DNA of 64,000 bases from Synechococcus sp. PROS-U-1 (GTDB taxonomy: Bacteria > Cyanobacteriota > Cyanobacteriia > PCC-6307 > Cyanobiaceae). The stretch is from positions 124,001 to 188,000 of the forward strand of contig NZ_CP047951.1 in assembly GCF_014279755.1 (NCBI RefSeq), written 5' to 3'. The number at the start of each line of letters is the position of its first letter. Position 1 is the stretch's first letter. Under the pieces are notes generated by a model. That model was not told the DNA's origin and did not search any database. It saw nothing but the letters and a program-made list of their open reading frames with translations. A program made the position numbers and the translations under genes. This document shows, piece by piece, positions 1 through 64,000 of the stretch.

Positions 1-964
1 TAATGGAACTGAATTGTTTGATTTATTTTCTTCTCTTGATTCTGTTTCGGTTTTGGATTTGGGTTTGAAGAGTTTTGAAGATCGTATTCGTAGTATTCGT
101 AACTCTGGATTCGATGTCGTTATTGATCTTGCTGGCTGGACTGGCGGTGAATTTCAAAAGGGATTTGCAAATAGACTGGCTCCTATTCAGGTTAATTATC
201 TTGGTTACTTTGCCTCTACAGGAAATCCCTGTATTGACTATTGGATTGGCGATAATTCACTTTTCCCCTCTGATCATAAAGAATGGCACACTGAAAAATT
301 ACTTCGTTTACAACGATGTTTTATTGCATGGGATCCATCACCACATTTTGCAGAAGGTAAGTTAGACGTTACTGGGCCACCTGCTGGTCCGGTACGTTTT
401 GGAAGTTTTAATCATAATCGTAAGCTTTCGGATCAGACTCTTAAATTGTGGGGAGAAATTTTACGCAGATGTCCAGACTCTAGACTAGTTCTGAAGGCTA
501 ATTCTTCTTCTGATCCTGGAACACAAGAACTTCTACGTCGTCGAATGCTCCGTCAGGGTCTTAATACTGAACAAGTAGTTTGGTTACCTCTCGCAGCCAG
601 CCATGAGGACCATTTAAATCAGTACTCCGAAGTCGATATTGGCTTAGATTGCTTCCCCAACGGTGGCTGCACAACTACTTGTGAGGCTTTATGGATGGGC
701 GTACCTGTAATTACCAAGTCTGGTTCAAGTTACGTTAGTCGAATGAGTACAGCTGTTTTGAATGGCGCTGAAATGCCAGAGTTCTGTGCATCGTCTGAAG
801 CGGATTATATTGACATGGCTTTAAAGCAAGTTGATAACTTGATGTGGCTCCGTTCCAATAGAGATTTTTGGCGTAAAAAAATTATAAATACACCTCTTGG
901 TGATGCATCAGATTTGCTAAATCATTTGTGCTATGAATTTCGTAATCTTTGTTCATTATCATAG
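1..964 (+). CDS. SPINDLY/O-GlcNAc-transferase-like glycosyltransferase, 5' partial
   Basis: The frame is open from base 2 and has no stop before the window edge, so the N-terminus lies upstream. About 320 residues are visible and match the C-terminal catalytic half of the OGT/SPINDLY family (GT41), which transfers a sugar from a nucleotide donor to Ser/Thr of proteins. Seen: the DLAGWTGG segment, the APIQVNYLGY loop, FGSFNHNRKL, a lysine in LVLKA at the position of the catalytic/UDP-binding lysine of human OGT, and the donor-site motif GGCTTTCEALWMGVPV. The missing upstream part probably holds TPR repeats. The gene is AT-rich and converges on its neighbour with a 34-bp overlap at the 3' ends. 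A cytoplasmic location and protein acceptor are inferred from the family. Confidence 0.85.
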   Translation, partial: NGTELFDLFSSLDSVSVLDLGLKSFEDRIRSIRNSGFDVVIDLAGWTGGEFQKGFANRLAPIQVNYLGYFASTGNPCIDYWIGDNSLFPSDHKEWHTEKLLRLQRCFIAWDPSPHFAEGKLDVTGPPAGPVRFGSFNHNRKLSDQTLKLWGEILRRCPDSRLVLKANSSSDPGTQELLRRRMLRQGLNTEQVVWLPLAASHEDHLNQYSEVDIGLDCFPNGGCTTTCEALWMGVPVITKSGSSYVSRMSTAVLNGAEMPEFCASSEADYIDMALKQVDNLMWLRSNRDFWRKKIINTPLGDASDLLNHLCYEFRNLCSLS

Positions 965-3111
965 ATTTTTTCTAATTCTCTCGCTAAGCGTTTTGGATCT
1001 CCTAGGGATGAAGACATTAATTGATATCTTACCTGCTCTCTTTCTTCTTTGCTGAGGTGGTTGTTATTACATATAGATTTGGCTTTGTTGATATATTCAA
1101 TTTTATCTTTTGCTACCCATTTCGATAGCCCTGCATTAATTAAAATGCTAGTGCTTAGCCTGCCAACCATTCCTTCCCCAGCTAAGCTCAATACAGGTAC
1201 TCCCATTATTAACGCTTCGCACGTTGTTGTTGCTCCACCGTATGGTATTGGGTCCAAAGCGATATCAATTTCATTATACATTTTCATGTGGTTATCCCAT
1301 CCTTCAACCCAAGGCAAAGTAATTAGTTTATCTTCTGCAAGTCCTGCTTCCGCGAACATTTTTTTTATACGATGTTGTTCTACTTTTTCTACAAAGCTGA
1401 TGCTTTTTAGTAGCAATTTGGTTTCTCTGTGTGTCTCTCTCATCACGTTGCAGAACAATTCTATGCATTCATGAGTTAATTTTCTGGCATGATTGAAGCA
1501 GCCAAATTGTAATTGACGCACTTCTCTGATCGCCGCTATTTTTGGCATAGCCTCCGGGAAAAATGACATATATCCACCCTTCACAAGCAATAGCTTATGC
1601 GATTCACTATCGGTTGAGTTCAGACCACCAAATAATTCTTTATCTCCTATCCATCCATCAATGCATTTTAGATATGTTGGAGCATAATAACCTAGATAAC
1701 TGAACTGTAGAGGTGCGGGTTTGTGTACTAAAACACCTAGTCTATTATGAGCCGTATAGCCACCAAGCTCAACCAGAATGTCTAGCTGTTTGTCAGAAAG
1801 TATGCGAGCAGCTTCTAAGTCTGTCCTATAATTTATGTTCACCCATTCATCGCACTCCATCCTTATTTTATGAGTCAATATGTCTTCATGAGGCCCACAT
1901 GTAATTCCAACGACTGTCACTTCATTCTTATTATGATTTTTGAGTACCGGATATATAAAGCGACCTACTGGATGTGTCGTGAAATCAGCAGATAAGTATC
2001 CTATTCTTAAAGGTCTTTTTCTCATGTTAGATCTGATTCTGTCCCCCCAGAGTGCTCCAACACCTTCTCTCTGAGTTTTTCCTTCCCACTCACGAGCAAT
2101 TCTCTTTCTTTCAATACTCTCAATCAGGTTATATCCCGCACCAATAAACTGAATATTGGTTAAGTATGTTGCATTCATAGAGTTAAAGTTATTACTTGCC
2201 TCTAATACGCAACTAATTGCTGCTTTGTGTCGACCCATTTCCGCCAATGATTGTCCTAAGGCTAGCTTTAAATCACTATTCAATGGTTCTCGCTTTATTC
2301 CCTCTTTAATAACCCTACAGCTTGCATTATTGTGCTTTAAAGCTTTTAGCGTCGCCGCATGGTTAAGCCAGTGGCTGCTATTATAAGGATCTTCCATGCA
2401 CAAATTTGATAGCAGTCTCTCCGCAGTTTCGTTATCCTGTTTATCCATCAATAGATTTGCTAATGCAGTTTTAATTTGGACACTAGCTTTCTGATTTGGG
2501 TCTAAATTTGCATAGATTACTTCTGCTTCTCTATGACGTCCAAGTCTTTGAAGCATTAGAAGTTGATTTGTCGTTCCTCTCTCGTCCTTTGGATGTAATT
2601 TTTTCATTTCTTGAAAGATCTCTAATGCCTCTTCCCAATTACCAAGTGCGTCCATTGCTTGGCCAAGGCCTAGAAATCCATTGATGTTGTGTTTGTCTAA
2701 CTTCAAAAGCTTTTCGAACGTACTTTTTGCCTTCTGATACTCTTGTTTTCCTAAAGAAACTCGGCCAAATGTTTCAAGTAGAGTGCGGTCTTCAGGGTTT
2801 AATTTAAGACCTGCAATATTTAAATTCTCTGCTTCCTCAAGTTTTCTGGCTTCGATGAATAGATTTATTGCATTGGCTCTCAGTTGAATGCATTCCGGAA
2901 TCAATTCTAGAGTATTTTTGTAATGCTTTTCGGCTTCTTTAAGCCTTCCTTGTTGTCTTAATAATCCTCCAAGGTTAATGGCGTCTCTTGAATCAATTTC
3001 CCCTTTTTTTGAGCATTCTTCAATGAGCATTCGGTATAATCTCTCAGCTTCCTCTAAGCCGCCCTTTTGATGAAGTGCCCATGCCTTCTCGCGAATCTGC
3101 TGAGTGTCCAA
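931..3111 (-). CDS. TPR-containing SPINDLY/OGT-like glycosyltransferase
   Basis: 726 residues. Residues about 1-330 are helical TPR repeats, recognisable by spaced W/L/G-Y/A/P patterns such as YRMLIEE and LGGLLRQQGRLKEAE. Residues about 365-715 are the OGT catalytic region: RIGYLSADFTTHPVGRF with the family histidine, VELGGYTAHNR, the PLQFSYLGYY loop, a lysine in KLLLKS, and the donor motif GGATTTCEALIMGVPV. Function by family: O-linked sugar transfer to proteins, with the TPRs choosing the substrate. The start is TTG at 3111 with no clear Shine-Dalgarno, so the N-terminus is uncertain. It converges with the partial paralogue at 931-964 and is divergent from the TPR gene at 3188 across 76 bp. 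It is AT-rich compared with genes after 5.7 kb, which suggests transfer. Confidence 0.85.
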   Translation of the reverse strand: MDTQQIREKAWALHQKGGLEEAERLYRMLIEECSKKGEIDSRDAINLGGLLRQQGRLKEAEKHYKNTLELIPECIQLRANAINLFIEARKLEEAENLNIAGLKLNPEDRTLLETFGRVSLGKQEYQKAKSTFEKLLKLDKHNINGFLGLGQAMDALGNWEEALEIFQEMKKLHPKDERGTTNQLLMLQRLGRHREAEVIYANLDPNQKASVQIKTALANLLMDKQDNETAERLLSNLCMEDPYNSSHWLNHAATLKALKHNNASCRVIKEGIKREPLNSDLKLALGQSLAEMGRHKAAISCVLEASNNFNSMNATYLTNIQFIGAGYNLIESIERKRIAREWEGKTQREGVGALWGDRIRSNMRKRPLRIGYLSADFTTHPVGRFIYPVLKNHNKNEVTVVGITCGPHEDILTHKIRMECDEWVNINYRTDLEAARILSDKQLDILVELGGYTAHNRLGVLVHKPAPLQFSYLGYYAPTYLKCIDGWIGDKELFGGLNSTDSESHKLLLVKGGYMSFFPEAMPKIAAIREVRQLQFGCFNHARKLTHECIELFCNVMRETHRETKLLLKSISFVEKVEQHRIKKMFAEAGLAEDKLITLPWVEGWDNHMKMYNEIDIALDPIPYGGATTTCEALIMGVPVLSLAGEGMVGRLSTSILINAGLSKWVAKDKIEYINKAKSICNNNHLSKEEREQVRYQLMSSSLGDPKRLARELEKIYDNEQRLRNS

Positions 3112-3187
3112 GGATATTTTCGTAGATAACCTATTATATTGCTTCTTTTACGGCTTCATCCTGATATAGAATAGCTATCTCAAGAAT

Positions 3188-4954
3188 TTGAGTGTTCCTC
3201 ATGTCTCCCGTCGTATGCACAATAGTGATCAGGGCAACCTCCTGCATTTGGCTAGCTCTCTGCCAGTATCTGACTTAGATGCTTTTTGTGACACTTGTCT
3301 CGCATCTCTTCCTGCTTCTCCTGAAGTGCAGGACTGTACTTTTATGGCGTTAGGTTTGGCGCATTGGAGATCTCAAAGGTATGAAAAAGCTCTTCATTTT
3401 CTCGATCAAATTCTTATAACGAACCAAAATAATGCCGACTATCTCGTCTTACGTGGGATGGTGTTGAGGCAGTTGCCTGGTTTGCTTGAACAAGCCTTGA
3501 GTACTTTCTGCAGCGCAGTTCTCTTAGATCCGCAAAGGGCAGATACGTATTATAATTTAGCTAATTTATTGTCAGACAATGATAAAGAATTACAGGCTGA
3601 GCGAGCATTCCGAATTAGTCTGAGATTTAATCCCAAGGCTGCTCTTGCATTGCACAATTTAGGAATTTGCTTGAATGGACAGCAGAGATTTGAGGAGGCG
3701 CTCATTTCTCTTTCGCAGAGTGTCAAGGAGGATCCATTGTCTGCAGATGCTTGGTGTAATTTAGGCCTTGCCTATTTTGGTCTAGATCGTTTCACCGATG
3801 CCAAGGATTCTTTTGCCAAAGCAATATCTTTAGACCAATCTCATGGCGCGAGTCATGTAAACATGGGTAATGCGTTGGTAAGTACGCTTGAGCCTGAGCT
3901 TGCTTTGTCTTATCTTCAAAAAGGAGTTGAGCTTGAATCTAGTTCGGCTAATTCTCTTTGGAATCTTTCCCTAGCTTATCTTCTTACAGGGGATTTCACT
4001 CGCGGATGGGATTTTTACGAGGCGCGGTTTTCTACAAAGAACTTTTCTGATTACGAAAGACCTACAGTCGGTTCACAGCCCCAGTCTCTCGCGGACTGTA
4101 CTCATGACCCGAATCGCCCGTTGGTTGTTTGGACAGAACAAGGCATAGGTGATGCTGTTCAGTTCTGTCGTTACTTATTGATGCTCCAGACTGCGTCAAT
4201 TCCTTTTGTGTTTATGACGCGTTCCTCTCTCATGCGTTTGTTCTCTGAATGGTTTGAAATACCCGACCACCTTATCGTCGATCAACCGATGAGTACTAAC
4301 CCTACCGATGATCGTCAGCAAATACCTTTGTTGAGCCTACCCCGCCTTTTTCGTACGGATATTTTAACTATTCCTTCTGTTACCCCATATTTCAAGGCGT
4401 CTTCCAAAACTCCACCTGCCCTTCTAATTTCTCCACCACCAGGTGGACTTTCCATTGGCTTGGTTTGGGCTTCCAATCCCACCAATAAGGCTATGTATCG
4501 AAATAAAAGTTGTCCCCTCGAGTTGCTGATGCCACGTTTTCTCCAGCTTCTCGATCTTGACTTAATAGATTTGCACTGTCTGCAGTTCGGTAGTGACTCC
4601 TGCCAGCTAGATCCTTGGCGTCTCTCTAATCGAATTATCGACTGGTCGGAGTCGATATCTGACTTCTCAGATACCGCTCATGTGCTTAGTCAGCTTGATC
4701 TTGTGATTAGTGTTGATACTGCTGTTGCCCATATTTCTGCCGCTCTAGGTCGCAACACTTGGGTTTTACTGCCGCATAATGCAGATTTTCGTTGGCTTCG
4801 TGACCGCGATGATTCCCCTTGGTATTCTTCGATGCGACTATTTCGTCAGCCAGATCACAGAGATTGGCAGGGTTTGGTTGACCTGGTTAATCAAGCCCTT
4901 GATGAATTATTCATGTTCGACATAAATTCTCTTTCAAAGGAGGTTTTGGTGTGA
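3188..4954 (+). CDS. TPR protein with GT9-like C-terminal domain
   Basis: 588 residues from a TTG start; the in-frame ATG at 3215 is an equally good start and no ribosome site decides. Residues about 35-290 are TPR repeats (for example ADTYYNLANLLSD, AALALHNLGICLN, ADAWCNLGLAYFG). Residues about 310-575 resemble the ADP-heptose:LPS heptosyltransferase fold (GT9): WTEQGIGDAVQFCRYL, SIGLVWASNP and the late motif LVISVDTAVAHISAALG. The same architecture is seen in the pair at 22295-25047. It probably transfers a sugar to a surface glycan or protein, but the acceptor cannot be read. Its stop overlaps the next start by 4 bp (GTGA), so it is translationally coupled to the peptidyl-prolyl isomerase and, through it, to the exporter. 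Confidence 0.75.
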   Translation: MSVPHVSRRMHNSDQGNLLHLASSLPVSDLDAFCDTCLASLPASPEVQDCTFMALGLAHWRSQRYEKALHFLDQILITNQNNADYLVLRGMVLRQLPGLLEQALSTFCSAVLLDPQRADTYYNLANLLSDNDKELQAERAFRISLRFNPKAALALHNLGICLNGQQRFEEALISLSQSVKEDPLSADAWCNLGLAYFGLDRFTDAKDSFAKAISLDQSHGASHVNMGNALVSTLEPELALSYLQKGVELESSSANSLWNLSLAYLLTGDFTRGWDFYEARFSTKNFSDYERPTVGSQPQSLADCTHDPNRPLVVWTEQGIGDAVQFCRYLLMLQTASIPFVFMTRSSLMRLFSEWFEIPDHLIVDQPMSTNPTDDRQQIPLLSLPRLFRTDILTIPSVTPYFKASSKTPPALLISPPPGGLSIGLVWASNPTNKAMYRNKSCPLELLMPRFLQLLDLDLIDLHCLQFGSDSCQLDPWRLSNRIIDWSESISDFSDTAHVLSQLDLVISVDTAVAHISAALGRNTWVLLPHNADFRWLRDRDDSPWYSSMRLFRQPDHRDWQGLVDLVNQALDELFMFDINSLSKEVLV

Positions 4955-5688
4955 GCGATTTGACCCAACCTCCTGTTTTCCTTCCTGAAAAAGTTCAACT
5001 AGACTTGCTAAAACGCATGGATATGCGTAGATTATTTATTCGCAGGTGGTTAGAAGAGGAAATTGCTGACCTAGTTCAGGTAGATGAGGCGTGGTTGGAA
5101 AACAGGCTCACTAATTTTCTTCAGGGTCAACTACTTGAAGATGTTCTTGCTTCTAATTCCTGGACTTTTTCTGATTTGAGTCTTAATCTTTGGCTGCCCG
5201 AGGCTTTGAAGCGTTTTGCAAAATATCGTTTTGGAGCTGGGGTTGAGGAGGAATTTCTGCTGCATGGCTGGAAACGTGATCAAGTTGTATATTCAATGAT
5301 TCGATTTACTACACCTGAGCTTGCGCGTGAGATTTGGATTCGTGCTGAGGAAAATGAAATTAGTTTCACTGAAGCGGCTACTAAATTTGGAGAAGGACCC
5401 GAATCTTCACATCTTGGAGTTATTGGTCCCATAGAGATCCGGCATATCCAGCCTGTAGCTCTTAGGGATTACATCCGCCAACTTGAGCCTGGTCGAATAC
5501 AAGGTCCAGTGCGCCTTGGTGATTGGTTGATACTAATAAAACTTGAGAGAATCATTCCTAATATTTTTGATCAGTCATCTCGAGACCGGCTGATGGACGA
5601 TTTGCTTCAAGACTTTCTTGACGACCGAGTTGGCCGATTTATGGAGGGTGAGTCCCTTGATCAGCTCGAGTATCATCCACCCTCATGA
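4951..5688 (+). CDS. Parvulin-like peptidyl-prolyl isomerase
   Basis: 245 residues, GTG start overlapping the upstream stop. The N-terminal helical half resembles the chaperone segment of SurA/PrsA-type isomerases. The C-terminal half has a parvulin (rotamase PF00639-type) pattern: LAREIWIRAEEN, FTEAATKFGEGPESSHLGVIGPI, and a final LGDWLILIKLERI strand. There is no signal peptide, so it probably acts in the cytoplasm. An isomerase directly before a type I exporter suggests that it keeps the export substrate in a secretion-competent form; this is inference. The 3' end overlaps the exporter start by ATGA. Base composition is AT-rich, like the upstream genes, and changes sharply at this overlap. 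Confidence 0.75.
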   Translation: MSDLTQPPVFLPEKVQLDLLKRMDMRRLFIRRWLEEEIADLVQVDEAWLENRLTNFLQGQLLEDVLASNSWTFSDLSLNLWLPEALKRFAKYRFGAGVEEEFLLHGWKRDQVVYSMIRFTTPELAREIWIRAEENEISFTEAATKFGEGPESSHLGVIGPIEIRHIQPVALRDYIRQLEPGRIQGPVRLGDWLILIKLERIIPNIFDQSSRDRLMDDLLQDFLDDRVGRFMEGESLDQLEYHPPS

Positions 5689-8681
5689 CCAGTACCGTTG
5701 CAACCCTGACCTCTTGGTTGAGCCGTTTTGATGCATTCCAAGGATTAAGCGCTGAGGAACTCGACTGGTTGGCGCATCGTGCCAAGCCCTTTCACTGCGG
5801 AGTGGGTCAGGAGCTACTCGCTCGCGATCGTCTTCCGGAGTATTGCTATGCGGTAGTCGAGGGTCGTGGTCGTGTGCTGCACGATGACCCCGGCCTTCGT
5901 CGCCCCGTCACCTTGGCATATTCCAACCCCGGTGATCTGGTTGGTTGGGCTGGGCTTGCATCTCGTCGGCCATGCGAGTGGATCACAGCGGCTCAGTCCC
6001 TCAAGTTGATCGGCATCAAGGCCGAGGATTTCCAGGAGCTGGAGAATCGCTCGGAATCCTTCCGTTCCTGGCTCGATCGAGCATCGTCGCCGGCGGAACT
6101 GATGGCCGTCCTCGCCCCTGCTCTCCGCCAGCGCCCAATGGCAGATCCGCCAGAACGCGATGTTCTCCATCAGCTTCTGCCGGGGTTGAAGGTGATAGCT
6201 GCTCGGCAATTACGGGAATTACCGGACGATGGGGCGGTCTGGTTGTGGAATGGTCAGCCCTCCAGCAAGGTTGTCCCCATCGGCACCCCGGTTGATCCAG
6301 AAGTGTTGCGGGAGATTCCTCCCGGGGAGTCCCTGCGCTTGCTACGAGTGGAACCCGATCTCTGGGAGCGGGTGCTGAATCCGCCGCTTCAGGCTCCGGA
6401 AAACCATCAACAACCTGAAGCCAGCGATCTTTGGGATAACGACCGCTACTCGGATCTACTTGTTCCTGAGCCCCAGGGAGAGAAAGTGGTGAAGCTGGAA
6501 GACGCCCCGGCTGAGGCGTCGATTCGGTACCGCGGCAAAGAAATTCCGGTCTGCACGGGCACCCAGCCCTTGGGACACGCCATGGCAAGTCTGGAGATGC
6601 TGGCTCGTTATTACAACATTCCTTTTCGCAGGGATGTGATCGAACGGGCGGCCAAGGGTGCTCTTGGCTCTCAGGGGGTGACCCTTCAGCAGTTGGGCAA
6701 CTTGGCCACCATTCTGGGCTTCACCGGAAGCCTGGCTGACCTGCCTGCCACCCAGTTCTCCCGCCTACCTTTCCCCTGTTTTGCCATCGTGGAAGGGCAG
6801 CCGGCCATGCTTCACGACGTCAGTGGTGGCCATGTGAAAGCGGTGTTGCCGGAGTACGGCCGCGTTAACTTGCAGATCGAGGATCTCACCCAGGGCCAGG
6901 AGGGCGCCAGCGTTCTGATCCTTAATCCCGGTCGCGACTCGCAACAGCGCAAGCTTGGTCTCTCCTGGTTCATCCCTCAGATCCGAAAGTACCGCCGCAG
7001 CCTGATCGAGGTGCTGGTGGCATCCCTGGTTCTGCAGCTGCTCAACCTTGCCCAGCCTCTGGTGATGCAGCAGATTTTCGACAAAGTGATCGGTCAGCAG
7101 AACCTCGATACCCTCTACACCCTGGGCCTGATTTTGCTGGGGGTGAGCCTCTTTCAGGGCGTCTTGAATGCATTACGCACTTATCTGTTTGCCGATACCA
7201 CCAACCGCATTGACATTTCCCTCGGTGCAGAAGTCATTCAGCATCTGCTGCGGCTGCCGCTGAATTATTTCGACAAGCGTCCCGTCGGCGAATTGCAGAC
7301 CCGTCTGGGAGAACTGGGCAACATCCGCGGCTTCCTCACCGGCAGCCTGTTGACGCTCGCCCTCGATTCGGTTTTTTCGGTGATCTACATCGCCGTGATG
7401 GTCAGCTATTCCGGTGTGCTCACAGCAGTCACTCTTGGTGTGATCCCCCTGTTCCTGGGCCTCACCCTGTTGGCGTCGCCGGCGATTAGGGCCCAGTTGC
7501 GCAAGGCTGCCGAGAAGAACGCCGCCACCCAGGCCTTCCTGATCGAATCCCTGAACGGTGTGCAGACCATCAAGGCCCAGAACGCTGAGAACACCGTGCG
7601 CTGGCGCTGGCAAAAGCGCTACTCCTCTTTCATGAGTGAGACCTTCCGCACCCTCCTGATCGGTGTCTCCACCGGCACGGTGGGAAGCTTCCTCAGTCAG
7701 CTCACCGGTCTGCTCACCCTCTGGGTGGGGGCCTACCTTGTAATTAAAGGTGATCTCACCATTGGCCAGCTAATCGCCTTCCGTATCATCTCAGGGTATG
7801 TGGTGGGCCCCCTGCTCAACCTGGCCACCAGCTGGCAGACCTTCCAGGGCGTCGCGCTTTCGATCGAGCGTCTGAGCGATGTGGTTGATGCCAAGGCCGA
7901 GGGATCTGAACTCGAGGCCGATCTCCTGCCGTTGCCGCCGGTGGCCGGTGAGGTCACCTTCCAGGGCGTTGATTTTCGCTTCAAAGAATCGGCGCCACTC
8001 GTGGTGAAAAACGTGAGTTTTCAGGTGGAAGCGGGAGCGTTCATTGGGATCGTCGGCCGGAGCGGCAGCGGCAAGAGCACGATCATGAAGCTGCTGCCAA
8101 GGCTTTATGCCCCGGAAAAAGGCCGGATCCTGATCGACGGCTACGACATCAACAAACTTCAGCTGGGGTCGGTGCGTCAGCAGATCGGCATCGTCCCGCA
8201 GGACAGCCTTCTCTTTGATGGCAGCATTCGCGACAACATCGCCCTCACCCGGCCTGAGGCCACCAGCGAGGAGATCATGAACGCGGCACGTGTGGCCTGT
8301 GCCCATGATTTCATTATGGAACTTTCCAATGGGTATGCGACCCGCGTGGGCGAACGGGGCAGTTCCCTCTCTGGCGGTCAGCGTCAGCGTCTTGCGATTG
8401 CCAGGGCAGTGCTCCAGCGCCCCACCTTGCTGATCTTGGACGAAGCCACCAGCGCCCTCGATTACATCACCGAGAGACAGGTGTGCATCAACCTCAAGCG
8501 TACCTTTGAGGGAACCACGGTGTTCTTCATTACCCACCGTCTCAGCACCATTCGCAGCGCCGATCGCATTTTGATGATGGATCAGGGCTCGCTGGTGGAG
8601 CAGGGGTCCCATGCTGAACTGCTGGACCTTCAGGGTCGCTATGCGGCGCTGTACTCGCAGCAGGAGTCCGACATTGACTGA
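5685..8681 (+). CDS. Type I secretion ABC transporter with cNMP-binding and degenerate C39 domains
   Basis: 998 residues, larger than ordinary HlyB (about 700). Order of domains: a cyclic-nucleotide-binding fold at about 20-130; a linker; a C39-peptidase-like domain at about 285-415; a six-helix ABC membrane domain at about 440-720; and a nucleotide-binding domain with Walker A GRSGSGKST (about 791), signature LSGGQRQR (about 895), Walker B LLILDEA (about 915) and a late ITHR H-loop. In the C39-like part the expected catalytic Cys position (DCG-A motif) reads PLGHA, so the Cys is absent. This points to HlyB-like recognition of uncleaved C-terminal signals (RTX-type) and not to double-glycine leader cleavage. 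It forms the inner-membrane part of a type I system with the next gene. No TolC-like gene is in the window. Confidence 0.9.
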   Translation: MTSTVATLTSWLSRFDAFQGLSAEELDWLAHRAKPFHCGVGQELLARDRLPEYCYAVVEGRGRVLHDDPGLRRPVTLAYSNPGDLVGWAGLASRRPCEWITAAQSLKLIGIKAEDFQELENRSESFRSWLDRASSPAELMAVLAPALRQRPMADPPERDVLHQLLPGLKVIAARQLRELPDDGAVWLWNGQPSSKVVPIGTPVDPEVLREIPPGESLRLLRVEPDLWERVLNPPLQAPENHQQPEASDLWDNDRYSDLLVPEPQGEKVVKLEDAPAEASIRYRGKEIPVCTGTQPLGHAMASLEMLARYYNIPFRRDVIERAAKGALGSQGVTLQQLGNLATILGFTGSLADLPATQFSRLPFPCFAIVEGQPAMLHDVSGGHVKAVLPEYGRVNLQIEDLTQGQEGASVLILNPGRDSQQRKLGLSWFIPQIRKYRRSLIEVLVASLVLQLLNLAQPLVMQQIFDKVIGQQNLDTLYTLGLILLGVSLFQGVLNALRTYLFADTTNRIDISLGAEVIQHLLRLPLNYFDKRPVGELQTRLGELGNIRGFLTGSLLTLALDSVFSVIYIAVMVSYSGVLTAVTLGVIPLFLGLTLLASPAIRAQLRKAAEKNAATQAFLIESLNGVQTIKAQNAENTVRWRWQKRYSSFMSETFRTLLIGVSTGTVGSFLSQLTGLLTLWVGAYLVIKGDLTIGQLIAFRIISGYVVGPLLNLATSWQTFQGVALSIERLSDVVDAKAEGSELEADLLPLPPVAGEVTFQGVDFRFKESAPLVVKNVSFQVEAGAFIGIVGRSGSGKSTIMKLLPRLYAPEKGRILIDGYDINKLQLGSVRQQIGIVPQDSLLFDGSIRDNIALTRPEATSEEIMNAARVACAHDFIMELSNGYATRVGERGSSLSGGQRQRLAIARAVLQRPTLLILDEATSALDYITERQVCINLKRTFEGTTVFFITHRLSTIRSADRILMMDQGSLVEQGSHAELLDLQGRYAALYSQQESDID

Positions 8682-8682
8682 G

Positions 8683-9942
8683 ATGCCCCCTTCCGCTCCG
8701 ATTACAGAAGAATCCAAGTCCAAGAAGAAACTGCAGGTGTGGGACGGCAGTGCCGCCATGGTCGAGCAGGGCCGGCACTGGTCCAGTGCCCTGATCTGGA
8801 CCTTCGCCTTATTGTTCGGCTCCACGTTGCTCTGGGCCTTCACTGCGAAGCTAGATCAGACCATCACGGTGCGTGGTCGCATCGTTCCCGCCGGTCGTGT
8901 GCGCGACGTTGAATCCCCCAGTGCTGGCGTGATCAGCCAGGTTCATGTCACCGAAGGTCAGTTGATTGCTCGCGGTGATCCGCTGTTCACAGTGGAGGCC
9001 AAGGGCTTGTCCAGCCGTCGCCAGGCCTTGCTCAGCACCGTTCAGCTGCTCGACCTCCAGGCCGAGGGCATGCAGGGCATCCTCTCCAGTGGTGGAGATC
9101 CCGATCGCTTGCCTCCCCTGCCCACGGTTCCGGTGGTGGCCGATCCCGACCAGGCCTCCAAGCTGCTCACCGCCAACCAGCAGGCCCTTCAGATGCGCTC
9201 GCAGCTGGTGCAGCTGGCCAACAAGCTGGCCAGCGCACGCCAGACCTTGGAACTAAAGACAGCTATTGCCGCCGATATGAAGCCGTTGTTTGATTCTGGT
9301 GGCATGTCTCGCAATGCCTACCTCGAGCAGCTCAACCGCCTGCAGGAGATCAAATCGAACGTCGCAAATCTGGAGGAGGAACGCTCCAAGGTGATGGGTC
9401 AGGTGGCCAGCCAGCTCAACCAGACCAACCGTCAGCTGCTTGGCCTCCGCGCTGAACTGGAGGGGCTTAAGGAATCGATCTCCTACCGGACGGTCAAGGC
9501 GCCGAGCGCCGGCCAGGTGTTCGACACCGCCATCAAACGATCGGATGTGGTCAACACATCCGAAATCGCCCTCAAGATCGTTCCCCGCAACCGGCTTGAG
9601 GCCAGTGTCAACATCCAGGATAGAGACATCGGTTTCGTCAAGTTGGGCATGCCCGCCAGCGTCTCTGTTGACTCCTTCCCTTCTGGAGAATTCGGCTATA
9701 TCACCGGTGAAGTGAAAAGCCTCGGCCTGGATGCCCTACCCCCCACCCAGGAGACCCAGGCCTACAGCTTCCCGGCGAGCATCAGCCTCGATCAGCAGGA
9801 GGTTCTGGCTGGTGACAACAAGCTCAACCTGCAGAGCGGCATGGCCGTGAGTGCCAACATTAAACTGCGTTCCCGCCCGGTGATCAGCATCGTCACCGAC
9901 ATGTTCACCAAGCAGTTGGAGGGTGTGAAGCGCTTCCGCTGA
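8683..9942 (+). CDS. HlyD-family membrane fusion protein
   Basis: 419 residues from ATG 8683, one base after the exporter stop; an overlapping TTG at 8674 is an alternative. One membrane helix (about residues 34-55), then the beta-barrel/lipoyl strands (TVRGRIVPAG, AGVISQVHVTEGQLIARGD), a long coiled coil (about 120-280) and the returning half-lipoyl motif with VKAPSAGQVF. This is the periplasmic adaptor that links the inner-membrane ATPase to an outer-membrane channel in type I secretion. It lies in the same operon as the exporter. Its stop directly abuts the stop of the convergent glycosyltransferase, with no spacer. Confidence 0.9.
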   Translation: MPPSAPITEESKSKKKLQVWDGSAAMVEQGRHWSSALIWTFALLFGSTLLWAFTAKLDQTITVRGRIVPAGRVRDVESPSAGVISQVHVTEGQLIARGDPLFTVEAKGLSSRRQALLSTVQLLDLQAEGMQGILSSGGDPDRLPPLPTVPVVADPDQASKLLTANQQALQMRSQLVQLANKLASARQTLELKTAIAADMKPLFDSGGMSRNAYLEQLNRLQEIKSNVANLEEERSKVMGQVASQLNQTNRQLLGLRAELEGLKESISYRTVKAPSAGQVFDTAIKRSDVVNTSEIALKIVPRNRLEASVNIQDRDIGFVKLGMPASVSVDSFPSGEFGYITGEVKSLGLDALPPTQETQAYSFPASISLDQQEVLAGDNKLNLQSGMAVSANIKLRSRPVISIVTDMFTKQLEGVKRFR

Positions 9943-11088
9943 TCAGCGTTGCTTCGCCAGCACCCGCTCGTAGAGCCTTTCGGTGGCATCCGCGGTGCGT
10001 TCCCAGTTGAATTCCTCCAGAATTCGCCTCTTCAGCCGTACTGGACGTTGATCGGTCCGGCCCGCCTGCCAGGCCCCCACCACGGCATCACGGATCGAAT
10101 CCGGGTTGGCTGGATCCGCCCACCAGCAGTCGTTGCGCAGATATTCAAGCTCGTGGCCGAAGGTGCTGCCCACCACCGGTGCTCCGGCCAGGGCCGCTTC
10201 CAGGGTCACGAGGCCGCAGGTCTCCATCCAGCTGGTGAGCACGTGCACCGATGAGGCGGCATAGGCCGACGCAAGCAGCTCCTGCGGCAGGTGGTCGATG
10301 ATCGTCAGCCGGTTGCCGAGGATCTCGCGGCAGCGATCGGCAAAGCCCTGCCAGCTGCGGGTCTTGCCGATCAGCACGAGCGGCAGGTTGGTGTTGCGCA
10401 GGGCCCAGCAGAGCATCAGTTGGTTCTTCGCCGGTTCGATCCTGCCGGCCTGCACCACAAACGGACCCTGAATGCCGAACTTCTGCCGGAACGGCTCGGG
10501 GTCCGCATCCAGGAACAGCCGTGGATCGACGCCGTAATGCGCGATCTCGAAGCAGTCGCCGCACCAGTGCAGGTCTTGCTGCACCGCCTTCAGTTCCAGA
10601 AAGCTGTTGGGCAGCAAACCATCCACCCCCTGCAGCAGGGCGCCGACCCGCTTCATCCAGCTCATGTCGCGGCTGCCGCGACCATCGGCCTCGATGCTGC
10701 CGTCATCCAGATGCACCGTCAGCTCCCGTCCGATCAGCTGGCGCAGCCCTTGATCCGCTTGAGCCCCGGGCTCCTGCACCAGTCGGTTCACCACGGCCAT
10801 GCTGCCGCGGCTGCCCCAGATCGCCTGGGGGATCGACACCCAGATCGGCGACACCACTGTGGGCACGCCAGCGGCCCGGCAGGCGGCGATCTGCTGCTCG
10901 AAGGACTGCGGTGCCCGGCAGTTGAAGATGTGCACCAGATCGAACTCCCTTGGATCCGGCTGGTCGCTGTTCACGGCCACCACCTGATGGCCCCGGTTCG
11001 CCAGGCGTTGGGCCGTTTCGCGGATCTGCACGCCATCGCCTCCGCCCATGGAGTCGGCGCCACCGTGGTTGACGAACAGGATCTTCAT
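9943..11088 (-). CDS. Glycosyltransferase family 4
   Basis: 381 residues. I chose ATG 11088 because a GGCGGAG ribosome site precedes it and the protein then starts with MKILFVNHGG, a typical first GT-B strand; an upstream GTG at 11106 would add six residues. Two Rossmann halves: an acceptor half (LVHIFNC, VVSPIWVSIP) and a donor half with FVVQAGRIEPAKN and the E-x7-E motif in ETCGLVTLEAA. A retaining hexosyl transfer from a nucleotide sugar to a surface glycan is likely by family; donor and acceptor are unknown. It is divergent from the GT9 gene at 11115 across 26 bp, so the two promoters must overlap or lie inside genes. Confidence 0.85.
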   Translation of the reverse strand: MKILFVNHGGADSMGGGDGVQIRETAQRLANRGHQVVAVNSDQPDPREFDLVHIFNCRAPQSFEQQIAACRAAGVPTVVSPIWVSIPQAIWGSRGSMAVVNRLVQEPGAQADQGLRQLIGRELTVHLDDGSIEADGRGSRDMSWMKRVGALLQGVDGLLPNSFLELKAVQQDLHWCGDCFEIAHYGVDPRLFLDADPEPFRQKFGIQGPFVVQAGRIEPAKNQLMLCWALRNTNLPLVLIGKTRSWQGFADRCREILGNRLTIIDHLPQELLASAYAASSVHVLTSWMETCGLVTLEAALAGAPVVGSTFGHELEYLRNDCWWADPANPDSIRDAVVGAWQAGRTDQRPVRLKRRILEEFNWERTADATERLYERVLAKQR

Positions 11089-11114
11089 GGAACTCCGCCG
11101 GATCACGGGTCAAA

Positions 11115-12272
11115 ATGACCCGTCGCCCAGTGAACTTAATGCCGGTGCTGCAGCGTTATTGCGGAGAGCCGCTGGGAGACCGCCCCCATATGGTGGTGCT
11201 CGGCTCTTGCAAGGTGGGCAACTTCGTGGTGAGCACGCCCGTGCTCCAGGGATTGCGTGCTCGCTTCCCCGATGCCGTGATCGGGTTCCTCGGCAGTGAG
11301 GTCACCGCTGCTTTTGAAACCGCGCTCGAGAGCATCGACTGGCGTCATAGCTGGGATGCCTCGGCAGCCGATGCCGGTCTGCAGTTGCAGCAGCAGCTGG
11401 CCCAGCACAGGCAACACCACGGTCCCATCGCTCTTGCGGTGAATCTGGATGGGTTCAATCCGGTGACCTGCACCCTCGTTCCTTGGCTGCAGCCTCGCTA
11501 TGTGGCCGGGGGCAGCCTCAGTGCCAACCTGCGCCGCTCGCTCCCCTGGGGTGATCAGCCCCAGCAACGCTTTCTGGCGGATCCGGACTGGGACAGCCCG
11601 ACATTCCTGGCCCGTTATGAGGGCGTCTTCGCCAGCAACTACATCGCTGAGTTGTTCGCGCAGCTCGCCTATGTGGCTGATCACGTGGATGTGACGGCGA
11701 TCGAGCTGCCGTGTGAGCCACCGCCGTTTGCGGTGCCCGATGTGCTGGTTCACTGCACCACGGCTCGCGGTGCCAAGGTCTGGCCCTTCTCCGCCTGGCG
11801 TCAGGTGATTGATCACCTCAGTGCCCACGGCGTCAGTGTGGGCCTGGTGGGGAGTCCGCCGGCAGCTCAGAAGGAGGCTTACAACGCCGGTGACGGTGAG
11901 GACGCCCTGCTGGAGCAGACGGCTCTGATCGATCTGCGCGGCCGCACCAGCCTGATTCAGCTGGCCGGGGCCTGCGCCCAGGCCAAAGCGGTGGTGAGTG
12001 TGGATGCTGGCCCACTGCACATCGCAGCTGCCGTCGGCGTGCCCACCCTGGCGGTGGTCGGCAACGATGCCGATGGCGTCGGCGCCAGTCCGGTGCGTCT
12101 GTGGTTGCCCCGCTGCGCCAATGTCACGCGCACGGTGTCGGAGCGTCATTGCGACGCCTGTGCTGAGAACCGCTTCCGCAATGACGACTGCCTGGTGGAT
12201 GGGCATCCCTGCATGGCCGGCGTGCGTCCTGCGCAGGTGATTGATTGGCTGGATCGCAGCCTGGCCGGATGA
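11115..12272 (+). CDS. Glycosyltransferase family 9 (heptosyltransferase-like)
   Basis: 385 residues, ATG start. N-terminal VLGSCKVGNFVVSTPVLQGL matches the GT9 opening motif, and the C-terminal half has VVSVDAGPLHIAAAVGVPTLAVVG, the donor-binding signature of ADP-heptose transferases. The family adds sugars to lipopolysaccharide core or related glycans from ADP- or NDP-linked donors. Four cysteines near the C-terminus (CDACAENRF, DDCLVDGHPCM) are unusual and may bind a metal. The stop overlaps the next start by ATGA, which couples it to the GT2-sulfotransferase fusion. Confidence 0.85.
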   Translation: MTRRPVNLMPVLQRYCGEPLGDRPHMVVLGSCKVGNFVVSTPVLQGLRARFPDAVIGFLGSEVTAAFETALESIDWRHSWDASAADAGLQLQQQLAQHRQHHGPIALAVNLDGFNPVTCTLVPWLQPRYVAGGSLSANLRRSLPWGDQPQQRFLADPDWDSPTFLARYEGVFASNYIAELFAQLAYVADHVDVTAIELPCEPPPFAVPDVLVHCTTARGAKVWPFSAWRQVIDHLSAHGVSVGLVGSPPAAQKEAYNAGDGEDALLEQTALIDLRGRTSLIQLAGACAQAKAVVSVDAGPLHIAAAVGVPTLAVVGNDADGVGASPVRLWLPRCANVTRTVSERHCDACAENRFRNDDCLVDGHPCMAGVRPAQVIDWLDRSLAG

Positions 12273-13936
12273 CCCGGCCCAGGCTTTCCGTTGTGGTGGC
12301 GGTCTACAACATGCGCCGGGAGGCTCCGCGCACCTTGCAGACGCTCGCCGCCGCGTATCAGGACGTTCCCCGGGATGCCTACGAGCTGATCGTGGTGGAG
12401 AACGGCTCCACCGATCCCCTTGGTGCGGAGGCGGTTGCAGCGATCGATCCCAGCTTTCAGTACCGCTGGAGCGAGCCCGGCAATCCCTCCCCCGCAGCGG
12501 CGATCAATGCCGCAGTGCGCCAGAGCCGTGGGGAGGCGGTGGCGCTGCTGATTGATGGCGCCCGCATGCTGTCGCCGGGGTTCCTGCGCTACAGCCTGCT
12601 GGCCCTGCAGGCCTACCGCCGGCCGCTGATCAGCACCCTGGGTTGTCACCTGGGCGCTCGGCCTCAGCAGCAGGCCGTGCGGGAGGGTTACGACGCGGCC
12701 GCGGAAGATCAGCTGCTGGCGTCGGTGCCCTGGCAGCGGAATGGCTACAGCCTGTTCCGGATCGCCTGTTTGGCCGGGTCGTCCAAGTACGGGATCCTGG
12801 CGCCGCTGGCGGAAAGCAATGCGCTGGTGATGCGCCGCCAGATGTTCGATGAGCTGGGTGGTCTGGAGGAGGGATTCACCAGTCCGGGTGGTGGTTTGGT
12901 GAACCTCGACTTCTACCAGCGAGCCCAGGCGCTGCCGGGGGTGCAGCTGGTCACCCTGCTCGGGGAAGCCAGTTTTCACCAGATTCATGGTGGTGCTACT
13001 ACCGGAGCGGCCAACCGCTGGCAGGCGATGACGGCGGAATACGCCGCCCTGCGGGGGAGGCCGTTCGATCCGTATCCGCGCCCCTGGCCACGGCCGGATT
13101 TTCTGGGGCAGATCCGCCCTCTGTTCCGCCCCTGGCTGCGGCGGGCTTTGGCGGAACTGCGCCCGCTCGAGCAGGCCCAACCCGGATTGGCCTATGCCGA
13201 CAGTCCCCATCCGGAGCGCTTTGCGGCCCCCCCGCAGCGGGTGTTGGCGGTGCTCGGTATGCACCGCAGCGGAACCAGCATGCTCACCGGCACGCTCCAG
13301 GAAGCGGGTCTTGTGCTGGGGGATGTGGTGACGGCAGCACCCCACAACCGCAAGGGCAATCGAGAGGCGTTGCCGATCCGCACCCTCCACGACGATCTGC
13401 TGGCCTCTGCCGGTGGCGACTGGAAAAGCCCCCCGGAGGCAGTGGTCTGGCGGCCGGTGCACCGGCTGCTGCGGGATGCCCTGATCGAACGCTTCGCCAA
13501 TCAACCCCTCTGGGGTTTCAAGGACCCCCGCAGCCTGTTCTGCCTGGAGGGTTGGCGCGAAGCGCTGCCGCAGCTAGAGGCCGTTGCGATCGTGCGTCAT
13601 CCCCTGGAGGTGGCTGCGTCGTTGCAGGCCCGGGACGGCCTGCCCCTCGCCGATGGGATGGCGTTGTGGGAGCGCTACAACCGCCGCCTGCTCCACTGGA
13701 TCGAGCAGTTCGACTGCCCCCTGCTGGTGTTTGAGCCCGAAGCGGAGGGGATCAAGCAGCAGCTGGCGGGCTTGATCAAGACGCTTGACCTGCCCCGTCA
13801 GCTCGGCCCTGAGGAGCTGCGCTTTTTCGCCAGCGAACTCCGCCATCAAGGTCTTGCTGCCCGCGAGCAGGGCATCCTCCCGGCTTCGGCTCGCCGGCTC
13901 CATCAACAACTGCTGGAGCGGGCTATTCAGGCCTGA
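12269..13936 (+). CDS. Fused GT2 glycosyltransferase and sulfotransferase
   Basis: 555 residues from ATG 12269, which overlaps the preceding stop. Residues about 1-260 are a GT-A family 2 domain (RLSVVVAVYNMRRE, LIVVENGSTD, LLIDGARML, and a large GG-x-LVNLDFYQR acceptor segment). Residues about 315-540 are a P-loop sulfotransferase-like domain: VLGMHRSGTSMLTGTL for the PAPS 5'-phosphosulfate site and AIVRHPLEVAASL for the 3'-phosphate site. The likely role is to add a sugar and sulfate it, or two sequential steps on one surface glycan. The fusion order is clear in one uninterrupted frame. The 3' end overlaps the convergent gene by 10 bp. Confidence 0.8.
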   Translation: MTRPRLSVVVAVYNMRREAPRTLQTLAAAYQDVPRDAYELIVVENGSTDPLGAEAVAAIDPSFQYRWSEPGNPSPAAAINAAVRQSRGEAVALLIDGARMLSPGFLRYSLLALQAYRRPLISTLGCHLGARPQQQAVREGYDAAAEDQLLASVPWQRNGYSLFRIACLAGSSKYGILAPLAESNALVMRRQMFDELGGLEEGFTSPGGGLVNLDFYQRAQALPGVQLVTLLGEASFHQIHGGATTGAANRWQAMTAEYAALRGRPFDPYPRPWPRPDFLGQIRPLFRPWLRRALAELRPLEQAQPGLAYADSPHPERFAAPPQRVLAVLGMHRSGTSMLTGTLQEAGLVLGDVVTAAPHNRKGNREALPIRTLHDDLLASAGGDWKSPPEAVVWRPVHRLLRDALIERFANQPLWGFKDPRSLFCLEGWREALPQLEAVAIVRHPLEVAASLQARDGLPLADGMALWERYNRRLLHWIEQFDCPLLVFEPEAEGIKQQLAGLIKTLDLPRQLGPEELRFFASELRHQGLAAREQGILPASARRLHQQLLERAIQA

Positions 13937-14799
13937 GGGGTCTCTGCTTCGAAACGGTGGCGGGTCCAGAGCTGGTCCTGATGGCGCACCATTAGGAAGC
14001 GGTAATGCTCCGGCACCGGCTTCATCACCTTCAGCACCGGCAGCAGGATGCCGCTGCCCGCTTGTTCCAGGGGGCCGGAGAGCTGGAAGTCCGAGCTCCA
14101 GTGCCGCGGCTCCCAGAAGTTCCTCACCTTCTGAGCCTGCTCGCGGGTGAGGAAATAGCAGCCGGAATGGGGATTGGTGGCGCGGTAGAAGCGCCGCTCA
14201 CCCAGGGGCCAGGCCATGGCCACGGTTTCGCCGGTGTCCCAGAACAGATCCGGCCGACCGCCATCGGGGTCCCCCGAGAGGATCACATCCCCGCGGCCGG
14301 GGATCTGCTCGCAGCGGTGAGGCAGAAAGGCGAACGCGCCGCCACTACAGCCCACCAGCCAGCGGATCTTGTGGAAGAACTCCGGGTCTTCGATCAGCAG
14401 GTCGTCCTCCATGTAACCGACCACGTCGTAATCGGCGGCCTGCTCGATCACCCGCCGTGAGGCCAGCATCGGCATCTTGGTGCGGTCCTCCAGCGCTGCC
14501 CCGATCAGCTGCACGCCGTCGCAGGGGCTGAGCTGGTCCGCCAGGGTCGTCGCCGGATCGGTGAACACCTGAATGGTGAGGTCGATGCCCATCGCGCTCT
14601 GCAGCTCACGCGTCACCACCGGTTTCTGCAGGCCCAGGGAGGCGTGGATCCAGTAGCGGCGGCTGAGCCGGTTCCAGTTGCCTTCCGTGGCGGTGCGCAG
14701 GGCTGCCGTTTTCAGCGCCCGCTTCTCTTCCGTCTGCGACGAGTAGAGCGAGCCAGCCTTGGGGGCGAACACATGGGGAATCCCCAGCAGCACTCTCAT
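13927..14799 (-). CDS. Putative GT-A-type glycosyltransferase, cyanobacterial conserved protein
   Basis: 290 residues, ATG start. I do not recognise the family by name. It opens with MRVLLGIPHVF and has VVGYMEDDLLIEDPEFF, which looks like the DxD metal/nucleotide-sugar site of GT-A enzymes, followed by GCYFLTREQA and a WSSDFQLSGPLEQAG segment where a catalytic acidic residue could sit. The surrounding genes are glycan enzymes, which supports the call. It overlaps the sulfotransferase by ATGA (14796-14799) and sits downstream of it in a two-gene operon. The call is inference from motif and context. Confidence 0.55.
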   Translation of the reverse strand: MRVLLGIPHVFAPKAGSLYSSQTEEKRALKTAALRTATEGNWNRLSRRYWIHASLGLQKPVVTRELQSAMGIDLTIQVFTDPATTLADQLSPCDGVQLIGAALEDRTKMPMLASRRVIEQAADYDVVGYMEDDLLIEDPEFFHKIRWLVGCSGGAFAFLPHRCEQIPGRGDVILSGDPDGGRPDLFWDTGETVAMAWPLGERRFYRATNPHSGCYFLTREQAQKVRNFWEPRHWSSDFQLSGPLEQAGSGILLPVLKVMKPVPEHYRFLMVRHQDQLWTRHRFEAETPQA

Positions 14800-15611
14800 G
14801 GGTCGGTGGGGGTTTGCCAGTGCCGGAGGTCCCAGCCAAGCATGGCCTCCAGGTTGGCGATTTCCGGTGCGTACAGCCGTTGCAGGGCGTCGCGCACAGC
14901 TGTGGGGGCTTTGTTTGGGATCGTCTCGGGCTGGGGCAGGGGTCGATTCGGGGTCTGCTCCGGAACCGACCGCCAGGAGATCACCGATTGGGCCCCTTCA
15001 AACGGCAGTGGCTCCACACCGAGGTGGGCATGGATCCGCGCCAGGGTTGTGGCGGGCTGCTCCATCAGCTCCTCCTGGCGCAGCAGCAGCAGCTGCTCGC
15101 GCGGAAAGTAGCGCCACACCCGCCGGATCTGTTCGCTGTACAGGCCGCGGCTGAGGTATGAACGCACCCGGTGCTGAAGCGGCAGGGACTCGCGGCAGCG
15201 TTGTTCCTCCTCGGCCAGGGACAACGGCAGGGGGCCCCTGTCCCTGCCCTTCAGCTGCTCCATCCGCCAGTTGGCATAGGCCCGACTGATCGGATTGCGC
15301 AGGATCGCGATCAGCCGCATCGCCGGGTTGTAGCGCCAGATCCGTTCCATCGCCGGCACCCACCACAGGCTCACCGGTGTGGCTTCGCCGCAACAGCGGC
15401 CCGACTGCGTGGACGGAAAGTGACGGGCGATGGCCGCATCGATCCGATCGATGCCGGCATCACTCCAATCCGCGGCTTCGTTGTCGAACAGGTGCAGCTC
15501 CTTCACCAGCGGCAGGTCGATCTGGGGGTGCCGCCGCAGGTAATCGTGCAGAGCGCTGGTGCCGCTCTTCTGGGCTCCGCAGATCAGGAACGACAGCCGG
15601 CGGGTCTTCAC
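14796..15611 (-). CDS. Sulfotransferase family protein
   Basis: About 271 residues from GTG 15611, which gives MKTRRLSFLICGAQKSGTSA, placing the P-loop at the N-terminus as usual in the family. The in-frame ATG at 15674 would add 21 residues and overlap the divergent oxygenase start. The 5'-PSB loop is GAQKSGTSALHDYL and the 3'-PB motif is LRNPISRAYANW. It should transfer sulfate from PAPS to a carbohydrate or protein in the cytoplasm before export. It is the second sulfotransferase domain within 2 kb. It is the first gene of a minus-strand pair with the GT-A-like gene. Confidence 0.8.
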   Translation of the reverse strand: MKTRRLSFLICGAQKSGTSALHDYLRRHPQIDLPLVKELHLFDNEAADWSDAGIDRIDAAIARHFPSTQSGRCCGEATPVSLWWVPAMERIWRYNPAMRLIAILRNPISRAYANWRMEQLKGRDRGPLPLSLAEEEQRCRESLPLQHRVRSYLSRGLYSEQIRRVWRYFPREQLLLLRQEELMEQPATTLARIHAHLGVEPLPFEGAQSVISWRSVPEQTPNRPLPQPETIPNKAPTAVRDALQRLYAPEIANLEAMLGWDLRHWQTPTDP

Positions 15612-15672
15612 GGCCTCCGATGCCGCATTGGCTGGAGTGTATGGCAGCTCTACAGCGCCTACGCTCCCGGGC

Positions 15673-16419
15673 ATGCATCGCCTCGATCCGCACCGGCTGC
15701 AGCAGCAGGCGACTTCCGCCGCCGCTGATTTCAGCGGGGCAGCCCCCTTCGCCCATGCCGTTCTGGATGGCTTCCTGCCCCAAGACCATGCCGAGGCCCT
15801 GGCCAGGGATTTTCCGGCGCCCGACGATCCGATCTGGGCCGATTGGCGCCAGCGCACTGGTCATCAGTACGGCAAGCAGGGCACTCGCAACAGCGACAAC
15901 TTTGGCTGCCTGTCCGACACCCTTTATTCCTCACTGCTGGAGTTCAACTCCAGTGTGTTCCTTCAGTTTCTGCAGCAGCTCACCGGCCTTGAGGCGTTGC
16001 TGCCGGATCCCTATTTCCAGGGAGGTGGTCTGCATCAGATCGTCAGCGGTGGGATTCTGGACATCCACACCGATTTCAACGACTACCGCCGGCTGGGCAT
16101 CTACCGGCGCTTGAACGTGCTCCTCTATCTCACGGCCGACTGGCAGCCCGGTGATGGCGGCGAGCTGGAACTCTGGAATGGTCCTCCGCCGGACGGCTCC
16201 TGCGTCAGGCAACTGCCGCCGCTGTTCAACCGTCTGGTGGTGTTCAAGACCGACAAGAGCTCGTTTCATGGCCACACCCATGAATGGATGCCCCGCGACC
16301 GCACCCGCCGCTCGATCGCCCTGTACTACTACACCTGTGATCCCGAGCCCGGCCAGCACTATGACGCCTGCACCGACTTTCAGTCCGTGGTGAAGAAGGC
16401 GTTGCCCTCGCGCAGCTGA
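15673..16419 (+). CDS. 2OG-Fe(II) oxygenase (prolyl-4-hydroxylase-like)
   Basis: 248 residues from ATG 15673. The iron-binding facial triad is visible: DIHTDFNDY gives His and Asp, and the distal SSFHGHTHEW gives the second His. RSIALYYYT supplies the 2-oxoglutarate-binding Arg. The middle strand LNVLLYLTADWQPGDGGELELW is the typical jelly-roll signature. The family hydroxylates prolyl or other residues, or small glycan precursors, using O2 and 2-oxoglutarate. In this cluster it may hydroxylate a secreted protein so that a sugar can be attached; that link is inference. It converges with the SGNH-like gene with a 40-bp overlap. Confidence 0.85.
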   Translation: MHRLDPHRLQQQATSAAADFSGAAPFAHAVLDGFLPQDHAEALARDFPAPDDPIWADWRQRTGHQYGKQGTRNSDNFGCLSDTLYSSLLEFNSSVFLQFLQQLTGLEALLPDPYFQGGGLHQIVSGGILDIHTDFNDYRRLGIYRRLNVLLYLTADWQPGDGGELELWNGPPPDGSCVRQLPPLFNRLVVFKTDKSSFHGHTHEWMPRDRTRRSIALYYYTCDPEPGQHYDACTDFQSVVKKALPSRS

Positions 16420-17063
16420 TCCAGGGTCAGGCTCCAGAAGGCATCGTTCATGTGGATCCGATCGCCGCGGGAGTAGTGCGCCAGTGTCACGCGGTTGCGG
16501 TGGCTGCTGTCCGGTTGCAGCAGCAGCTGGATGTCCCGCTCCGCGCAGAACTGTTTCAGACCCTCGATGTAGGCCGCGATGTAGGTCGTGGGGATGTCGC
16601 GGTAGTGGCCGTGGCAGTGATGGGCCTCCCAGTGGCTGTCGGCATGGGGGTAGGGATCGCACAGCAGCCAGCAACGACTCGGGGCCAGAGCTGGAAACAG
16701 CTGCAGCGGTTCGTTGAAGGCGCCATCGGGCGGCTGCAGCAGGATCCCGCCATCGCTCACGATGCAGTCGAGCAGTTCCGCTGACAGCGGCTGATGGGCC
16801 CGGAACACCTTGTGCGGCTGGATCCACTGGCCAATGAATACGATGGCGTCGTAGTGGCTGAGATCGATGCTGCGAACCGGGTGGTAGGCATTGGGCCCGA
16901 TGCAGGTTCCGCGCACCGGGTAGCGGCCGCCTCGAGCGGACCAGCGGTTGTTCTCCGGCCCTGCCGTTACATAAAAGCTGTTGTCGGCATCAGGCCAGCG
17001 CTGGAGGATGTGATCCTGTGCATGGGCCAGGTGGGATCCCCCGCACCAGAGCAGCCGTTTCAT
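16380..17063 (-). CDS. SGNH-hydrolase-like protein in surface-glycan cluster
   Basis: 227 residues, ATG start. The N-terminus MKRLLWCGGSHLAHAQD looks like the block I strand of SGNH/GDSL hydrolases (G-S at the nucleophile elbow, here followed by H), IVFIGQWIQPHK sits where block III would be, and RIHMNDAFW gives a D-x-x-x-x-H-like C-terminal region. The catalytic set is not fully convincing, so it could be a non-catalytic relative. Members near glycan clusters often remove or add acyl groups. It overlaps the GSCFA gene by ATGA (17060-17063) and forms an operon with it. Confidence 0.5.
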   Translation of the reverse strand: MKRLLWCGGSHLAHAQDHILQRWPDADNSFYVTAGPENNRWSARGGRYPVRGTCIGPNAYHPVRSIDLSHYDAIVFIGQWIQPHKVFRAHQPLSAELLDCIVSDGGILLQPPDGAFNEPLQLFPALAPSRCWLLCDPYPHADSHWEAHHCHGHYRDIPTTYIAAYIEGLKQFCAERDIQLLLQPDSSHRNRVTLAHYSRGDRIHMNDAFWSLTLDQLREGNAFFTTD

Positions 17064-18115
17064 GGCGCGAAGGCCTCCAGCAGTGCCTCATCGCAGATCA
17101 GATCATCGCTGCCGGGATTGTTCGGATCAACGGCCATGGCTGCTGTGGGCTCAGGCCCGTAGCTCCGTTGAAACACCTCCATCACGTCAGCGACTGCTTC
17201 CGCACGGATGCTGCGCAGATTGGCGGTGAAGGCCGAATCGCGGCGGTTGGGGTGGTGAATGATTTCGTAGGAGGGGAAATAGTGAATTCGTTCCTGGTCA
17301 CGGGCCAGTTCCTGGGCCACGCTGAGCAACGTGGCCTTGGCTTGAAGCGTGGCGCTGAGCACGTGTTGGCCACTGGCGGTGGCGGTGAGCGGCACCGGTG
17401 ACACCGTCAGCAGCAGCTCGAACGGTCGTCCCCCCCGCAGGCTTTCGATCGTGCTGCGCAGGCTGAGCAGATCCTCCTGGGCCTCCCGGTGGCTGCTGAT
17501 CCACAGCTCGTGGAGATCGGGATCAAAGCAGCCTGCCTGGGTGCCGGGGGCCATCGGGAACACCGTTCCGGAGGGTCGGTGTCGCCAGCACTCCGTCAGC
17601 CCCAGGGTCACCACCAGCCAATCCAGCTGCTCGAGCATCGCGGCCACGCACTGGAGATGGAAACGGCGGTGGGTGACTACCTCTTGCGCGGTTCCAAGAC
17701 CAATGGGTTCCACGCTGGGCCGCAGCCCATCGATCCAGTGGTTCCCGCGTCGCCAGAGGTGTCCCTCGGGTTGGTGCAAGTCGGTCGCTTCCTCCACCAG
17801 CTGACGCAGCTGGCGCACCGTGTAGACGTTTCCGTAACGGGCGCTGTACAGCGAATAGCCGAAGCGATGGTGCTGATTGGCGGCCAGGCCGGGAGGTGGC
17901 GGCTCGCAGTCCAGCAGGTTGGTTGTGTTGCGCCGTAGGTGGGCGGCGACGTGCTGGGCAAAGCAGGAACCAGCGGTGGCGATGCGTGCCCCGGGATGGA
18001 TCCGTTGTTTGGTCTGCACCAGCTCGATCCAGCTGTCTGGCGATGCCGGGGTCTGGGCTACACCGGTTTTCCAGAAGGCCGACCCAGCCAGGTTCTGGTA
18101 TGGATGACGGGTCAT
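17060..18115 (-). CDS. GSCFA-domain protein
   Basis: 351 residues from ATG 18115; earlier in-frame starts would run into the divergent gene. The family-naming motif GSCFAQHVAAHL is at the N-terminus, followed by FGYSLYSARYGNVYT, a VVTLGLTECW strand and LLLTVSPVPLTAT. GSCFA proteins are related to SGNH esterases/acyltransferases and are found in polysaccharide clusters; the biochemical role is not established. Here it sits upstream of the SGNH-like gene, so the two may modify the same glycan. It is divergent from the GT4 gene at 18255, with about 140 bp between. Confidence 0.8.
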   Translation of the reverse strand: MTRHPYQNLAGSAFWKTGVAQTPASPDSWIELVQTKQRIHPGARIATAGSCFAQHVAAHLRRNTTNLLDCEPPPPGLAANQHHRFGYSLYSARYGNVYTVRQLRQLVEEATDLHQPEGHLWRRGNHWIDGLRPSVEPIGLGTAQEVVTHRRFHLQCVAAMLEQLDWLVVTLGLTECWRHRPSGTVFPMAPGTQAGCFDPDLHELWISSHREAQEDLLSLRSTIESLRGGRPFELLLTVSPVPLTATASGQHVLSATLQAKATLLSVAQELARDQERIHYFPSYEIIHHPNRRDSAFTANLRSIRAEAVADVMEVFQRSYGPEPTAAMAVDPNNPGSDDLICDEALLEAFAP

Positions 18116-18254
18116 GGCATCCCACGCAGTGTTCTCCTTGGTTCCCGGTGAGCCGCCATCGGCTGTTGCGTTGACCTGTCGCATTCTCACCGTTTGGCGC
18201 AGCACGGGTGTGCATGCGGCGGCGGCCGCGTTGGATCAAGTCGATTCACGACAG

Positions 18255-19442
18255 ATGCGGCAGTCGGTGCTGCTGCAGGAACTTCGGTACCGCCTCGACG
18301 GTGCACCGGGTCCACGCCTGCTGGTGGATGGAGTGTGGTTCGTGCATCCCCATGGTGGGATCTCCCGGGTGTGGGAGCAGATCCTGCGTTGCTGGGCGTT
18401 GCCGGGTTTGGTCGGTCAGGCGGCGCCGGTGCTGGTGGTTGATCGCGACTCCCACTTGGCCGCCATCGATCCGTTCCCGCAGCTGGCGGGGGATGTCTTT
18501 GATCCCCTCGACTGGTCGCGGTTGGCCCAGTGTTCCGAGACCAACCGCGCCTTGGTGGGACAAGCCGAGGCGGATGTGTTCGTCTCCAGCTGGATCACCA
18601 GCACCGGGGGGGAGCGGGCCTCGATTCCGGAATTGGCCCTGGTGCACGACTGCATCCCGGAGCGCTATTCAGGGCTCGACCCTGCCCTGCGTCAGCTTCG
18701 CAATCGCTGGTTGCTCGGTGCTGCTTCCCACCTGGCGGTGTCGGCTGCCACGGCCCGGGATCTCTCCCAGGCTCTGGCCAGCGATGTGGCTTCCATTCCT
18801 TGGTGTCATCCCTGCACTGTGCACTGTTTCAGCGCGGAGCCAACCCGTCGGGATCTATGGCCAGCTCTGCAGAGCCGCTTGCAGCTGCCGGAACCGTTCG
18901 TGCTGCTTCCAGCCTCCAGTTCAATCGGCAGTTACAAAAATCCCGAGTTGGTGCTGGAGGCGTTATCGGCTGATTCGCTTCAGTCGGTGCAGTTGCTCCT
19001 CAGTGGCGTAGCCGCGTTGAAGCATGCGCAGCGTTATCGGGAGTGCTTCCCCCGGCTGGCGGCTCGGATCCACGTGCATTCTCTGAATGATCTGGAGTTA
19101 CAGCTGCTGTATCGCCACGCTCTGGCGGTGGTTGTTCCCAGCAGGCGCGAAGGCTTCGGGCTGCCGGTGCTCGAGGCTCTGGCCAGTGGTGGTCGAGTGC
19201 TCACCATGGACGTGGATGGGTTGCGCGAAGCGGCATCAGGTGCCGTGCCCTGTCTGGATCCAGAAGACCCGACGCTGCTGCGTCGCTGGTTGGAGTTGTT
19301 CTTGGATCCCGCTTCGCGGTCTTGGCTGGCACCACACCTGGCCCGCCGTCGTCAGGCGCGGCTGGCTGGGCTCAATTCCGATCTGCTTGGCTTAACGCTC
19401 CTGGCTGAGGCCAGGCGGCTGGCTACTCGCCAGTCTCGGTAG
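18255..19442 (+). CDS. Glycosyltransferase family 4
   Basis: 395 residues from ATG 18255; the frame stays open upstream to 18114, but that part overlaps the divergent gene and lacks family similarity. Motifs: [19 protein letters not shown] at the N-terminus, [12 protein letters not shown], and E-x7-E in [16 protein letters not shown]. The N-terminal pattern (GISRVW, then ALVHDCIPE) is shared with the GT4 at 34013, so the two are distant paralogues. It probably adds a hexose to a surface glycan. It ends 32 bp before secA. Confidence 0.8.
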
Positions 19443-19474
19443 GCTGGCTCGCGATTCTGGTAGTTGCCGTAACC

Positions 19475-22279
19475 ATGCTCAAGCTCCTGCTGGGTGATCC
19501 CAATGCCCGCAAGCTGAAGCGCTACCAGCCGATCGTCTCTGACGTCAATCTCCTGGAAGAGGAGATTGCTCCCCTCTCCGACGATGACTTGCGTGGCAAG
19601 ACGGCATTCTTCCAAGAGCGCCTCGCCAACGCTGGCAGCCTGGAGAACCAGCGCCCGATCCTGGACGAAATCCTTCCTGAAGCTTTTGCTGTGGTGCGGG
19701 AAGCGGGCAAACGGGTCCTGGGCATGCGTCACTTCGATGTGCAGCTGATCGGTGGGATGGTTCTGCACGAAGGCCAGATCGCTGAGATGAAAACCGGGGA
19801 GGGCAAAACCTTGGTGGCCACCCTGCCCAGCTACCTCAATGCCCTCACCGGCCGCGGCGTGCACGTGGTGACGGTGAACGATTACCTGGCCCGCCGCGAT
19901 GCCGAGTGGATGGGGCAGGTGCACCGTTTCCTTGGCCTCTCCGTCGGTCTGATCCAGCAGGACATGCGTCCGGAGGAGCGGCGTCGAAACTACGGCTGTG
20001 ACATCACCTATGCCACCAACTCCGAGCTGGGCTTCGACTATCTGCGGGACAACATGGCCGCAGACATCAGTGAAGTCGTCCAGCGCCAGTTTCAGTATTG
20101 CGTGATCGATGAGGTCGATTCGATCTTGATCGATGAAGCCCGTACTCCTTTGATCATTTCCGGCCAGGTGGAGCGGCCCCAGGAGAAGTATCAGCAGGCG
20201 GCTCAGGTGGCCGAGGCCCTGGAGCGGGCGGCCGAAGTAGGCAAAGACGGCATTGATCCTGAAGGGGACTACGAGGTGGATGAAAAGCAGAGAAGCTGCA
20301 CCCTCACCGATGAAGGTTTCAGCAAGGCCGAGCAAATGCTTGGTGTGCAGGATCTGTTTGATCCTCAGGATCCCTGGGCCCACTACATCACCAATGCCCT
20401 GAAGGCGAAGGATCTCTTCGTCAAGGATGTGAACTACATCGTTCGTGATGGCGAGGCGGTGATTGTGGATGAGTTCACCGGCCGGGTGATGCCTGGGCGC
20501 CGCTGGAGTGATGGACAGCACCAGGCGATTGAAGCCAAGGAGAGCTTGCCGATTCAGCCCGAAACCCAGACCCTGGCGTCGATCACCTACCAGAACTTCT
20601 TCCTGCTTTACCCGCGCTTGGCTGGCATGACCGGTACTGCGAAGACCGAAGAAGTGGAATTCGAGAAGACGTACAAGCTTGAAACCACGATTGTCCCCAC
20701 CAACCGCGTGAGGGCCCGTCAGGACTGGGCCGACCAGGTGTACAAAACCGAAGTCGCCAAGTGGCGTGCCGTGGCCAACGAAACCGCCGACATTCACAAG
20801 AAGGGACGGCCGGTGCTCGTGGGCACCACGTCGGTTGAGAAGAGCGAATTGCTCAGCTCGCTTTTGGCGGAACAGGACATCCCCCACAACCTGCTCAACG
20901 CCAAGCCGGAGAACGTGGAGCGGGAGTCGGAGATCGTGGCCCAGGCCGGCCGCGCCGGCGCCGTCACCATCGCCACCAACATGGCGGGCCGCGGCACCGA
21001 CATCATTCTCGGCGGCAACAGCGATTACATGGCGCGCCTCAAGCTGCGGGAAGTGCTGTTGTCGCGGCTGGTGAAGCCGGAGGAGGGTCACAAGCCTCCT
21101 GTTCCGCTGCAACGCACTGCAGCCGCAGGCTTCTCTGAGAACCCTGTAGCGGCACCAGCTAAGAACCCAGACAGTCTCTATCCCTGTCTGCTCACCGATG
21201 ACACCGATCAGGCTTTGGGGCAATTGGCCCGGGATCTGGTGAAGCAATGGGGCGATCGTGCCCTCACCGTGATTGAGCTGGAGGAACGCATCGCCACTGC
21301 TGCCGAAAAAGCCCCCACCGATGACACCCAGATTCAGGCGCTTCGGGATGCCATCGCTCGCGTGAGGGGTGAGTACGACGCGGTGGTGAAGCAGGAAGAG
21401 GCCCGGGTGCGTGAGGCCGGGGGGCTGCATGTGATCGGCACGGAACGCCATGAATCCCGCAGGGTGGACAACCAGCTGCGCGGTCGTGCCGGTCGTCAGG
21501 GCGATCCGGGTTCCACCCGCTTCTTCCTCTCCCTCGGCGACAACCTGTTGCGCATTTTCGGTGGCGATCGCGTTGCCGGCCTGATGAATGCCTTCCGGGT
21601 GGAGGAAGACATGCCAATCGAATCAGGAATGCTCACTCGCTCCCTGGAGGGAGCCCAGAAGAAGGTGGAGACGTATTACTACGACATTCGCAAGCAGGTG
21701 TTCGAGTACGACGAGGTGATGAACAATCAGCGCCGCGCTGTCTATTCCGAGCGCCGTCGTGTGCTGGATGGCCGGGCCCTGAAGAAGCAGGTGATCGGTT
21801 ACGGCGAGCGCACCATGAGTGAGATCGTTGAGGCCTATGTGAATCCGGATCTTCCGCCGGAGGAATGGGATCTCGCTCAGCTGGTAGGCAAGGTGAAGGA
21901 GTTCATCTATCTGCTCGAGGACCTCACCCCTGAACAGGTGCAGGGTTTGGGCATGGACGAACTGAAGGCGTTCCTGCAGGAGCAATTGCGCAATGCCTAC
22001 GACCTCAAAGAGGGCCAGATTGAGCAGCAGCGACCTGGGCTGATGCGGGAAGCGGAGCGCTTCTTCATCCTTCAGCAGATCGACACGCTCTGGCGGGAAC
22101 ATCTGCAGTCGATGGATGCCCTGCGGGAGTCCGTTGGCCTGCGCGGTTATGGGCAGAAAGATCCGCTGATCGAATACAAAAACGAGGGCTACGACATGTT
22201 CCTCGAGATGATGACCAACATGCGCCGCAATGTGATCTATTCGATGTTCATGTTCCAGCCGCAGGCTCCTCAGACCTGA
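19475..22279 (+). CDS. secA: Preprotein translocase ATPase SecA
   Basis: 934 residues, ATG start. DEAD-motor features: Walker A region [32 protein letters not shown], and motif [17 protein letters not shown]. It drives Sec-dependent export through SecYEG at the plasma and thylakoid membranes. A cyanobacteria-like insertion is present between the GGNSDYM helicase segment and [15 protein letters not shown] (about residues 535-645). The C-terminus ends PQAPQT with no CxCx8CH zinc motif, as in other picocyanobacterial SecA. The long antisense frame (699 codons) opposite it is a shadow. Confidence 0.98.
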
Positions 22280-22294
22280 TCCGCAGTTGATTCC

Positions 22295-23695
22295 GTGGAT
22301 CCAACAGAACAACGGGTCAACGACCTGATCGTTCAAGGGCACTGGGCTCAAGCCTGGTCCCTCACCGAAACTTGGCCTGAGCAGCCGCTCACTCTTTGGG
22401 TGCGTGCCAATTACCTGTTGCAGGACTGCGGCGATGACGCAGGCGCCGAGGTGTTGTTGCGTCGTTTGTTGGCTTCGCCGGGATGTCCGGACCAGGTGCA
22501 CTTGCGGTTGGGCAAGGCGCTACATGGTCAGGATCGTGTGGCTGAAGCGCTACACCACTATCTGCAGGCGTTGGTGGCCTGCCGCCGGAAACCGGGAGCC
22601 GGTTTTGAACATGCTGTGAATGCCTATGGCTTGGCTTGCCTGGAGTTGGGGCTGCACCAGCACTGGCTCGACGTTCTCGAACGGCTGGATGACGATGATC
22701 AGCCCCTGCCGATGTGCCCCTACATCGCAGCCCTGGCTCATCTGAGCCTGGGTCAGTGGAGGCCTGGATGGCAGCTCCTGGAACAGCGGGAGCCCTGGTT
22801 TCACCGTCAGGACGGCTTCAGCTGTCCTCTCTGGCAGGGCCAGCTGCTGGAGCCAGGCCAGACGGTGCTGATCAGCTCCGATATGGGCATCGGCGATTTC
22901 CTCTTCTTTCTGCGCTTTGTGCCGGAACTGCGGCGCTGGTACCAAGCGCTCACCTTGGTGCTGCTGGTGCCACCTGGGCTGATGCAACTTGCTTTGGAAT
23001 GTGAGTTGTTCGATCAGATCGTCACGGATTCATCTCACTTGCCTGGGCATTTCCCCTGGCAGCTTCGCATTGCATCTCTGCCGGCACTCTTGGGGGTTGA
23101 TCGGCCTGATCAGTTCCCCCAAGCAGGGTATGTCAAGGTTTCTTCGAAGGCTATCTCGGTTTGGAGCGGCCTGGCATCAGCCACAGCCAGGGCCCGTCCT
23201 CTCGTGGCCATTAACTGGGCGGGCAACCGTACGGCGGAGTCGCCTGGGCTCACAGTGCGCGGGCGATCTCTCAGCCTCGATCAGATCGAATCCATAACGG
23301 CTCTGCAGCAGGTGGATCTGATCAGCGTGCAGGTCGGTGCCGAGCCCAGTGTGCTGCAGTCATCCCTCGCCCACTGTTGTCATCCAGCCCAACGTCGCTT
23401 CGAGGCGTCAGCCCCGGATCTGATCGATACGGCCGCCGTGCTGTCGCACTGCGATCTCGTGATCACCAACGACACCTCGGTGGCTCATCTGGGCGGTGCC
23501 CTTGGTCGTCCCACCTGGGTGATGCTCAAGCGGCATCCGTCCTGGCAGTGGGGTGAGGCAGGGCTGACGCCCTGGTACAGCTCGGTGCGCTGCTTCCGGC
23601 AACAACGGGCGTTCGACTGGGCTGGGGTGATCAGTGATCTGGATCAGGCGCTGCTGGCCTGGATCGCGGCATGGCCGGCAACGCAGCGCCGTTAA
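22295..23695 (+). CDS. TPR/GT9-like protein, first of a tandem pair
   Basis: 466 residues, GTG start 15 bp after secA. The N-terminal 180 residues are TPR-like (AEVLLRRLLASPG, LRLGKALHGQDRVAEALHHYLQ). The C-terminal half has SDMGIGDFLFFLRFVPEL and [23 protein letters not shown], matching the GT9-like domain of the gene at 3188. Its neighbour at 23695 shares long stretches (WQWGE/WHWGD, PWY, CFRQ, FDW), so the pair arose by duplication. Function: probable glycosyl transfer, substrate unknown. Close spacing suggests co-transcription with secA. Confidence 0.7.
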   Translation: MDPTEQRVNDLIVQGHWAQAWSLTETWPEQPLTLWVRANYLLQDCGDDAGAEVLLRRLLASPGCPDQVHLRLGKALHGQDRVAEALHHYLQALVACRRKPGAGFEHAVNAYGLACLELGLHQHWLDVLERLDDDDQPLPMCPYIAALAHLSLGQWRPGWQLLEQREPWFHRQDGFSCPLWQGQLLEPGQTVLISSDMGIGDFLFFLRFVPELRRWYQALTLVLLVPPGLMQLALECELFDQIVTDSSHLPGHFPWQLRIASLPALLGVDRPDQFPQAGYVKVSSKAISVWSGLASATARARPLVAINWAGNRTAESPGLTVRGRSLSLDQIESITALQQVDLISVQVGAEPSVLQSSLAHCCHPAQRRFEASAPDLIDTAAVLSHCDLVITNDTSVAHLGGALGRPTWVMLKRHPSWQWGEAGLTPWYSSVRCFRQQRAFDWAGVISDLDQALLAWIAAWPATQRR

Positions 23696-25047
23696 TGAAT
23701 CCGCGGGAGCGATTGCGTTTTGGTTTGGCTCGCTTGCATGCGCAGGACTGGCAGGAGGCGGAGTGTTGCTTCGACCGTCTGCATCTGAAGAGGCCGTCAG
23801 GGATCGATTTAAGCCGTGTTCGCCTCTTGCTGGCTGCGGCCCGCCATGGTCAGAACAAACTCATGCCTGCCATGCAGCTGTTGCTGCCTTTGCTGAAGGA
23901 TCAGCGGGATTCCCGTTGGTTTGAGGAAGCCTTGTTGCACTACGGCAGCCTGTGTTTCGAGTTGGGTTTGGCGCAACATTGGCTGGATTCTTGTGATCGC
24001 CTTGGTGTCTCATTTGATCTGGAGCGGCGTAGTGGTAACTCGCAGCTGATCGCCATGCGTGGCGCTGCCAAATTGCTGGTGGGGGATTACCGCGGCGGCT
24101 GGGCTGATTCCGAGGCGCGTTCGGCTGTCGGCATGTCCCGGTCGTTAGCTCCCTCGATTCCGAGATGGCTGGATGGTCAGAACAACAGCAAGGCCAGGCT
24201 TCTGTTGCTGGCAGATCAAGGCTTTGGTGAACTGCTCTTTTCGCTGCGATTCGTGCCCTTGCTGCGTCAGCAGGTGGGCTTTCTTCAGCTGGCATGTCCG
24301 CCAGGATTAGGACGATTCATGGAGCAGACCCAGCTTTTTGATGTCGTTCAGACATCAGACGTGCTTCGACCTGCGGCATTTGATTGCTGTGAATATCTCA
24401 CCAGCCTTCCGGTGTTGCTGGGGATCGATTCTCCGGATCAGGTGCCGCCACCGGTTTTGAAGTTGGCTCCCGAATCGTGCGCTGACTGGACCTTGGCATT
24501 GCGTTCCAGCAGGAATGACGCACCTTTGGTTGCGCTCAACTGGCAGGGTGGAAAGGCTGCTGAGAGTATTTATTCCGGCGGCATTCGTGAACGCTCCTTC
24601 CCTGCCGAGGCCCTGGAACAGGTGCGCTCCCTGCAGCGTTGTGATCTTCTGTCGGTGCAGGTGGGTGAAGCGGCCCAAGAGATCCAGGGCACCAGCTTGG
24701 CCCCACGGCTTGTGCCACAGCAGGCTCGTTTTGATGCCACACCAGCCGACTTCTTCACCACAGCCTCGGCGTTGATGCGTTGTGATCTGTTGATAACGAA
24801 CGACACCTCCGTGGCGCATCTGGGTGGTTGCCTGGGCCTGCCCACCTGGGTGGTGTTGCGCAAGCATCCGTCCTGGCACTGGGGCGATGGGGGTGAACGG
24901 TCACCCTGGTATCCCTTGCTCCGTTGTTTCCGCCAGAGCATTGCTTTCGATTGGAGCAGTGCCCTGGGTCCTCTGGACCAGGCCTTGGCCGTCTGGCTCA
25001 GCGATTGGCGTCGTCGCCGAGGAATTCCAGAATCTCCCGATCCTTGA
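23695..25047 (+). CDS. TPR/GT9-like protein, second of a tandem pair
   Basis: 450 residues from ATG 23695, which overlaps the previous stop (TAATG); an in-frame ATG at 23671 is possible but less likely. The architecture is as in the first copy: TPR-like N-terminus ([17 protein letters not shown]), [18 protein letters not shown] and [22 protein letters not shown]. The usual G-x-G-D of the first GT9 loop reads GFGE here, so the acidic residue is changed from D to E. The last 50 bp overlap the convergent cysE. The copies are diverged enough that the duplication is old. Confidence 0.7.
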
Positions 25048-25747
25048 GGCTCTGCGATTCGCCGCGACAGACATCCCGCAGCTGACGCCCCTCGGACACT
25101 TCCCGCAGGCAGCGCTGCAGGTTGGTCACGGTGCTCTCTAGCTCGTCGATGCGTTCCATCAGGTTGCGGATCACGTTGGCTTCCGCATCGGGCAGAGCCG
25201 AATGCGCCAGGGGATTGATCCGCACGCCGCTCTGATGGATCACGCGTCCGGGGATCCCCACCACGGTGCAGTCGTGATCCACATCGCGCACCACCACGGA
25301 TCCGGCGCCGATGCGGGTGTTGGCGCCGATCGTGATCGCCCCGAGCACTTTCGCGCCGGCCCCCACCACCACGTTCTCCGCCAGGGTCGGGTGACGCTTG
25401 CCGTGATCTTTGCCCGTCCCGCCCAGGGTGACGCCTTGATAGAGCAGGCAGCGGTTGCCCACTTCGGCGGTTTCACCGATCACCACGCCCATGCCGTGGT
25501 CGATGAACACGCTGTGCCCGATCCGGGCTCCGGGGTGGATCTCGATGCCGGTGAGCCCACGGGCCAGTTGGCTCAGGCCGCGCGCCACCAGCTTGAGAGG
25601 CAGCCGGCAGGTCCAAAGGCGATGGCTGAACCGGTGCAGGCTGATGGCGTGGAAGCCCGGATAGCAGAAAAGGATTTCCAGCCAGCCACGGGCAGCTGGA
25701 TCGCGCTCGCGGATGATCGCGAGGTCGGCGCGGATCTGATCAAGCAT
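24998..25747 (-). CDS. cysE: Serine O-acetyltransferase
   Basis: 249 residues, ATG start. It makes O-acetylserine from serine and acetyl-CoA, the entry step of cysteine synthesis. The N-terminal helices ([21 protein letters not shown]) are followed by the left-handed beta helix: [18 protein letters not shown] with the catalytic Asp-His pair, then [18 protein letters not shown] with the second His, and hexapeptide repeats to about residue 185. The C-terminal extension (about 60 residues, with a coiled-coil-like [14 protein letters not shown]) contains the part overlapped by the convergent GT9-like gene. Confidence 0.95.
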
Positions 25748-25757
25748 CGAACGGTGG

Positions 25758-26759
25758 TCAGCTGGCGGCCGACGGGGTCTGCAGGCCGATCTCCTTGCGG
25801 AGAAGATCGATCGTATCGGTGCTGAGGTAGCTCTCAGCGCAGTGCACCTGCGGCATCCGCATCAATTGAGAGCGGTTCTGGCGCAGGCTCTGCTCCACCA
25901 GCGGCAGGCTTGGTCGATCGCAGAGCACGTGGCTAGATGCTCTCAGCAGGGCCAGCAGGCGGCTGCCCACATCGGGCGTGGCGGTCATCAGCAGCAGTTC
26001 ATTGCCCCGCATCGAGTGCAGGATCACCTCAGCGGCCCGCAAGATGCCTGGGCTGATGCTAACCAGGCCCACGCAGCTGCCGGGGCGCAGCTCCTTGAGC
26101 ATGGCCAGCTCCTGGCGGAAATCATTGAGGTCAACGGCCACGGCGCGGACGCTGTGCTTTTTGGCCAGGTCTTCCACCGGCTGGAGGAAGTAGCGGCTGG
26201 TCACCACCGTGCCATTGCTCGAGCTTTCCAAAACGCTCTCCAGTTCTTCCATCGGCACCACCTCCACGGGCACGTCAAGGCAGGGTTCCAGTTCTTCAGC
26301 GATCAGCATCGAGGCGCCAATGTCTTCCCGGGGGGTGCTCACCAGCACCCGGGCGCCGCAGCGCAGCCGCCAGTCGATCTCGCGGGTCAGCAGCTCTCGG
26401 GTTTGCTGCAGCGTGCAGCCGGCGTTGAGCAGGCCATCCACGCACTTGCGTACTTCCCGATCCAGATCCGTCACACCACGGTTGCGGATGTGCGGTGGGG
26501 TTTTGATTTCACGCGGCTTCTGCTGATCGCGCACATAGATGCCGGAGCCGGCCATGGCTTCCACTACGCCATCGGTCTCCAGCTGGCGGTACACCTTGCT
26601 GATCGTGTTGCGGTGCAGACCGGTCTGCATGGCCAGTTGGCGCGTGCTTGGAAGCCTGTGGCCAGGGGGATAGTGCCTGGCAGCGATGGCGAAGCAGATC
26701 TGGTTGTACAGCTGGGTCGACGCCGGGATATCGCTTTCCTGCTGAATGTGGAATCGCAC
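25758..26759 (-). CDS. GntR-family transcriptional regulator
   Basis: 333 residues from GTG 26759; the frame is open to an ATG at 26879, but the extra 40 residues lack similarity and overlap the divergent gene. The winged helix is clear: [49 protein letters not shown], then [17 protein letters not shown]. The C-terminal 230 residues have no aminotransferase (MocR) signature and do not match the short YtrA tail, so this is an unusual long effector domain. It is divergent from a dienelactone hydrolase gene, and an inverted repeat lies between the two. Confidence 0.85.
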
Positions 26760-26799
26760 TCCGATGGGCCGGCTCAAGATGCGGCCACCATAAGGAGCG

Positions 26800-26817
26800 A
26801 ATTGCCTGGTGACAATT
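26800..26817. promoter_or_regulatory. Inverted repeat in GntR/hydrolase divergent promoter
   Basis: AATTG and CAATT arms separated by 8 bases lie between the GntR start (26759) and the preferred hydrolase start (26839). The right arm is part of GTGACAATT at 26809, which occurs again at 26839. A dyad plus a direct repeat between a regulator and its divergent neighbour is a plausible operator for that regulator, but no binding consensus for this GntR type can be matched here. Confidence 0.35.
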
Positions 26818-26838
26818 AGGGGTGTGTCCTGTGGACCT

Positions 26839-27603
26839 GTGACAATTTCTGAATCCGTAGCCGGACGTTGGGTCGTCATCGATGAAGGCCCTGTGCCGCT
26901 GCGCGCATGGTGGGCCGCTCCAGTGCCGTTTGAGCGCGAAATTGATTCTTTTTCGTTTCAAAAACGTGTAGTTATCGTGCTGCCCGAGGTGTTTGGCGTG
27001 AATGCCTGGCTCCGCAGCATCACCGATCGCCTGGCCGCCCATGGCATTCCAGCCCTGGCCATTCCCCTTTTTGCTCGGACGGCTCCGGATCTTGACCTCG
27101 GCTACTCCGATCAGGATCTGAAGGAGGGTCGTCGGCACAAGGACGCCACCACCGCCGCGCAAATCCTCGCTGATGTTTCAGCGACCATTCTTTGGCTGCA
27201 AAAGCGTTGCCCGGCTGTTGAGGTGATGGTGGTCGGGTTCTGCTTCGGGGGGCATGCGGCTTTGCTGGCCGCGACCCTTCCCGACGTGGCGGTCACGTTG
27301 AATTTCTACGGTGCTGGAGTCAGTCGTTTCCGTCCTGGTGGCGGGGAACCCACGCTCTCTCTGATCCCTCAGGTCAAAGGGCGGCTCATCTGTCTGTTCG
27401 GACTGGCTGACTCCCTGATTCCTGAAGACGATCGCCAGGCGGTTGAGCAGGCTCTACGGCAGGTGGATCCGGTTGGTGATCGCCTGCGCATGGAGCTGTT
27501 CCCGGAAGCTGATCACGGCTTCATGTGTGACGCCCGGGGCAGTTTTCAGGCCGCGGCGGCTGAGCGGGGCTGGGCTTTGATCCGGGAGGCGGTCGTTTTC
27601 TAG
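26839..27603 (+). CDS. Dienelactone hydrolase family protein
   Basis: 254 residues from GTG 26839; GTG 26809 in the same frame is an alternative. The alpha/beta-hydrolase triad uses Cys in VGFCFGGHAA, Asp in FGLADSLIPEDD and His in EADHGFMCD, as in dienelactone hydrolases. An oxyanion-region motif PEVFGVNAWLRSITDRLA is also typical. The substrate is unknown; the family cleaves lactones and small esters. It converges with the GT4 gene with a 4-bp overlap of stops (27600-27603). Confidence 0.9.
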   Translation: MTISESVAGRWVVIDEGPVPLRAWWAAPVPFEREIDSFSFQKRVVIVLPEVFGVNAWLRSITDRLAAHGIPALAIPLFARTAPDLDLGYSDQDLKEGRRHKDATTAAQILADVSATILWLQKRCPAVEVMVVGFCFGGHAALLAATLPDVAVTLNFYGAGVSRFRPGGGEPTLSLIPQVKGRLICLFGLADSLIPEDDRQAVEQALRQVDPVGDRLRMELFPEADHGFMCDARGSFQAAAAERGWALIREAVVF

Positions 27604-29195
27604 GGTCGAATCAGCCCCTGCTTCAGCCACCAGCCCTTGCGGCGGGCATCGGTTTGCTTCAGCAGGGTGTCGTCCCATGCTTGGAAGGGATTGCCGTGGC
27701 GCTCGGCTTCGAGCTGGGTTGCAGGGACCGGGGGATTCCAACTGGCAGGAAGGATCTCGCTGGCGAAGTTGCCGAACGCCATGCTGGTGTCCGGCATCCA
27801 AGGCGGTAGTTGAGGTGGTGTTGTTTGTCCTTTGGCGATGGCGTGATGTCGACGTTCGTTCAGCTCCGCCACCAGCTGTCGCCATTGCTCCATTACCACC
27901 TTCCAGTCGTAGATCCGTTGGACCCGTTCCCGGCCGGCGGCTCCCATCGCCTGCCGCAGCTCCGGTTGGCTCAGCAGGGTGGAGAGGTGGCGTTGAAACT
28001 GATCCAGATCCACAGCGATGCCCTGTGACATCCGGCCGACGGCTAGGCCGAAATCGATGCTCTCGTGAAGCATCCCATGGGCCTCCGCGGCACCGAGACC
28101 CTCCACCATGCGGGTGGTCACCCGCAGGCCAGTTGCTGCGCCAGTTTCACCGGGTTGAATCACGCTTTCCTTGTATCCATCCCAGTCGCTCACAAGGCAG
28201 GGCAGTTCCGCAGCCATCGCCTCCAGCGGAGTGATCCCGAAGGTTTCCTGGGGGTTGTCAGAGAGGCTGACGAACACATCCGCAGCCCAGCGCACCGGTC
28301 CGGCCAGGGAGGCGTCCTTGCCGGGGACCCAGTGCACCTTTAGCCGAGGAGCCAGCTGCTGCACCGCTTGGCGCCAGAGGTTCTGCATCGCTGGTGTGGG
28401 AGCTTCCCCGTACACCAGCACTTGCAGCTTCGGATGGCTGCTGTCCTGGAGAGCGGCCAAGGCCTGGAAGAGTGGAGCTGGTTGAAATTTGGTCAGCAGA
28501 TCGAGGCGACCAGCGATCAGCACGATGTCGGCATCCTGGGCAAGGCCCAGTTGGGTTCGTGCATGACGGCAGGCGTCTTGCTTGCCTTCAGGTGGTGCCC
28601 ATACCTCCGGACTAATGCCCAGGGGGATCACCGGCAGCTGCGGCCGTTCGAAACGCATCGCTTCGTTGTGCCGACGTAACCAGGCTTCCTGCCGTTCCAG
28701 AAAGCCTTCGATCGCCACTCTTGAGGCCTGTGACGTGCAGATCAGGGCATCCCAGTGGCGCACTGGTGCGGTGCAGAACTGTCCCAGCGCGTGTTGGACG
28801 TTGTAACTGCACAGCGTATGAACGATGCCCAGCAAGGAGAAGCAACCATCCCCCCAGGGCATCCGTTTCCAGCTCCAGTGGTTTAGGCCGGGGTCTGGGA
28901 AGTGGAAGGTTCCACTCTGTTCCGCCGCATCGCCCCAGCGGTCGAGAGGCACAGCCAGGGTTCGAGCCTGAGAGTGAAGGGCTTCAGCCTGGGCGTGGAA
29001 CCATTCCGCCTCGCCGGTCTGGGGAACGGCCAAATGATGATCACTATTCCCGGAGTACTGCAGATATGCCTCGAGAAATGAGGCGCCAGCCGACTGTCGT
29101 CCCAGCGGTTGCTGGGGGTTGACCTCAAAACCGTTGCGCGCCATCACCAGCGTGATGGGCAGCGGTTGTCTGTGTTTGGTCGAATCAGCTGGCAT
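27600..29195 (-). CDS. Glycosyltransferase family 4
   Basis: 531 residues from ATG 29195 (ATG 29237 would add 14). GT-B fold: PLPITLVMARNGFEVNPQQPLG at the N-terminus, VIPLGISPEVWAPPEG at the interdomain hinge, ADIVLIAGRLDLLTKF at the donor half, and E-x7-E in DNPQETFGITPLEAMAAEL. The C-terminal 60 residues are an extension outside the family core. It follows infC at 49 bp on the same strand and may be read from the miaA-infC operon. Sugar and acceptor cannot be read from sequence. Confidence 0.8.
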   Translation of the reverse strand: MPADSTKHRQPLPITLVMARNGFEVNPQQPLGRQSAGASFLEAYLQYSGNSDHHLAVPQTGEAEWFHAQAEALHSQARTLAVPLDRWGDAAEQSGTFHFPDPGLNHWSWKRMPWGDGCFSLLGIVHTLCSYNVQHALGQFCTAPVRHWDALICTSQASRVAIEGFLERQEAWLRRHNEAMRFERPQLPVIPLGISPEVWAPPEGKQDACRHARTQLGLAQDADIVLIAGRLDLLTKFQPAPLFQALAALQDSSHPKLQVLVYGEAPTPAMQNLWRQAVQQLAPRLKVHWVPGKDASLAGPVRWAADVFVSLSDNPQETFGITPLEAMAAELPCLVSDWDGYKESVIQPGETGAATGLRVTTRMVEGLGAAEAHGMLHESIDFGLAVGRMSQGIAVDLDQFQRHLSTLLSQPELRQAMGAAGRERVQRIYDWKVVMEQWRQLVAELNERRHHAIAKGQTTPPQLPPWMPDTSMAFGNFASEILPASWNPPVPATQLEAERHGNPFQAWDDTLLKQTDARRKGWWLKQGLIRP

Positions 29196-29243
29196 CGCGG
29201 TGGGCGAGGTTGCGCCTTGGAGTTGATCCTCTCCCACTCAGGC

Positions 29244-29891
29244 TTACGGGCTGGAGACCTTGGCGGCGGTGGGCCGCGGCGGTGCCGGGATCGTGCGCAC
29301 GGCCTTGTTGGCGGCTTGCTCCTTTTCCTCCTTCTTCACCAGCGGTGTTTTGCGTGGGGTGAGGAACATGATCATGTTGCGCCCCTCCCGTTTGGGGGCC
29401 TGCTGGATTTCGGCCTTTTCCTCCAGGTCCTTGGCCATCCGCCGCAGCAGGGTCTCTGCCAAAGCGGTGTGTTGAATTTCCCGGCCGCGGAAGATCACGG
29501 TGCACTTCACTTTGTCGCCGGCCTTGAGGAAGCGCTGGGCCTGACCGATCCGCACGTCGTAATCGTGCTGGTCGATCTTGTACCGCATCTTGACTTCCTT
29601 GACTTCAGTCTGGTGTGACTTCTTCTTGGCTTCCTTGGCTTTCTTTTCCTGCTCGAATTTGAACTTGCCGTAGTCCATGATCCGGCAGACCGGTGGATCG
29701 GCCTTTTCGCTCACCAGCACCAGATCCAGTTCCCGGTCGCGGGCCACATCCAGGGCTTCTTCCCGACTGATCACGCCCAGTTGAGCGCCGTCTGAATCGA
29801 CCACCCGCAACTGGGGATAGTTGATCCGGTCGTTGATGTTGGGCAGCTCCCGAACCGGGGCACGACGGTCAAAACGGGGACGTGGGGGCAT
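29244..29891 (-). CDS. infC: Translation initiation factor IF-3
   Basis: 215 residues. The N-domain ([26 protein letters not shown]), the lysine-rich linker ([16 protein letters not shown]) and the C-domain ([39 protein letters not shown]) are complete. It prevents subunit joining and checks the initiator tRNA on the 30S subunit. The start is a plain ATG, so the AUU-based autoregulation known in E. coli does not apply. A K/P/A-rich tail of about 35 residues extends beyond the usual end. The upstream gene is miaA, 57 bp away. Confidence 0.97.
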
Positions 29892-29948
29892 TCAGGCGAT
29901 GACGGGGACAAAAGCAGACAACTTCGGTGCATACAACGTCTGCATCCT

Positions 29949-30848
29949 TCACCTTAGATGCTGCTCGATCAACGTCATCGCATCCGTCACCGATGCCTGC
30001 TCTGGCAGCCAGTGGGGGTTGTGCTGACGCCGGAACCAGGTGCGTTGGCGTTTGGCGAACTGGCGGGTGCGTTGACTGGTGATTCGCACCGCGTCTGCCT
30101 TCGTCAGGCTGCTAGCGATCACTTGCAGTGCTTCGCCATAGCCGATGGTTTGCAGCAGCGGCAGATCGGCGCTGTAGCGCGCGCTCAGTCTCCGGGTCTC
30201 CTCCACTAGCCCTTCCCGGTACAGCTGTTCGGTGCGTTGTTGGATCCGCTGGCGCAGGTTGGCGGGATTGAGGCCCAGTTCCAGAACATTCCAGGGCGGA
30301 GGGGTGGCCGTTGCTTGACGGCTCATCGGTTGTCCTGAGGCGTAAAGCACTTCCAGGGCCCGCTGGGTGCGTACGGCATCGGCCGGAGCGATTTTGGCGG
30401 CGGCCTTGGGGTCGGCGCTCTGCAGCAGTGGATGGCAGATGCCCTGGCCCAGGGCCGTCAGCTGCTGGCGCAGCTGCGGCTGCGGAGCCACGGCCGGAGG
30501 CTGCAGCCCGCTGGTGAGCGCTTTGAGATAAAGGCCACTTCCGCCCACCAGCAGAGCGACGCCCCGCTGCTTCAGCTCACGGGTGATGCAGGGATTGGCT
30601 TCCGCCTGGAACTCCTGCAGGGTGATCGGCTGGTCCGGTGAACGCAGGTCCAGCAGATGGTGCTGCACCCGTGCCTGTTGCTCCGCCGTCGGTTTGGCGG
30701 TGCCGATATCCATCTCCCGGTAGAGCTGGCGGGAATCCACGTTGATCACCGGCAGATCCAGCCGTTCGGCGATGTCCAAAGCCAGGGCGGTCTTGCCGCT
30801 GGCGGTGGGCCCGAGCAGGGCGATCACCAGGGGATTGGAGCTATTCAA
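29949..30848 (-). CDS. miaA: tRNA dimethylallyltransferase
   Basis: 299 residues from TTG 30848, giving [20 protein letters not shown] with the P-loop at the expected place; GTG 30827 is the alternative. The open frame continues to 32060, but that part is antisense to gyrB and is not protein-like. Other motifs: [19 protein letters not shown] (substrate and catalytic Asp/Arg region), [12 protein letters not shown], and the C-terminal [13 protein letters not shown], which binds the anticodon loop. It adds a dimethylallyl group to A37 of tRNAs reading U-starting codons. It is divergent from gyrB with about 150 bp between. Confidence 0.95.
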
Positions 30849-31001
30849 AAGCGTGAGGGGGGTGCAGCCCGGCTTGGAACGACCTCTGAGAGGCCTCTGC
30901 AAGCCTCTATAGACAGCCGGTGGTAGATTGGCATTGTCAGGTCGAGGTTTAGAGCCGTTGCGCCCGCCCATGACCCGGTTTCCTGGCTTGAGACTTACTG
31001 A

Positions 31002-32968
<1,967 letters not shown>

Positions 32969-32969
<1 letters not shown>

Positions 32970-33274
32970 TGGGGCCTCTTCTCCGTTGGAGTTGGTTGCT
33001 GGGGGTGGCGCTGATGGCCCCGGCGGCCTTGCCGGCCGGTGGTGCTGATCGGCGTCAACCGCAGCCCCGTCGTCGCGTGGTGTCAGGCCCTCTGCACACT
33101 GCATCAGATCAGCCATTGCGGCTTAGTCCGCTAGCGGTGGCCCCACGGTTGCGGACCCTCAAGGCGGGATCGTCCCTGCGGCTGCTGCGGCGTTGGTCCG
33201 CCGCTGATGGCCAAGACTGGCTGCACGTGCAAACCCTGTCTGGAGAGCAACGCCGTGGCTGGCTCCGCGCCTGA
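32969..33274 (+). CDS. Small secreted SH3-like protein
   Basis: 101 residues from ATG 32969. A signal peptide is visible ([22 protein letters not shown]). The mature part resembles a short bacterial SH3 domain: [38 protein letters not shown], broken here by class into strand, loop with W, and closing GW-L. Such domains bind peptidoglycan or mediate contacts in the periplasm. It is coupled to gyrB by TGATG, and its last 20 bp overlap the first crcB gene. The domain call rests on pattern only. Confidence 0.55.
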
Positions 33275-33635
33275 GGTGGTTCTGGTGGGCCTGGGGGCAA
33301 TCCCTGGGGCCTGGCTGCGCTTGAAGGTGGTGAACCACTTTCAGCCGATGGTGCCGAAGAAGCACTGGGGCACCTTCATGGTGAATGTGGTGGCCTGTTT
33401 TGCCCTTGGCCTGGTGCTGGCGCTCAATGAAAGCTGCGCCGCCAGCACCGGTATTGCCTTGCTGATGGGTGTGGGCTTTTTCGGCAGCCTCAGCACCTTT
33501 TCCACCTTTGCGGTGGAGCTGCTCAACGAGCTGCGGGCCGGGCAGGTGTTGACGGCGCTGGTGCTGGCGGTGGCCTCGATCGGTGCGGGCCTGTTGGCCT
33601 CTGCCGTTGGTTATGGATTGGGGACCCATGCCTGA
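33255..33635 (+). CDS. crcB: Fluoride channel CrcB/Fluc, first copy
   Basis: 126 residues from GTG 33255. Four hydrophobic helices with the family motifs GAIPGAWLR at helix 1, [13 protein letters not shown] at helix 2 and [12 protein letters not shown] at the pore-lining helix 3. It exports fluoride through dual-topology dimers. It overlaps the SH3-like gene by 20 bp at the start and the second crcB by 8 bp at the end. A pair of small crcB genes usually forms a heterodimer of opposite orientation. Confidence 0.92.
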
Positions 33636-34002
33636 GACCAAACCGAGCCTTCAATTCGAACTGCAGGAGCTGCTGCTCGTGGGGGTGGGCGCTGTTCCTG
33701 GAGCCTTGCTTCGCTGGCAGGTGGTGCTGCATCTGGGGGATCAGAACCTGCTGGTGAACGTTCTGGGGGCTGCCCTCCTGGGCTTCTTGGCCGGATTGCC
33801 CACTGCACCGCGGCGTCAGTTGCTGCTCGGCATTGGCTTCTGCGGCTCGCTCACCACCTTCAGCAGCTGGATGCTGGCGGCCATGAAGCATCTCAGCGCC
33901 GGTGATTGGGTCGCAGCCTTGGGCTTGATCGGGCTGACCCTAGGGCTGGGTTTGGGAGCGGCTGGGCTGGGATTCTCGTGCGGACGTCGCTTCGCAGACT
34001 GA
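33628..34002 (+). CDS. crcB: Fluoride channel CrcB/Fluc, second copy
   Basis: 124 residues from ATG 33628. Matching motifs: [24 protein letters not shown] and [15 protein letters not shown]. It is clearly homologous to the first copy but diverged, as expected if the two are fixed partners in a Fluc heterodimer. The overlap of 8 bp ensures equal expression. No fluoride riboswitch was seen upstream, consistent with its placement deep in the gyrB operon. Confidence 0.92.
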
Positions 34003-34012
34003 TCAGCCACGG

Positions 34013-35146
34013 ATGTTTTTTTACGTCGATCACACGACGCGATTTGCGCACAACACTGGTATCCAGCGCTGTGTGCGATTAACAGCCCGAGCCTTGATCG
34101 ACCTGGGTATTCCGCTGCGGCCTGTCTGTTGGCGGGCTGATCAGGGCTTTGTGTTGGCGACGATGGATCAGTTGCATCACCTGGAGTGCTGGAACGGTCC
34201 GCCAGCTGGTGCCTGGACCATGGATCTCGAAACGCCGATGACGCCGTCTTGGCTTCTTGTGGTGGAGTTGGTGCGGGAAGCGAACAAGCCCACGCCACAG
34301 CAGATGCAGGCGGCAGCTCGGGCGCGAGGGCTCAAGGTGGCCTGGGTGTTCCATGACGCGATTCCGATCCGCTTGGCCCATCTCTATGGGGGACTGCAGT
34401 CTGTGGCTGCCCGGTCCCATGCGGCTTACATGCGCGGTCTTGCGGTGGCGGACCGGGTGTTGGCCAACTCCCACACCACAGCTGAGCATCTCCGCAGCTT
34501 CCTTGCTCACGAACAGTTGCCTTTCACTCACGTTCATGGTCTTCCCCTGGCCCAGGCCTTTCCCAGCCCCCGGCGGAGCAGCCCGCCCGAACCGCATCAG
34601 GTCGGGTCACCCTTGCGCCTGCTTTGCGTGGGATCGCTAGAAGCCCGTAAAAACCACCGCAGCCTGCTTAAGGCTCTGGCCTGGTTGGAGGCCCATGCCA
34701 GTGGGGCCGTGCACTTGCGCATCGTTGGCTGGGCCAACGAACCGGCGGTTGCGGCGCTGGTTCAACGCGCGGCTCGCCGCGGCCTCCCCGTCAAATGGAT
34801 CGAAGATGCTGACGATGAGCGCCTCGATCAGCTCTATGAATGGTCGCAGTTCACTGTCTATCCATCTATTGAAGAAGGGTTCGGTCTGCCAGTTGCCGAG
34901 AGCCTCTGGCATGGCCGTGGTTGTCTCTGCAGCAGTGATGGCGCCCTCGGCGAACTGGCTGCTGGTGGTGGATGCCTGATGGTGAACACCAACAGCTGGC
35001 GATCGATGGCGGATGCCCTGCATAACCTGCTGGCATCACCGGATCGAATCGCCGCATTGAATGCAGATGCGCAACGGCGCCATCTGCGCAGCTGGTCCGA
35101 TTACGGCCAGCAGTTGCTGGCCGTGTTGACTGCTAATGCTGCCTAA
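34013..35146 (+). CDS. Glycosyltransferase family 4
   Basis: 377 residues, ATG start. The N-terminus FFYVDHTTRFAHNTGIQRCVR and the segment VAWVFHDAIPIRLAHLYGG match the class that includes the GT4 at 18255. Donor-half motifs: RLLCVGSLEARKNHRSLLKAL and E-x7-E in EEGFGLPVAESLWHGRG. A retaining sugar transferase for surface glycan is likely. It starts 10 bp after crcB and may be in the gyrB operon. Its stop lies 2 bp from the stop of the convergent glutathione peroxidase. Confidence 0.8.
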   Translation: MFFYVDHTTRFAHNTGIQRCVRLTARALIDLGIPLRPVCWRADQGFVLATMDQLHHLECWNGPPAGAWTMDLETPMTPSWLLVVELVREANKPTPQQMQAAARARGLKVAWVFHDAIPIRLAHLYGGLQSVAARSHAAYMRGLAVADRVLANSHTTAEHLRSFLAHEQLPFTHVHGLPLAQAFPSPRRSSPPEPHQVGSPLRLLCVGSLEARKNHRSLLKALAWLEAHASGAVHLRIVGWANEPAVAALVQRAARRGLPVKWIEDADDERLDQLYEWSQFTVYPSIEEGFGLPVAESLWHGRGCLCSSDGALGELAAGGGCLMVNTNSWRSMADALHNLLASPDRIAALNADAQRRHLRSWSDYGQQLLAVLTANAA

Positions 35147-35148
35147 CT

Positions 35149-35622
35149 TCAGGCTGCGAGGGCCTCTTCAATCGCCGCTTTGAGGTCCTCTGGGGTGACG
35201 CCACTTTTGAAGCGTGCGATCACCGTGCCGTCCTTGCCCACCAGGAACTTCTCGAAGTTCCACTCCACATCGCCGATGGGGTCCATCTGATTGAGGGTGG
35301 TGTACGGCTCTGTGGTGCTTCCCATGGCGTGCACTTTCTCGAACAGCTCGAAGTCAGCGCCGTAGGTGCTGGAGCAGAAGCTCTTGATCTCGTCGAGGCT
35401 GCCGGGCTCCTGGGAACCGAAATCGTTGCAGGGGAAGCCCAGAACGGCCAGGCCCTTGGCGCCGTAGGTCTCGTTCAGGGCTTGCAGACCGGCGTATTGC
35501 TTGGTGAAGCCACAGCGGCTGGCGACGTTCACGATCAGCAGCACCTTGCCGGCGTAGTCGCCGAGGGATTTGCTGCTGCCGTCGGGGGTGGTGACGGAGA
35601 CGGAGCTGACGCTGATCGCCAT
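35149..35622 (-). CDS. Glutathione peroxidase family protein (Cys type)
   Basis: 157 residues from ATG 35622. The peroxidatic residue is Cys in VNVASRCGFTKQY where animal enzymes have Sec; the supporting Gln (GFPCNDFGSQEPGS) and Trp (EWNFEKFLV) are present. Bacterial and plant Cys-type enzymes usually take electrons from thioredoxin and may use NADPH-linked reductants in cyanobacteria. It removes lipid and organic hydroperoxides. The gene is divergent from mgtE. Confidence 0.93.
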   Translation of the reverse strand: MAISVSSVSVTTPDGSSKSLGDYAGKVLLIVNVASRCGFTKQYAGLQALNETYGAKGLAVLGFPCNDFGSQEPGSLDEIKSFCSSTYGADFELFEKVHAMGSTTEPYTTLNQMDPIGDVEWNFEKFLVGKDGTVIARFKSGVTPEDLKAAIEEALAA

Positions 35623-35694
35623 GAGAGAGCACTGATAGAGCGCTGACGTTAACCGGCTGTAACGGCCATACACTGGGCTCCCGGCCGGAGGGGC

Positions 35695-37155
35695 ATGACG
35701 GAGGCATCGGGGCTGAGCAGCGTCAGCGTGACGGTGGAACACCACCTGCTGGCGGACGTGGTCGCACAACAGCTGGAAGGGATGCTCGTTGTGGGCAACT
35801 ACGACGCAGTGAAGCTGCTGCTGGAGCCGGTTCAGCCCGTGGACATCGCTGAAGCGATCAGCAACCTGCCCACCAACCTGCAGGCCATCGCTTTTCGTCT
35901 GCTCAGCAAGGACGAAGCGATCAGTGTTTACGAGTACCTCGACACCGCCACCCAGCAAAGCCTGTTGAGCCTGTTGCGCTCCGGTGAGATGCGGGAGGTG
36001 ATGGAGGAGATGTCGCCCGATGATCGCGCCCGATTGTTCGAGGAGCTGCCCGCCAAGGTGGTACGGCAGTTGCTCAGCGAGCTCAGCCCCGATGAGCGTC
36101 AGGTGACGGCGCGTTTGTTGGGCTACCGCTCCGAGACGGCCGGTCGCTTGATGACGACCGAGTACATCGCCCTCAAGGAAAACCAGACCGCGGCTGTGGC
36201 GTTGGACATCGTCCGGCGTCGCGCCCGAGATACCGAGACGATTTATTCCTTGTATGTGACCGATGCGGAGCGCCGTCTCACCGGCATCCTGTCGCTCAGA
36301 GATCTTGTGACGGCAGACCCCCAGGCCCGTATCGGCGATGTGATGACGGAGGAGGTGCTCAGCGTCAGCACCGACACGGATCAGGAGAAGGTGGCCCGAA
36401 CGATTCAGCGCTACGACTTCCTCGCGGTTCCCGTGGTTGATCTGGAACAGCGTCTGGTGGGCATCGTCACGGTGGATGACGTGATTGACGTGATCGAGCA
36501 GGAAGCCACCCGGGATCTGTACGCCGCCGGCGCCGTTCAGGCCGGCGATGACGATGACTATTTCAGTAGCAACCTGTTCACCGTCGCCCGTCGCCGGGTG
36601 GTGTGGCTGGCGGTGCTGGTGCTGGCCAGCTTCTTCACTTCAGAAGTGATTGCCGCCAATGAAGACGTACTTCAGAAGGTGGTCTTGCTGGCGGCGTTCA
36701 TTCCTTTGCTTGGTGGCACAGGCGGCAATGTGGGGGCCCAGAGCTCCACGGTGGTGATCCGTGGCTTGAGCACTCAGAGCATCTCCAGCCTCGGACCCTT
36801 GCGGGCGATTACCCGCGAAGCGATGGCGGGGGCGTTGCTGGGCATTTTGATGATGCTGTTGGTGGTGCCCTTTGCCTGGTGGAGAGGGGAAAGCGCGTTG
36901 GTAGGCCTCTCCGTGGGGATGAGTCTTTTGGCGATCACCACCCTGGCTGCCACCGCCGGTGCGGCGTTTCCGCTGCTGTTTGACCGCATGGGTTTGGATC
37001 CTGCGTTGATGTCCACGCCTTTCATCACCACCTGTACCGACGTGGCCGGCACACTGATTTACCTGAAGACGGCGGGGTGGCTGTTGGTCCACCTGCCGCA
37101 GCTGGTTCAGGCTGCAGGTATTTCTACCCATTTCTTTGCCACGGGCGTTTTCTGA
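35695..37155 (+). CDS. mgtE: Magnesium transporter MgtE
   Basis: 486 residues, ATG start. Order: N-domain of helical repeats (ADVVAQQLEGMLV, MEEMSPDDRARLFEELPA), two CBS domains (about 150-280; MTTEYIALKENQTAAVAL, IGDVMTEEVLSVSTDTD), a plug helix, and five membrane helices with PLLGGTGGNVGAQSS, which lines the Mg2+ pore. The cytosolic domains sense Mg2+ and gate the channel. No Mg2+ riboswitch was seen upstream. Confidence 0.95.
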   Translation: MTEASGLSSVSVTVEHHLLADVVAQQLEGMLVVGNYDAVKLLLEPVQPVDIAEAISNLPTNLQAIAFRLLSKDEAISVYEYLDTATQQSLLSLLRSGEMREVMEEMSPDDRARLFEELPAKVVRQLLSELSPDERQVTARLLGYRSETAGRLMTTEYIALKENQTAAVALDIVRRRARDTETIYSLYVTDAERRLTGILSLRDLVTADPQARIGDVMTEEVLSVSTDTDQEKVARTIQRYDFLAVPVVDLEQRLVGIVTVDDVIDVIEQEATRDLYAAGAVQAGDDDDYFSSNLFTVARRRVVWLAVLVLASFFTSEVIAANEDVLQKVVLLAAFIPLLGGTGGNVGAQSSTVVIRGLSTQSISSLGPLRAITREAMAGALLGILMMLLVVPFAWWRGESALVGLSVGMSLLAITTLAATAGAAFPLLFDRMGLDPALMSTPFITTCTDVAGTLIYLKTAGWLLVHLPQLVQAAGISTHFFATGVF

Positions 37156-37207
37156 GAGTCTGTTTACGTTTCTTAGGAGTACTCTTCACATAACTCAAAG
37201 AAGCGCC

Positions 37208-38206
37208 ATGGCTCCGGCTGCAACCGCTGCTTCCAAGCCGAAAACTGCCGCAAGAGCCGTCACGGCTGATGTCGATCTTGTTCGCTCTTACCTGCGCGAC
37301 ATCGGCAGGGTTCCCCTCCTGACCCACGAGCAGGAGATCACCTTGGGGCGCCAGGTTCAGGAGCTGATGGATATCGAATCCATCGAGTCTGAATTGGAGA
37401 GCAAGGAGGGTGAAAGGCCCAGCCGCGACCAGCTGGCTAAGGCTTCTGGTCTGTCCTCGATACAGCTCAAACGCAAGCTGCAGCACGGCCGACGCGCCAA
37501 AGAGCGCATGGTGGCTGCCAATCTGCGATTGGTGGTCAGCGTTGCCAAGAAGTACACCAAGCGGAACATGGAACTTCTGGATTTGATTCAGGAGGGCACC
37601 ATCGGTTTGGTGCGTGGGGTTGAGAAATTTGATCCCACCCGTGGCTACAAATTTTCCACCTATGCCTACTGGTGGATTCGGCAGGGCATCACGCGTGCCA
37701 TCGCAGAGAAAAGCCGCACGATCCGGCTGCCGATTCACATCACCGAGATGCTGAACAAGCTCAAGAAGGGTCAACGCGAGTTGAGCCAGGAACTGGGTCG
37801 GACGCCCACCGTCACCGAGCTTGCTGAGTATGTCGAGCTGCCGGAAGACGACGTCAAGGACCTGATGTGCCGGGCCCGCCAGCCAGTCAGTCTTGAGATG
37901 AAAGTTGGCGATGGTGATGACACCGAACTGCTTGAACTTCTCTCCGGTGATGGTGATCTACCCAGCGATCAGGTCGAGGAAGATTGTTTGAAAGGTGATC
38001 TGCGTAGCTTGCTGGGGCAGTTGCCCCATCTCCAGGAGCAAGTGCTGCGCATGCGTTACGGCATGGACGGTGAAGACCCGATGAGCCTCACTGGCATCGG
38101 TCGGATTCTCGGCATGAGCCGTGACCGTGTTCGCAATTTGGAGCGGGATGGTCTCGCTGGGTTGCGCCGAGTAAGTGATCAGGTGGAGGCCTATGTCGCC
38201 TGCTGA
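37208..38206 (+). CDS. Group 2 sigma-70 factor (RpoD-like)
   Basis: 332 residues from ATG 37208; the open frame extends into mgtE, but only from here is it sigma-like. Region 1.2: VDLVRSYLRDIGRVPLLTHEQE. Region 2: NLRLVVSVAKKYTKRNMELLDLIQEG and FSTYAYWWIRQGITRAI. Region 4: EQVLRMRYGMDGEDPMSLTGIG and MSRDRVRNLERDGLAGLR. Region 1.1 is absent, so it is a group 2 (non-essential, stress or light-related) type and not the primary SigA. Which cyanobacterial paralogue it is cannot be decided here. The last 16 bp overlap the convergent hydrolase. Confidence 0.93.
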   Translation: MAPAATAASKPKTAARAVTADVDLVRSYLRDIGRVPLLTHEQEITLGRQVQELMDIESIESELESKEGERPSRDQLAKASGLSSIQLKRKLQHGRRAKERMVAANLRLVVSVAKKYTKRNMELLDLIQEGTIGLVRGVEKFDPTRGYKFSTYAYWWIRQGITRAIAEKSRTIRLPIHITEMLNKLKKGQRELSQELGRTPTVTELAEYVELPEDDVKDLMCRARQPVSLEMKVGDGDDTELLELLSGDGDLPSDQVEEDCLKGDLRSLLGQLPHLQEQVLRMRYGMDGEDPMSLTGIGRILGMSRDRVRNLERDGLAGLRRVSDQVEAYVAC

Positions 38207-39111
38207 TTCGACCCTGAATTGACGAGTCGTTGCAGCACCGGATTCACCTGATCCGGTGCTTCATCGTGGGGGCAGTGCCCTGCGTTGGCAATCACGGTGA
38301 GTGAGCGCACGCAGCTGATGCTCTGGGCCCATCGTTTGGCTTCTGCGATTGGTTCCCAGGGGTCCTGTTCACCCCAGATCAAATCCACCGGAATTGAGAG
38401 CTCTTTCATCAATTGTGGAGCCAAGTAATCGTCGAACAAGTTGATGAAACCCCGGAACGCTTCAGCAGCACCCTCTCGGCGGGTGGGTTGAAACAGCAGG
38501 TCGACAAGAGCGTCGTCAATGTTGCTGCCGCTTGGATAGGCCTGTTTCAGCACGCTGCGGATCACGCCGGGCCGTGCCGCATTGCGGAACAGCGCGGTGC
38601 TCAACCAGCGCTGCCGCACCATGGCTTTCAGCAGCGGCCGGATCCAGGTCATCCATGTCGGCTGGGTGGCCAGTTGCTTGTCGTCCATCAAGCGCTGGGC
38701 GCAATCAATCAGCACCACGCCACGGCAACGCTTTCCCAGAACTTGTGCGGCTCGCAGGGCCACAACCCCGCCGATGGAGTTGCCCACCAACAGCACAGGC
38801 CGTTGCACCACCGCATCGCAGAAGTCCGCCACTTGCTGGCCCCAGAGATCAAAGCCGTAATGAACCGCGTCGTCTGCGGCAGGCTCATCCTTTAACCGGG
38901 CCCGGGGTTGATCGCTGGCACCGAATCCCAGTAGATCGATGGCGTAGGTCGGTGCCTGCTCGGCCAGCACTGGCTGGTTGAAGCGCCAGTGGTTGGTGTT
39001 GGCCCCGAAGCCGTGGATTAGCAGCACCGCTTCTTCGGCATGGGGGTCGCCCATCAGGCTCCAGCCAATGGATCGTTGGTTCCAGCTCCAGAGGTTGTTG
39101 CTAGGGCTCAC
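38191..39111 (-). CDS. Alpha/beta-hydrolase
   Basis: 306 residues from GTG 39111, overlapping the RND pump stop. Motifs: VLLIHGFGANTNHW (oxyanion loop), nucleophile Ser in VGNSIGGVVAL, acid in LIWGEQDPWEP, and His in NAGHCPHDEAP. The type is common in cyanobacteria and plants (pheophytinase-like/epoxide-hydrolase-like relatives), but the substrate cannot be assigned. It follows the RND pump genes on the same strand. Confidence 0.9.
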   Translation of the reverse strand: MSPSNNLWSWNQRSIGWSLMGDPHAEEAVLLIHGFGANTNHWRFNQPVLAEQAPTYAIDLLGFGASDQPRARLKDEPAADDAVHYGFDLWGQQVADFCDAVVQRPVLLVGNSIGGVVALRAAQVLGKRCRGVVLIDCAQRLMDDKQLATQPTWMTWIRPLLKAMVRQRWLSTALFRNAARPGVIRSVLKQAYPSGSNIDDALVDLLFQPTRREGAAEAFRGFINLFDDYLAPQLMKELSIPVDLIWGEQDPWEPIAEAKRWAQSISCVRSLTVIANAGHCPHDEAPDQVNPVLQRLVNSGSNQQAT

Positions 39112-42100
39112 GCCTTGGCTTGCTGCGCCGGTGCATCTTGGCGACTGAACAACCGCTGTTCGAGGTTTTTCACCAGCACATACACCGGCGGTACAACTCC
39201 AAGCGACAACACCGTGGCCACCACAAGGCCACCAAAGATCACGGTGCCCAGCGATTGCTGGCTGTGGGCTCCGGCGCCGTTGGCCACCACCAGGGGGAGA
39301 AAGCCCGCCAGGGCAGCAATGGCCGTCATCAGGATCGGCCGCAGCCGTGATTGCGCGGATTGCACCGCCGCTTCGGTGATGCTCAGGCCCTGCTCAAGCT
39401 TCTGCTCCGCCACCTCCACGATCAGGATTCCGTTCTTGGCGGCCAGGCCGATCAGGGTCACCAGGCCCACCTGGGCATAGATGTTCAGATCAATCGAGCG
39501 CATGGCCAGGAAGGCCAGGGCACCGAGCATGGCCAGGGGCACCGTGGCCAGGATGATCACGGGTGTGACGTAGCTCTCGTACTGGGCGGAGAGCACCAGG
39601 TACACGATCAGCACGCCCAGGCCGAACACGAGCACGCTGGCGTTTCCAGCGGAGAGCTGCAGCTCAGCCAGCCCGGTGAAAGCCGAGCCGATATTGGTGA
39701 AGTCGGCAGCATTGAACAGCGCTTGAATCTTGGCCAGGGCCTGACCACTGCTCTTGCCAATCGCTTCAGCGCCCTGGATCAGGACGGTGCGGTTGAGGTT
39801 GTAGTGGCTGATCACCGGCGGCGCACTGCTGAGCTCGGCCGCGGCGAACTGCGACACCTGCACCAGCCCGCCATCGCGATCCCGCACGTAATAACTCAGC
39901 ACGTCGTCGATGGTCTGGCGTTGATCCGGCGTGCCCTGCACGTAGATGCTGCGCACCTGACCACTCTCATAGGTGAGCCCGGAGTAGTTGCCGCCAGTGA
40001 GAGCGGCGATGCTGTCCATCGCCTCCTGATAGTCGACGTTCAAAGCCCCCATCACATCGCGGTTCACCGACAGGCCGACGGCCGGAGAGCTGGGGTTGAA
40101 CTGGGTGTAGAGCGTGGAGAAATCACCGCTGGCATTTCCCTCCTTGATCAGTTGATCCGCCAGATCCGACAGCTCATTGAGGCTGTACTGGCCGTTGCTG
40201 AGGTCGTTGAACTGGAAGTAAAAACCGCCCTGAGATGAGAAACCCGGCACCGCTGGCGGCCCTGATGCCGCCGCCAGCCCTTCGCTCAGCTGGATCAACT
40301 TGGTGTTCAGGCGCTTGATGATCGCGTCGGAGCTGTGGCTGGCTCCTTTGCGGTCCTCCAGGGGCTTCAATCCGAAAAAGAAGAAGCCTTGATCAGGGCT
40401 GGAGCCATTGAAGCCGGAGCCGCTGATGATTCCGGCATTGGCCACGTCGTCTTCTTCGCTGAGCACCTTGGCGATCTGCATGCCGAGCTTTTTGGTTTCC
40501 ACCAGGGAGGCGCCGTTCTGGAGTTGGAAGATGCCCAGGCCATAGCCCTGGTCTTCATCGGGGATGAAGGCGGTGGGCAGGGCGGTGAAGGCGAAGCCGG
40601 TCAACACGATGCCCACGGCCAAGCCGCCGAGGATCAGCTGGCGCAGGGCGATCACTCGGTTGAGCAGGGCGGCGTAGGCCCGCTGCAGCCGGTCAAAGCC
40701 GGCATTGAACGCCGTGAAGATGCGCGGCAAGTTGGCTCCGGTTAGGGCGCCGATGCCCACGCCGGCCAGGTAGGTCCAGCTGCCGAAGGCTGCGGCACTG
40801 AACCGCCCGAAGGCCAGACCCACGATCACACCCACAACAATCCAGGCGCGACCGTGCGGTTCGGGGGGTTTCTCCTGGGGCAGGATTAAACCCGAGAGCA
40901 TCGGCGAGAAGCTGAGGGCGTTGAAGGCCGAAATGGCGATCGAGAAGGCGATCGTTAGGGCGAACTGCTTGTAGATGATGCCGATGCCGCCGGGGTAGAA
41001 GGCCACGGGAACAAACACCGCCATCAGCACCAGTGCGGTCGCTAACAGGGCACCGAACAACTCGCCCATGCAGGCCAGGGCTGCCTCGCGGGGCTTCATC
41101 CCCTGCTCGATGTTGGTGGACACGGCCTCGATTACCACGATCGCGTCGTCCACCACCAGACCCGTCGCCAGCACCAACCCCAGCAGTGTGAGTTGGTTGA
41201 TCGAGAAGCCGAACACCTTCAGGAAGGCAAAGGTGCCGATCAGCGAGATCGGGATGGCCAGGCTGGGCACCACCGTGGCGCGCCAGTTCTGCAGGAACAG
41301 AAACAGGATCACCAGCACCAGCACGATGGCAAGACCCAGGGCATCAATCACCCCATCCACCGACGCCTCGATGAACTGGCCGATGTCATAGATCTGATTC
41401 ACCGTCACCCCGGGGGGAACGAGGCTGCGGAACTGATCGAGTTGTGCCATCACCGCATTGGACACATCCAGGGCGTTGCTGGCCGGGGTTTGATAGATCG
41501 CCAGGGTCAGCGCCTCATGGCCGTTCTTGTCGATGCCCTGTACGGCGAAACTGTTGGTGCCGTAGCGCACCTCGCCCACGTCCTCGAGTTTGAGCAGGTT
41601 GCCTGAGGGGGAGCGGTTGACAATCAGGTTGTTGAAGTCTTCCAGGGAGGTGAGGTTGCCGTTGTTCTCCACCACGATCGGGTAGGTGTACGCCTGATCC
41701 CCGGATGCCGGAGGCCCTCCGACCAGCCCCCCCACCGCCAAGCTGTTCTGGGATCCCACAGCATTGAGAACCTCCTCGGCGGTCAGCTGGTTGGCGGCTA
41801 GTTTGTCGGGATCGACGAACAGCCAGAAGGCGGGGTTGGCTCCACCAATCACGCTCACCGTGGCTACCCCTTCAACGCGCGATAGGGGGTAATAGAGCTG
41901 TTCGTAGACCAGGCCGTTGAGGTAGGCCGCGTCGTACTGGCCCTCCGATGAACTGATCTCGTAGGCCAGCAGAATCGAGGGGTTGCTCTGCTTCACCGAG
42001 ACCCCGGTGGCCGAGACCTGCTCCGGCAGTTGCGGCGACGCCAGGGAGACCCGGTTCTGCACGTTCACCTGGTCGATATCGATATCGGTCGTCTGATCGA

Positions 42101-42386
42101 AGTAGACGTTGATCGAGCTGGAGCCCGTCATGTCGCTGGTGGAGGCGATGTAAGCCACCCCGGGCACCCCATTGATCTGTTGCTCGATCGGGTTGGTCAC
42201 CGCTTGCTCGGTGACCTCGGCGTTAGCACCGGCATACGTCGCGCTCACCTGGATCAGCGGATCGGCGATGTTGGGCAGGTTGGCGATCGGCAGCGTGGGG
42301 ATCGCAATCAGCCCCACCAGCACGATGAGGATGCTGCAGACCGTGGTGAGAACCGGCTTCTTGATGAAGTTGTCAGAGAAAGACAT
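39108..42386 (-). CDS. RND multidrug efflux permease (AcrB/HAE1 family)
   Basis: 1092 residues, ATG start. Classic features: the N-terminus FSDNFIKKPVLTTVCSILIVLVG, PxLPIANLPNIADPLIQVSATYAGA, the TM4 proton-relay VLATGLVVDDAIVVIEAV with adjacent Asp residues, and a C-terminal VLSLGVVPPVYVLVKN. It is an inner-membrane proton/drug antiporter that works with the adaptor encoded 4 bp upstream and an outer-membrane TolC channel encoded elsewhere. A long insert between TM6 and TM7 (EKPPEPHGRAWIVVGVIVG) adds two more hydrophobic segments than AcrB. Confidence 0.95.
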   Translation of the reverse strand: MSFSDNFIKKPVLTTVCSILIVLVGLIAIPTLPIANLPNIADPLIQVSATYAGANAEVTEQAVTNPIEQQINGVPGVAYIASTSDMTGSSSINVYFDQTTDIDIDQVNVQNRVSLASPQLPEQVSATGVSVKQSNPSILLAYEISSSEGQYDAAYLNGLVYEQLYYPLSRVEGVATVSVIGGANPAFWLFVDPDKLAANQLTAEEVLNAVGSQNSLAVGGLVGGPPASGDQAYTYPIVVENNGNLTSLEDFNNLIVNRSPSGNLLKLEDVGEVRYGTNSFAVQGIDKNGHEALTLAIYQTPASNALDVSNAVMAQLDQFRSLVPPGVTVNQIYDIGQFIEASVDGVIDALGLAIVLVLVILFLFLQNWRATVVPSLAIPISLIGTFAFLKVFGFSINQLTLLGLVLATGLVVDDAIVVIEAVSTNIEQGMKPREAALACMGELFGALLATALVLMAVFVPVAFYPGGIGIIYKQFALTIAFSIAISAFNALSFSPMLSGLILPQEKPPEPHGRAWIVVGVIVGLAFGRFSAAAFGSWTYLAGVGIGALTGANLPRIFTAFNAGFDRLQRAYAALLNRVIALRQLILGGLAVGIVLTGFAFTALPTAFIPDEDQGYGLGIFQLQNGASLVETKKLGMQIAKVLSEEDDVANAGIISGSGFNGSSPDQGFFFFGLKPLEDRKGASHSSDAIIKRLNTKLIQLSEGLAAASGPPAVPGFSSQGGFYFQFNDLSNGQYSLNELSDLADQLIKEGNASGDFSTLYTQFNPSSPAVGLSVNRDVMGALNVDYQEAMDSIAALTGGNYSGLTYESGQVRSIYVQGTPDQRQTIDDVLSYYVRDRDGGLVQVSQFAAAELSSAPPVISHYNLNRTVLIQGAEAIGKSSGQALAKIQALFNAADFTNIGSAFTGLAELQLSAGNASVLVFGLGVLIVYLVLSAQYESYVTPVIILATVPLAMLGALAFLAMRSIDLNIYAQVGLVTLIGLAAKNGILIVEVAEQKLEQGLSITEAAVQSAQSRLRPILMTAIAALAGFLPLVVANGAGAHSQQSLGTVIFGGLVVATVLSLGVVPPVYVLVKNLEQRLFSRQDAPAQQAKA

Positions 42387-42390
42387 CGCT

Positions 42391-43530
42391 TCAGTTGGCT
42401 CCGCTCTTCACCTGCACCGGCATGCCACTGCGCAGGCGGCTGGTGTTGCTGATGGCCACCTGATCACCAGCGTTCAGGCCGGCCTTCACGGGGTAGGCGT
42501 TGTTCTGTAGATCGCCGAGCTGCACCTTGGTCTGCACCACGATCGGAGTGTCGGCCGGCAGCCGTTCCAGCTTTTTCACCACTTGCTCCGAGGCATTGGC
42601 TGAGGCTTTGATCTTGGGCAGTGCCTTGTTCAGGGGAACAACCTTGTAGACGAAGGGTTGCTGGGCCTGCATCATCACGGCCTGCACCGGCACCGCCAGG
42701 CTGGATTGGCTGCCGGTGATGATTTCGGAGGCCACGAACTGGCCGGTTTTGAGCTGGCCGGTGAGGTTGGGGAACTCCGCTTTCACCATCAGAGTGTTCG
42801 GGGCGTTGCTGCTGCCGCTTACTGCGTAATAGGGGGACACGAAGCTGACCTTGCCTTCACCGGTCACCGGTGGTGTGGTCTGGGAGATCAGCTTCACCGT
42901 TTGGCCCACCTTCACCGCAGAGGCCTCGGAGGCCGGAATCTCCATCAGGGTCCAAAGGGTGGAGTTGTCGACGATGCCGGTGATTGTCTGCCCGGTTTTG
43001 ACGTAGTCGCCGAGCTTCACCGAATCCAGGTCGCCGATGACGCCGTCAATCGGCGCGCGAACAAATTTGTAGCCCAGTTCCGCAGCATCGGAGCGGGCTT
43101 CGTCTTGGGCCTGCACCGCCTCGTTGGCGTAGCGATCCCGCTCCTTCGCTGAGACGGCACCCTGCTCGTAGAGGTACGCGTAGCGTTCAGCATTGAGGAT
43201 GTCTTTGCGTGCTTCGCTGCGGGCCGCGTCGAGGGCAGCACTCTGCTGAACGTTGTCCAGCACCAGGATCACCTGGCCCGCTTTGACCTGCTGGCCGGCG
43301 CTGGCCATGATCTGCACCACGGTGCCATCAATTTGAGGCTTGACCGCCACATTGCTGGTGGATTCCAGCGGGCTGATCGCTTCGATCACAGGGGCGAATC
43401 TTTCCATTTCGATCCGGCTGGTCTGGATCGAAAGGAAGGTCTTGGTTGGCTTGGTCCCGCATCCGCTCAGGCTCAGCAACGCACCGCTGGCGACCAGCAG
43501 CGCTGCTTTCGTTGCTGATCGCATGGCCAT
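42391..43530 (-). CDS. RND efflux periplasmic adaptor lipoprotein
   Basis: 379 residues from ATG 43530; the upstream frame to 43614 has no signal character. A lipoprotein signal with lipobox LSLSGC places the protein on the periplasmic face. The adaptor domains are clear: NVAVKPQIDGTVVQIMASAGQQVKAGQ (lipoyl), a coiled coil with SEARKDILNAERYA, VRAPIDGVIGDL and a late beta barrel. It pairs with the AcrB-like permease. The gene was divergent from native mutY across about 80 bp, and still is from the mutY fragment. Confidence 0.93.
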   Translation of the reverse strand: MAMRSATKAALLVASGALLSLSGCGTKPTKTFLSIQTSRIEMERFAPVIEAISPLESTSNVAVKPQIDGTVVQIMASAGQQVKAGQVILVLDNVQQSAALDAARSEARKDILNAERYAYLYEQGAVSAKERDRYANEAVQAQDEARSDAAELGYKFVRAPIDGVIGDLDSVKLGDYVKTGQTITGIVDNSTLWTLMEIPASEASAVKVGQTVKLISQTTPPVTGEGKVSFVSPYYAVSGSSNAPNTLMVKAEFPNLTGQLKTGQFVASEIITGSQSSLAVPVQAVMMQAQQPFVYKVVPLNKALPKIKASANASEQVVKKLERLPADTPIVVQTKVQLGDLQNNAYPVKAGLNAGDQVAISNTSRLRSGMPVQVKSGAN

Positions 43531-43612
43531 GGTGGTCAGTGGACAGCTGGGATCTGATGAACGTAGGAATGTCGGCGTGGACTGTCGGCGTTTTGATGCG
43601 AATCGCGAACCC

Positions 43613-43798
43613 ATGGGCGCGCTGATTGAGGCCGATCCTGTGGACCTGTCGACAGCCTTGTTGGCTTGGTGGGAGCGCCATGGTCGCGGCGGTATCCCTT
43701 GGAAGCTGTTGCCAGGTGGTGGCCTCCCTGCTCCAGAGCAGCACCTCGACCCCTATGGCATCTGGATCGCCGAGGTGATGCGGTGCTCTGCGGCATAG
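43613..43798 (+). pseudogene. mutY: Displaced 5' fragment of native mutY
   Basis: 61 codons from ATG 43613 to a TAG at 43796. It reads LSTALLAWWERHGR and ends GIWIAEVM before five element-derived residues (RCSAA) and the stop. Compare the intact gene at 53128: SLLAWWEVHGR and CWIAEVMLQQTQ. The fragment therefore carries the true 5' end of the host gene up to codon 56, including half of the catalytic helix, and is cut at the recombination site. It cannot be a functional glycosylase. The original mutY promoter, between it and the RND adaptor, now faces the integrase gene. Confidence 0.9.
43763..43781 (+). repeat. Left attachment site core (attL)
   Basis: A 19-bp stretch, identical to 53308-53326 except for one C/T difference; the 13 bases GCCGAGGTGATGC (43769-43781) are exact. 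To the right of it the two sequences diverge completely, while to the left both encode MutY. It lies 51 bp before the integrase start, which fits an att site of a serine integrase. Confidence 0.8.
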
Positions 43799-43832
43799 GT
43801 GACTAGCTTGTCTGTGTCGGGCAAGCCTCTCC

Positions 43833-45692
43833 ATGGCGCTGGCTTATTCCTATCGCCGCGTTTCCAGTGGTGGCCAGGCACAAGGCGATAAGTCAGGTCT
43901 GCAGCGCCAGGAGGAGGCTCTAAAGGATTGGATGCGCAGGCATCCCGACTTTCGTCTTGCTGAGGAACTTCTCGATCCAGGCGTCAGCGCTTACACCGGC
44001 CGGAACCGCACCCAAGGGGCGCTGGGGCGGTTTCTAGAGGCAGCTCGCTCCGGTTCTATCCCGAAGGGGTCCGTGCTGGTCGTTGAGGATCACAGGCGCT
44101 TCTCCAGGCAAGAGCCTCTGGATGCACTGGAGTCTCTGATCCGGGATGTCTGGGGGCAGGGGCTTGGGTTTGCGGTCTGCAGCTATCAGGGTGGCTCTCC
44201 TTTGTTCAGAGAGACGACTGGGGCCCAAGACCTCGCCATGCTGTCGTTCCTCTTCGCACAGGCTCATGCCGAGAGCGACGAGAAGTCGAAATGGTCTCGT
44301 GGTGGGTGGCGCAAGATTTACGAGGCGCAGGATCGTGGTGAGAGGCCGCGGCATCGCAATCCCTACTGGATTGACCGGGATGAGTCGTTGCCTGACAACC
44401 CATTTCGCTTAAACGGCTACGCCAAGTCGATCGAGGCCATGTTCAAGATGTGCCTGGCGGGGATGGGCCAGACGCAGATTGCCGATGAGCTGAATACGGA
44501 GGGCTATGCAGCCCCTCCTGCATCTAAGGACGGTCGTTGGAACCGTGGTCAAGTGAGTCAACGGTTAAGGGACCCCGCTGTCACCGGCTTGTTGCAGCGC
44601 AAAAACAGCCATGAGATACCGGGTTATTACCCCTCTGTTGTTGATCAGGAGACCTTCACAAGAGCCCAACGGGCGAAGGCAACGCGTGATCGGAAGCGTT
44701 CAACCACCAAGGCGCGGAAAGTTCACTTCCTGTTCAGTGGTTTGGTCCGTTGCGCGGGTTGTGGGTCTCTGTTGACTTACAGGGCGGCCGGTCGATACGC
44801 CAGACCCGGGCATCCCGGTTATGTCACCTGTTCTGACAGTGCTGGTGCGGTCGCAAAGCAGGGTGCGACGCGATGTCGTGAGCAGCTTGGTGCTTGGCGG
44901 AAGTCGCCGACCATCAATCTTCCTTTGGATGAGGCCGAGGCGATGCTGATGGCGACCTTGTCGTTGGCCGACTGGCAGAACCTCTTCCCCATCCAGATGG
45001 GGCCGGAAGTGGAGGATTTGAGCAGGCAGATCCGTACTGCAAACGATCAGCTTCAGGAGCTCAGTGGAAGGATTCAGCGCGGTGAACATCGTCTTGCTGA
45101 AGAGCTGACGAAGGAGCTGCCCAACGAGATTCAGGTCTCTGTTCTGACCGGTGCCATCTCTCAGGCGCGTGAGCAAGTTCTAGAGCTCGAGCGAGAGATT
45201 TCTGAGTTGAACTACAGGCTCAGCGAGTTACGCCCTCAGGACCCTGTGCTGAAGGCGCAGGACACAGTCGAGATCGTGTCCCAGTTTCTTCAGCATGGGC
45301 TTCAAGAGATTCCCAAACGGATGCAGTTCAACTCTTGGCTTCAGCAGCTCGGTATTTCTTGGGTCATGAGTGGAGACTCGATTCAGCTTCACTACAACCG
45401 GCTTGGTCCCAATGGGTTTCCGACGGATTCCTGGGGGACTGCGCTTGGAGAGCTGCATGCCCTGCGAGCGATGGGTTACGAGCGCGGCTTTGCCTTCTTG
45501 TTCGCTGGCAAGACTTGGTTCAATCAACTGGTGACAGGACGAGGAGGGGTGATCAAGGAGCCTGGCAAGTTTCCGCGGCCTGTCTTCCCCCCAGAGGTTG
45601 TGGCTGGTCTCCAAGAGATTGCTCGCTTCCGTGCATCAGAGCTTGGTTACGAAGTTGATCTTGGAGGCGATAGAAGCGAGGGACGACAATGA
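43833..45692 (+). CDS. Large serine recombinase (integrase)
   Basis: 619 residues, ATG start. Resolvase-type catalytic domain with Ser11 in YSYRRVSSGGQ and the conserved EDHRRFSR and LSFLFAQAHAES helix region; then a recombinase domain (GYAKSIEAMFKMCLAGMGQTQIADELN); then a zinc ribbon with VRCAGCGSLL and two later cysteines (YVTCSD, TRCRE); then a coiled coil (about 385-475). This is the architecture of phiC31/Bxb1-like integrases, which recombine attP with attB at a two-base crossover. It lies directly inside attL. After insertion it sits downstream of the former mutY promoter. Confidence 0.95.
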   Translation: MALAYSYRRVSSGGQAQGDKSGLQRQEEALKDWMRRHPDFRLAEELLDPGVSAYTGRNRTQGALGRFLEAARSGSIPKGSVLVVEDHRRFSRQEPLDALESLIRDVWGQGLGFAVCSYQGGSPLFRETTGAQDLAMLSFLFAQAHAESDEKSKWSRGGWRKIYEAQDRGERPRHRNPYWIDRDESLPDNPFRLNGYAKSIEAMFKMCLAGMGQTQIADELNTEGYAAPPASKDGRWNRGQVSQRLRDPAVTGLLQRKNSHEIPGYYPSVVDQETFTRAQRAKATRDRKRSTTKARKVHFLFSGLVRCAGCGSLLTYRAAGRYARPGHPGYVTCSDSAGAVAKQGATRCREQLGAWRKSPTINLPLDEAEAMLMATLSLADWQNLFPIQMGPEVEDLSRQIRTANDQLQELSGRIQRGEHRLAEELTKELPNEIQVSVLTGAISQAREQVLELEREISELNYRLSELRPQDPVLKAQDTVEIVSQFLQHGLQEIPKRMQFNSWLQQLGISWVMSGDSIQLHYNRLGPNGFPTDSWGTALGELHALRAMGYERGFAFLFAGKTWFNQLVTGRGGVIKEPGKFPRPVFPPEVVAGLQEIARFRASELGYEVDLGGDRSEGRQ

Positions 45693-45841
45693 AAACAAGC
45701 GTGAGCTTCAGCAGTTCCCTGAAGGCGCTCTGTTCGAGTTATCAACAGTCTTCTTTGCTTCGAGCTGAGTGTGGCGACTCTATGGACTGGAAAGATGTTG
45801 GACGTTGCCCTGTTTTTGTAGTGGGGTGTGTAGATCTATAG
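45689..45841 (+). CDS. 50-residue ORF coupled to the integrase
   Basis: ATG 45689 overlaps the integrase stop (ATGA), with a purine-rich GAGGGA eight bases upstream. It reads MKTSVSFSSSLKALC and ends at TAG 45839-45841, inside the inverted repeat. I do not recognise it. Its place directly after a serine integrase is where recombination directionality factors are sometimes found, but it lacks any match I can name. It may also be chance coding space. Confidence 0.3.
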   Translation: MKTSVSFSSSLKALCSSYQQSSLLRAECGDSMDWKDVGRCPVFVVGCVDL

Positions 45842-45853
45842 ACCCCACTACAA
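45816..45853. terminator. Perfect 12-bp inverted repeat between convergent genes
   Basis: Arms TTGTAGTGGGGT (45816-45827) and ACCCCACTACAA (45842-45853) enclose a 14-base loop. It lies between the ends of the integrase and the primase-helicase, covering the primase stop codon. There is no T-run after the hairpin in either direction, so it is not a canonical intrinsic terminator; it could still end transcription or block read-through between the two opposing units. Confidence 0.5.
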
Positions 45854-48559
45854 GAATGGGGACAGCTCCAACGCGATCACCTCAAAGCGGTAGGTACGGA
45901 CGCCATCAACCTGGAGCCTCTGCCTCTGGGTGGTGAACCCCGCCACCTTGAGCAGCGCCTTGGCGAACGTTGCGGGGACGTCGTCGTCTGGTCCAGGAAT
46001 GGTGACGCGGCCACCGAGGATGTCTCGCAGTTCCCGTGCCTCGTGCTTATTCAGGCTCTGCACCTCTGCTGCCATCGCGCGGAACTCAGCGCTATCGACA
46101 GTGAATGACCTTGCAGCGATCAGGTCATGCACCCTGACGCGCAGCATCCACACATAGGCATGGCTGGGGTCTACCGCTGCCAGGTCCACCCAAATGCCGT
46201 TCTTGGTCTCCCTACTGGCCTCTGAGTTGGCCTGGTCAATGGTCTTCTGACCAGTCATGACCTCATGGATCAGCTGGGTCCGGCGGCTCAGTTCAGCCTG
46301 CTTTTTCTGTTTATCCCGCTGAGCCTTCGGGATAACAACAGCGTTGTCGCTGATCAGCTCGTCAAACGGCCGGAGCGTGTAGCCCTGATCCTTGAGGCGG
46401 CATGCCAACACGTGCTCGTTATTGACGGCCTCATAGTTGACCCGAGCTTCGAGGGCGACTGAGTAGCGCACGGTTGCCGGGTCAACGCCTTTCAGGTGGT
46501 CTCGGTAGAGCTCCTGCATCTTCGGGTCGATCGCAGTGAACCTGGCACGGCTGACCTCTTCTTGTGATGTCCGCCCAGTTCCGATCTTTGCCATCGGTGC
46601 TGAGACAGGCGACAGCATGATCCGCCGATCTGCGCTTCGTGCCCTGGCGACGGCTTGCATGGCGTCTTGGGGGGCCATCGCGAATTGCTGCACACAAGCA
46701 GCGATGCCAACGGTTGAGGCCTCATACGAGATGCCAGAGACCACAGATGGGCTGTATCCGACCAAGGTGTACTGACCTGCGACCGCATTGGTGTTGGACA
46801 TCAGTTCAGCGACCTCCAAGGATGAGGAGTTGTCGCTGTGGATCAGAAAGCTGCGAGAAAAAGGTGCGCTGAATTTCTTCAGTGACTCTGCTTCGCCCAT
46901 CGAGAGCCAGACCTGCTGGCCTTGATCGATGGTCTGTCCGCACAGCTGCTGGAGCTTGTCGATGTTGTCAGCAGTAGCGGCGCCATAGAACAGGTCGGAC
47001 TGCCGGCGAAACGTGGTGTTGATGACCTGAGGTTGAACACCAGACAGCGCCTGTAGCCATTCCAGCTCGATGTCGCCTATGCCCGCTTCAGCAGCGATGA
47101 TGATGAGCTCTGGGTTTCGTATCAACCGTTCAACTGACCGGATCGCCTCACGCCTGCTGTCTCTCATCCCGTCAGTCCCGTCCAGGAGCAGATGCAGGGT
47201 TGCTTGGGTGAGCTCGTCAAGGAACAGCACAGCTGGCCTGGGGTTCTCCTCCAGGTCGTGGCTCCATCTCCACATGTCCAACTCGCCGCTGTCCTTCTTG
47301 ATCGATTCGCAGCAGCAGAACAGACCGTCCCTGCGCTCTCCACGTTCACGCTCAAACGTGCCTCTGGATGAGCTGAGGTCCCTGACACCGAACTCAGCAG
47401 CGCCTTTGTGGACCAGCGAGGCACGGTGATACAGACCCAGCACGATGACCTTGTGGCCCAGGGCCTGCTCCATCAGGTCAATGGCACCGACTGAGGCCTT
47501 GGTCTTGCCAGTACCCGTGGGGCCCTCCAGGGCGATAATTCGCCCCTGCATCCGCGCCTTGACCAGGTCCTCCGGCTCGAACTCGCGATCGATCGTGGTC
47601 GTCCGCCAGTTGCCCTTCAGTCGGGAGTAATGGCCCTTTTGACCCTCGTTCAGGTTGAAGCTGTCGGTTTGATCGGCTGAGCGGTCAAACGTGCCGGCGA
47701 CCAGTGCCTTGCCCTTCGCCGCGAAGTAGTCGTCCGTCTTGGCCTTGCCTGGATCTGTCCAGGTGAACCAGTTGGCATCAGCTCCAGCTCGATTCAGCTG
47801 CCCTGCTACTCGCTGCGCAGCGCGCTCAGAGTTGCTGCCGTTGTCAAACCTGACAATCATCCGACGGCCACCCTTCGCGAGCTTCTGCAGGGGCACACGG
47901 AGGCGATCTGATCGGGTCTTTTGCCCTGCTGAGTTGATGCCGTTAATGCCGACGGCGAGCTGACCATGGGAGGTCGCAGACAACGCCTTAAGGGCTGATT
48001 CCTCGACCCAGATGGGGACCGCCGGGTTACTGAAGATGAACTGCCATGCCATCTCCGGGGTGTACTCCTCCCGAGTGCAGATGAACCCGTGATGATCCAG
48101 CAGATGCAAGGCGTACTCCCACGTCAACGGCGGGAGGTAGACCTTCACCTGGGTGCCGGTGCAGTCGAAGCGAACTTCACCCTTCTCTCGGGTGCGGATG
48201 CTGGGGTGCTTGCGTTGGCCTGCAAAGTGCAGTCCGGTCAGAAGCACGCCTTTGTTGGTCATCCCGACGCTGTAGATGTTCCAGTTCTCGGGCGGAGTTT
48301 CTCGGAACCTGTAGTCCGTCTTGCGAGTGATGGAGCGCTCTTCCCAGGCGACCTCGTTAGGGCGCAGGTTGAGATTTTCTTTGACCTCCTTGATCTGCTC
48401 CTGTGCCTTGCGATTTAACGCCTCACGCCAGCCTTCATCAGCGCCAAGCGTGATCGCTCCGCGGATGTAATCGTCAAGATTAATCAGATGGTCGACAACT
48501 AACTCGGCTCTGAGTTGCTCAGTTGTGTGGGGCCTGAGGCCCTGAAAGTTCTTGCGCAT
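45848..48559 (-). CDS. DUF3854-type primase-helicase replication protein
   Basis: 903 residues from ATG 48559 (the frame is open to 48622). The N-terminal half contains a Toprim-like DUF3854 pattern: WVEESALKALSATSHGQLAVG (about 182-202), RFDNGSNSE (237) and KTDDYFA (274). The C-terminal half is a P-loop helicase: ALEGPTGTGKTKAS (Walker A 346-353), AVLFLDELT (Walker B, Asp at 448), and a late AVARARSADRR that resembles motif VI. Such fusions replicate plasmids and satellite-like elements of cyanobacteria. It probably starts replication from the palindromic region just upstream of its start. Confidence 0.75.
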   Translation of the reverse strand: MRKNFQGLRPHTTEQLRAELVVDHLINLDDYIRGAITLGADEGWREALNRKAQEQIKEVKENLNLRPNEVAWEERSITRKTDYRFRETPPENWNIYSVGMTNKGVLLTGLHFAGQRKHPSIRTREKGEVRFDCTGTQVKVYLPPLTWEYALHLLDHHGFICTREEYTPEMAWQFIFSNPAVPIWVEESALKALSATSHGQLAVGINGINSAGQKTRSDRLRVPLQKLAKGGRRMIVRFDNGSNSERAAQRVAGQLNRAGADANWFTWTDPGKAKTDDYFAAKGKALVAGTFDRSADQTDSFNLNEGQKGHYSRLKGNWRTTTIDREFEPEDLVKARMQGRIIALEGPTGTGKTKASVGAIDLMEQALGHKVIVLGLYHRASLVHKGAAEFGVRDLSSSRGTFERERGERRDGLFCCCESIKKDSGELDMWRWSHDLEENPRPAVLFLDELTQATLHLLLDGTDGMRDSRREAIRSVERLIRNPELIIIAAEAGIGDIELEWLQALSGVQPQVINTTFRRQSDLFYGAATADNIDKLQQLCGQTIDQGQQVWLSMGEAESLKKFSAPFSRSFLIHSDNSSSLEVAELMSNTNAVAGQYTLVGYSPSVVSGISYEASTVGIAACVQQFAMAPQDAMQAVARARSADRRIMLSPVSAPMAKIGTGRTSQEEVSRARFTAIDPKMQELYRDHLKGVDPATVRYSVALEARVNYEAVNNEHVLACRLKDQGYTLRPFDELISDNAVVIPKAQRDKQKKQAELSRRTQLIHEVMTGQKTIDQANSEASRETKNGIWVDLAAVDPSHAYVWMLRVRVHDLIAARSFTVDSAEFRAMAAEVQSLNKHEARELRDILGGRVTIPGPDDDVPATFAKALLKVAGFTTQRQRLQVDGVRTYRFEVIALELSPFL

Positions 48560-48565
48560 TGGGTT

Positions 48566-48606
48566 TGTGTGTGAGGAAGGTCCGGACCGACCACCTCGCA
48601 CACACA
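48566..48606. repeat. Nested palindromes upstream of the primase-helicase
   Basis: TGTGTGTGAGG (48566-48576) and CCTCGCACACACA (48594-48606) form an imperfect inverted repeat around a perfect 10-bp palindrome, GGTCCGGACC (48579-48588). The block starts 7 bp from the primase-helicase start. It is a good candidate for a replication origin or autoregulatory operator of the element. Confidence 0.5.
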
Positions 48607-48612
48607 GGGCCA

Positions 48613-48819
48613 ATGAACCCAAACGAGGTGGCTATCCGGCTCAGGGAGCTACTCCTGAGGTTGTTTAAGTTCGCCACAGAAGTGGCAAGAGAGCAGTTGT
48701 TGTTCTCGTTGCAAGTGTTCCGAAGCGGTGGCAACTACCTCGAAATGCCAACCCTTCAAGTTACCTGGGCTTGTTCAGGTTCGTTCGGAATGTCGATAAC
48801 AACCGGAAGCCTGGAGTAG
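48613..48819 (+). CDS. Small ORF divergent from the primase-helicase
   Basis: 68 codons from ATG 48613, beginning MNPNEVAIRLRELLLRLF, helical and Leu/Arg-rich at the N-terminus. No clear Shine-Dalgarno and no family recognised. The divergent position next to a replication gene would suit a small regulator, but this is inference and it may not be coding. Confidence 0.25.
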   Translation: MNPNEVAIRLRELLLRLFKFATEVAREQLLFSLQVFRSGGNYLEMPTLQVTWACSGSFGMSITTGSLE

Positions 48820-49098
48820 TTACCTCTCTCTCTTGGCTTCCTTTAGAACCGATCTTGATTCCTTTTACAAGGGCCAACCCAATAGATCCTCAGGATGGAT
48901 GGAGAGAAGGCGTAGAGCCTTCATCGAGAAGCAGTGGGAGGCGACTGGAGGACGTCCACTTCGCTGGGAATGCTGCCCGCTAGATCACTCTGAGCAGCTA
49001 CAAAATCACCACCAATCCGAACGGTTTGGCTCTTCCGGATGAAGCTCGATGACGCTGCTTGAAGCCCGTTGGAAGCCTGTTGGAAAGCGCACAAGTCG
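48820..49098. other. 279-bp stretch with no certain gene
   Basis: An open frame on the plus strand (ATG 48899 to 49042, or from TTG 48833) reads MERRRRAFIEKQWEATGG and later WECCPLDHSEQLQNHH. The two Cys followed by His-His is suggestive of a metal-binding fragment, but no family is recognised and no ribosome site is seen. Otherwise I find no structure here. Confidence 0.2.
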
Positions 49099-49584
49099 AT
49101 GAACTCCTTCCCACAACTCCCTGGTGAGCCCGCAGATGCCTTCGAGCAGCTCCTGCTGCATCGAGACTTTGGCCCCAGTCGTCAGTTCAGTCAGACAGCG
49201 GATGTTGTGGGCTGCTCTGAATCAACCCTGCGCCGACGAGCAGAACAGTGGCGCTGGAACGAGCGTCTGGCTGACTACGACTCCGGGATGCTTCAGCAGG
49301 CATCAGAGGCACGAACGAAGGAGGACCTTGAGCGCTGCAAATACCAGCTTGAGACGTTCCGACAAGAGCAGCTCGCACGAGCTCGCACCGTTGGAGATCG
49401 AGCTGAAGAGCTACTGGCGATGGTCGAGCGCAGCGTCAGGCATCACCTGGAAGCTGGCACCGTTCTCCAAGGGCGTGAGCTTCCTTCCGTAATGGCCGCG
49501 GCCTGCAAGGCCTTGGAGGGTGCCATGAACATCGAGGCGACGGCTCTTGGGGTCGCAGGGCTGCTTGAAGATTTTTCGAACTAA
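49099..49584 (+). CDS. Terminase-small-subunit-like protein
   Basis: 161 residues from ATG 49099. The N-terminal half has a helix-turn-helix of the TerS kind: FSQTADVVGCSESTLRRRAEQW followed by RWNERLADYDSGML, with the Trp-Asn-x-Arg pattern common after the HTH in phage TerS. The rest is a long amphipathic helix region (about 75-150) suited to oligomerisation. TerS selects the packaging site on phage DNA; in phage satellites a private TerS redirects packaging to the satellite genome. The call rests on pattern and not on a profile search. The alternative is another DNA-binding protein. Confidence 0.5.
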   Translation: MNSFPQLPGEPADAFEQLLLHRDFGPSRQFSQTADVVGCSESTLRRRAEQWRWNERLADYDSGMLQQASEARTKEDLERCKYQLETFRQEQLARARTVGDRAEELLAMVERSVRHHLEAGTVLQGRELPSVMAAACKALEGAMNIEATALGVAGLLEDFSN

Positions 49585-49826
49585 CGAAGACTTTTGACGG
49601 AAAGATGGAGTGAACACAGCATGAGAGCTTCTTGAAGCTGGTCCCCGTCAGCGTCATCTGGCTCCAGAAAACCTCCGGCGTTCAGCTCTAAGGTCTTCCA
49701 TGCGATGGATTGATGAGGCTGGCCTCGATGCGGCCTTTTGTGCAGCATGTAGAAACCGTCCAAGCGCGCACCCGCTTCAACGACTTTGGAGGAAAAAGCG
49801 TTTATCATTGCCACGTTTTTGATCAC
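49581..49826 (-). CDS. Hypothetical 81-residue ORF
   Basis: ATG 49826, convergent with the TerS-like gene (4-bp overlap). It includes ARLDGFYMLHKRPHRG and ELNAGGFLEPDDADGD, which look like real protein but match no family I know. No ribosome site decides the start. It may be a small element gene or a remnant. Confidence 0.3.
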   Translation of the reverse strand: MIKNVAMINAFSSKVVEAGARLDGFYMLHKRPHRGQPHQSIAWKTLELNAGGFLEPDDADGDQLQEALMLCSLHLSVKSLR

Positions 49827-49892
49827 GAGGATCTCGGCATGATGGGAAATATTTTGATTGAAGCCTGAACACTGCGATACTCGTACGACTGA

Positions 49893-50291
49893 TCAAGCCC
49901 CGCCACAAGGCTCCCAGCTCTTCAACATCGTTTTGATCTCAGTCTCCAGCACCTTCAATTCATCCAGGCGCTCATGAATCTCGCTTAATTTTTCGCGCAT
50001 CGTGGTCTTGAGATCACTGCAAGTACAGATTCCAGATCGCTGTGCCTGAATTACTTTTTTCACCAAATCAAGAGGCAAGTCCATGGCCCGCAGACGAAGG
50101 ATTAGACTAAGATCGTCAAAAACAGACTCATCAAACAATCGATATCTGGAATCGGTACGTGATACTGGCAGCAATAAACCTTCATCACAATAAAAACGAA
50201 TCGTTTTCACCGAAATGTTGCTTCTTGCAGAGACAACTCCAATCTTGAGTAGATCGCCAGGCGCTTTAGGCACGAAGGGTTGACTCTCCAC
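49893..50291 (-). CDS. MerR-family metal-responsive regulator
   Basis: 132 residues from GTG 50291; GTG 50273 would give 126 residues and leave the operator free. The winged helix is typical (KIGVVSARSNISVKTIRFYCDEGLL, SRYRLFDES), followed by a long dimer helix. Cysteines at GICTCSDLK and in the terminal EPCGGA are probable metal ligands. It should twist the long-spacer promoter of the divergent DUF305 operon in response to a metal, likely copper or a related thiophilic metal given the neighbours. Confidence 0.85.
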   Translation of the reverse strand: MESQPFVPKAPGDLLKIGVVSARSNISVKTIRFYCDEGLLLPVSRTDSRYRLFDESVFDDLSLILRLRAMDLPLDLVKKVIQAQRSGICTCSDLKTTMREKLSEIHERLDELKVLETEIKTMLKSWEPCGGA

Positions 50292-50310
50292 TTACTGGAG
50301 ACTCCACAAT
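50280..50310 (+). promoter_or_regulatory. MerR-type promoter with 19-bp spacer
   Basis: -35 TTGACT (50280-50285) and -10 CACAAT (50305-50310) are 19 bp apart, the overlong spacing typical of MerR-controlled promoters. The spacer contains the dyad CTCCA (50286-50290) and TGGAG (50296-50300). It drives the DUF305 gene starting at 50332. It overlaps the first codons of the regulator, so the regulator represses itself or starts at 50273. Confidence 0.75.
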
Positions 50311-50331
50311 AGCGACGTGATTGTTCTTTCC

Positions 50332-51033
50332 ATGCGTCGTATCGCTTTTGCTCTGGCCGCCATCTCGGCACTGCCCCCTCAAGTCGCATTGGCCCAAATG
50401 GACCATGGGATGCATCACCCAGCACCCGAGGAGGTCAAGCAAGAGTCGCCCACCCAATCCGGTTCCCATGAGCACCACGCCCATGGCATGGGACCAGCAG
50501 GCAGCACCTACGACCTGCGCTTTATCGATGGCATGGTCGAGCATCACACCGGGGCGTTGCGGATGAGTGAGTACGTCTTCAATATCGGCGCCCCTGGGGT
50601 GGGAGCCCTTGCGAACAGCATCTGGGACGAACAGGCCCGTGAGATCAAGGCGATGCGCCAATGGCGCAAGGCCTGGTACCCCGATGCGCCCGTGTATCCC
50701 GTGGCATTGCGCCCAAACGGCGACCCCAACTCCATGGCCGATCTAGTGCGGATGAGTCCTGCGGTGATTGCCGCCATGCGCATGTCGGCAACAAAACCAA
50801 CGCGAGAGAACAGAGTGCAGTGGTTTTTAGAGGGCATGATTGAGCACCACGGCGGCGCCCTTCAGATGGCCCATGAGGCCCGCAAAAACTCCACCAACCC
50901 AACCATCCTTCGTCTTGCGCGCGAGATCATCGTTGCCCAGCGCAAAGAAATCATCGAACTCCGCAAGATGCTGAAAAGCAAAGGCATGAATAAGCCTGAC
51001 TACTACAAATTTGATGGCCTTTTCGCGCTGTGA
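50332..51033 (+). CDS. DUF305 family protein, His/Met-rich, exported
   Basis: 233 residues from ATG 50332. A signal peptide (RRIAFALAAISALPPQVALAQ) is followed by a His/Met-rich segment (MDHGMHHPAPEE, HEHHAHGMG) suited to copper binding. Two DUF305 repeats follow: FIDGMVEHHTGALRMSEYV and FLEGMIEHHGGALQMAHEA, each with the M-x-x-H-H-x-G-A core of this ferritin-like family. The function is not established; the family is often near copper genes. It is the first gene of a three-gene operon with overlapping starts. Confidence 0.85.
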   Translation: MRRIAFALAAISALPPQVALAQMDHGMHHPAPEEVKQESPTQSGSHEHHAHGMGPAGSTYDLRFIDGMVEHHTGALRMSEYVFNIGAPGVGALANSIWDEQAREIKAMRQWRKAWYPDAPVYPVALRPNGDPNSMADLVRMSPAVIAAMRMSATKPTRENRVQWFLEGMIEHHGGALQMAHEARKNSTNPTILRLAREIIVAQRKEIIELRKMLKSKGMNKPDYYKFDGLFAL

Positions 51034-51281
51034 AAGCAATCACCTTTAATGCCTTCACCCCAAGGATGATGGGCTGTATCTCCATCTCATTCGCCCTCAT
51101 CGCTGCTTTCGTTGTCCATCCGATGGCCAGCCATGCTCACGGCAAAGGCATCTACCCATCCAAAGCTGACGCGCAACAACGTGCCAGTGTGATTGGTTGC
51201 AATACGGTGCATCAGAACAACGGAAAGTGGATGCCCTGCGCAGATGAGCGTGAACTCCACCGCCAACTTCGCAAGCTATGA
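51030..51281 (+). CDS. Small exported DUF3721-like protein
   Basis: 83 residues from GTG 51030, overlapping the DUF305 stop. N-terminal hydrophobic signal (CISISFALIAAFVVHPMASHA). The mature part has GIYPSKADAQQRA, then GCNTVHQNNGKWMPC, matching the pattern of the cyanobacterial DUF3721 group with two Cys that may bind metal. The function is unknown. It is coupled to both neighbours by 4-bp overlaps. Confidence 0.65.
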   Translation: MKAITFNAFTPRMMGCISISFALIAAFVVHPMASHAHGKGIYPSKADAQQRASVIGCNTVHQNNGKWMPCADERELHRQLRKL

Positions 51282-51547
51282 ACCAACGTCCGCTTTCACG
51301 GCGAGCACGCAAGATTCACCGTTGGCTGGTTCCAATCGCCGCTGTTCCGTTGCTGATCACCGCAGGCACGGGATCTCTCTACAGCTTGCTCTTGGAGCAA
51401 GACATTGATGCCTTCTGGCTGCTCAAGATCCACACCGGGAATTTCGGTGTTCTGAATCTTCAGCCCGTCTACCCAATGCTCTTGGGTGGGCTCACCGTCA
51501 TCGTCACAGTTTCGGGTGCAGCGATGCTGTTAAAACCATCGCGATGA
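51278..51547 (+). CDS. Small PepSY-associated membrane protein
   Basis: 89 residues from ATG 51278 (ATGA overlap). Two membrane helices: WLVPIAAVPLLITAGTGSLY and YPMLLGGLTVIVTVSGAAML. The N-terminus RKIHRWLVPI and the inter-helix WLLKIHTGNFG resemble the truncated PepSY-TM (peptidase-like) proteins found in cyanobacteria near metal or iron genes. It may anchor or couple to the exported neighbours. The molecular role is unknown. Confidence 0.6.
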   Translation: MNQRPLSRRARKIHRWLVPIAAVPLLITAGTGSLYSLLLEQDIDAFWLLKIHTGNFGVLNLQPVYPMLLGGLTVIVTVSGAAMLLKPSR

Positions 51548-51560
51548 CCCCCGTTCCCCG

Positions 51561-51583
51561 AAGCGGTCTCCCTGAAACCGCTT
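51561..51583. terminator. Hairpin between convergent metal-cassette genes
   Basis: Perfect 7-bp arms AAGCGGT (51561-51567) and ACCGCTT (51577-51583) with a 9-base loop, 14 bp after the PepSY gene and touching the DUF411 stop. No T-run follows. It probably acts as a bidirectional transcription stop. Confidence 0.45.
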
Positions 51584-52115
51584 AGTAACGCGCGAAGACG
51601 GAGGTTGTTCCGTCATGGGCAATTGCAAGCACCTCGAAACGTTCAGCCTCGACACCAGCCACCTCCATCCCAGGAGAACCCATTGGCATCCCTGGAACAG
51701 CAAGACCACGGATATTGGGCCGTTCCTTCAACAGCCTCTGGATCGCAGAAGCAGGCACATGCTCTTCGATCACATATCCCTCCACAACCGCGGTATGATA
51801 CGAAGCCTGTTGAGGGCTGACACCACGCGCCTTTTTCACAACATCCATGTCCTCAGTGACATGGTCATCAATGCGAAATCCCGCTGAAGCGATGTGGGAT
51901 CCCCATGACGTACAGCAACCGCAACTCGCCGATCGATACACCGTTATCTGTGGCCCGGTCGCACCACTAGTGACGGGCATCTCACCATCCCCTTTCGCAT
52001 CACCATGCGCCTCAACCGGTTGACTCGCTGAAAGCAGAGAGACGACCACGAAGGCTCCGACCAAGCTCTGTCGCAAGGCAGTTGAACACAGGTGCGCAAA
52101 ACGCGAAGCCTTCAT
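51582..52115 (-). CDS. DUF411 metal-binding protein
   Basis: 177 residues from ATG 52115, preceded by AAAGGA. A signal region (LRQSLVGAFVVVSLLSASQPVEAHG) is followed by ITVYRSASCGCCTSW, whose C-x-C-C motif is the hallmark of DUF411, and later VVEGYVIEEHVPASAI and GLAVPGMPMGSPGM, also family-typical. DUF411 proteins are linked to copper and other metal resistance as periplasmic metal binders. It converges with the DUF305 operon and forms the second arm of the metal cassette. Confidence 0.85.
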   Translation of the reverse strand: MKASRFAHLCSTALRQSLVGAFVVVSLLSASQPVEAHGDAKGDGEMPVTSGATGPQITVYRSASCGCCTSWGSHIASAGFRIDDHVTEDMDVVKKARGVSPQQASYHTAVVEGYVIEEHVPASAIQRLLKERPNIRGLAVPGMPMGSPGMEVAGVEAERFEVLAIAHDGTTSVFARY

Positions 52116-52134
52116 GGATTCCTTTAGGAGACAA

Positions 52135-52275
52135 ATGAGATCAAGCTCCGCATTATCGCGAGTTGAGCTTTGTCCAGACCAGTTCCAGGCTCTTGCTGGC
52201 ATCGATGCGCAGACAGCACGAATCGTGCTGGAGAACTCGGTAGCTCTGAAGGTGGATAACTCGGGGCTTTATTGA
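52135..52275 (+). CDS. Short ORF with strong ribosome site
   Basis: 46 codons from ATG 52135; TAGGAG lies five bases upstream. It reads MRSSSALSRVELCPDQF and ends with NSGLY before TGA 52273. Its start is 20 bp from, and divergent to, the DUF411 start. I do not recognise the protein. A hairpin (CAGCACG/CGTGCTG, 52214-52230) lies within it. It could be a leader peptide or a small element protein. Confidence 0.35.
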   Translation: MRSSSALSRVELCPDQFQALAGIDAQTARIVLENSVALKVDNSGLY

Positions 52276-52354
52276 GTTCAGCGTCGGCCTTCATGGCATG
52301 CGCTGACTACCCATCGATAAAGTTCGCTGTTACAGGTTCAACCGACGTAGACTT

Positions 52355-53128
52355 GTGGAACAACCGACTGGATTCCCGTTGTCTTTGCCTGATCGTCCTC
52401 TGAGTCCGAGTCGTTGGCTGGCCTACTACCGGGTCAGTACAGATCGCCAGGGAAACTCCGGCCTGGGCCTCGAAGCGCAGCGGGCCAAGGTTGAAGTAAT
52501 GGCTTCCGAGCGGGGGGCTGTGATTGCGGCTGAATTCGTGGAGGTTGAGAGCGGTCGGAAGAACGATCGTCCTCAGTTGGCCGCGGCTCTGGCTCAGGCT
52601 CGCGCGGAGAAGGCTGTCATTGCTGTTGCCAAGATCGATCGTCTGGCTCGTGATGCTGGCTTCGTCTTGAAGCTCGCCAACGAGGCAGAAAAGAACGGGA
52701 TGGGTGGCTTCATCTTCTGCGACTTGCCAGACATTGATGCCACCACCAGTGCTGGTCGGATGGTTCTCACGATGATGGCCAGCGTTGCTGAGTTCGAGGC
52801 ACGTCGGATCAGCGAGCGAACTAAAGAAGCGTTGGCCGCGGCCAAGGCCCGAGGCGTGTGTCTTGGGGGGTACCGGGAAGGTGCTGCTCAGAAGGCGTCG
52901 GAGCGCAAGCAGAAGGCCATTGCTGAGGCGGAGGGACTGCGCGGGGTTCTTGAGCCAATGGTTCGTGCAGGCTTGAGCTACAGGGCCATGGCTGATGCGC
53001 TTGCAGGGGTTGGCAAGCTCAGCAGCACGGGAAAGCCACTGGCTCCGGCGCAGATCGGTCGGATCCTGCAGCGCTTGGGTTTGTCGGGAAAGCTGCTGGG
53101 CAGTGACCAGGCTTGGGTCGCTGCCTGA
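52355..53128 (+). CDS. Small serine recombinase (resolvase/invertase type)
   Basis: 257 residues from GTG 52355. Catalytic Ser28 in LAYYRVSTDRQGNSG, then VAKIDRLARDAGFVL and MASVAEFEARRISERTKEAL, which are standard resolvase motifs. The C-terminal 70 residues hold a helix-turn-helix (YRAMADALAGVG, PAQIGRILQRLG). The stop overlaps the mutY start (TGATG), so translation of the hybrid mutY is coupled to it. It may resolve replication dimers of the element or take part in its excision; which of the two recombinases does the insertion is not proven by sequence. Confidence 0.9.
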   Translation: MEQPTGFPLSLPDRPLSPSRWLAYYRVSTDRQGNSGLGLEAQRAKVEVMASERGAVIAAEFVEVESGRKNDRPQLAAALAQARAEKAVIAVAKIDRLARDAGFVLKLANEAEKNGMGGFIFCDLPDIDATTSAGRMVLTMMASVAEFEARRISERTKEALAAAKARGVCLGGYREGAAQKASERKQKAIAEAEGLRGVLEPMVRAGLSYRAMADALAGVGKLSSTGKPLAPAQIGRILQRLGLSGKLLGSDQAWVAA

Positions 53129-54285
53129 TGGGTCAACGACGCAGCGCTGAGCATCGCGACTTCAGTCCTCTAGCGGCTGAGCTCAGTCACTCCCTGCTGG
53201 CCTGGTGGGAAGTCCACGGCCGGAAGGATCCTGCGCTGAAGCCGTGGATGTTCACCAAGGACGGAAGGTGGCCCGAGCCCCATGAACATCTCAATGTCCT
53301 GGAGTGCTGGATTGCCGAGGTGATGCTGCAGCAGACCCAGTTGGCGGTGGTGCTTCCTTTCTGGACTCGTTGGATGACGGCATTTCCCACGTTGGAGGTG
53401 CTGGCGGCGGCTTCCTTGGATGACGTGCGGCTGCAATGGCAGGGCCTCGGCTATTACTCGCGGGTCCGCCGGTTGCATGAGGCGGCGCAGATTCTGGTGG
53501 GCGGGCCGTGGCCCCGCAGCTTGGAGGAGTGGATGGCGTTGCCGGGCATCGGCCGCACCACTGCTGGCAGCATCCTCTCCAGTGCCTTCAATGCGCCGTT
53601 GCCGATCCTGGATGGCAACGTCAAACGGGTGCTGGCGCGATTGACGGCTCATCCGCGCCCGCCGGCCCGCGATGAGGGGTTGTTTTGGAGCTGGAGCGAG
53701 GCCTTGCTTGATCCGGATCGGCCACGGGATACAAACCAAGCCTTGATGGATCTGGGGGCCACGCTTTGCACCCCCCGCCAGCCGTCATGCAACCTCTGCC
53801 CCTGGCTCTGGCGGTGTGCTGCCTACGCTTCCGGCGATCCCTGCCGCTGGCCCGTGACCGATGCCCCCAAGCCCCTGCCCTTCAAGGTGATCGGTGTGGG
53901 TGTCGTCCTCAACACGGCAGGGGAGGTGTTGATTGATCAGCGGCTGGAGGAAGGTTTGCTGGGGGGCATGTGGGAGTTCCCCGGTGGCAAACAAGAAGAG
54001 GGCGAAACGATCGAAACTTGCATCGCCCGCGAGCTGAAGGAGGAACTCGGCATTGCGGTGACGGTCGGCGATGAATTGATCACGGTTGATCACGCCTACA
54101 GCCACAAGAAGCTGCGCTTCGTGGTGCACCTCTGCGACTGGGTGTCGGGGGAGCCGCAGCCTCTGGCCAGTCAGCAGGTGCGTTGGGTGCGACCGGATGA
54201 TCTGAACAATTTCGCCTTTCCAGCTGCCAACGCCAAGATCATTGCGGCGTTGCTTGGCAGGTTGAGCAGCTCTGCCCACTCTTAG
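53128..54285 (+). CDS. mutY: A/G-specific adenine DNA glycosylase with Nudix domain, element-host hybrid
   Basis: 385 residues from ATG 53128. It removes A mispaired with 8-oxoG. Catalytic Glu64 in WIAEVMLQQTQ; helix-hairpin-helix LPGIGRTTAGSI with Asp162 in LDGNVKRVLARL; [4Fe-4S] cysteines 214, 221, 224 and 230 (spacing C-x6-C-x2-C-x5-C). The C-terminal domain holds a complete Nudix box (GGKQEEGE to REL-EELGI, about 286-308), so an 8-oxo-dGTPase activity is possible. Codons 1-66 lie left of or on the right att core and come from the element; the rest is the resident gene. Expression now depends on the upstream recombinase gene. Confidence 0.95.
   Translation: MGQRRSAEHRDFSPLAAELSHSLLAWWEVHGRKDPALKPWMFTKDGRWPEPHEHLNVLECWIAEVMLQQTQLAVVLPFWTRWMTAFPTLEVLAAASLDDVRLQWQGLGYYSRVRRLHEAAQILVGGPWPRSLEEWMALPGIGRTTAGSILSSAFNAPLPILDGNVKRVLARLTAHPRPPARDEGLFWSWSEALLDPDRPRDTNQALMDLGATLCTPRQPSCNLCPWLWRCAAYASGDPCRWPVTDAPKPLPFKVIGVGVVLNTAGEVLIDQRLEEGLLGGMWEFPGGKQEEGETIETCIARELKEELGIAVTVGDELITVDHAYSHKKLRFVVHLCDWVSGEPQPLASQQVRWVRPDDLNNFAFPAANAKIIAALLGRLSSSAHS
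53308..53326 (+). repeat. Right attachment site core (attR)
   Basis: Matches 43763-43781 with one mismatch (T for C at 53313); the exact 13-bp core is 53314-53326. It encodes the WIAEVM helix of MutY and sits at codons 61-66 of the hybrid gene. Element DNA lies to the left and host mutY to the right. Confidence 0.8.
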
Positions 54286-54306
54286 GGAAGGTCTTGATGC
54301 GGTCGG

Positions 54307-55263
54307 ATGGCACCTGATCCTGTTGTCGTCTGTCTTGGAGAAGCGCTGATTGATCGGCTTGGTCCGCCCGGCGGTGATCCGGCTGTGGATGTGCCGGTAG
54401 ACGATCGTCTCGGTGGCGCTCCAGCGAATGTCGCCTGTGGTCTGGCGCGCCTGGGAACCAGGGTGGCCTTTGTTGGCCGGCTGGGCCGGGACGCGATTGG
54501 TGATGCCTTTACGGATCTGTTCTTGGAGCGCGGTGTGAACCTGTCGCTGCTTCAACGGGATGACCAGCGCCCCAGCCGCATCGTGTTGGTGCGGCGTTCG
54601 ATGGACGGCGAACGCGAATTTCAGGGATTCGCCGGTGACCAAGGGCTCGGCTTTGCCGATCAGGCCCTGGCTCCGGTTCGCTTACCGCAAGCGGATTGGT
54701 TGCTGGTCGGCACCCTCCCTTTGGCGGCATCGGTGTCAGGTGCCGCTTTGCTATCTGCGGTCGAGCAGGCTCAGCAGCAGGGGTTGGCCCTTGCGCTGGA
54801 TGTGAATTGGCGTCCCACGTTCTGGGATCCTTCGGCGGATCCTGCTGCTGGTCCGTCCAAGCAGGCCCTTGAGGCCATGCAGCCCCTGCTGCTGCAGGCC
54901 GCTTTGCTCAAGCTTGCTCGGGAGGAAGCCCTTGGCTTGTTCGGCACTGCTGATCCAACAGCCATTCAACGGATGTTGCCCCAGTCCCCTGATGTGGTGG
55001 TGACCGATGGGGCAGCACCAGTGCGTTGGCACATCGGAACGGAGCATGGCGTTCAACCTGCTTTGAAGCCACCCACGGTCGTCGACACCACCGGGGCCGG
55101 TGATGCTTTTACCGCTGGCTTGCTGCACCGCTGGTCGGCTCCTCCGATGGAGAGGCTCCGCTTCGCTGCCGCCTGTGGTGCCCTGGTCTGTGGCGGCGCT
55201 GGAGGGATTGACCCTCAGCCGGGCGAGGCGCAGGCGGAACGGCTGATGCGGATTGCGGATTAG
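54307..55263 (+). CDS. PfkB-family carbohydrate kinase (fructokinase-like)
   Basis: 318 residues, ATG start 21 bp after mutY. N-terminal LGEALIDRLGPPGG, the substrate motif RLGGAPANVACGLARLG, and the C-terminal PfkB signature DTTGAGDAFTAGLLHRW with the catalytic Asp. Fructokinase is the best guess from N-terminal similarity, but ribokinase or another sugar kinase cannot be excluded. Convergent with the secretion-substrate gene (4-bp overlap of stops). Confidence 0.88.
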   Translation: MAPDPVVVCLGEALIDRLGPPGGDPAVDVPVDDRLGGAPANVACGLARLGTRVAFVGRLGRDAIGDAFTDLFLERGVNLSLLQRDDQRPSRIVLVRRSMDGEREFQGFAGDQGLGFADQALAPVRLPQADWLLVGTLPLAASVSGAALLSAVEQAQQQGLALALDVNWRPTFWDPSADPAAGPSKQALEAMQPLLLQAALLKLAREEALGLFGTADPTAIQRMLPQSPDVVVTDGAAPVRWHIGTEHGVQPALKPPTVVDTTGAGDAFTAGLLHRWSAPPMERLRFAAACGALVCGGAGGIDPQPGEAQAERLMRIAD

Positions 55264-56012
55264 ATCACGGAGCAGAAATCTTTCCCGCCCAGGTTGGATG
55301 AACTGTCGAATGTCGCCAGCAATCCACCTTGGTCCTCACCGCCCCAGCCTTTGTTTGCACCATTGCCGTTGAAATACAGCTCACCGGTGCTTTTTATGTA
55401 GACCAGCTGAGCATTTTTTTTGCTGGCCTGCATCAGCTTCTGTTTGCCGACACGCTTGCTTTTGATGGTTGTCACTGACAGCTCATCGCCAGCGGAGAGG
55501 CCTGGGAGAACTCCCTTGCTGAACGTCAAAGTCGAGCCTTTGGATGCATTAAATCCTGTGATGTGGTCAGCATTCTCTGCTGTGAAGGGCTTGAAAGTTT
55601 CAAAGTGGCGGCTCGCTTTGCCGCTGTTGGTGAGATCGGAGATCAGGGCGTCTCCCCCCAGGCTGGCTGTCGTCAGAGAGTATTTCGATGGTGCTTGTTT
55701 CCCGTCGATATCGGCGTGATGAAAAACATTGACCAGATAGTCGCCACTGTCAATCAGGGCAATGATGTCTTCCTTCTGGCTGCCTAGATTTTCCGATGCT
55801 TTGAAGGAAACGTATGTTCCGTTGCCGTCATTCTTGTATAGCTTCAGGTTGAGGTCGTCGGTAAAGTCTGAGATCTGGCAGTAGAAAAGTGTGGGTTTTT
55901 GGGTGTTGATGCTGAACAGATAACGCTGTGAACTCCCTGACGCGATGCGTTCCCTCTGAATCGTGGTGTTGCCGATTCGCTTGGGCGAAAGGCTGATGGA
56001 CTTGAGTTCCAA
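55260..56012 (-). CDS. Candidate type I secretion substrate, RTX-like C-terminus
   Basis: 250 residues from ATG 56012. No Sec signal. Residues about 20-115 look like a pre-peptidase C-terminal-type beta domain (SSQRYLFSINTQKPTLFY, DGNGTYVSFKASENLGSQ, DYLVNVFHHADI). The C-terminal half has ADHITGFNASKGSTLTFSKG, AQLVYIKSTGELYFNGNG and GGLLATFDSSSN, the pattern seen at the end of cyanobacterial RTX-type exported proteins (VITGF-N, then TGELYYN-NG). No glycine-rich calcium nonapeptide is present. It is a plausible cargo of the exporter at 5685. The gene is AT-richer than its neighbours. Confidence 0.6.
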   Translation of the reverse strand: MELKSISLSPKRIGNTTIQRERIASGSSQRYLFSINTQKPTLFYCQISDFTDDLNLKLYKNDGNGTYVSFKASENLGSQKEDIIALIDSGDYLVNVFHHADIDGKQAPSKYSLTTASLGGDALISDLTNSGKASRHFETFKPFTAENADHITGFNASKGSTLTFSKGVLPGLSAGDELSVTTIKSKRVGKQKLMQASKKNAQLVYIKSTGELYFNGNGANKGWGGEDQGGLLATFDSSSNLGGKDFCSVI

Positions 56013-56015
56013 GGG

Positions 56016-56549
56016 TTATTGGCCAGTTTCGGATGATTTTTGCAGCTTTTCCTGCGCAGAGCAGGTTTTTGGTGGCGTGAGCCGCGCGAGTCGGCCCTCG
56101 TCTTGGTGGAGCAGGTCCAAGCGCCAGGCTTCCGGGAGGTCGAGCCCTAGACGTTCCGGCCACTCCACCGCCATCAGCGCTCCGGTTGCGCGGGCTTCCT
56201 CCTCCTCCTGAAGAAACAGTTCATCAGCGGCTCCAGGGTGCTCCAGGCGGTAGAGATCGAGGTGCACCAGTTGCGGTGTCCCCTGGGGGTAGTGCTGTGC
56301 CAGGGCAAAGGTGGGACTGGTGATCGGCTCGGAGATGGCCAGACCCTCGGCCAGACCCTGCACAAGCGATGTTTTGCCGGCCCCGAGGGGGCCGCTCAGC
56401 AGCAGAATTGCGCCGCTGGGAAGCTCGCGTGCAAGTGATCGACCCAGCGCCCTTGTTGTCTCAAGGGTCTCAAGGGCCCAGACATGCCCTGTAGAGTCCG
56501 GGCTAAGCGAGCCCGAAGCCTCGGCGTCTCTGCAGAGATTCAACTCCAC
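56016..56549 (-). CDS. tsaE: tRNA threonylcarbamoyladenosine biosynthesis ATPase TsaE
   Basis: Core motifs: [37 protein letters not shown] (P-loop within this segment), [13 protein letters not shown] and [18 protein letters not shown], then [12 protein letters not shown]. It works with TsaB and TsaD in making t6A37 of ANN-decoding tRNAs. The start is uncertain: GTG 56549 is chosen, ATG 56567 and ATG 56576 are in the same frame and almost touch the divergent ahcY start, and TTG 56543 is also possible. The C-terminal 25 residues are an extension beyond the usual end. Confidence 0.9.
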
Positions 56550-56574
56550 GTTTGCTTTAGGGAGCATTAAAACC

Positions 56575-58005
<1,431 letters not shown>

Positions 58006-58007
58006 TC

Positions 58008-58024
58008 ACGATCCAGCGGATCGT
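58008..58024 (+). terminator. Hairpin after ahcY
   Basis: Perfect 7-bp arms ACGATCC (58008-58014) and GGATCGT (58018-58024) with a 3-base loop, three bases after the ahcY stop. A short T-containing tract (CCTTGGTTTG) follows, so it is a weak intrinsic terminator. Confidence 0.5.
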
Positions 58025-58076
58025 CCTTGGTTTGTCATGGCCCCATGGAAGACTTGCGCCATCCAGCGCAGTCTCC

Positions 58077-58736
58077 ATGGGGCTTTCTGATCTGATCACA
58101 CAACTGCCGGATTTGATCGGCCAGGCGGTGGAGGCAAATCAGTGGTTGGGTTACACCGCGATTTTCGCGGCGATGTTTCTCGAGAACCTGTTTCCGCCGA
58201 TCCCATCCGAGCTGATCATGCCCCTCGGGGGCTTTTATGTGCAGCAGGGTCAGTTGGATCTGGTGCCGGTGGTGCTGGCCGGTTTGCTGGGCACGGTGCT
58301 CGGTGCCCTGCCCTGGTACGGGATCGGACGGTTGATCAACGAGGAACGCATCGAAGCTTGGTTGCAACGGCACGGTCGTTGGATTGGCATCAGTGCCGAT
58401 GAGTTGGCCCGCAGCCGTCGGTGGTTTAGCCGCTACGGCACAGCCCTGGTGTTCTGGGGGCGCCTGGTGCCCGGAATTCGCACTTTGATTTCGGTTCCAG
58501 CGGGCATCGAAATGATGCCGATGGCGCCCTTTCTGCTCTGGACCACGGCAGGCAGCCTGATCTGGACGGCACTGCTCACCGTGGCCGGGATGGTGATGGG
58601 AGAGGGTTACAGCAACGTTGAGTTGTGGATTGACCCTGTCTCCAAGGCGGTGAAGGTGTTGCTGGTGGTGGCCGTTCTGGCGGGTGCGATCTGGCTGGGA
58701 CTGCGCATCTGGCGCCGGCGTCAGTCGTCCGACTGA
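58077..58736 (+). CDS. DedA-family membrane protein
   Basis: 219 residues from ATG 58077; the frame is open upstream to 58032. About five hydrophobic segments. Family motifs: FLENLFPPIPSELIMPLGG near the N-terminus and FWGRLVPGIRTLISVPAG, with the Arg and Gly-Arg residues conserved in DedA/SNARE-associated proteins, which flip undecaprenyl or polyprenyl phosphate or other lipids. Substrate in cyanobacteria unknown. It lies between ahcY and ssb. Confidence 0.9.
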   Translation: MGLSDLITQLPDLIGQAVEANQWLGYTAIFAAMFLENLFPPIPSELIMPLGGFYVQQGQLDLVPVVLAGLLGTVLGALPWYGIGRLINEERIEAWLQRHGRWIGISADELARSRRWFSRYGTALVFWGRLVPGIRTLISVPAGIEMMPMAPFLLWTTAGSLIWTALLTVAGMVMGEGYSNVELWIDPVSKAVKVLLVVAVLAGAIWLGLRIWRRRQSSD

Positions 58737-58770
58737 ACACCGGCGCTGGGGCCTCCCTCAGGCCTGGGGC

Positions 58771-59148
58771 TCAGAAGGGAATGTCTTCATCGGATGCCTG
58801 GCCGCCAAAGCTGCCGGTGGCCTCCTGGTTGTCACGCTTGGATCCCAGCAGTTCGAGCCGATCAACCCGGACCACAGGCTTGCTGCGCTCTTCACCGCTG
58901 GCACGGTCGGTCCAGCGATCCAGCTTGAAGCTGCCGATGATGCCGAGCAGGGACCCCTTCTTCACGTAGTCCGCGGCGACCTGGGCCTGCTTTCCCCAGA
59001 TCTCAAGGTTGAACCAGTCGGGTTCGTCATCGCGGCTGCGACGGTTCACCGCCATGGTGAGGTTGGCAACCATGCTGCCGGACTCGAAGTAACGCACTTC
59101 GGGGTCGCGGCCGGCACGGCCGACGAGGGTGACGGAATTAACGCCCAT
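58771..59148 (-). CDS. ssb: Single-stranded DNA-binding protein
   Basis: 125 residues from ATG 59148 (MGVNSVTLVGRAGRDPEVRYF, the usual start; ATG 59178 is possible). OB-fold strands follow, with WFNLEIWGKQAQVAADYVKKG. The tail ends DEDIPF, the acidic tip that binds partner proteins. It coats ssDNA in replication, repair and recombination. Divergent from mreB across about 135 bp, where a TATGAT (59261-59266) could be the mreB -10. Confidence 0.95.
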   Translation of the reverse strand: MGVNSVTLVGRAGRDPEVRYFESGSMVANLTMAVNRRSRDDEPDWFNLEIWGKQAQVAADYVKKGSLLGIIGSFKLDRWTDRASGEERSKPVVRVDRLELLGSKRDNQEATGSFGGQASDEDIPF

Positions 59149-59284
59149 AGATGAATCATCTCCTGAATTGGGGTTCATGATGCGCCACTGATTGGGTGGC
59201 TGCTTTTAAGGAGTTCCACCCAGACCGCCGGGTGTAACAGGCAACTGTGGTGAACGCCCCTATGATCCGGCGATCTTGACTGCG

Positions 59285-60343
<1,059 letters not shown>

Positions 60344-60347
60344 AGCC

Positions 60348-61094
60348 ATGGCCCCAACGCTCCGTCCCGGCAAGAGTCGCTGGCGTGGATTGGGGCAGCT
60401 CACCCCTTGGCTGCTGCTGGTTGCGGGGTTGTTGCTGGTGCGTTTGAGCAAAGGTGCCGGTTTCAGTGATGCTTACGCCTTGCTCAGCCGTCCTTTCTGG
60501 CCCGGTTCGGCCCAGCGTGAATGGGTCACGGCTGCAACGGATCTGGAGGAGCGCTCCCGTCTGCAGCTTTTGGAAGAGGACAACCGCCGGCTGCGCGGAC
60601 TGCTGGAACTGCAGCAACAGGGAGCAGCGAAGGGAAAAATTCCCGCATCTGTGATCTCCCGTTCGCCGCGCGGCTGGTGGCAGCAATTGGAGCTGGGCAA
60701 GGGCTCGCTGCAGGGTCTGGACCAGGGCAACGCTGTTCTCGGTCCTGGTGGCTTGGTGGGGCGTATCGCCAGCGTCACCCCCGCAACGGCGCGGGTGAAG
60801 TTGCTCACCGCACCCGGCCATGAGATCGGCGTCTGGCTGCCCCGCAGCCGCCGCCATGGGCTCCTGGTGGGCCGCGGCAGCAGTCGCCTGTCGCTCCGCT
60901 TCATCGACAAGGACCCGGATGTGCGGCCGGGGGATCTGGTGGCCACGTCGCCGGCCAGCACCCTCCTGCCCCCGAATGTGCCGGTGGGGGTGATCCAGTC
61001 GGTGGATGAACAGGCTGTCCCCGCACCCACTGCAGTGGTTCAGTTGATCGCAGCACCGGAAGCGATCGACTGGGTGCAGGTGCAGATCCGTTGA
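60348..61094 (+). CDS. mreC: Rod-shape protein MreC
   Basis: 248 residues, ATG start 4 bp after mreB. One membrane helix (LTPWLLLVAGLLLVRLS), a coiled coil (EERSRLQLLEEDNRRLRG) and the two beta domains with VISRSPRGWWQQLELGKGS, GLVGRIASVTPATARVKLLT and a late VPVGVIQSVDEQ. It links the MreB filament to periplasmic wall enzymes. Confidence 0.95.
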   Translation: MAPTLRPGKSRWRGLGQLTPWLLLVAGLLLVRLSKGAGFSDAYALLSRPFWPGSAQREWVTAATDLEERSRLQLLEEDNRRLRGLLELQQQGAAKGKIPASVISRSPRGWWQQLELGKGSLQGLDQGNAVLGPGGLVGRIASVTPATARVKLLTAPGHEIGVWLPRSRRHGLLVGRGSSRLSLRFIDKDPDVRPGDLVATSPASTLLPPNVPVGVIQSVDEQAVPAPTAVVQLIAAPEAIDWVQVQIR

Positions 61095-61108
61095 GATGAG
61101 TTGTTGAG

Positions 61109-61618
61109 ATGAGTCGTCTGCACCGTCAACCGATCTGCGTGGCTTCGGCTCTGGTGGTGCCGTTGCTTGCTTTGGCGTCTCCGGCCTGGTTGTCCATTGA
61201 TGGGGTTGGTCCGGCCTGGGCTGTGCTCTGGTTGCTGCCTTGGGCTCTGGTGGACGGTCCTGTGTCGGGGGCGTTGGCTGGAGTGGCTCTGGGGCTGGTG
61301 CTGGATGGTCTCAACTTTGGCGGTTTGAGTCAGGTGCCGGCGTTGCTGCTGTTGGGCTGGTGGTGGGGCCGTCTGGGGCGGCGTGCGGCACCGATTCAAC
61401 GAAGCCTGAATCTGGGGTTGTTGGCCTGGCTTGGTTCGGTGGGTCTTGGTTTGTCGTTGATCCTGCAGCTCTGGCTGCGTCAAGGTGGAGTCTTGGACCC
61501 CCTCACCCAGAGCTGGGGTTTGCAGACCTTGTGGTGTCAGGCCTTGGTGACAGGTTTACTGGCTCCAGTGTTGGTGTCGTTGCAGTTGCTGCTCTGGCGC
61601 AGGAGGGTTCCCTCATGA
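61109..61618 (+). CDS. mreD: Rod-shape protein MreD
   Basis: 169 residues, ATG start. Hydrophobic throughout with about five helices (CVASALVVPLLALASP, GPAWAVLWLLPWALV, LAGVALGLVLDGLNFGG). Identity rests on position after mreC and hydropathy. A tandem 11-bp repeat (TTGAGATGAGT, 61091-61101 and 61104-61114) spans its start and offers a decoy ATG that stops after three codons. Its stop overlaps the next ATG. Confidence 0.85.
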   Translation: MSRLHRQPICVASALVVPLLALASPAWLSIDGVGPAWAVLWLLPWALVDGPVSGALAGVALGLVLDGLNFGGLSQVPALLLLGWWWGRLGRRAAPIQRSLNLGLLAWLGSVGLGLSLILQLWLRQGGVLDPLTQSWGLQTLWCQALVTGLLAPVLVSLQLLLWRRRVPS

Positions 61619-62922
61619 AGCTGACGCGTCGGGATGTGCTGCTGGGGGCAGCGGCCCTGGGGCTAGCGGCCTGTGGTCGAAGCAAGCCGCAGTCCAGGGA
61701 ATTGGAGTTGTGGACCCTGCAGTTGGCCCCCAAGTTCAACCCCTACTTCGCTGATGTTCTCGGGGAATGGACGGGTCTTCATCCCGACGCGCCCGTGCGT
61801 TGGACCGATCTGCCTTGGGGGTCGGTGGAACGCAAGTTGCTGGCGGCGGTGTTTGCGCGCACGGCCCCGGATGTGGTGAACCTCAATCCGCCCTTCGCTG
61901 CCAATCTGGCCAGCAAGGGTGGGCTGGCTGACTTGACCCCGCTTCTGCCGGCTGCTGCCTCTAACCGCTATCTGCCGTCGGTCTGGGAGGCCTGTCGCGA
62001 TCCCGATGCCGGTCAGATCGCGGTGCCCTGGTACCTCACGGTGCGCTTGAGTCTGGTGAACCGTGCGCTGTTGGATCAAGCCGGGATTGCAGCACCGCCG
62101 ACCCGCTGGGATCAGGTGCCGGCTTTCGCACGGCGCATCCGAGAGCGTACGGGCCGTTATGGCCTGTTCCTTACCACCGTTCCGGATGACTCTGCCGAGC
62201 TCTTGGAAACCTTGGTGCAGATGGGGGTGACTCTGTTGGATTCCCAACGCCGGGCCGCTTTCGATAGCCCAGCGGGTCGCCGGGCCTTTCGCTTTTGGAG
62301 TGATCTCTATCAGGAGGGGTTGTTGCCCCGGGAGGTGGTGAGTCAGGGGCAACGGCGGGCGATCGAGTTGTTTCAGAGCGGCGATCTGGCTCTTTCGGCC
62401 ACGGGGGCGGAATTTCTGCGCAGCATCCAGACCAACGCTCCACGGGTTGCCTCGGTGACGGAGCCCCATCCCCCGGTGACCGGGTCTGATGGCACGGCCA
62501 ATGTGGCCTTGATGACCTTGGCTGTGCCGCGTCAGAGCCAGCGCGCCCAGGACGCGGTGGATTTGGCTCTGTTTCTCACCAATGCAGACCATCAGGCGCG
62601 CTTTGCGGCCGAGGCTCGGGTGTTGCCGTCGTCGCTGGAGGCCTTGGTCCGGGTGCGTGAGGAGTTGGAGCAGGAGGTGCCCGGTTCAGCGGCGGAGCGT
62701 CAGATTCGACAGGCTCGTTTGTTGTCCGCCAGCACGCTGGATCGAGCCCGGGTGTTGGTGCCGGCGTTGCCAGGCATCAAGCGCCTGCAGAAGATCCTCT
62801 ACACCCAGATGCAGAGGGCGATGTTGGCCCAGGTCTGCCCTGATCAGGCGCTAACAGATGCCGCGTCGGAATGGAACAGTTACGCCCGTTCACGCTGGCC
62901 AGAGACCGGTTCCAATTCTTAA
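61615..62922 (+). CDS. Sugar ABC transporter substrate-binding lipoprotein
   Basis: 435 residues from ATG 61615, with AGGAGGG nine bases upstream. A twin-arginine start (LTRRDVLLGAAALG) followed by lipobox LAAC suggests Tat export and lipid anchoring. Type 1 extracellular binding-protein pattern: LELWTLQLAPKFNPYF, APDVVNLNPPFAANLA, VPWYLTVRLSLVNRALL and FQSGDLALSATGAEFL. It probably binds a sugar or osmolyte for an ABC importer encoded elsewhere. Coupled to mreD by ATGA, which is common in picocyanobacteria but functionally unexplained. Confidence 0.85.
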   Translation: MKLTRRDVLLGAAALGLAACGRSKPQSRELELWTLQLAPKFNPYFADVLGEWTGLHPDAPVRWTDLPWGSVERKLLAAVFARTAPDVVNLNPPFAANLASKGGLADLTPLLPAAASNRYLPSVWEACRDPDAGQIAVPWYLTVRLSLVNRALLDQAGIAAPPTRWDQVPAFARRIRERTGRYGLFLTTVPDDSAELLETLVQMGVTLLDSQRRAAFDSPAGRRAFRFWSDLYQEGLLPREVVSQGQRRAIELFQSGDLALSATGAEFLRSIQTNAPRVASVTEPHPPVTGSDGTANVALMTLAVPRQSQRAQDAVDLALFLTNADHQARFAAEARVLPSSLEALVRVREELEQEVPGSAAERQIRQARLLSASTLDRARVLVPALPGIKRLQKILYTQMQRAMLAQVCPDQALTDAASEWNSYARSRWPETGSNS

Positions 62923-63014
62923 GACAATCGGTAAACCAGCTGCGCGCCAGGGTGTTTGCTTCGATCTTCATCCCCTGACAGGTATGGTTGCGGCTCGTTA
63001 AGGGTTTGATTCGG

Positions 63015-63776
63015 ATGACGGGCAACCTGCCCTCACAACCGAAAGCGACCATTCTTGTCGTTGATGACGAGGCGGCTGTACGGCGCGTTCTGGTGATGCG
63101 CCTCCAGTTGTCGGGTTACCGCGTCATTTGCGCTGAGGATGGTGAGCAAGCCCTGGAGATGTTCCACAACGAGTCCCCTGACTTGGTGGTGCTCGATGTG
63201 ATGCTGCCCAAGCTGGATGGCTTTGCAGTGTGCCGCCGCCTGCGGGCTGAATCGTGTGTGCCGATCATCTTCCTTTCTGCCGTTGAAGCGATCTCCGAGA
63301 GGGTTGCTGGCCTGGACTTGGGTGCTGATGATTACTTGCCCAAACCCTTCAGTCCCAAGGAACTCGAAGCTCGTATTTCAACAATTTTGCGCCGGGTGGG
63401 CCGGGGCAATGCAGTCGTCGAAAGCCGCGAATTGCCGACGGGGCAGGGTGTGCTGAGGCTTGGTGATCTTGTTGTTGACACCAACCGACGCCAGGTCACC
63501 CGAGGTTCGGAGCGCATCAATCTCACCTATACGGAATTCAGCCTGTTGGAATTGCTGTTCCGTGATCCAGGTCATGTGGTTCCTCGGGCGGAGATCCTCG
63601 AGCAACTTTGGGGCTATCCCCCACGTCGGGCTGCTGACCTTCGCGTGGTGGATGTTTATGTGGCGCGGTTGCGCGGCAAGCTTGAGCCCGATCCCCGCAA
63701 TCCCGAGCTCATACTCACAGTTCGCGGCATCGGTTATGCCTCCCAACGCATGGGTGAAGCTTCTGCTGCGGGTTGA
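63015..63776 (+). CDS. rpaB: OmpR-type response regulator RpaB
   Basis: 253 residues from ATG 63015. Receiver domain: ATILVVDDEAAVRRVL with the acidic pair, LVVLDVMLPKLDGFAV with the phosphorylated Asp, IIFLSAVEA and DDYLPKPFSPKELEARI with the conserved Lys. The C-terminal winged helix has LTYTEFSLLELLF and VVDVYVARLRGKLE. The PFSPKELEARI segment is typical of RpaB/Ycf27, which with kinase NblS controls high-light and photosystem I genes at HLR1 sites. I did not find a convincing HLR1 pair in its own upstream region. Confidence 0.88.
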   Translation: MTGNLPSQPKATILVVDDEAAVRRVLVMRLQLSGYRVICAEDGEQALEMFHNESPDLVVLDVMLPKLDGFAVCRRLRAESCVPIIFLSAVEAISERVAGLDLGADDYLPKPFSPKELEARISTILRRVGRGNAVVESRELPTGQGVLRLGDLVVDTNRRQVTRGSERINLTYTEFSLLELLFRDPGHVVPRAEILEQLWGYPPRRAADLRVVDVYVARLRGKLEPDPRNPELILTVRGIGYASQRMGEASAAG

Positions 63777-63820
63777 TCAACCCGCGGGCGGGCAGGATGG
63801 CGCCCGACTGATCTGCTGCT

Positions 63821-64000
63821 GTGTCTGAGCTGCGCGACACCCGTCTGGAGAAGGCGAAGACATTGGAAGAGCTGGGGCAGGGTCCCTATGCCCTCACCTT
63901 CAGCCCCAGCCACCGCATGGCTGAGCTGCAGGAAACCCACGCCGATCTGCCCAAGGGCGAAGAACGGGAGGTCAGCGTCTCTGTGGCGGGACGGGTGATG
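63821..64000 (+). CDS. lysS: Lysyl-tRNA synthetase, 3' partial
   Basis: 60 codons from GTG 63821 to the window edge. The start [18 protein letters not shown] and the following [17 protein letters not shown] and VSVAGRVM match the N-terminal OB-fold entry of class II LysRS. It charges tRNA-Lys. It follows rpaB by 44 bp, a pairing seen in picocyanobacteria. No stop is visible. Confidence 0.85.

Follow-up and report, generated by a model that had tools for sequence, protein, structure and literature searches.

The integrase of SXT is of the tyrosine type. SXT inserts within the 5' part of prfC and gives the gene a new N-terminus in frame, together with a promoter where this has been tested (PMC8409611). 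Islands in dusA, such as IMEVchUSA3, also provide a new N-terminus that keeps the gene in frame, again with a promoter where tested; these islands use tyrosine integrases and characteristically replace the 5' end of dusA, a position at which integrases are found in over 200 bacteria (PMC4482086). The principle of 5'-end replacement is therefore already known from SXT/prfC and the dusA islands. Here we describe an element in mutY of Synechococcus sp. PROS-U-1, a genome of the marine Synechococcus type that forms a single contig of 2.58 Mb. The window is the whole stretch of DNA analysed, 64,000 nucleotides, and all positions refer to it unless another locus is named. We read the locus as an integrative element, a probable phage satellite with metal-resistance cargo, whose large serine recombinase joins attP to an attB in mutY while MutY is kept, and we put the probability of this reading at about 0.93.

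Results

The element (Table 1) sits in the 5' part of mutY, a conserved gene, and supplies it with a new in-frame N-terminus unlike the native one. The initial annotation had described an abruptly ending 61-codon mutY start at 43613, an intact mutY at 53128 with its own 5' region and a near-identical repeat at the junctions. The start fragment is present as described, and its product ends in ...GIWIAEVMRCSAA*. The intact mutY is likewise there; the codons supplied by the element are 1 to about 64, up to the Glu64 codon, rather than the 65 originally given. The direct repeat (43762-43781 and 53307-53326) is real and has the 13 exact positions reported, but it comprises 20 nt, 19 of them identical, instead of 19 bp, and it is partly plain mutY homology. 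Joining the flanks (43781 to 53327) produces a single MutY frame of 375 codons with no stop, just as had been proposed.

Table 1. Positions of the mutY element, its genes and its attachment sites in the window.
Feature	Position	Strand	Remarks
Native mutY 5' fragment, 61 codons	43613..43798	+	departs from mutY at crossover; ends MRCSAA*
attL crossover interval GAGG	43772..43775	+	within 20-nt repeat 43762-43781
Integrated element	43774..53318	+	9,545 bp if crossover at GA
Large serine recombinase, 619 aa, probable integrase	43833..45692	+	starts about 60 bp from attL
Imperfect inverted repeat between convergent genes	45797..45872	.	38-nt arms, 76% complementary
CyRepA1-like plasmid replication protein with DUF3854	45848..48622	-	Pfam DUF3854 5.5e-15
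terS-like gene (terminase small subunit)	49069..49584	+	PHROG 6.7e-12
MerR-family metal-responsive regulator, cargo	49893..50291	-	
DUF305 / CopM-like metallochaperone, cargo	50317..51033	+	Pfam 1.2e-29; NCBIfam CopM just under cut-off
DUF3721 protein, cargo	51030..51281	+	
Small, probably membrane, protein, cargo	51278..51547	+	without family match
DUF411 protein, cargo	51582..52202	-	7.5e-25
Small serine recombinase (resolvase/invertase type)	52355..53128	+	TGA overlaps ATG of the new mutY at 53128
Element-borne mutY 5' coding part, also left half of attP	53128..53318	+	100% DNA identity G000/G009/G268
Composite intact mutY (element 5' + host 3'), 385 codons	53128..54285	+	
attR crossover interval GAGG	53317..53320	+	at catalytic Glu64 codon

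An empty site is found in G005, a genome of the same genus, where mutY is contiguous, carries no element and adjoins the same efflux gene as in the window; an element-free relative of this kind had been set as the test of the initial proposal. No sequence found was closer to the 43613 fragment than the 5' end of this gene, at 88.9% DNA identity (84.4% for the remaining gene), and that native fragment has its nearest relatives in uninterrupted mutY genes from the same genus. The same element is present in G009, of the same genus, and in G268, of another, each time in the host's own mutY. Compared with the window, these two copies show 100% identity in almost all 200-bp windows of two stretches, 43800 to about 50200 and 52200 to the right att site; outside the element identity drops to host level, and the jump from host level to 100% falls at the att sites. 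Identical boundaries were found again in G009, G268, G323 (Synechococcus sp. AG-679-C18) and G264 (BO 8801); G022 (AG-670-F04) is a further carrier. The recurring boundaries and the identity switch are far beyond chance, and contamination is unlikely because the contigs are long (647 and 348 kb) and carry host-specific flanks. Furthermore, the window genome (G000) and G268 share 100% identity in the element-borne part of mutY, compared to 68.0% in the rest of the gene, the largest excess of N- over C-terminal identity among 496 mutY pairs; for the 171 pairs of native genes the N-minus-C excess averages -7.4 points and reaches at most +5.0. The mutY element is real, mobile and recurrent, and these genomes show where exactly its boundaries lie, that it inserted and moved between species and genera, that it replaces the 5' end of mutY, and that it decays. 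The proposal of a serine-integrase element in mutY that replaces the 5' end of its target is borne out by the empty G005 site, the copies in other genomes and the large recombinase that they share.

Comparison of several insertions narrowed the crossover to the four bases GAGG: the mutY insertions of G009 and G268 rule out a crossover upstream of GAG, and a second-site insertion in G318 rules out one downstream of GAGG. Attachment sites attP and attB thus share a very short core of four bases and differ otherwise. In MutY, GAG encodes Glu64; this residue corresponds in the alignment to Glu43 of Geobacillus MutY, the catalytic glutamate, and the crossover falls in the most conserved part of mutY. 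Because such an att site is unable to vary, a broad host range would be expected. The inverted symmetry of attP is best at the same offset in four of four elements (12-15 of 30 matches); we regard it as suggestive, since the native half scores nearly as well at other offsets, and the arms read in this way would make GA the probable central dinucleotide. Among elements, the right arm of attP is conserved over about 22 nt. G318 has a related element (integrase 96%) at another site, and the flanks of this element, rejoined at GAGG, form a long frame of a G3E/CobW-type GTPase. Here attL and attR lie near 2406 and 13393 of L081 on the reverse strand, and the mutY 5' part of the element dangles unused. 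In the predicted circle, the mutY frame of the element would stop after MRCSAA*, and the predicted excision joint restores the native mutY frame. An exact search of viral contigs with the attP joint gave no match, and neither the large recombinase nor terS was found when searched for in viral contigs.

We also compared the residues encoded right before the core. Uninterrupted mutY genes, including those of ten genomes of other families, have the motif D/S-x-Y-x-(I/V)-W at this position, and the element-borne 5' parts have VL(E/D)CW in its place. The swap probably occurred because the same DNA is an attP half-site: the integrase would need the VL(E/D)C-coding sequence for the left half of attP, and MutY would tolerate the exchange. 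Since mutY would then hold an attP-type half after integration, it would no longer contain attB. Tentatively, we suggest that this DNA might serve both as coding sequence and as half-site, and that the altered allele, being no longer an attB, might remain after integration and decay as a scar that resists re-entry of the element. The mutY gene of G318 has an imported 5' end with small-recombinase remains directly upstream, and the related element sits at a different, poorly matching site; this single case fits a block to re-entry.

A somewhat doubtful alternative is that VLEC was not selected as an attP half-site and hitch-hiked neutrally from the mutY of a donor lineage. The CW signature, seen in 15 of 400 genomes of the family and in four genera, does occur in mutY genes without a recognisable element (G023, G125, G302 and G020), which are possible donors, and the arm symmetry of attP is weak. 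However, the 5' part of G264 retains VLEC despite being just 64% identical to that of the window over its whole length, and Tyr is kept in every uninterrupted mutY that was read outside the CW group. Moreover, in G191, G314, G066, G318, G177 and G013 mutY is directly preceded by a tail of the small recombinase, with no intact element there; because of these remains we regard G191, G314, G318, G013 and G177 as scars, which also speaks against neutral hitch-hiking. The CW signatures of G020 and G091 may not be derived from an element. In G261 (L089, 7244-9997) a recombinase tail, a mutY 5' part and the start of a large recombinase lie upstream of another complete mutY; they probably stem from a second insertion, since decayed, into a gene that already held one. 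The open frame of mutY in G111 (L099, near 7770) has just 194 codons, and the gene is possibly frameshifted or a pseudogene.

The 619-aa recombinase matches Pfam Resolvase and Recombinase above cut-off and a PHROG integrase profile at 4e-54. Its zinc ribbon scores 20.1 bits, under the cut-off of 25.3; counting this below-cut-off match, the protein has the Resolvase, Recombinase and zinc-ribbon domains of large serine recombinase (LSR) elements. Where the described dusA islands have a tyrosine integrase, the mutY element has a serine recombinase. Relatives of the large recombinase adjoin mutY fragments in G009, G268 and G323 (91-100% identity), G264 (68%) and G164 (about 40%), and the mutY element of G264 has this same integrase type without a small serine recombinase and with quite different cargo. 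The large recombinase is common to the mutY elements examined, including that of G264, which supports it as the integrase and very probably identifies the enzyme. In G164 (L087, 46-1398) the mutY fragment beside the recombinase likewise ends in GCCGAGG, and different integrases may converge on the mutY site.

That the small serine recombinase beside mutY, rather than the large one, chooses mutY as the integrase is very improbable. It directly adjoins attR, is coupled to mutY and occurs in most mutY elements, but it is missing from the G264 element; its 91-94% relatives stand at other sites beside other integrases (G007, G015) or, in G020, without a large recombinase; and in picocyanobacterial elements a small serine recombinase has been reported near an unrelated tyrosine integrase (PMC10187409). 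We rejected it as integrase on its absence from G264 and its occurrence with other integrases and sites. Since it is found with other integrases or at other sites, the small recombinase would be accessory, the position that a small serine recombinase also has in another picocyanobacterial element (PMC10187409). The loci of its relatives, G015 (L144, 5093-7722), G020 (L143, 8694-9542) and G007 (L095, 6816-10462), contain the small serine recombinase, partly with terS and rep. By inspection, the sites are apparently yraN in G015 and G020 and beside a yjbQ-like gene in G007, and in G015 a short remnant of a mutY start lies 3' of the small recombinase.

An origin with no recombinase event, in which a second 5' end came to lie upstream through duplication of part of mutY or through homologous exchange with a mutY of foreign origin, is hardly credible: the junction repeat is largely mutY homology, as such an origin would have it, but the same boundaries occur in several genomes with unrelated flanks, identity is 100% right up to the att core, a recombinase gene lies at the element edge and a relative has the empty site, and we rejected this origin mainly on the recurrent boundaries and the identity switch at the att sites.

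In the integration that we propose, the large serine recombinase would recombine attP with attB inside mutY, with the crossover in GAGG at the catalytic glutamate codon. The native gene would be split to leave an N-terminal stub at attL, and at attR the element-borne mutY start, coupled to the small recombinase gene, would be fused to the remaining host codons. As the start from the element is fused to host codons, an intact MutY would be kept, with its activity predicted. The element would excise as a circle, and VLEC in place of the native Tyr motif would mark an attP-type half-site that stops re-entry. Given the TGA/ATG overlap, translation of mutY is probably coupled to that of the small recombinase. 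Upstream of this gene pair, the + strand showed no sigma-70-like site; the element may nevertheless bring a promoter for mutY. In the integrated element the integrase would follow the old mutY promoter, and in the circle it would follow the small recombinase and the mutY stub; integration might bring a change of promoter.

The replication protein matches NCBIfam CyRepA1 at 6e-33, under the curated cut-off, and is 22-27% identical to cyanobacterial plasmid Rep proteins; the CyRepA1 family has been described (PMC10899382). The terS product is 25-28% identical to terS of cyanophages PSS2 and S-CBS2, siphovirus relatives that suggest a helper phage. Profiles from Pfam, PHROG and NCBIfam detected no virion structural genes in the element, and its gene content of terS and a replication gene without such genes is that of a satellite. 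Because it combines a CyRepA1-like rep, a cyanophage-like terS and a small serine recombinase, the element looks like a phage satellite, which suggests that it would replicate after excision and be packaged by a siphovirus helper. The inverted repeat between the convergent genes is possibly a two-way terminator.

The MerR-family regulator reached no equivalog cut-off that would name its metal. The 1.8-kb metal-cargo segment (50250-52050) differs by 5-18% among the window, G009 and G268, whereas the rest of the element is almost without differences; the cargo seems to have been exchanged or to be evolving separately from the backbone of the element. In G264 (L083, 6430-11361) a 1,643-aa restriction-enzyme-like protein replaces the metal cargo and, from motifs inspected by eye, looks like a fused helicase-methyltransferase restriction enzyme.

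Discussion

The gene mutY, a housekeeping gene of DNA repair that keeps G:C to T:A mutations low, has repeatedly been re-started by a mobile element, and in old insertions the foreign start stays fixed in the gene. The three close copies across two genera form a natural test set. If our reading of the scars is true, they would render the host resistant to re-entry of the element, which is directly testable. In a literature search that covered subscription journals only in small part, we found no paper that describes such an element in mutY.

Like tycheposons and other picocyanobacterial elements, the mutY element is a cargo-bearing mobile island of marine picocyanobacteria, and it shares with one of them a small serine recombinase, which is common there (PMC10187409). 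Those elements use tRNA genes and tyrosine recombinases (PMC10872708, PMC10187409), whereas the site here is mutY and the recombinases are of the serine type; we therefore rejected membership of the tycheposons. Like PICIs and PLE, the mutY element is small and has a replication gene and a terS-like gene without virion structural genes, and PLE of Vibrio cholerae also uses a large serine recombinase (PMC6002521). Unlike them, it has a rep of the cyanobacterial plasmid type and cargo for metals, its satellite status being judged from its genes. With the LSR elements treated in the accessible part of their catalogue, the mutY element has in common the recombinase gene at the edge, a conserved coding target and, possibly, the convergence of different recombinases on one site; replacement of the target's 5' end does not appear in that part (PMC10083194).

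The closest likeness in the fate of the target gene is to SXT/prfC and the dusA islands: the mutY element, too, enters the 5' part of a conserved gene and replaces its N-terminus in frame. The 5'-end replacement that the initial annotation had thought unusual is indeed seen in mutY, and it is less exceptional in view of these precedents. SXT and the dusA islands have tyrosine integrases and belong to proteobacteria, whereas the mutY element has a large serine recombinase, targets mutY and resides in cyanobacteria; in addition, its crossover strikes a codon for a catalytic residue, and a recombinase gene precedes the new start and is coupled to it. New features are the class of recombinase, the gene targeted, the group of hosts, a crossover within a catalytic codon, the exchange of the motif, and the scars. 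Front-end replacement, known with tyrosine integrases in proteobacteria, hereby extends to a large serine recombinase in marine picocyanobacteria.

Follow-up and report, generated by a model that had tools for sequence, protein, structure and literature searches.

An island of 9,545 bp (43,769-53,314) lies in the window, the 64,000-nucleotide stretch of Synechococcus sp. PROS-U-1 DNA analysed here. It contains a gene for a DUF3854/helicase protein and a gene of the terminase-small-subunit (TerS) family, both at the predicted open reading frames where the first-pass annotation had placed them (Table 1).

Table 1. Features of the island and of the interrupted mutY gene (positions in the window)
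Feature	Position	Strand	Basis
Displaced host mutY 5' stub, native N-terminus MGALIEADPVD...WIAEV	43613..43798	+	resembles native mutY N-termini of empty-site relatives
Left copy of 20-nt att repeat	43762..43781		19/20 nt identical to 53307-53326, spacing 9545
Large serine recombinase (LSR), 619 aa	43833..45692	+	Pfam PF00239 1.1e-13, PF07508 3.1e-13; phrog_95 integrase 4.3e-54
DUF3854 primase-like/helicase replication protein, 903 aa	45848..48559	-	Pfam PF12965 5.3e-15; phrog_4913 5.4e-10
TerS homologue, 161 aa	49099..49584	+	phrog_6299 1.4e-11
MerR-family regulator, cargo	49893..50291	-	Pfam MerR_1 9.5e-12
DUF305 protein, cargo	50317..51033	+	Pfam PF03713 1.2e-29
DUF3721 protein, cargo	51030..51281	+	Pfam PF12518 3.4e-15
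Short PepSY_TM-like membrane protein, cargo	51278..51547	+	weak Pfam match 0.061, below cut-off
DUF411 protein, cargo	51582..52103	-	Pfam PF04214 5.1e-25
Small serine recombinase, 257 aa	52355..53128	+	Pfam Resolvase 1.2e-33
Element-supplied mutY N-terminus, 64 codons, MGQRRSAEHRDF...	53128..53320	+	DNA 100% identical in window, G186, G239
Right copy of 20-nt att repeat	53307..53326		repeat match and junction comparison
Host mutY remainder, fused in frame to element N-terminus	53321..54285	+	Pfam HhH-GPD 1.8e-20, NUDIX_4 5.8e-32

The annotation had described an element with an integrase and a replication protein and with no capsid, tail or conjugation genes. Both predicted enzymes are there, the integrase being an LSR with resolvase and recombinase domains and a zinc-ribbon match below the cut-off (Pfam). 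Capsid, tail, TerL and relaxase/conjugation genes were not recognised by Pfam among the nine element proteins, nor by PHROGs among the seven that it covered (all but the DUF3721 and PepSY-like proteins). The slot between TerS and the small recombinase holds the cargo, here metal genes: we take the DUF305 protein to be probably involved in metal handling, and the DUF411 protein presumably binds metal. A repeat search of the element returned nothing origin-like, the att repeat alone standing out, and a plasmid comparison gave no match.

The 161-residue TerS homologue, which a TTG start at 49069 would lengthen to 171 residues, matched no Pfam family above the cut-off, its PHROGs match being annotated 'terminase small subunit'. 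All 15 homologues in an alignment of TerS sequences also matched phrog_6299 (best 3.2e-21); these were drawn from 32 listed places, leaving out identical copies, fragments, G277 (stops), G301 (where a frameshift splits the gene) and G002, which was added later for the synonymous-variation test and the tree. A tblastn search of 50,697 phage records found matches in seven records only, the best of them annotated terS genes of the cyanophages P-SS2 (27%, 1e-7) and S-CBS2 (25.5%, 4e-7), in both of which terL lies directly next to terS. In the tree, the 15 element sequences and three phage TerS sequences fall on opposite sides of a branch (93/90). The predicted model (mean pLDDT 89.2) has a helical N-terminal domain and a long helix, and its nearest viral models in BFVD (E 1.9e-6 and 2.1e-4, TM 0.80 on the query) are labelled 'uncharacterized' or are unnamed. 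Among solved structures, a profile search returned chance-level rows only, Foldseek gave no PDB row at E <= 0.001, and VIA-align listed many helical bundles, among which the phage small terminase 4xvn ranked 42nd (Z 7.0, 79 residues), no higher than unrelated rows; the PDB thus leaves the fold undecided. As judged from its sequence kinship, the protein is a member of the cyanosiphophage terminase-small-subunit family, which upholds the TerS-like reading of the annotation, and the match to a non-phage DNA-binding family that would have spoken against that reading did not occur.

The replication protein had been taken for a primase-helicase, and profile searches agree: the DUF3854 match (residues 172-284) is well over the curated cut-off, AAA/helicase matches are weak (Pfam), and the PHROGs match, annotated 'replication', spans residues 342-644. 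This protein would replicate the element.

Comparison with relatives indicates that the mobile element is real and has spread recently. The DNA of the LSR, the replication gene, TerS, the small recombinase and the mutY N-terminus is 100% identical in the window, G186 and G239, which represent three species in two genera. In contrast, the host mutY remainder is 86% identical to the window in G186 and 67% in G239, and the neighbouring fruK gives 64-70% in the same three-genome comparison. A backbone that is mostly 100% identical beside a host mutY at 67-86% argues for recent cross-genus transfer, perhaps within viral particles. Of 400 genomes in the family, 25 have TerS relatives, and elsewhere the TerS/replication backbone is found with tyrosine-type integrases adjoining tRNA-Val, tRNA-Thr and tRNA-Pro. 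Since the same backbone travels with both kinds of enzyme, the genomes point to a swap of integrase and target site within one modular family, and the separate serine-recombinase lineage proposed in the annotation is not wholly separate. The cargo likewise appears exchangeable, the relatives carrying ZnuA, HupE/UreJ and a porin, or a sulfotransferase.

The island is probably a phage satellite. We think it quite likely, as a whole, that this is a 9.5-kb integrative element that enters mutY by means of its LSR, has its own replication protein, is packaged by a helper cyanosiphophage under the direction of TerS, and carries exchangeable cargo. The element TerS would steer the TerL of the helper so that element DNA is packaged; we infer this from TerS family membership and the lack of recognised virion or conjugation genes. 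The annotation's cyanophage-satellite reading is favoured by the TerS family, by mobility and by gene content, while its packaging part found no counterpart in the IMG/VR viral contigs: protein scans with TerS, the LSR, the replication protein and the small recombinase recovered no relative there, in a type of collection that may omit satellites without viral hallmark genes. A scan with the TerS alignment did pick out one viral contig of 74.7 kb, of which the 10.9 kb examined resembles a cyanosiphophage and not the element. The frameshift that splits TerS in G301 also weighs against the satellite reading.

An unlikely alternative is that the integrative element is not viral and spreads by transformation, in vesicles or through generalised transduction, and that in it a domesticated TerS-like DNA-binding protein serves as a regulator or replication accessory. 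It accords with those IMG/VR protein scans and with the lack of any DNA match for 45690-53400 among phage records. An LSR-type relative at the same mutY site, in G235, has no TerS match, its 11.1 kb including a type ISP/IIG restriction enzyme and an AAA_25-like protein. Nor is there a pac-like signal inside terS, where synonymous variation is not depressed (26.8% of permutations as low, nine sequences). Against this, TerS is retained at full length in the 15 homologues despite divergent replication and integrase modules, all 15 keep the match to phrog_6299, and five of the seven LSR-type elements have an intact TerS.

Perhaps a P-SS2/S-CBS2-like prophage could have decayed to an integrase, a replication protein and terS, considering that the TerS kin are cyanosiphophages and that P-SS2 carries an annotated integrase, but this is very improbable. 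The only phage-record match of the replication protein is to Vibrio phage VP882 (21%), the LSR matches among phage records stand at 27-30%, and a backbone that is intact and mostly identical across genera is not one in decay. Moreover, P-SS2-type TerL is absent from the whole genome carrying the island and, although present in six of 18 TerS-carrying genomes, never lies beside the TerS match (one TerS being at a contig end). The P-SS2 protein served as the probe; phrog_2 had been tried and matched 11 of 14 controls.

The serine recombinase had also been placed in a protein gene, and Pfam, junction comparison and flank joining identify that gene as mutY. The host remainder, whose product matches MutY structures, follows the foreign N-terminus, and the host 5' stub reaches a stop soon past the left junction. 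The insertion point is at the codons for A-E-V-M, and the cut falls at the codon of the presumed catalytic glutamate. Joining the flanks in silico regenerates native mutY as an intact open reading frame of 375 aa from MGALIE, and two empty-site relatives, G112 (L087) and G242 (L089), have a native N-terminus resembling the left stub. The foreign N-terminus is in frame at six loci (window, G186, G239, G301, G235 and G314). In a separate reading of 27 mutY loci by motif, two were unreadable. In the six-locus junction comparison, with the left junction seen for all but G314, the right-hand N-terminus is nearly alike in five of six hosts and the left fragments are host-specific. The G295 element sits in cobW; joining the flanks there gives an open cobW, and the element ends match those in mutY. 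A random duplication of mutY, which can yield short truncated gene copies, is hardly credible as the source of the left fragments, given their host-specific likeness to native N-termini, the near uniformity of the right-hand ones, and the shared element ends of the off-target cobW copy.

In the pathway that we propose, the LSR would recombine attB, located at the A-E-V-M codons of mutY, with the circular form of the element, the exchange taking place in or beside GAGG. Integration severs the host mutY 5' end, and the right end of the element, the small recombinase gene with the 64 foreign codons immediately after it, restores the reading frame, as the junction sequences show. The stop (TGA) of the small recombinase overlaps the start (ATG) of the supplied N-terminus, and a promoter/terminator scan, whose results were at or below chance, found no promoter for this recombinase-mutY unit.

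Several known systems share parts of this design. Tycheposons of Prochlorococcus are also picocyanobacterial cargo islands proposed as satellites (PMC10872708, PMC10803314, PMC11389934, PMC10187409), and the backbone relatives beside tRNA genes add to the likeness; tycheposons are described, however, with a tyrosine recombinase and a tRNA site, whereas this island uses an LSR and sits in mutY, and the window has a single tRNA call, at 12717-12810. Other picocyanobacterial islands have a small serine recombinase, as here, where it ends the element, but near a novel tyrosine integrase and at tRNA-Phe or tRNA-Cys sites (PMC10187409) instead of an LSR in mutY. PICIs average 9.5 kb and carry integrase and replication genes, and terS is named among the packaging-redirecting genes of other satellite families (PMC10803314). 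The island resembles PICMI and PICI satellites in its small size and in those two genes (PMC10803314), and, as expected of a PICI-like satellite based on TerS, it has a phage-related TerS and no recognised TerL, capsid or tail gene of its own; unlike them, it has no recognised AlpA-, Sid- or Ppi-type gene, and its helper phage is a predicted one. With no relaxase or conjugation gene among the nine proteins (Pfam), it does not class as an integrative mobilizable or conjugative element.

Gene-end replacement has a precedent in the dusA-associated islands and prophages, which insert at the 5' end of a protein-coding gene and swap in their own 5' sequence (PMC4482086). The mutY island similarly brings an in-frame 5' coding end of its own, but with an LSR and mutY in place of dusA and another integrase family, one that the dusA study compares in a tree with integron, XerCD and genomic-island integrases (PMC4482086). 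The phage-like SpyCI islands occupy the 5' end of mutL, likewise a gene for DNA repair, which they silence when integrated, one strain having an island-borne promoter that rescues it (PMC3430984); the mutY island, in contrast, brings a new N-terminus and the frame stays open. In one open-access library, we found no literature joining a large serine recombinase or an integrase, attB or genomic island with mutY, and none on satellites, cyanophages and the terminase small subunit together in Synechococcus.

A bolder proposal, which we hold only tentatively and consider unlikely, is that the most conserved active-site codons of a repair enzyme give this satellite lineage a place to land in different genera, and that the price it pays is to carry the N-terminal part of that enzyme downstream of its recombinase gene. 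Expression of mutY, and hence the G:C to T:A mutation rate of the host, would then come under satellite control and would shift upon helper-phage induction or excision.

The island joins three things that are usually separate: a satellite-like picocyanobacterial island with TerS, a serine integrase whose attachment site in a protein gene is defined, and a repair enzyme with an exchanged N-terminus. The LSR, together with its natural attB, which lies in a conserved codon motif, could serve cyanobacterial genetics, and whether P-SS2/S-CBS2-type cyanosiphophages act as helpers is now a directly testable question. The identical backbone gives a clear example of recent movement between genera, and the swaps of integrase, replication protein and cargo reveal the way in which islands of this sort remake themselves.

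The two genes on which the first-pass annotation centered, a replication gene and a TerS-like gene, were both recovered at their places, and they form only the middle of a 9,545-bp island inserted in mutY and flanked by a 20-nt repeat. The gene order is large serine recombinase (LSR), replication protein, TerS, cargo (MerR, DUF305, DUF3721, PepSY-like and DUF411), small serine recombinase and mutY. The source genome is a single contig of 2.576 Mb, with the window at C1:124001-188000. The island had been said to lack capsid, tail and conjugation genes, and indeed no relaxase or virion gene was recognized by Pfam (9 of 9 element proteins) or PHROGs (7 of 9); a promoter search found none for the recombinase-mutY unit. 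Elsewhere in the window, a low-G+C segment (39-49%, versus ~60% elsewhere) is possibly another island, and a 94-nt tRNA-Cys call with anticodon ACA, unusual for Cys, is probably false.

Features of the island and window (window positions)
Feature	Position	Strand	Remark
Low-G+C segment	1-5500
tRNA-Cys call (ARAGORN)	12717-12810
Left 20-nt repeat	43762-43781		19/20 identical to right copy
Island	43,769-53,314
LSR	43833-45692	+
Replication protein	45848-48559	-	903 aa
TerS homologue	49099-49584	+	161 aa
Mosaic cargo	~50,293-52,060
Small serine recombinase	52355-53128	+
TGATG overlap	53126-53130
Right 20-nt repeat	53307-53326		19/20 identical to left copy
Glutamate codon of mutY junction motif	53317-53319

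The primase-helicase label of the replication protein fits its DUF3854 domain (Pfam, E 5.3e-15) and the match of its helicase part to the phage 'replication' family phrog_4913 in PHROGs. The TerS-like protein has no Pfam family above the cut-off and matches phrog_6299 (terminase small subunit) at E 1.4e-11, as do 15 of 15 aligned homologues. Seven of 50,697 phage records match it, the top ones being the annotated terS of cyanosiphophages P-SS2 and S-CBS2, in both of which terL directly follows terS; the profile match and this kinship uphold its assignment, on sequence grounds, to the TerS family. In the predicted model (mean pLDDT 89.2), short N-terminal helices precede a 66-residue helix and a further helix at the C-terminus, a common TerS architecture. 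The nearest viral structure models reach TM 0.80 on the query, and profile, Foldseek and structure-alignment comparisons with solved structures left the fold undecided. In the TerS tree, a branch with support 93/90 splits 15 element sequences from three phage sequences, whose branches are long. No pac-like signal was found in terS.

A truncated mutY 5' end lies left of the island and a complete mutY lies to its right. In the window and in G186, G239, G301 and G235 (G-numbers denote genomes of a 400-genome family sample, G000 being the window's, and L-numbers loci in them), the left stub is host-specific and ends at W-(I/V)-A-E-V-M codons, while the element-supplied N-terminus runs in frame into the host M-L-Q-Q-T-Q. 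In G314 the right side of the junction alone was seen, also in frame. The supplied N-terminus is nearly identical in five of these six loci and diverged in G235; the window's left stub resembles the native N-terminus of empty-site relatives (G112, G242), and joining the window's flanks yields an intact native mutY of 375 aa. These sequence comparisons show site-specific insertion with repair of the mutY frame. The junction glutamate is presumably catalytic Glu37 by E. coli MutY numbering. Because the supplied start lies inside the small-recombinase stop codon, translation of the recombinase and the chimeric mutY is probably coupled.

Within the window's genus, mutY was found in 27 of 34 genomes, and 25 of the 27 N-termini are readable. 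Five of these have the element-type MGQR start (G000, G186, G273, G314, G291), and two, in G267 and G089, are MGQR-like and resemble the element's; these are possibly donors of its N-terminus, or scars. Element-like N-termini occur at L069 and L082 (G267) and at L061 (G089), with no visible element at L082. Decayed mutY-site elements at L083 and L084/L085 (G273, G291; window's genus) have broken or divergent recombinases and an intact chimeric mutY.

The same element (LSR 96%) also lies inside a cobW gene of G295 (L033, C1:1100001-1120000; Pfam cobW 5e-57). Joining its flanks restores a 442-aa open cobW frame, and its ends agree with those of the mutY elements. It adjoins apparent host zinc-uptake genes (znuABC-like, read from translations); its cargo includes ZnuA (the one Znu protein tested), HupE/UreJ and OprB porin genes. 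The mutY of G295 (L126, C1:128201-148200) has an element-type N-terminus with a small-recombinase remnant in front and a broken TerS upstream, as if the site had already been taken by an older, decayed element.

Comparing the DNA of the window with that of G186, a member of its genus, and of G239, from a different genus, shows recent spread. Identity is 100% in both for the LSR, replication gene, TerS, small recombinase and mutY N-terminus and 99.6-100% for the remaining backbone, against 86.1% (G186) and 67.0% (G239) for the host mutY remainder and 69.6% and 64.5% for fruK. The metal cargo is a mosaic (L031 and L032 compared): 100-bp steps differ by up to ~25%, and which genome pair agrees changes from stretch to stretch, so the cargo recombines apart from the backbone. 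G186 holds a second TerS element (L037) and, ~16-18 kb from its TerS, a second cargo set (L130) with DUF3721 99%, PepSY-like 98% and DUF305 65% identical to the window's, which fits cargo exchange.

TerS homologues occur in 25 of the 400 genomes and 10 of 59 genera. Close LSR relatives (68-100%, full or nearly full length) are found in G186, G239, G295, G301 and G235, with a partial one in G314; 34/400 genomes have any LSR match at 1e-10, and 36/400 a small-recombinase relative at 1e-30. Named records among the element relatives are Synechococcus sp. AG-679-C18, BO 8801 and AG-670-F04. A serine-recombinase element in a protein gene had been proposed as a separate lineage: the element does occupy such a gene, mutY, but its lineage is not wholly separate, since TerS also accompanies tyrosine-type integrases at tRNA genes. 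Other TerS loci encode a different, 986-aa replication protein and integrases whose residues resemble those of tyrosine recombinases (GxR, R.....R, Y; motif read by eye), located next to tRNA-Val, tRNA-Thr and tRNA-Pro; PHROG support for these is weak (0.0022 and 0.026), and a third has no PHROG match. At L035, a DUF3854 protein and TerS occur together with the small recombinase, and the serine recombinase nearby is a different one. No TerS hit was obtained for the LSR/mutY element of G235 (L048, Synechococcus sp. BO 8801), which instead encodes a 1643-aa restriction-modification enzyme of type ISP/IIG along with an AAA_25-like protein. Modules have thus been swapped among these elements, the window's being one product.

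Tycheposons, proposed as satellites (PMC10803314, PMC11389934, in the parts consulted), are cargo islands described as sitting at tRNA genes and carrying a tyrosine recombinase (PMC10872708); by that description the present element differs in both site and recombinase. It shares a small serine recombinase with picocyanobacterial islands in which one lies near a novel tyrosine integrase (PMC10187409, as excerpted), and, like islands described at dusA (PMC4482086, as excerpted), it replaces the 5' end of its target. SpyCI islands are placed at the 5' end of mutL (PMC3430984, as excerpted). Replacement of a 5' end is thus already known from dusA, and we found no paper in the open-access library searched on a serine-recombinase element in mutY.

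How would such an element move? The LSR would catalyze insertion, the DUF3854 protein would replicate the element, and its TerS with a helper's TerL would package its DNA; the chimeric fusion would retain MutY activity. Several results count against this course of events: searches of viral contigs with TerS, LSR, replication protein and small recombinase found no element relatives, the element DNA matched no phage record, and to these add the lack of a TerS hit in the G235 element, of a pac-like signal and of a promoter. A P-SS2-type TerL was not found in the window's genome; matches occur in 6 of 18 TerS-carrying genomes, none adjoining the TerS hit. Those in G106 (L144, C11) and G124 (L143, C7) are 40% identical to P-SS2 TerL, so that resident helper prophages may exist in these two genomes.
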